From Acidobacteriota bacterium (lineage in GTDB: Bacteria; Acidobacteriota; Vicinamibacteria; Vicinamibacterales; CAVVIG01), in assembly GCA_003222555.1 (NCBI GenBank), contig QHWL01000326.1:1-11951 (forward strand): a stretch of 11,951 nt of DNA, written 5' to 3'. Below are positions 1 to 11,951 of this stretch, piece by piece. Position numbers and translations under genes: made by a program. The first letter of the stretch is position 1, and every line of letters begins with the position of its first letter. The notes beneath the pieces were generated by a model. It did no database searches and was not told where the DNA came from. It was given only the letters and a program-made list of their open reading frames with translations.

Positions 1-127
1 GGCAGAAACGGTACGTGTGGGCATCGTCGTGCGGGTGCAACTGAAAGTCGTCTTTCACTGGCGACGGGGCCCCACCCTCGTCGCGAACTGACGCCGATGC
101 CTCGCCCGTGTGTCTTCGGCTCGGCAT
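1..127 (-). CDS. Possible 5' end of a divergent gene cut by the window edge
   Basis: An ATG at 127-125 on the minus strand opens a frame of 42 codons that runs off the left edge without a stop. I do not recognise the peptide; it is hydrophilic and contains a His/Asp-rich stretch (LHPHDDAHTYRF). Support is weak: the frame is short, and a plus-strand frame from base 2 to a stop at 89-91 is also open and could be the tail of an upstream gene. The divergent reading is slightly favoured because a minus-strand TATACT hexamer overlaps the def -10 at a suitable distance upstream. Confidence 0.25.
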   Translation of the reverse strand, partial: MPSRRHTGEASASVRDEGGAPSPVKDDFQLHPHDDAHTYRFC

Positions 128-150
128 GGCCGCAGGCGCGTCACGGACCC

Positions 151-158
151 AGTATAAT
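151..158. promoter_or_regulatory. Overlapping -10 hexamers facing both ways (def promoter)
   Basis: The plus strand carries a perfect TATAAT at 153-158, ending 9 nt before the def ATG. The minus strand carries TATACT over 156-151, facing the possible divergent gene. No convincing -35 is seen on either side. A start about 7 nt after TATAAT would fall at or next to the ATG, so the def mRNA is probably leaderless or nearly so. The minus-strand direction is inference only. Confidence 0.55.
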
Positions 159-167
159 TCGGCGGTT

Positions 168-704
168 ATGTCCATCCTGAAGGTCGCGCGCATGGGCCAC
201 CCGGTGCTGCGCACCAAGGCGCTGGCGATTCAGCGGGCTGAAATCAAGAGCCCGGCCATTCAGCGCCTGATCGACGATTTGATCGAGACGATGGTCGAAT
301 ATCACGGCGTCGGCCTGGCGGCGCCGCAGGTCCACGTCGGCCTTCGGGTGTTCGTCGGGGTCCTCGACGCGCGCGAAGGCCCGGGAGAAGACGAGCGCGA
401 GACCGATCCGCTTCCGCTCATCAACCCGGAAATCACGCCGATCGGCGACGACATCGTGGAGGACTGGGAGGGCTGCTTGAGCGTTCCCGACATCCGCGGG
501 CGCGTGCCGCGCGCGCGCGAGATCAAGGTTCGCGCGTTCGACCGGAAGGGAGAGCGCATCGAAATCCGCGCCCACGACTTTCCGGCCCGCGTCATCCAGC
601 ACGAAACCGATCATCTCGACGGCGTTCTCTTTCTCGACCGCATGCGCTCGCTCGAGTCTCTCACGTTTCTCGACGAGTACTCCCGCTACTGGATCAAAGA
701 CTGA
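168..704 (+). CDS. def: Peptide deformylase
   Basis: Removes the N-terminal formyl group from nascent proteins at the ribosome exit, as a metal-dependent cytosolic enzyme. All three family motifs are present in the 178-residue protein: GVGLAAPQ (residues 47-54), EGCLS (101-105) with metal ligand Cys103, and HETDH (145-149) giving the two His ligands and the catalytic Glu146. The length is normal for the family. The ATG at 168 was chosen because conserved sequence (ILKVARMGHPVLR) begins directly after it; an upstream start at 108 would add 20 unconserved residues and would precede the TATAAT at 153-158. There is no Shine-Dalgarno, consistent with leaderless translation. The methionyl-tRNA formyltransferase gene that often sits beside def is not found downstream; the next gene, thyX, is convergent. 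Confidence 0.95.
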   Translation: MSILKVARMGHPVLRTKALAIQRAEIKSPAIQRLIDDLIETMVEYHGVGLAAPQVHVGLRVFVGVLDAREGPGEDERETDPLPLINPEITPIGDDIVEDWEGCLSVPDIRGRVPRAREIKVRAFDRKGERIEIRAHDFPARVIQHETDHLDGVLFLDRMRSLESLTFLDEYSRYWIKD

Positions 705-705
705 T

Positions 706-750
706 GCCGCATAACATCTGCGGCGGACAGATCATGAACTGACAGGTTCA
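706..750 (+). terminator. Two small hairpins after def, possible weak terminator
   Basis: Just after the def stop, GCCGCA (706-711) can pair with TGCGGC (719-724) across a 7-nt loop, and TGAAC (735-739) with GTTCA (746-750) across a 6-nt loop. Neither is followed by a T-run on the plus strand, so a classical intrinsic terminator is not supported. They lie between convergent genes, where termination is expected. Confidence 0.25.
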
Positions 751-753
751 CGT

Positions 754-827
754 TCAACGCAGAGACCGCGGAGTCCGTAGAGAAGAAATGCTTAAGGATT
801 TCTCGGCGTGCTCTGCGAGCTCGGCGT
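754..827. repeat. Imperfect inverted repeat, GCAGAG/CCGAGAA type (copy 1)
   Basis: The left arm is built on AACGCAGAGACCGCGGAG; the right arm, read in reverse complement, begins GAACGCCGAGCTCGCAGAG. Arms of about 30 nt meet around 790-800. The right arm ends against the thyX stop codon at 830-828. The central part (AGAAGAAA, then a CTTAAG-like or CTAAG stretch, then TCTCGGCGTGCTCTGCG) is shared with the element at 6000-6079, so both belong to one dispersed family. It may also serve as a bidirectional termination structure between the convergent def and thyX. Confidence 0.75.
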
Positions 828-2459
828 TCAAACGTCGTATTTGTCCGCCTCTAAGGATTTCCGGCTCTTCTTCTCAATTGCCCGCTCCGACTGCAGGCGC
901 TCCAATTCCACTTCGGAGTGATCGGCAAACTGCATCGCAAGGGCGATCGCGCGATGGCCCGCCACCTCGGCGATCGCGCGGTGCATCATCTGGCAGACGC
1001 GCCGGTACGCCGGATGGCCCTGAGGCGCCGTCCGCAACTCGATGATGTGCATCGCCTCCCGCGCGTTCATCTCCATATAGAACCGCACTCGGTAGGCCAT
1101 GACGACGGCGTACGGGGCGACCTCGCCCATGCCGGCCGCCACAATCTTTTCGTAGAGATCCGCCGAGCGGTCCATCACTTCGCGCCAGTCGCCGAGCGCG
1201 CCGGCTTCCTCAATGGCTGCCGGCTCCGTGGAGCCGTGCCGCGTGCTGAGCGGCTGCCATTCGAGCGTGAGCAGTCGGTGGCGCTGGAGATCGCGGAACG
1301 CGCCGTAGTCGGCGAGCACGTCGAAACGATAACCGGTCCGCTCGAAGGCGCGGCCGGGCTTGTGCCGACGGTTGACGCGAGCTCCCACGTAAGCGCGGAG
1401 CAGCGCCGCGCGATCGTCGACGGAAAGGCGTCGAGCGATCGTCGTCAATTGGTCGTCGGGAAGATCCGAGGCGGAATACAGGGCCGCGGCGACGACTTTC
1501 GTTTCGCCGTCGGGATCGAAGTCGGTCAGTGTGACTTCGGGCCTCGGCTCGGCCTCGACGTCGGCGACCACTGTCTGTGTCAGGCTGTTGAACGCGCGCC
1601 GGGTCTCCGCGAGATACTCGACCCATCGGCCGCCGCGGTTTGGCTGATCGATCCGCGTAAGGAACGCCGGAATGACCTGCCGCAGCTCGGCGAGCATCAA
1701 GTGGGCGTGGCCGCGCACTTCTTCGAGCGGGTGCGCGAACATGCGCAGGAGCAGCGCTTCGAACGCCTGGCCCGTCCCGAACAGGCCGACATTCGAGGTC
1801 GTGGCCGCCGGCAGGAGGCCGCGGAGAGTGTCGAGCGCCTTGGCGCGAATGACCGAGCGATACACGGCGTCTGAGTCTTCCGGCGCTTTGGGGTGCTTCG
1901 CGCGGAAGTAGGCCTCCATTGCGGGGATCCACCGCGCGTAGGTACTGAAGGCGCGGTCGAGGGTGCCGACGAAGGCTTCCCGGAGCGTCGAACGCTCCAA
2001 TTCCGCTGGCACGTGATATTTCCAGCGGTCGTTCGGGCGGTCGGTGTACGGCACGTACCGCGTCGACTGCTCGAGGTAGGCCATCAGCCGCCCCCATTCG
2101 AGCACTTTGGTGAGCACGTTGGAAACGCCCTCGCACGCCAGGTGCGCGCCGCCGAGTTGTGCGACCGAGTCGTCGCCGTACTCGTTCAGCACGCGCGCGT
2201 ACAGCTTCTCGGCGCGGGCCGTCCCGACAGGCGCGCCTGCAACAGACGACCCCTCTTGCACCTCACCGATAAACTCGTCGAGAAACAGCCGGCGCACCGA
2301 TTTCGCGGAGCGTGAGTACCGCGCGAACAGCGCGCCTTTGACGGTCTCGGGGAGATTGGTCAGCGCGAAGACGGGCCGATCGGTGTTGGTGAAGTAGGGC
2401 CCGAGCGCGCGCGTTTCATCAGGCGTAAAGGTGTCGGGCGTCGTGATGGGCCCAGGCAT
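828..2459 (-). CDS. thyX: Flavin-dependent thymidylate synthase, long two-module form
   Basis: ThyX methylates dUMP to dTMP using FAD, NADPH and methylene-tetrahydrofolate. Classical ThyX has about 220-250 residues; this protein has 543 and looks like two ThyX modules in tandem. In module 1 the RHRX7S position reads WGR at 122-124, but EQSTRY follows, with Ser132 and Arg134 kept; its downstream motif (LPAATTSNVG, from about 216) lacks the usual Asn-Arg. Module 2 keeps RHR at 393-395, has a two-residue insertion before Ser405/Arg407, and carries a near-canonical NAREAMHIIELRT (465-477). Each module thus looks incomplete in a different way. Long ThyX-like proteins are, to my knowledge, a known subgroup, so activity is plausible but unproven. 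A TTG at 2513 would extend the frame by 18 residues; the ATG at 2459 is preferred, with GAAAGG about 12 nt upstream and a -10-like TAGAAT further up. The gene is divergent from the selenoprotein and convergent with def. Confidence 0.88.
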   Translation of the reverse strand: MPGPITTPDTFTPDETRALGPYFTNTDRPVFALTNLPETVKGALFARYSRSAKSVRRLFLDEFIGEVQEGSSVAGAPVGTARAEKLYARVLNEYGDDSVAQLGGAHLACEGVSNVLTKVLEWGRLMAYLEQSTRYVPYTDRPNDRWKYHVPAELERSTLREAFVGTLDRAFSTYARWIPAMEAYFRAKHPKAPEDSDAVYRSVIRAKALDTLRGLLPAATTSNVGLFGTGQAFEALLLRMFAHPLEEVRGHAHLMLAELRQVIPAFLTRIDQPNRGGRWVEYLAETRRAFNSLTQTVVADVEAEPRPEVTLTDFDPDGETKVVAAALYSASDLPDDQLTTIARRLSVDDRAALLRAYVGARVNRRHKPGRAFERTGYRFDVLADYGAFRDLQRHRLLTLEWQPLSTRHGSTEPAAIEEAGALGDWREVMDRSADLYEKIVAAGMGEVAPYAVVMAYRVRFYMEMNAREAMHIIELRTAPQGHPAYRRVCQMMHRAIAEVAGHRAIALAMQFADHSEVELERLQSERAIEKKSRKSLEADKYDV

Positions 2460-2516
2460 GTGCGGGGCGACCCTTTCAAAAGTTCGGAGGGCAGACCTTG
2501 TCGGGTCCGCCAAACT

Positions 2517-2522
2517 ATTCTA
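2517..2522 (-). promoter_or_regulatory. Putative -10 hexamer for thyX
   Basis: TAGAAT on the minus strand lies about 57 nt upstream of the preferred thyX ATG and only 3 nt from the alternative TTG at 2513. Transcription from it would start inside the first codons of the longer frame, which supports the ATG at 2459. No -35 match is seen. It sits back to back with the selenoprotein -10, eight bases away. Confidence 0.4.
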
Positions 2523-2530
2523 CGCGCGGG

Positions 2531-2536
2531 TACAAT
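2531..2536 (+). promoter_or_regulatory. Putative -10 hexamer for the selenoprotein gene
   Basis: TACAAT ends 6 nt before the ATG at 2543. The predicted start of transcription coincides with the ATG, so the mRNA is probably leaderless. No -35 match or Shine-Dalgarno is evident. Confidence 0.5.
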
Positions 2537-2542
2537 AGAGAG

Positions 2543-2749
2543 ATGGTTTACATCTTCGGCAAGGACACCTGACCGCATACACAAGCCGCCCGTGACGACT
2601 ATCAGCGGCGGCACGTCGCCTTCGAGTACTTCAACGTGAAGAAGACTCCGGCCGATCTCGCGCGGATGCTCGAGTACAGCGCGGGCCGGCGCGCCGTCCC
2701 CGTCATCGTCGAGGACGGGAAGGTCACCATCGGGTTCGGAGGCACCTGA
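2543..2749 (+). CDS. Glutaredoxin-like selenoprotein (UPHT active site, in-frame TGA)
   Basis: Reading the TGA at 2570-2572 as selenocysteine gives a 68-residue protein. It starts MVYIFGKDT, then U10-P-H-T-Q-A-A-R, and ends with VPVIVEDGKVTIGFGGT before a true TGA at 2747-2749. The layout is that of a glutaredoxin-fold redox protein: strand beta-1, an active site of type [U/C]-P-x-T at the start of helix 1, a cis-Pro strand (VPVIV, 52-56) and a glycine-rich end (GFGG). Sec stands where glutaredoxins have the nucleophilic Cys, and the resolving Cys is replaced by Thr13, so a monothiol-type mechanism is expected. I recall an NCBI family of small glutaredoxin-like (seleno)proteins called Uxx-star that this resembles; I cannot check it here. 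Frame-consistent homology-like sequence on both sides of the TGA, no usable start just after it, a SECIS-like hairpin 12 nt downstream and a -10 just before the ATG all argue against a pseudogene. The substrate is unknown. Confidence 0.85.
2585..2612 (+). promoter_or_regulatory. Putative bacterial SECIS hairpin
   Basis: GCCGCC (2585-2590) pairs perfectly with GGCGGC (2607-2612), all six pairs G-C. One further pair is possible with a single bulge: either G2592-C2606, or C2591-G2605. The latter leaves a 13-nt apical loop beginning GU, starting 19 nt after the UGA. Bacterial SECIS elements lie inside the coding region just after the UGA, about 16-37 nt from the apical loop, with a G among the first two loop bases; this one fits. 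It would recruit SelB with Sec-tRNA. No folding energy was computed. Confidence 0.7.
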
Positions 2750-2756
2750 GGGGTGT

Positions 2757-2838
2757 GACGAGGAACGGAGGTCACCGAAAGACGATGATGATCCTGCCGC
2801 GTCCCTCCGTAATGAACTCCGTGTCCTCGGTGGTAGAG
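2757..2838. repeat. Dispersed repeat, GGTCACCGAAAG / TCCGTGTCCTCGGTGGT type (copy A)
   Basis: This 82-nt unit runs from GACGAGG to CGGTGGTAGAG. A second copy with scattered differences lies at 2893-2965. Read on the minus strand it begins CTACCACCGAGGACACGGAG and ends in GGTGACCTCCGT, so the two ends are loosely complementary. Copy A has 8 extra bases (AACGGAGG) near its left end. It fills much of the space between the selenoprotein and the metallo-beta-lactamase gene; no gene is seen here. Confidence 0.8.
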
Positions 2839-2892
2839 CCGTTCTGCAGGCGTACTCCAGAGCGCTATCACGGAGGTCACGGAAAACCGCGC

Positions 2893-2965
2893 GACGAGGT
2901 CACCGAAAGCAAACGATGACCCTGCCGTGTCCTCCCGTATGTACTCCGTGTCTTCGGTGGTAGAG
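2893..2965. repeat. Dispersed repeat, GGTCACCGAAAG type (copy B)
   Basis: Second, 73-nt copy in the same orientation as the unit at 2757-2838, differing by several substitutions and small indels. A partial piece (ATCACGGAGGTCACGG, from 2867) sits between the two. The element ends 29 nt before the downstream ATG, so any promoter for that gene lies in the short remaining gap or within the repeat. Confidence 0.8.
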
Positions 2966-2994
2966 ATTTTCCGGACGATGTGCCGAAGGGTTAG

Positions 2995-3807
2995 ATGCTC
3001 CAGACCGCGTTCAATCCGATTTTGCTCGAAGCGTACAACCCGGGTTCCATGACGGGCCTGGGCAACAACACATACCTCGCCATCGCCTCCAACGGAGACG
3101 CAGTGCTGGTCGACGCCGGTGTCGGCGATCCGCGGCATCTGGCTGCGCTCGCCCGGGCGCTTGGCGATCACCACGCGCGACTCGACCGAGTTCTCGTCAC
3201 GCACGGCCACGCCGACCATGCGTCTGGCGCTGCGGCAATCGCATCGGCCCGGCCCGCGACGTTCGCGAAGCATCCGTGGCCCGAAGAGGACTTCCGCTAC
3301 GCCGTCGACTGGCAGCCTCTCGTCGACGGCGATGTCGTCGCGGTTGGCGACCAACCGCTGACGGTCCTGCACACACCCGGGCACTCGCCCGATCACCTCG
3401 TGTTCTGGCACGAGCCGAGCCGCACGGCGTTTACCGGCGATCTCGTCGTCGAAGGCAGCAGCGTCATGATTAGCTGGAGCCGCGGCGGCAACCTGGCGCA
3501 GTACCTGGCAGCCCTCGAGCGGCTTCGCGCGCTCGAGCCGAAAGTGCTCCTGCCGGCGCACGGCCCGAAAATCACCGATCCGGACCGACTGTTGATCGGA
3601 TATCTCGAGCACCGACGCCTGCGGGAGCGGCAGATCCTCGCCGCTCTGCAGAGGGGTCATGCTACCGTGCAGACGATCGCCGAATCCATCTATGATGGTC
3701 TCGAGCCGGCGCTCATGGCTGCGGCGCGCGAAACCGTGCGTGCGCATCTCGAGAAGTTGAAGGCCGAGGGGCGGGCGGTCGACGAACACGGCCGATGGCG
3801 AATGTGA
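2995..3807 (+). CDS. Metallo-beta-lactamase-fold hydrolase, LACTB2-like, with C-terminal winged helix
   Basis: A cytosolic di-metal hydrolase of 270 residues. The MBL motifs appear in order: THGHADH (69-75), HTPGH with ligand His130, TGD with bridging Asp149, and PAHG with His189. The segment from about 203 to the C-terminus is helical and charged, matching the winged-helix domain that follows the MBL fold in LACTB2-type proteins. Eukaryotic LACTB2 is an endoribonuclease; bacterial relatives are mostly uncharacterised, so the substrate (RNA, thioester or other) cannot be fixed from sequence. The start at 2995 has GAAGGG ending 4 nt upstream, a rather close Shine-Dalgarno. The last 13 nt overlap the start of the next gene, so translational coupling is likely and the two products may be co-regulated. 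Confidence 0.88.
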   Translation: MLQTAFNPILLEAYNPGSMTGLGNNTYLAIASNGDAVLVDAGVGDPRHLAALARALGDHHARLDRVLVTHGHADHASGAAAIASARPATFAKHPWPEEDFRYAVDWQPLVDGDVVAVGDQPLTVLHTPGHSPDHLVFWHEPSRTAFTGDLVVEGSSVMISWSRGGNLAQYLAALERLRALEPKVLLPAHGPKITDPDRLLIGYLEHRRLRERQILAALQRGHATVQTIAESIYDGLEPALMAAARETVRAHLEKLKAEGRAVDEHGRWRM

Positions 3808-4589
3808 CGGCGGTTCTCATCTGCGCGGCGCTGGCCGTTCTGCTCGTCTTGCGCGAAATGTCCGCCCGGCGCGCGATGGCGCGCCTCAGGAACGAGCTCG
3901 CCGTGGCGCAGGCGCACGTGAGCGACCGCGATCAGATCGCAAACGTCGGTCATCTCCTTTCCGGGCTCGCCCAGGAGCTCAAGAGCCCGTTGCAAGGCGT
4001 CATCGGCAACACCGAGGTGATGCTCGCCTCCTCGGATCCGGGCCACTCCTCCGCAGCGGAGCTCAACGAGATCCGCGACAACGCCGCGCGCGCCGCAGGT
4101 ATCGTGCGCAACCTGCTCGCGTTCACCGAGACGAGCTCGCTCACCAGACGCTGGTACGACATCAACGACATCGTCCTGCGCGCGGTCGACCGCTGCCGCA
4201 CTGAGCTCCAGACGGCCGGGGTGCGCGTTCAGCTCGTGCGCGCCGATCGGCTGCCGCTGATCTGGGTCGACGGACGTCAGATCGAGAAGGTCATCGCGAC
4301 ACTGCTCACGCTGCCCGTGTCGATGACGCCTTCCGGTGGCGGGTCACCTGAGTCCGCTGTGATGATCGAAACCCGACGCGGCCCCGGCCCCGACGATCCG
4401 CTCGTGATCGAGATCGACGATCGAATTGCTGACGATGGCGGCGACGACGCGTCGTGGTCGGGCGGTCTTTCCGCCTGCCGCAGCATCATCGAAGCACACG
4501 CCGGGTCGCTCGAAGTGAACAGCCGCGACGATGCCGGCTTTCGTTTTCATGTGGAGTTGCCGGTGGCCGCCGGTGTTGAAACCGCGTAG
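3795..4589 (+). CDS. Histidine-kinase-like protein lacking the phospho-acceptor His
   Basis: 264 residues: one N-terminal membrane segment (about 4-19), a short coiled linker, a HisKA-like dimerisation helix pair (about 47-112), and a degenerate HATPase-like region (about 155-257). The H-box reads GLAQELKSPLQ where active kinases have LAHE-x-x-xPL; Gln60 (CAG at 3972-3974) replaces the His, one base from CAC or CAT. The N-box is also lost (TLLTLP instead of NLLxNA), and no clear DxGxG G1 box is found around IEIDDRIADDGG. A G2/F-like end (GGLSACRSIIEAHAG) persists. I infer a pseudokinase that may still dimerise or scaffold; autophosphorylation is not expected. The start overlaps the preceding gene by 13 nt, and the stop is 23 nt before the M20 peptidase ATG, so the three genes look like one operon. 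No response regulator is in the window. Confidence 0.75.
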   Translation: MANVTAVLICAALAVLLVLREMSARRAMARLRNELAVAQAHVSDRDQIANVGHLLSGLAQELKSPLQGVIGNTEVMLASSDPGHSSAAELNEIRDNAARAAGIVRNLLAFTETSSLTRRWYDINDIVLRAVDRCRTELQTAGVRVQLVRADRLPLIWVDGRQIEKVIATLLTLPVSMTPSGGGSPESAVMIETRRGPGPDDPLVIEIDDRIADDGGDDASWSGGLSACRSIIEAHAGSLEVNSRDDAGFRFHVELPVAAGVETA

Positions 4590-4596
4590 GCGCGCC

Positions 4597-4601
4597 AGGA
4601 G
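4597..4601 (+). promoter_or_regulatory. Ribosome binding site deciding the M20 peptidase start
   Basis: AGGAG ends 11 nt before the ATG at 4613. The alternative GTG at 4601-4603 overlaps this motif and would have no site of its own, so the ATG is preferred. Confidence 0.55.
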
Positions 4602-4612
4602 TGATCACCGAC

Positions 4613-5992
4613 ATGGAGAAGATCATCGATTTCATCAATGTGAACCGCGAGAAGTACCTCGATGAGCTGAAGGCGCTGCTTGCCATCCCCAGCATCAGCG
4701 CGCTGCCCGAGCACGCTGGCGATGTGAAGCGCTGCGCCGAGTGGTGCGCCGACGAAATGCGCCGCATCGGCCTGCAGAACGTCCGGCTCATCGCGACGCC
4801 CGGCAATCCCGTGGTCTACGGCGACTGGCTCGGCGCGCCGGGCGCGCCGACCAGTCTTTTTTACGGCCACTACGATGTGCAGCCGGTCGACCCCCTCAAT
4901 TTGTGGGAATCGCCCCCGTTTGAGGCGACCATCCGGGACGGCGAGATCTACGCGCGCGGCTCGGCGGACGACAAGGGACAGGTGTTCATGCACTTCAAGG
5001 CGGTCGAAGCGCATTTGAAGCAGAACGGCCGTCTGCCGGTGAACATGAAGTTCATCCTCGAAGGCGAGGAAGAAGTCGGGAGCGTGAACCTCGACGACTT
5101 CGTGCACGCGCACAAAGGCGATCTCCACGCCGATGTCGTCGTCATCTCCGATTCGGGAATGTTCGCTCGAGGCGTTCCCTCGATGTGCTATGGCCTTCGC
5201 GGGCTCGTCTACTTCCAGCTCGACCTCCGCGGGAGCAGCACCGACCTGCACTCGGGATCGTTTGGCGGCGCGGTTGCCAACCCGGCGTTCGTGTTGGCGC
5301 AGATCATCGCGCAGATGAAGGACCGTGGGGGCCGCGTCAAGATCCCCGGGTTCTACGACGATGTGAGGCCGCTGGAAGAGTGGGAGCGGCGGGCCTGGAG
5401 TCAGCTGCCGTTCAACGAAAAACAGTACAAAAAGAATTTCGGGATTCCGAAGCTGTTCGGCGAAACCGGCTACACGACGCTCGAGCGCACGTGGGCGCGG
5501 CCGACATTTGAAGTCAACGGGCTATTGTCGGGTTTTACCGGCGAGGGCGCGAAAACCGTGCTGCCGGCGGTCTCGATGGCCAAGATCAGCATGCGGCTCG
5601 TGCCAAATCAGGACCCCGACAAGATCGCGGCGCTCTTCGAAGCGTACGTGCGAAAGATCGCGCCGAAGACGGTCGAGTTGAAGATTACGCGCATGCACGG
5701 CGGTAAGCCCTGGATGACGTCGTTCGACAACCCGTTCGTGCAGGCGGCGGGGCGCGCCATCGAAAGAGGTTTCGGGCGCCCCCCTGTCTTCACGCGTGAG
5801 GGCGGATCGATTCCGGTCGTCTCGACATTCCAGGAGGAGCTCGGGGTGCCGTCGGTGCTCTTCGGCGTGGGCCTGCCCGACGAGAACGCGCACGCGCCGA
5901 ACGAGAAGCTCGACGTGTCGAACTTCCACAACGGCATCATCGCCTCGGCGTATCTCTACGACGAGATGGCGCACATCGCCGTGCCCGCTTGA
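4613..5992 (+). CDS. M20 family dipeptidase (CNDP/Dug1-like)
   Basis: A di-zinc cytosolic peptidase of 459 residues that hydrolyses dipeptides or related small peptides. Ligands and catalytic residues are in the expected order: HYD (86-88; metal His86 and Asp88), SADDKG with bridging Asp119, EGEEEVGS with catalytic Glu153 and metal Glu154, SDSG with metal Asp180, and HAPNEKL with metal His427. The inserted dimerisation domain lies between about 200 and 390. The length fits the CNDP/Dug1 branch (about 450-480). No signal peptide is present. It is the third gene of the probable operon after the metallo-beta-lactamase and kinase-like genes; the substrate cannot be told from sequence. A 12-nt longer form from GTG 4601 is possible. 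Confidence 0.93.
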   Translation: MEKIIDFINVNREKYLDELKALLAIPSISALPEHAGDVKRCAEWCADEMRRIGLQNVRLIATPGNPVVYGDWLGAPGAPTSLFYGHYDVQPVDPLNLWESPPFEATIRDGEIYARGSADDKGQVFMHFKAVEAHLKQNGRLPVNMKFILEGEEEVGSVNLDDFVHAHKGDLHADVVVISDSGMFARGVPSMCYGLRGLVYFQLDLRGSSTDLHSGSFGGAVANPAFVLAQIIAQMKDRGGRVKIPGFYDDVRPLEEWERRAWSQLPFNEKQYKKNFGIPKLFGETGYTTLERTWARPTFEVNGLLSGFTGEGAKTVLPAVSMAKISMRLVPNQDPDKIAALFEAYVRKIAPKTVELKITRMHGGKPWMTSFDNPFVQAAGRAIERGFGRPPVFTREGGSIPVVSTFQEELGVPSVLFGVGLPDENAHAPNEKLDVSNFHNGIIASAYLYDEMAHIAVPA

Positions 5993-5999
5993 AAAAACG

Positions 6000-6079
6000 T
6001 CTACCGCCGAGACCGCCGAGACCGCCGAGAAGAAAACGCTAAGAACTCTCGGCGTGCTCTGCGTGCTCTGCGGTAAAAC
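6000..6079. repeat. Imperfect inverted repeat, CCGCCGAGA type (copy 2)
   Basis: The left arm holds three tandem ACCGCCGAG units; the right arm, in reverse complement, reads ACCGCAGAGCACGCAGAGC and then ACGCCGAGAG, pairing imperfectly over about 33 nt with a centre near 6040. It starts 8 nt after the M20 peptidase stop. It belongs to the same family as the element at 754-827, sharing the TCTCGGCGTGCTCTGCG block. Confidence 0.8.
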
Positions 6080-6120
6080 GGCTCATTTTCACAGGCTCTT
6101 CAGGCCCGCGAACGCGCGGC

Positions 6121-6125
6121 AGGAG
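6121..6125 (+). promoter_or_regulatory. Ribosome binding site deciding the GTG start at 6134
   Basis: AGGAG lies 8 nt upstream of the GTG at 6134, an optimal spacing, and is the main support for a non-ATG start of the endonuclease III-like gene. Confidence 0.65.
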
Positions 6126-6133
6126 CTGATAGA

Positions 6134-6811
6134 GTGGCGAACGTGTCGAGGCTCGACACTCTCCTGAACGCGCTGCAGAAGTTTTACGGCGCGCTGCCGG
6201 CGCCGCCGCGCGATCCATTCACGTTGTTCGTATGGGAGGTCCTGTCGGTCCATTCGACGCCGAGAAAGCGGGACGCCGCGCTCGTGGCGTTGAAGCGGAT
6301 TCGCGCGCTCACGCCGGATGCGATGTGGCGGGCAGCGCAGGCCAAGCTCGAAGCGAGCGTTGCCCTCGCCGGCCCGTACACCGAGCAGCGGTTGCGCGCG
6401 CTGAGGACCGGCGTCGATTTGTTCCGCCGCTCGCCGGAGTTGCCGGCCCTCATCAAAGGGCCTTTGCCGGCTGCGCGCCGGGCGTTGAAGCCGTTTCCGC
6501 AGCTGGGAGACGCCGGCGCGCATCGAATGCTCCTCTTTGCAGCCGATCATCCGATTCTGCCGGTCGACGCCCGTGTCAACCGGGTCGGCTTGCGGCTCGG
6601 GTACGGCGAGCGGAAGACGGCGCGGACCGTGCAGACCGGGCTGGCCCGCGAGTTGCCGCCCGCCGTCGACGCGTTCCGGCGGGCGTTCCAGTATCTGTCG
6701 CATCACGGAGCCGCTACATGCACGGAAAGCGACCCCCACTGCCATATCTGTCCGCTGGTGTCGGAGTGTCCTGAAGGCAAGAAGCGGACAGGTGGGAGAC
6801 CGGGAGATTGA
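6134..6811 (+). CDS. Endonuclease III-like HhH-GPD DNA glycosylase without the catalytic Lys
   Basis: A 225-residue protein with the fold of base-excision-repair glycosylases that remove damaged bases. The C-terminal [4Fe-4S] ligands fit the Nth/MutY pattern exactly: C196-X6-C203-X2-C206-X5-C212. The catalytic Asp is kept as Asp145 in VDARVNRV. The helix-hairpin-helix, normally LPGVGRKTA in Nth, reads FPQLGDAGA (121-129), so the lyase Lys is Ala127, and the minor-groove Gln region (SAQTT in Nth) reads SVHST. I infer a monofunctional glycosylase or an Nth relative with altered chemistry, rather than a true Nth with AP-lyase activity. It is probably transcribed with, or just after, the M20 peptidase. 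Its last two codons and stop lie inside an inverted repeat (6805-6913). Confidence 0.82.
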   Translation: MANVSRLDTLLNALQKFYGALPAPPRDPFTLFVWEVLSVHSTPRKRDAALVALKRIRALTPDAMWRAAQAKLEASVALAGPYTEQRLRALRTGVDLFRRSPELPALIKGPLPAARRALKPFPQLGDAGAHRMLLFAADHPILPVDARVNRVGLRLGYGERKTARTVQTGLARELPPAVDAFRRAFQYLSHHGAATCTESDPHCHICPLVSECPEGKKRTGGRPGD

Positions 6812-6913
6812 AGATTGTCGATTGCAGATTGAAGATTTGGATTGCAGATTTCCGTTAGCTCGCCGAATCCCCAATCAGCCAATCAATCTTCAATCTGAAA
6901 TCTTCAATCTCAC
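6805..6913. repeat. Inverted repeat of GATTGAAGATT units
   Basis: The left arm (about 6805-6853) is made of tandem AGATTGAAGATT and GATTGCAGATT units; the right arm (about 6868-6913), in reverse complement, begins GAGATTGAAGATTTCAG and repeats the same units. The outermost 13 nt are perfect inverted copies (GAGATTGAAGATT). The element is A/T-rich against GC-rich surroundings and fills the space between two convergent genes, so it may help termination from both sides. Its left edge supplies the stop of the glycosylase-like gene. Confidence 0.8.
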
Positions 6914-6917
6914 CTTC

Positions 6918-7823
6918 TCAATTGAGCGAAGCGACCCTCCTGCGAAGCATTTTGACGTGCTCCCAGATTTGAGCCAGCTCCTCACGCTCTTCCTCGTCGA
7001 GCGGGCTCGACGATGAGAGCTGAAGGTAGGTCTGGAGGTCGCGCAGCGCGGCGGAGAAGTCCTTCAAGTGATAAGCGAGCAGTCCCCGATCGCGCAGCTC
7101 GTTGTTGGCCGACGGGTCGACGGCGAGAAGCAGTTCGGTGACATCGCGCGCCTGCGGAAACGAGTGCATGCGCACGTACACGCGTTTCAGATTGAGCAGC
7201 ATGCGCGCGAGAATCTGCGGCTTGGTGGCGTGGCCGAGCAGATGCGACTCGAACAGCGCCTCATCTCCCGCGTGACGGCGAAGCAGTTCGCGGCAGGCGT
7301 CCTCCGACAGGAGTGCGCCGCCGTGGAACGCATCGATGATCAGATCTTCGGAGTAGGGTGTGCCCCGCCGGGCGGGACAGCGCAGCAGGAAATGTCCGGG
7401 AAAGTTGATGCCCTCCACGTACAGCTCGGCGCGGCGGGCGACTTCCATGTACAGCATCGCGAGCGTAATCGGAATACCGGTCCGCCGATCGAGCACCTCG
7501 TTCAGAAAGCTGTTCCGCGGGTCCTCGTAGTGGACGTCGTTGCCGACAAAGTGCAGCTCCTTGAACAGGTACTCGTTGAGCGCCATCACGCGCGCATACC
7601 GCTCGGGATCGACGCGTGGCGGCGCTTCTCCAGGCACGACCGCCGCGGCGGCCACCCGGACGAGCGCCTCGCGGCCGATGGCGTCCAGCTGATCGAGATA
7701 GGGGCCGGCGTCGAGCCTGGGGCACTCGACGCGCGCGATCATCAGCGCCGCGATTGCCAAGTCGGGGTCGGGGCTCAGTGCGGCATGCGTGAAGCTGCGG
7801 ACGAGCTGTGACCTCATCACCAT
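6918..7823 (-). CDS. SirB1-like protein (transglutaminase-like core with TPR tail)
   Basis: A soluble protein of about 301 residues. A conserved core (DPRNSFLNEVLDRRTGIPIT, about 101-120, then MLYMEVARR and VEGINFPGHFLLR, about 123-148) is the signature of the SirB1/YchA family (transglutaminase-like core 2). A C-terminal part with TPR-like helices (LKRVYVRMHSFPQARDVTEL, about 212-231, and a second repeat) follows. The true biochemical role of the family is unsettled. Three in-frame starts lie together: ATG 7823, GTG 7820 and ATG 7817. None has a Shine-Dalgarno, and a TATTCT -10 at 7833-7828 would start transcription right there, so leaderless translation is likely and the exact start is uncertain by two codons. 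Confidence 0.85.
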   Translation of the reverse strand: MVMRSQLVRSFTHAALSPDPDLAIAALMIARVECPRLDAGPYLDQLDAIGREALVRVAAAAVVPGEAPPRVDPERYARVMALNEYLFKELHFVGNDVHYEDPRNSFLNEVLDRRTGIPITLAMLYMEVARRAELYVEGINFPGHFLLRCPARRGTPYSEDLIIDAFHGGALLSEDACRELLRRHAGDEALFESHLLGHATKPQILARMLLNLKRVYVRMHSFPQARDVTELLLAVDPSANNELRDRGLLAYHLKDFSAALRDLQTYLQLSSSSPLDEEEREELAQIWEHVKMLRRRVASLN

Positions 7824-7827
7824 AAGT

Positions 7828-7833
7828 AGAATA
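7828..7833 (-). promoter_or_regulatory. Putative -10 hexamer for the sirB1-like gene
   Basis: TATTCT on the minus strand lies 4-10 nt before the clustered start codons of the sirB1-like gene. The 44-nt gap to the upstream HAD stop also holds a run of A (T on the minus strand) around 7838-7844. Confidence 0.45.
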
Positions 7834-7860
7834 ACGCAAAAAAAGGGCCGGATCGCCTCG

Positions 7861-8541
7861 TCAGCTGTCAAAAATTGCCCGCAACGTCTCCACGTCGAGC
7901 GCGTCGATGTCCGGGAGAACGAGATCGGCGTCGCCGAATTCCGACGCGTCGTAACTGGTGCTGATTGCGACGGTGCGGAGTCCCGCGGCGCGCGCCGACT
8001 CGAGGCCCCACCGCGAGTCTTCGATTGCCACGCACTCGGCGGCGCGCAGGGGGCCGCCGATCGCATCGGCGAGGCGCCGCACGGCGCGCTGATAGGGATC
8101 GGCAGCCGGCTTGCTCGCCGGAGTGTCTTCGGCGGCGACGATTGCGGCGAAGTAACGGGTGAGATCGGCGCGATCGAGAACGCGGCGGATCTCGGCGCCG
8201 AGCGCACCGGAGGCGATGGCAAGCGGGACCGCGTCGGCGGCCCGGCGAATCGCGGCCTCGGCGCCGGGAAAGAGTACAGGCAGGTCGCGTTCGAACATTT
8301 CGACTCGCGCGGCCTTCTTGATCACCAGCTCCGCCACATGGTCTATCGTCCAGAAACGGCCGTGGTCGACCCCGATCGCTCGAAGCGCTCCCACATCGTC
8401 GTACCCCAGGTAGCGCGCGTAGTACTCGCGCTCAGACAACGCCACATGCTCCTCGGCGAGGACGTCGCAAAGACCGCGGAAATGGAGCGGCTCGGTGTCG
8501 GCGATGACGCCATCAAAGTCGAAGACGATCGCGCGCAGCAT
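7861..8541 (-). CDS. HAD-superfamily hydrolase, beta-phosphoglucomutase/phosphatase type
   Basis: 226 residues with all four HAD motifs: DFDGV (nucleophile Asp8, acid/base Asp10), ASG with Ser111, SKP with Lys144, and ED at 174-175 (VAIEDSRWG). The cap between motif I and II (about residues 15-90) is of the helical C1 type, as in phosphoglucomutase and phosphoglycolate phosphatase-like enzymes. The substrate, a small phosphorylated metabolite, is not identifiable; ADTEPLHFRG after motif I resembles beta-phosphoglucomutase-like proteins. The ATG at 8541 is chosen because IVFDFDGV follows at once; the 14-residue extension from TTG 8583 is encoded by a repeat element and is rejected. No Shine-Dalgarno is seen. 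It may be co-transcribed with the downstream sirB1-like gene. Confidence 0.88.
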   Translation of the reverse strand: MLRAIVFDFDGVIADTEPLHFRGLCDVLAEEHVALSEREYYARYLGYDDVGALRAIGVDHGRFWTIDHVAELVIKKAARVEMFERDLPVLFPGAEAAIRRAADAVPLAIASGALGAEIRRVLDRADLTRYFAAIVAAEDTPASKPAADPYQRAVRRLADAIGGPLRAAECVAIEDSRWGLESARAAGLRTVAISTSYDASEFGDADLVLPDIDALDVETLRAIFDS

Positions 8542-8544
8542 GTC

Positions 8545-8647
8545 TGAAGTCAGAAGGAAAAAGGCAAAAGGCAAAAGTTGCAAGGCAGAAGGATCACTTT
8601 TTCCTTTTAACTTTTGACTTCTTCCTTTTTCACTTCTTCCTTCTTTA
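8545..8647. repeat. Inverted repeat of AAAGGCAAAAG / CTTTTTCCTTTT units
   Basis: The purine-rich left arm (AGAAGGAAAAAGGCAAAAGG and so on, 8550-8590) faces a pyrimidine-rich right arm (CTTTTTCCTTTTAACTTTTG and so on, from 8598). Short direct units (AAAAGGC; CTTCTTCCTTTTT/CTTCTTCC) recur within each arm. It fills the gap upstream of the HAD gene and runs into the 3' end of the DUF1684 gene, where it encodes the Lys/Glu-rich tail. Confidence 0.8.
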
Positions 8648-9329
8648 AACGCTCACCCGCCCGGATTGGAATCTTGAGACGGTTTTCCGCCGGTGGATAG
8701 GGGCAATCCCAGGTCGGGTTGTAGTAGCAGGTTGGATGATACGCACGGTTGAAGTCGATTACGTAGATGCCGGTCGCGTTCCGATCGAGATCGAGATAGC
8801 GGCCGCCCGGGTACGTTTCGGTGCCCGTTGTGAGGTCGGTGAACGGCACGAACAGATGATCGAGATTGCGCTCACCGACATCGACGAAGGCAGTGAGCTT
8901 CAGTGGCTGTCCTTTCACCGCGAACTCGAGAGTACCCACCCGTCGCATCTCGCGCAGCGCACCGGTCGAGGTCGGCATTTGGAGCGTGGCCCGATCGCTC
9001 GACGGCCTGAGGTTCGCCGGCACGCTGTAAGACGGATCGATGGGAAAGTAGGCGAGCGGCAAGAGCTCCGCGCGCCGGTTCTCGGGAACGGGCGAGTCGG
9101 ATGCGTACCTGAACTCGGCGTCCTTCCTGGCGCGGGCAGCCGCGATCGCTGGGACATAACTTTTCGGGTCGTCAGGCGGTCGATTGCTGCAGGCCGCGGT
9201 CACCGCCAGGACGGCGAGAAGGGCGGGTAGGGCGGGAAAGGCGGGTAGGGCGGGTAGGGCAGGTCGGTCAGGTAGGCCTGGTAGGTCCGGTAGGGCAGAC
9301 AGGCCGGGTAGGTCGCGAAGAGCGCGCAC
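8607..9329 (-). CDS. DUF1684 lipoprotein with a repeat-encoded signal peptide
   Basis: 240 residues. The C-terminal half (about 130-227) carries the conserved DUF1684 features: FTDLTTGTETYPGGRYLDL (163-181), IDFNRAYHP (191-199), CYYNP, CPYPPAENRL (209-218) and a final PIRAGE. The family function is unknown to me. The N-terminus is a long Leu-Pro-Ala signal peptide ending VTAAC, so Cys47 is a probable lipidation site; Thr at -3 makes the lipobox weak. Residues 7-37 are encoded by a 9-bp minisatellite (CTACCCGCC = Leu-Pro-Ala). The last ten residues (KEEVKKEEVK region) come from another repeat at 8545-8647 and lie past the usual end of the domain. The GTG at 9329 is the only start that provides a signal peptide; a TAAGAT hexamer sits 6 nt before it. 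Confidence 0.85.
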   Translation of the reverse strand: MRALRDLPGLSALPDLPGLPDRPALPALPAFPALPALLAVLAVTAACSNRPPDDPKSYVPAIAAARARKDAEFRYASDSPVPENRRAELLPLAYFPIDPSYSVPANLRPSSDRATLQMPTSTGALREMRRVGTLEFAVKGQPLKLTAFVDVGERNLDHLFVPFTDLTTGTETYPGGRYLDLDRNATGIYVIDFNRAYHPTCYYNPTWDCPYPPAENRLKIPIRAGERLKKEEVKKEEVKS

Positions 9330-9366
9330 GGCTCTATCTTACCTGCCCCACCCGCCCCACCTGCCC
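9218..9366. repeat. GGGCGGGTA minisatellite with an opposed C-rich arm; G-quadruplex potential
   Basis: The plus strand from 9221 carries repeats of GGCGGGTAG and GGTAGG variants to about 9315; 9346-9366 carries CCCCACCCGCCCCACC, roughly their inverse complement. Both strands meet a quadruplex pattern: GGG-C-GGG-TA-GGG-C-GGG at 9221-9236 on plus, and GGGG-C-GGG-T-GGGG preceded by a further GGG on minus at 9366-9346. The two arms flank the GTG start and promoter of the DUF1684 gene, so structure here could affect its expression. Confidence 0.8.
9336..9341 (-). promoter_or_regulatory. Putative -10 hexamer for the DUF1684 gene
   Basis: TAAGAT on the minus strand lies 6 nt before the GTG at 9329, the same spacing as at the selenoprotein gene. 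It is placed between the C-rich arm and the coding minisatellite. No Shine-Dalgarno is seen. Confidence 0.4.
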
Positions 9367-9393
9367 ATCTGACTCCCCCGCCTGAACGACCGC

Positions 9394-11179
<1,786 letters not shown>

Positions 11180-11221
11180 AATTGATTCACTCCGCTCGCT
11201 GGGGCCTACTTTTCTCATATC

Positions 11222-11245
11222 GCGGCGGGGCCTGCCCCCCGCCGC
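11222..11245. repeat. Perfect GC-rich hairpin between thiolase and acyl-CoA dehydrogenase genes
   Basis: GCGGCGGGG (11222-11230) and CCCCGCCGC (11237-11245) form nine G-C pairs around a 6-nt loop. On the minus strand, the direction of transcription, no T-run follows, so it is not a standard terminator. It may be a REP-like unit or an mRNA-stabilising stem-loop within the operon. Confidence 0.7.
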
Positions 11246-11277
11246 AGTTGCTCGGTGCGGTCGCACCTCGCAACGGC

Positions 11278-11951
<674 letters not shown>

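What the first reader, a model, noticed from the sequence alone, without database searches (positions are those of the whole stretch)
2543..2749. Hidden selenoprotein: glutaredoxin-like gene with Sec at an in-frame TGA
The frame ATG 2543 to TGA 2749 contains one internal TGA (2570-2572) exactly where glutaredoxins have the nucleophilic Cys. Sequence before it (VYIFGKDT) and after it (PHTQAAR, VPVIVEDGK, GFGG) belongs to one redox protein. The resolving Cys is Thr, so the chemistry would rest on Sec alone. Standard gene callers would miss the gene or call it broken. Selenoproteins of this small glutaredoxin-like kind are, as I recall, known as a family, but the role and electron donor are not established to my knowledge.
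Basis: partly seen in the sequence, partly recalled or inferred. Interest (0 to 1): 0.85.

Follow-up and report, generated by a model that had tools for sequence, protein, structure and literature searches.

The report
Two-selenocysteine mini-glutaredoxin (UXX-star family 1)

Summary
Confirmed and corrected. TGA 2570-2572 lies at the glutaredoxin nucleophile; the read-through product matches NCBIfam NF041114 'UXX-star selenoprotein family 1' at 120 bits (cut-off 72). The genome has selA, selD, tRNA-Sec and selB in two contig pieces. Position 10 is TGA in 42 of these 50 and Cys in 8, so the C-terminal codon is the more constant one. A 2026 review already lists the family with two Sec (PMC13188914 Table 1): a new member of a known kind. 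Possibly new: 48 of 50 relatives carry a bacterial-SECIS-like hairpin in the 3' UTR; the window has none meeting the same criteria, and copies of a dispersed repeat begin at its stop codon. Proposed chemistry (inferred, not tested): U10 and U69 form a diselenide redox pair.

The parts
2543..2758 (+). UXX-star family 1 gene: 71 codons with two UGA, then stop TGA 2756-2758 (MVYIFGKDTUPHT...GFGGTUGV)
   Evidence: alignment with relatives
2570..2572 (+). UGA codon for Sec10 (glutaredoxin nucleophile, U-P-H-T motif)
   Evidence: TGA in 42 of 50 distinct relatives, Cys in 8
2585..2612 (+). SECIS1 candidate hairpin inside the coding region; apical loop CGACUA 23 nt after UGA10
   Evidence: 40-nt piece z -2.33 (5 of 200 shuffles as stable), longer 56-nt piece only z -0.60 (54 of 200). 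The Arg17 codon CGT (2591-2593) looks RNA-constrained: CGT in 34 of 41 U10 loci, 0 of 8 Cys10 loci
   Evidence: TGA in 50 of 50 distinct relatives, each time followed by two codons and a stop
2756..2758 (+). stop codon TGA after the second UGA
   Evidence: a stop at the same place in 50 of 50 relatives
2758..2846 (+). copy A (left end missing) of a dispersed intergenic repeat, lying where relatives carry the SECIS2 hairpin; start lies between 2758 and 2765 depending on the copy compared
   Evidence: no hairpin meeting the bSECIS criteria here
2861..2970 (+). copy B (about 110 nt) of the same dispersed repeat

Best explanation
A gene of UXX-star selenoprotein family 1: a 71-residue glutaredoxin-fold protein that ends after the fourth strand and carries Sec at residue 10 (start of helix 1) and, in the family, a second Sec at residue 69 in the C-terminal tail G-G-T-U-x-x-stop. 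Shown by sequence: family membership, conservation of both UGA positions, Sec machinery in the genome, and RNA-level constraints after each UGA in relatives. Inferred: U10 attacks the substrate, and U69, at the place of the glutaredoxin GG-x-D site beside the active site (recalled), resolves it as a diselenide (selenenylsulfide in the Cys10 forms). The pair would be re-reduced by the thioredoxin system or another thiol rather than by glutathione. In this genome copies of a repeat sit where relatives have the 3'-UTR SECIS of UGA69, so Sec69 insertion is doubtful here (I put it near even), while Sec10 is very likely. The confidence below is for the gene's identity and Sec10; the diselenide step alone I would put near 0.5.
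For: NF041114 120.2 bits over 1-70/70, cut-off 72. selA 506.9 bits, selD 353.7 bits with one TGA inside, tRNA-Sec 60.4 bits, gathering score 47, selB N-part 290.5 bits and C-part 38.2 bits on different contigs. selA is found in 40 of the 44 phylum genomes with the family over its cut-off, against 212 of the other 352, Fisher p 2e-5. UGA69 in 50 of 50 relatives, followed mostly by Gly-Val, with all four third bases in use, then a stop; the 13 further full-length matches over the cut-off that I did not fetch are also reported with 2 TGA each. Hairpin meeting the published bSECIS criteria after UGA69 in 48 of 50 relatives, none in the window. Contiguous stem of 6 or more pairs in 37 of 48 relatives against 7 of 48 in a downstream control. 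Arg17 CGT in 34 of 41 U10 loci against 0 of 8 Cys10 loci, and in 17 of 190 later Arg codons of the same genes. AlphaFold model, Cys in place of Sec, pLDDT 97.1, order E-H-E-H-E-E. No gshB match over the cut-off in 60 of 60 genomes; trxB 401.1 bits, cut-off 343.45.
Against: The bSECIS criteria at codon 10 discriminate poorly: met in 36 of 41 U10 loci but also in 4 of 8 Cys10 loci. By local hairpin energy the window (-5.6 kcal/mol) is third weakest of 49, behind L020 (-4.7) and L060 (-5.2), so it is not unique on that measure. 4 of the 44 family-positive genomes show no selA at E <= 1e-60. The Fisher tests ignore relatedness. This genome has a sub-cut-off gshB match (43.4 bits, cut-off 299.05). 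The genome is a draft (82% complete, 784 contigs).
Confidence: 0.85

Rival explanations
1. In this strain the protein has one Sec only and ends at residue 68, because UGA69 has lost its SECIS.
For: No hairpin meeting the bSECIS criteria after UGA69 in the window, against 48 of 50 relatives, including the same-genus L049/L095. Its 48-nt stretch after UGA69 folds at -6.3 kcal/mol, the weakest of 49 (others -10.2 to -25.7). Copies of a dispersed repeat start at the stop codon.
Against: The Gly-Val-stop tail is intact. A weak 3-pair hairpin with loop AGGUCA sits at UGA+20, within the range of loop positions seen in relatives. SelB might tolerate it or use another structure of the repeat.
Confidence: 0.45
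2. The two selenolates bind a metal or metalloid (mercury, arsenic), and the protein is a carrier or detoxifier, not an oxidoreductase.
For: The 2026 review suggests that Sec of the UXX-star family may be a metal ligand or bind unknown substrates (PMC13188914, passage read). No constant partner gene was seen in the distant lineages.
Against: Apart from the UXX-star models, the best profile matches are glutaredoxin and glutaredoxin-like families. No mercury- or arsenic-related Pfam family appeared among the 20 neighbour proteins scanned; closer neighbours were not all scanned.
Confidence: 0.2
3. TGA 2570-2572 is a nonsense mutation, an assembly error or a sign of a pseudogene.
For: Draft assembly; an apparent frameshift lies elsewhere in the window (acyl-CoA dehydrogenase, about 9990-10107).
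Against: TGA at this codon in 42 of 50 relatives, from several phyla; third-position bias over the whole frame; sel genes present.
Confidence: 0.01
4. The organism reads TGA as an ordinary amino acid throughout.
For: 4 of 120 listed database homologs show Trp at residue 10, presumably TGA read by another code.
Against: Several neighbouring genes end in TGA at their natural ends; tRNA-Sec, selA and selD are present; relatives have TGA or Cys, not Trp, at this codon.
Confidence: 0.01

Closest known systems
UXX-star selenoprotein family 1 (NCBIfam NF041114; 'Distant Grx-like protein 1' in PMC13188914 Table 1)
   Same: Full-length profile match, UxxT motif, two Sec positions, U-x-x-stop tail.
   Different: The window lacks the 3'-UTR hairpin that 48 of 50 relatives read here have after UGA69.
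UXX-star families 2 and 3 (NF041211, NF047338)
   Same: Glutaredoxin-like; tail of the same kind, judging by the name.
   Different: 55.4 and 51.8 bits, below their cut-offs of 100 and 97.
Classical glutaredoxin (TIGR02181; PDB 1fov, 3grx) and Sec-glutaredoxin with UxxC
   Same: Fold and active-site position; glutaredoxins are the only solved relatives by sequence at E 1e-5.
   Different: UxxT rather than CxxC or UxxC; no C-terminal helix in the model; C-terminal Sec tail; 34.6 bits against a cut-off of 90.
Thioredoxin reductase with C-terminal Gly-Cys-Sec-Gly (recalled, no call)
   Same: A C-terminal Sec serving a second redox centre.
   Different: Unrelated fold and size; here the partner would be another Sec. 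Analogy only.

Membership tests
UXX-star selenoprotein family 1 (NF041114) | Score above the curated cut-off over the full profile | tested here: met
   120.2 bits, cut-off 72, profile 1-70/70
UXX-star selenoprotein family 1 (NF041114) | Sec (UGA) or Cys at the glutaredoxin nucleophile | tested here: met
   TGA 2570-2572; relatives TGA 42 of 50, Cys 8 of 50
UXX-star selenoprotein family 1 (NF041114) | UGA two codons before the stop | tested here: met
   TGA 2747-2749, GGG, GTG, TGA 2756-2758
UXX-star selenoprotein family 1 (NF041114) | SECIS-like hairpin after the C-terminal UGA (common feature found here in relatives; not a stated family criterion in what I read) | tested here: not met
   bSECIS criteria met in 48 of 50 relatives, not in the window
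Selenoprotein | Sec synthesis and insertion genes in the genome | tested here: met
   selA, selD, tRNA-Sec over their cut-offs; selB as two pieces, only the N-part over the cut-off
Selenoprotein | Selenium in the expressed protein | not testable with these tools
   needs 75Se labelling or mass spectrometry
Classical glutaredoxin | Glutathione as electron donor | tested here: inconclusive
   gshB (TIGR01380): no match over the cut-off in 60 genomes of the order, 2 of 60 with sub-cut-off matches; other routes to glutathione not tested
Classical glutaredoxin | CxxC/CxxS (or UxxC) motif and full fold with C-terminal helix | tested here: not met
   U-P-H-T; in the model the chain ends after strand 60-63 plus a short tail

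The most novel reading that the evidence does not exclude
A dispersed intergenic repeat has overwritten the 3'-UTR SECIS of the second Sec codon, turning a two-selenocysteine redox protein into a one-selenocysteine protein by changing only untranslated RNA. This would be a natural knock-out of one Sec with the coding sequence left intact.
Probability: 0.4. Interest if true: 0.55.

Novelty: new member of a known kind. Interest (0 to 1): 0.38.

Why it matters
Gene prediction cuts or misses this gene: none of the 120 listed database homologs (of 460) carries anything after position 69. The comparison suggests that the C-terminal Sec, not the nucleophile, is the more fixed part of the family, and that a bacterial SECIS can lie in the 3' UTR when Sec sits next to the stop. 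The pair formed by the window and its same-genus relative L049 offers a direct test of what the second Sec does.

Tried and rejected
Rejected: nonsense mutation or assembly error, and general TGA reassignment (see rivals). Rfam gave no match for the window at gathering level nor for 2500-3000 up to E 1. The MAFFT alignment of the SECIS2 stretch left many hairpins out of register, so I used per-locus hairpin scans and built no covariance model. Neighbours: a ThyX-like gene near 17 of 49 loci, the metallo-hydrolase near 13, the M20 peptidase near 10 (one of the 49 is a duplicate, and most flanks were only 1.5 kb, so these are lower bounds). The block looks like synteny; the 20 neighbour proteins scanned, chiefly from distant lineages, show no constant partner. 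L061 (filed as Woeseiaceae) shares the block and may be a mis-binned contig; not followed.

Limits: matches below the cut-off were not examined at residue 69. Of 45 matches over the cut-off, 30 were fetched. The geometry of U10 and U69 in the model was not measured (no coordinates), and no fold search ran.

Papers: PMC13188914 passages only; PMC2398784 and PMC12013277 passages only; other papers only as search listings. Haft and Tolstoy 2025 and Haft and Gwadz 2023 are not held and are known to me only from the review's reference list. I do not claim that the 3'-UTR SECIS of this family is absent from print.

Full report
Observation. The frame ATG 2543 runs through TGA 2570-2572, at the place of the glutaredoxin nucleophile, to TGA 2747-2749. 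The read-through product scores 116.1 bits against NCBIfam NF041114 (cut-off 72) and 38.8 bits against Pfam Glutaredoxin. Taken two codons further, to TGA 2756-2758, it covers the whole profile (1-70/70) at 120.2 bits.

Relatives. In the phylum sample 44 of 396 genomes have a match over the cut-off, 45 matches in all. I fetched 30 of these (the window's own among them); of the 15 not fetched, 13 are reported with two TGA, and 2 are pieces of one genome with one TGA each. A second search gave 20 loci from named genomes, of which L059 duplicates L030. A third, in the window's family, gave 9 more, of which 7 repeat earlier ones by sequence. That leaves 50 distinct relatives. Codon 69 is TGA in 50 of 50, followed by two codons (mostly Gly-Val, with all four third bases in use) and a stop in 50 of 50; codon 10 is TGA in 42 and Cys in 8. 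Among the 120 listed of 460 database homologs, 115 have Cys at residue 10, 4 Trp (probably TGA read by another code) and 1 Ser; 116 end just before position 69 and the 4 Trp ones end at it, as gene callers would cut them. Records with names include MAGs filed as Acidobacteria, Tectomicrobia, NC10, Nitrospirae, Thermodesulfovibrionia, Zixiibacteriota, Woeseiaceae and Proteobacteria. L030, in the window's own family, has the contig length and protein sequence of an Acidobacteria MAG contig, L059, so the window is most likely from Acidobacteriota.

Sec machinery. The assembly (82% complete) holds selA, selD with an in-frame TGA of its own, tRNA-Sec, and selB as two pieces on two contigs. selA at E <= 1e-60 occurs in 252 of 396 phylum genomes and in 40 of the 44 with this family; G104, G226, G276 and G341 are the exceptions (Fisher p 2e-5, relatedness not corrected). 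The same assembly has three more glutaredoxin- or ArsC-like genes with TGA at the nucleophile (the ArsC label is by eye).

RNA signals. After UGA10 the window folds a hairpin at 2585-2612: z -2.33 for the 40-nt piece but only -0.60 for a 56-nt piece. Better evidence is the Arg17 codon lying within it: CGT in 34 of 41 loci with UGA10 (window included), 0 of 8 with Cys10, and only 17 of 190 at later Arg codons of the same genes. The bSECIS criteria quoted in PMC13188914 are a loop of 3-9 nt with G in its first two positions, a stem of 4-16 pairs and a spacing of 16-37 nt. After codon 10 they discriminate poorly (36 of 41 U10 loci, 4 of 8 Cys10 loci). After UGA69 they are met in 46 of 48 relatives (misses L020 and L063; L060 only at spacing 36) and in the 2 later ones. 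Stems of 6 pairs or more occur in 37 of 48, against 7 of 48 in a downstream control; single-locus shuffles are often not significant. Stem sequences differ widely, while many loops are GGUC, GUC, GUU, GGU or GGC. This hairpin lies after the stop codon, in the 3' UTR.

The window differs. It has no hairpin meeting these criteria; its 48-nt stretch after UGA69 folds at -6.3 kcal/mol, the weakest of 49. By best local hairpin, though, it is third weakest, behind L020 and L060. Starting at the stop codon (2758-2765, depending on the copy compared) it carries a copy of a dispersed repeat lacking its left end, to about 2845, and a longer copy at 2861-2970; 16 further matching places, several of them short, are listed in the genome. 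The same-genus relative L049/L095 (87% identical) has the hairpin, so the change is probably recent. A 3-pair hairpin with loop AGGUCA remains at UGA+20. Whether UGA69 is still read as Sec here is open.

Fold and mechanism. AlphaFold2, run with Cys in place of Sec, gives pLDDT 97.1 with strand, helix, strand, helix, strand, strand and no final helix. Solved relatives by sequence are glutaredoxins (1fov, 3grx, 7c12 and others). The residue-69 tail follows the GG after the last strand, where glutaredoxins (recalled) have the GG-x-D glutathione site facing the active Cys. I infer a U10-U69 diselenide pair; this is not measured. gshB has no match over the cut-off in 60 genomes of the order, with sub-cut-off matches in 2 (this genome 43.4 bits, cut-off 299.05); trxB is present. 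Glutathione is therefore an unlikely donor, though not excluded.

Known or new. PMC13188914 Table 1 (passages read) lists 'Distant Grx-like protein 1 (UXX-star selenoprotein family 1)', NF041114, UxxT, two Sec. This is a new member of a known family. The 3'-UTR SECIS pattern and its apparent loss here are the parts that may be new; two papers on the wider group were not held, so I cannot say whether they are in print.

Noticed in passing
G000:C586:5497-5670, C622:7659-7829, C59:3257-3382: Three more glutaredoxin- or ArsC-like genes of the same genome with TGA at the nucleophile, UxxC type by eye.
   Followed up: partly
G000:C679:2252-3178: selD with an in-frame TGA in the stretch CAGUASK: probably a Sec-containing selenophosphate synthetase.
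   Followed up: partly
window 758-817, 6002-6075, 6796-6919, 8542-8644, 9217-9370: The five other intergenic stretches checked carry imperfect inverted repeats of differing sequence.
   Followed up: partly
window about 9990-10107: The acyl-CoA dehydrogenase reading frame on the minus strand seems to shift frame here; real or an assembly error (the name is by eye).
   Followed up: no
window 828-2513: 561-residue protein with Thy1 (ThyX) matches in two stretches, divergent from the selenoprotein gene; relatives lie near it in 17 of 49 loci.
   Followed up: partly
L061: A contig filed under Woeseiaceae carries the same gene block as the acidobacterial loci; possibly mis-binned.
   Followed up: no
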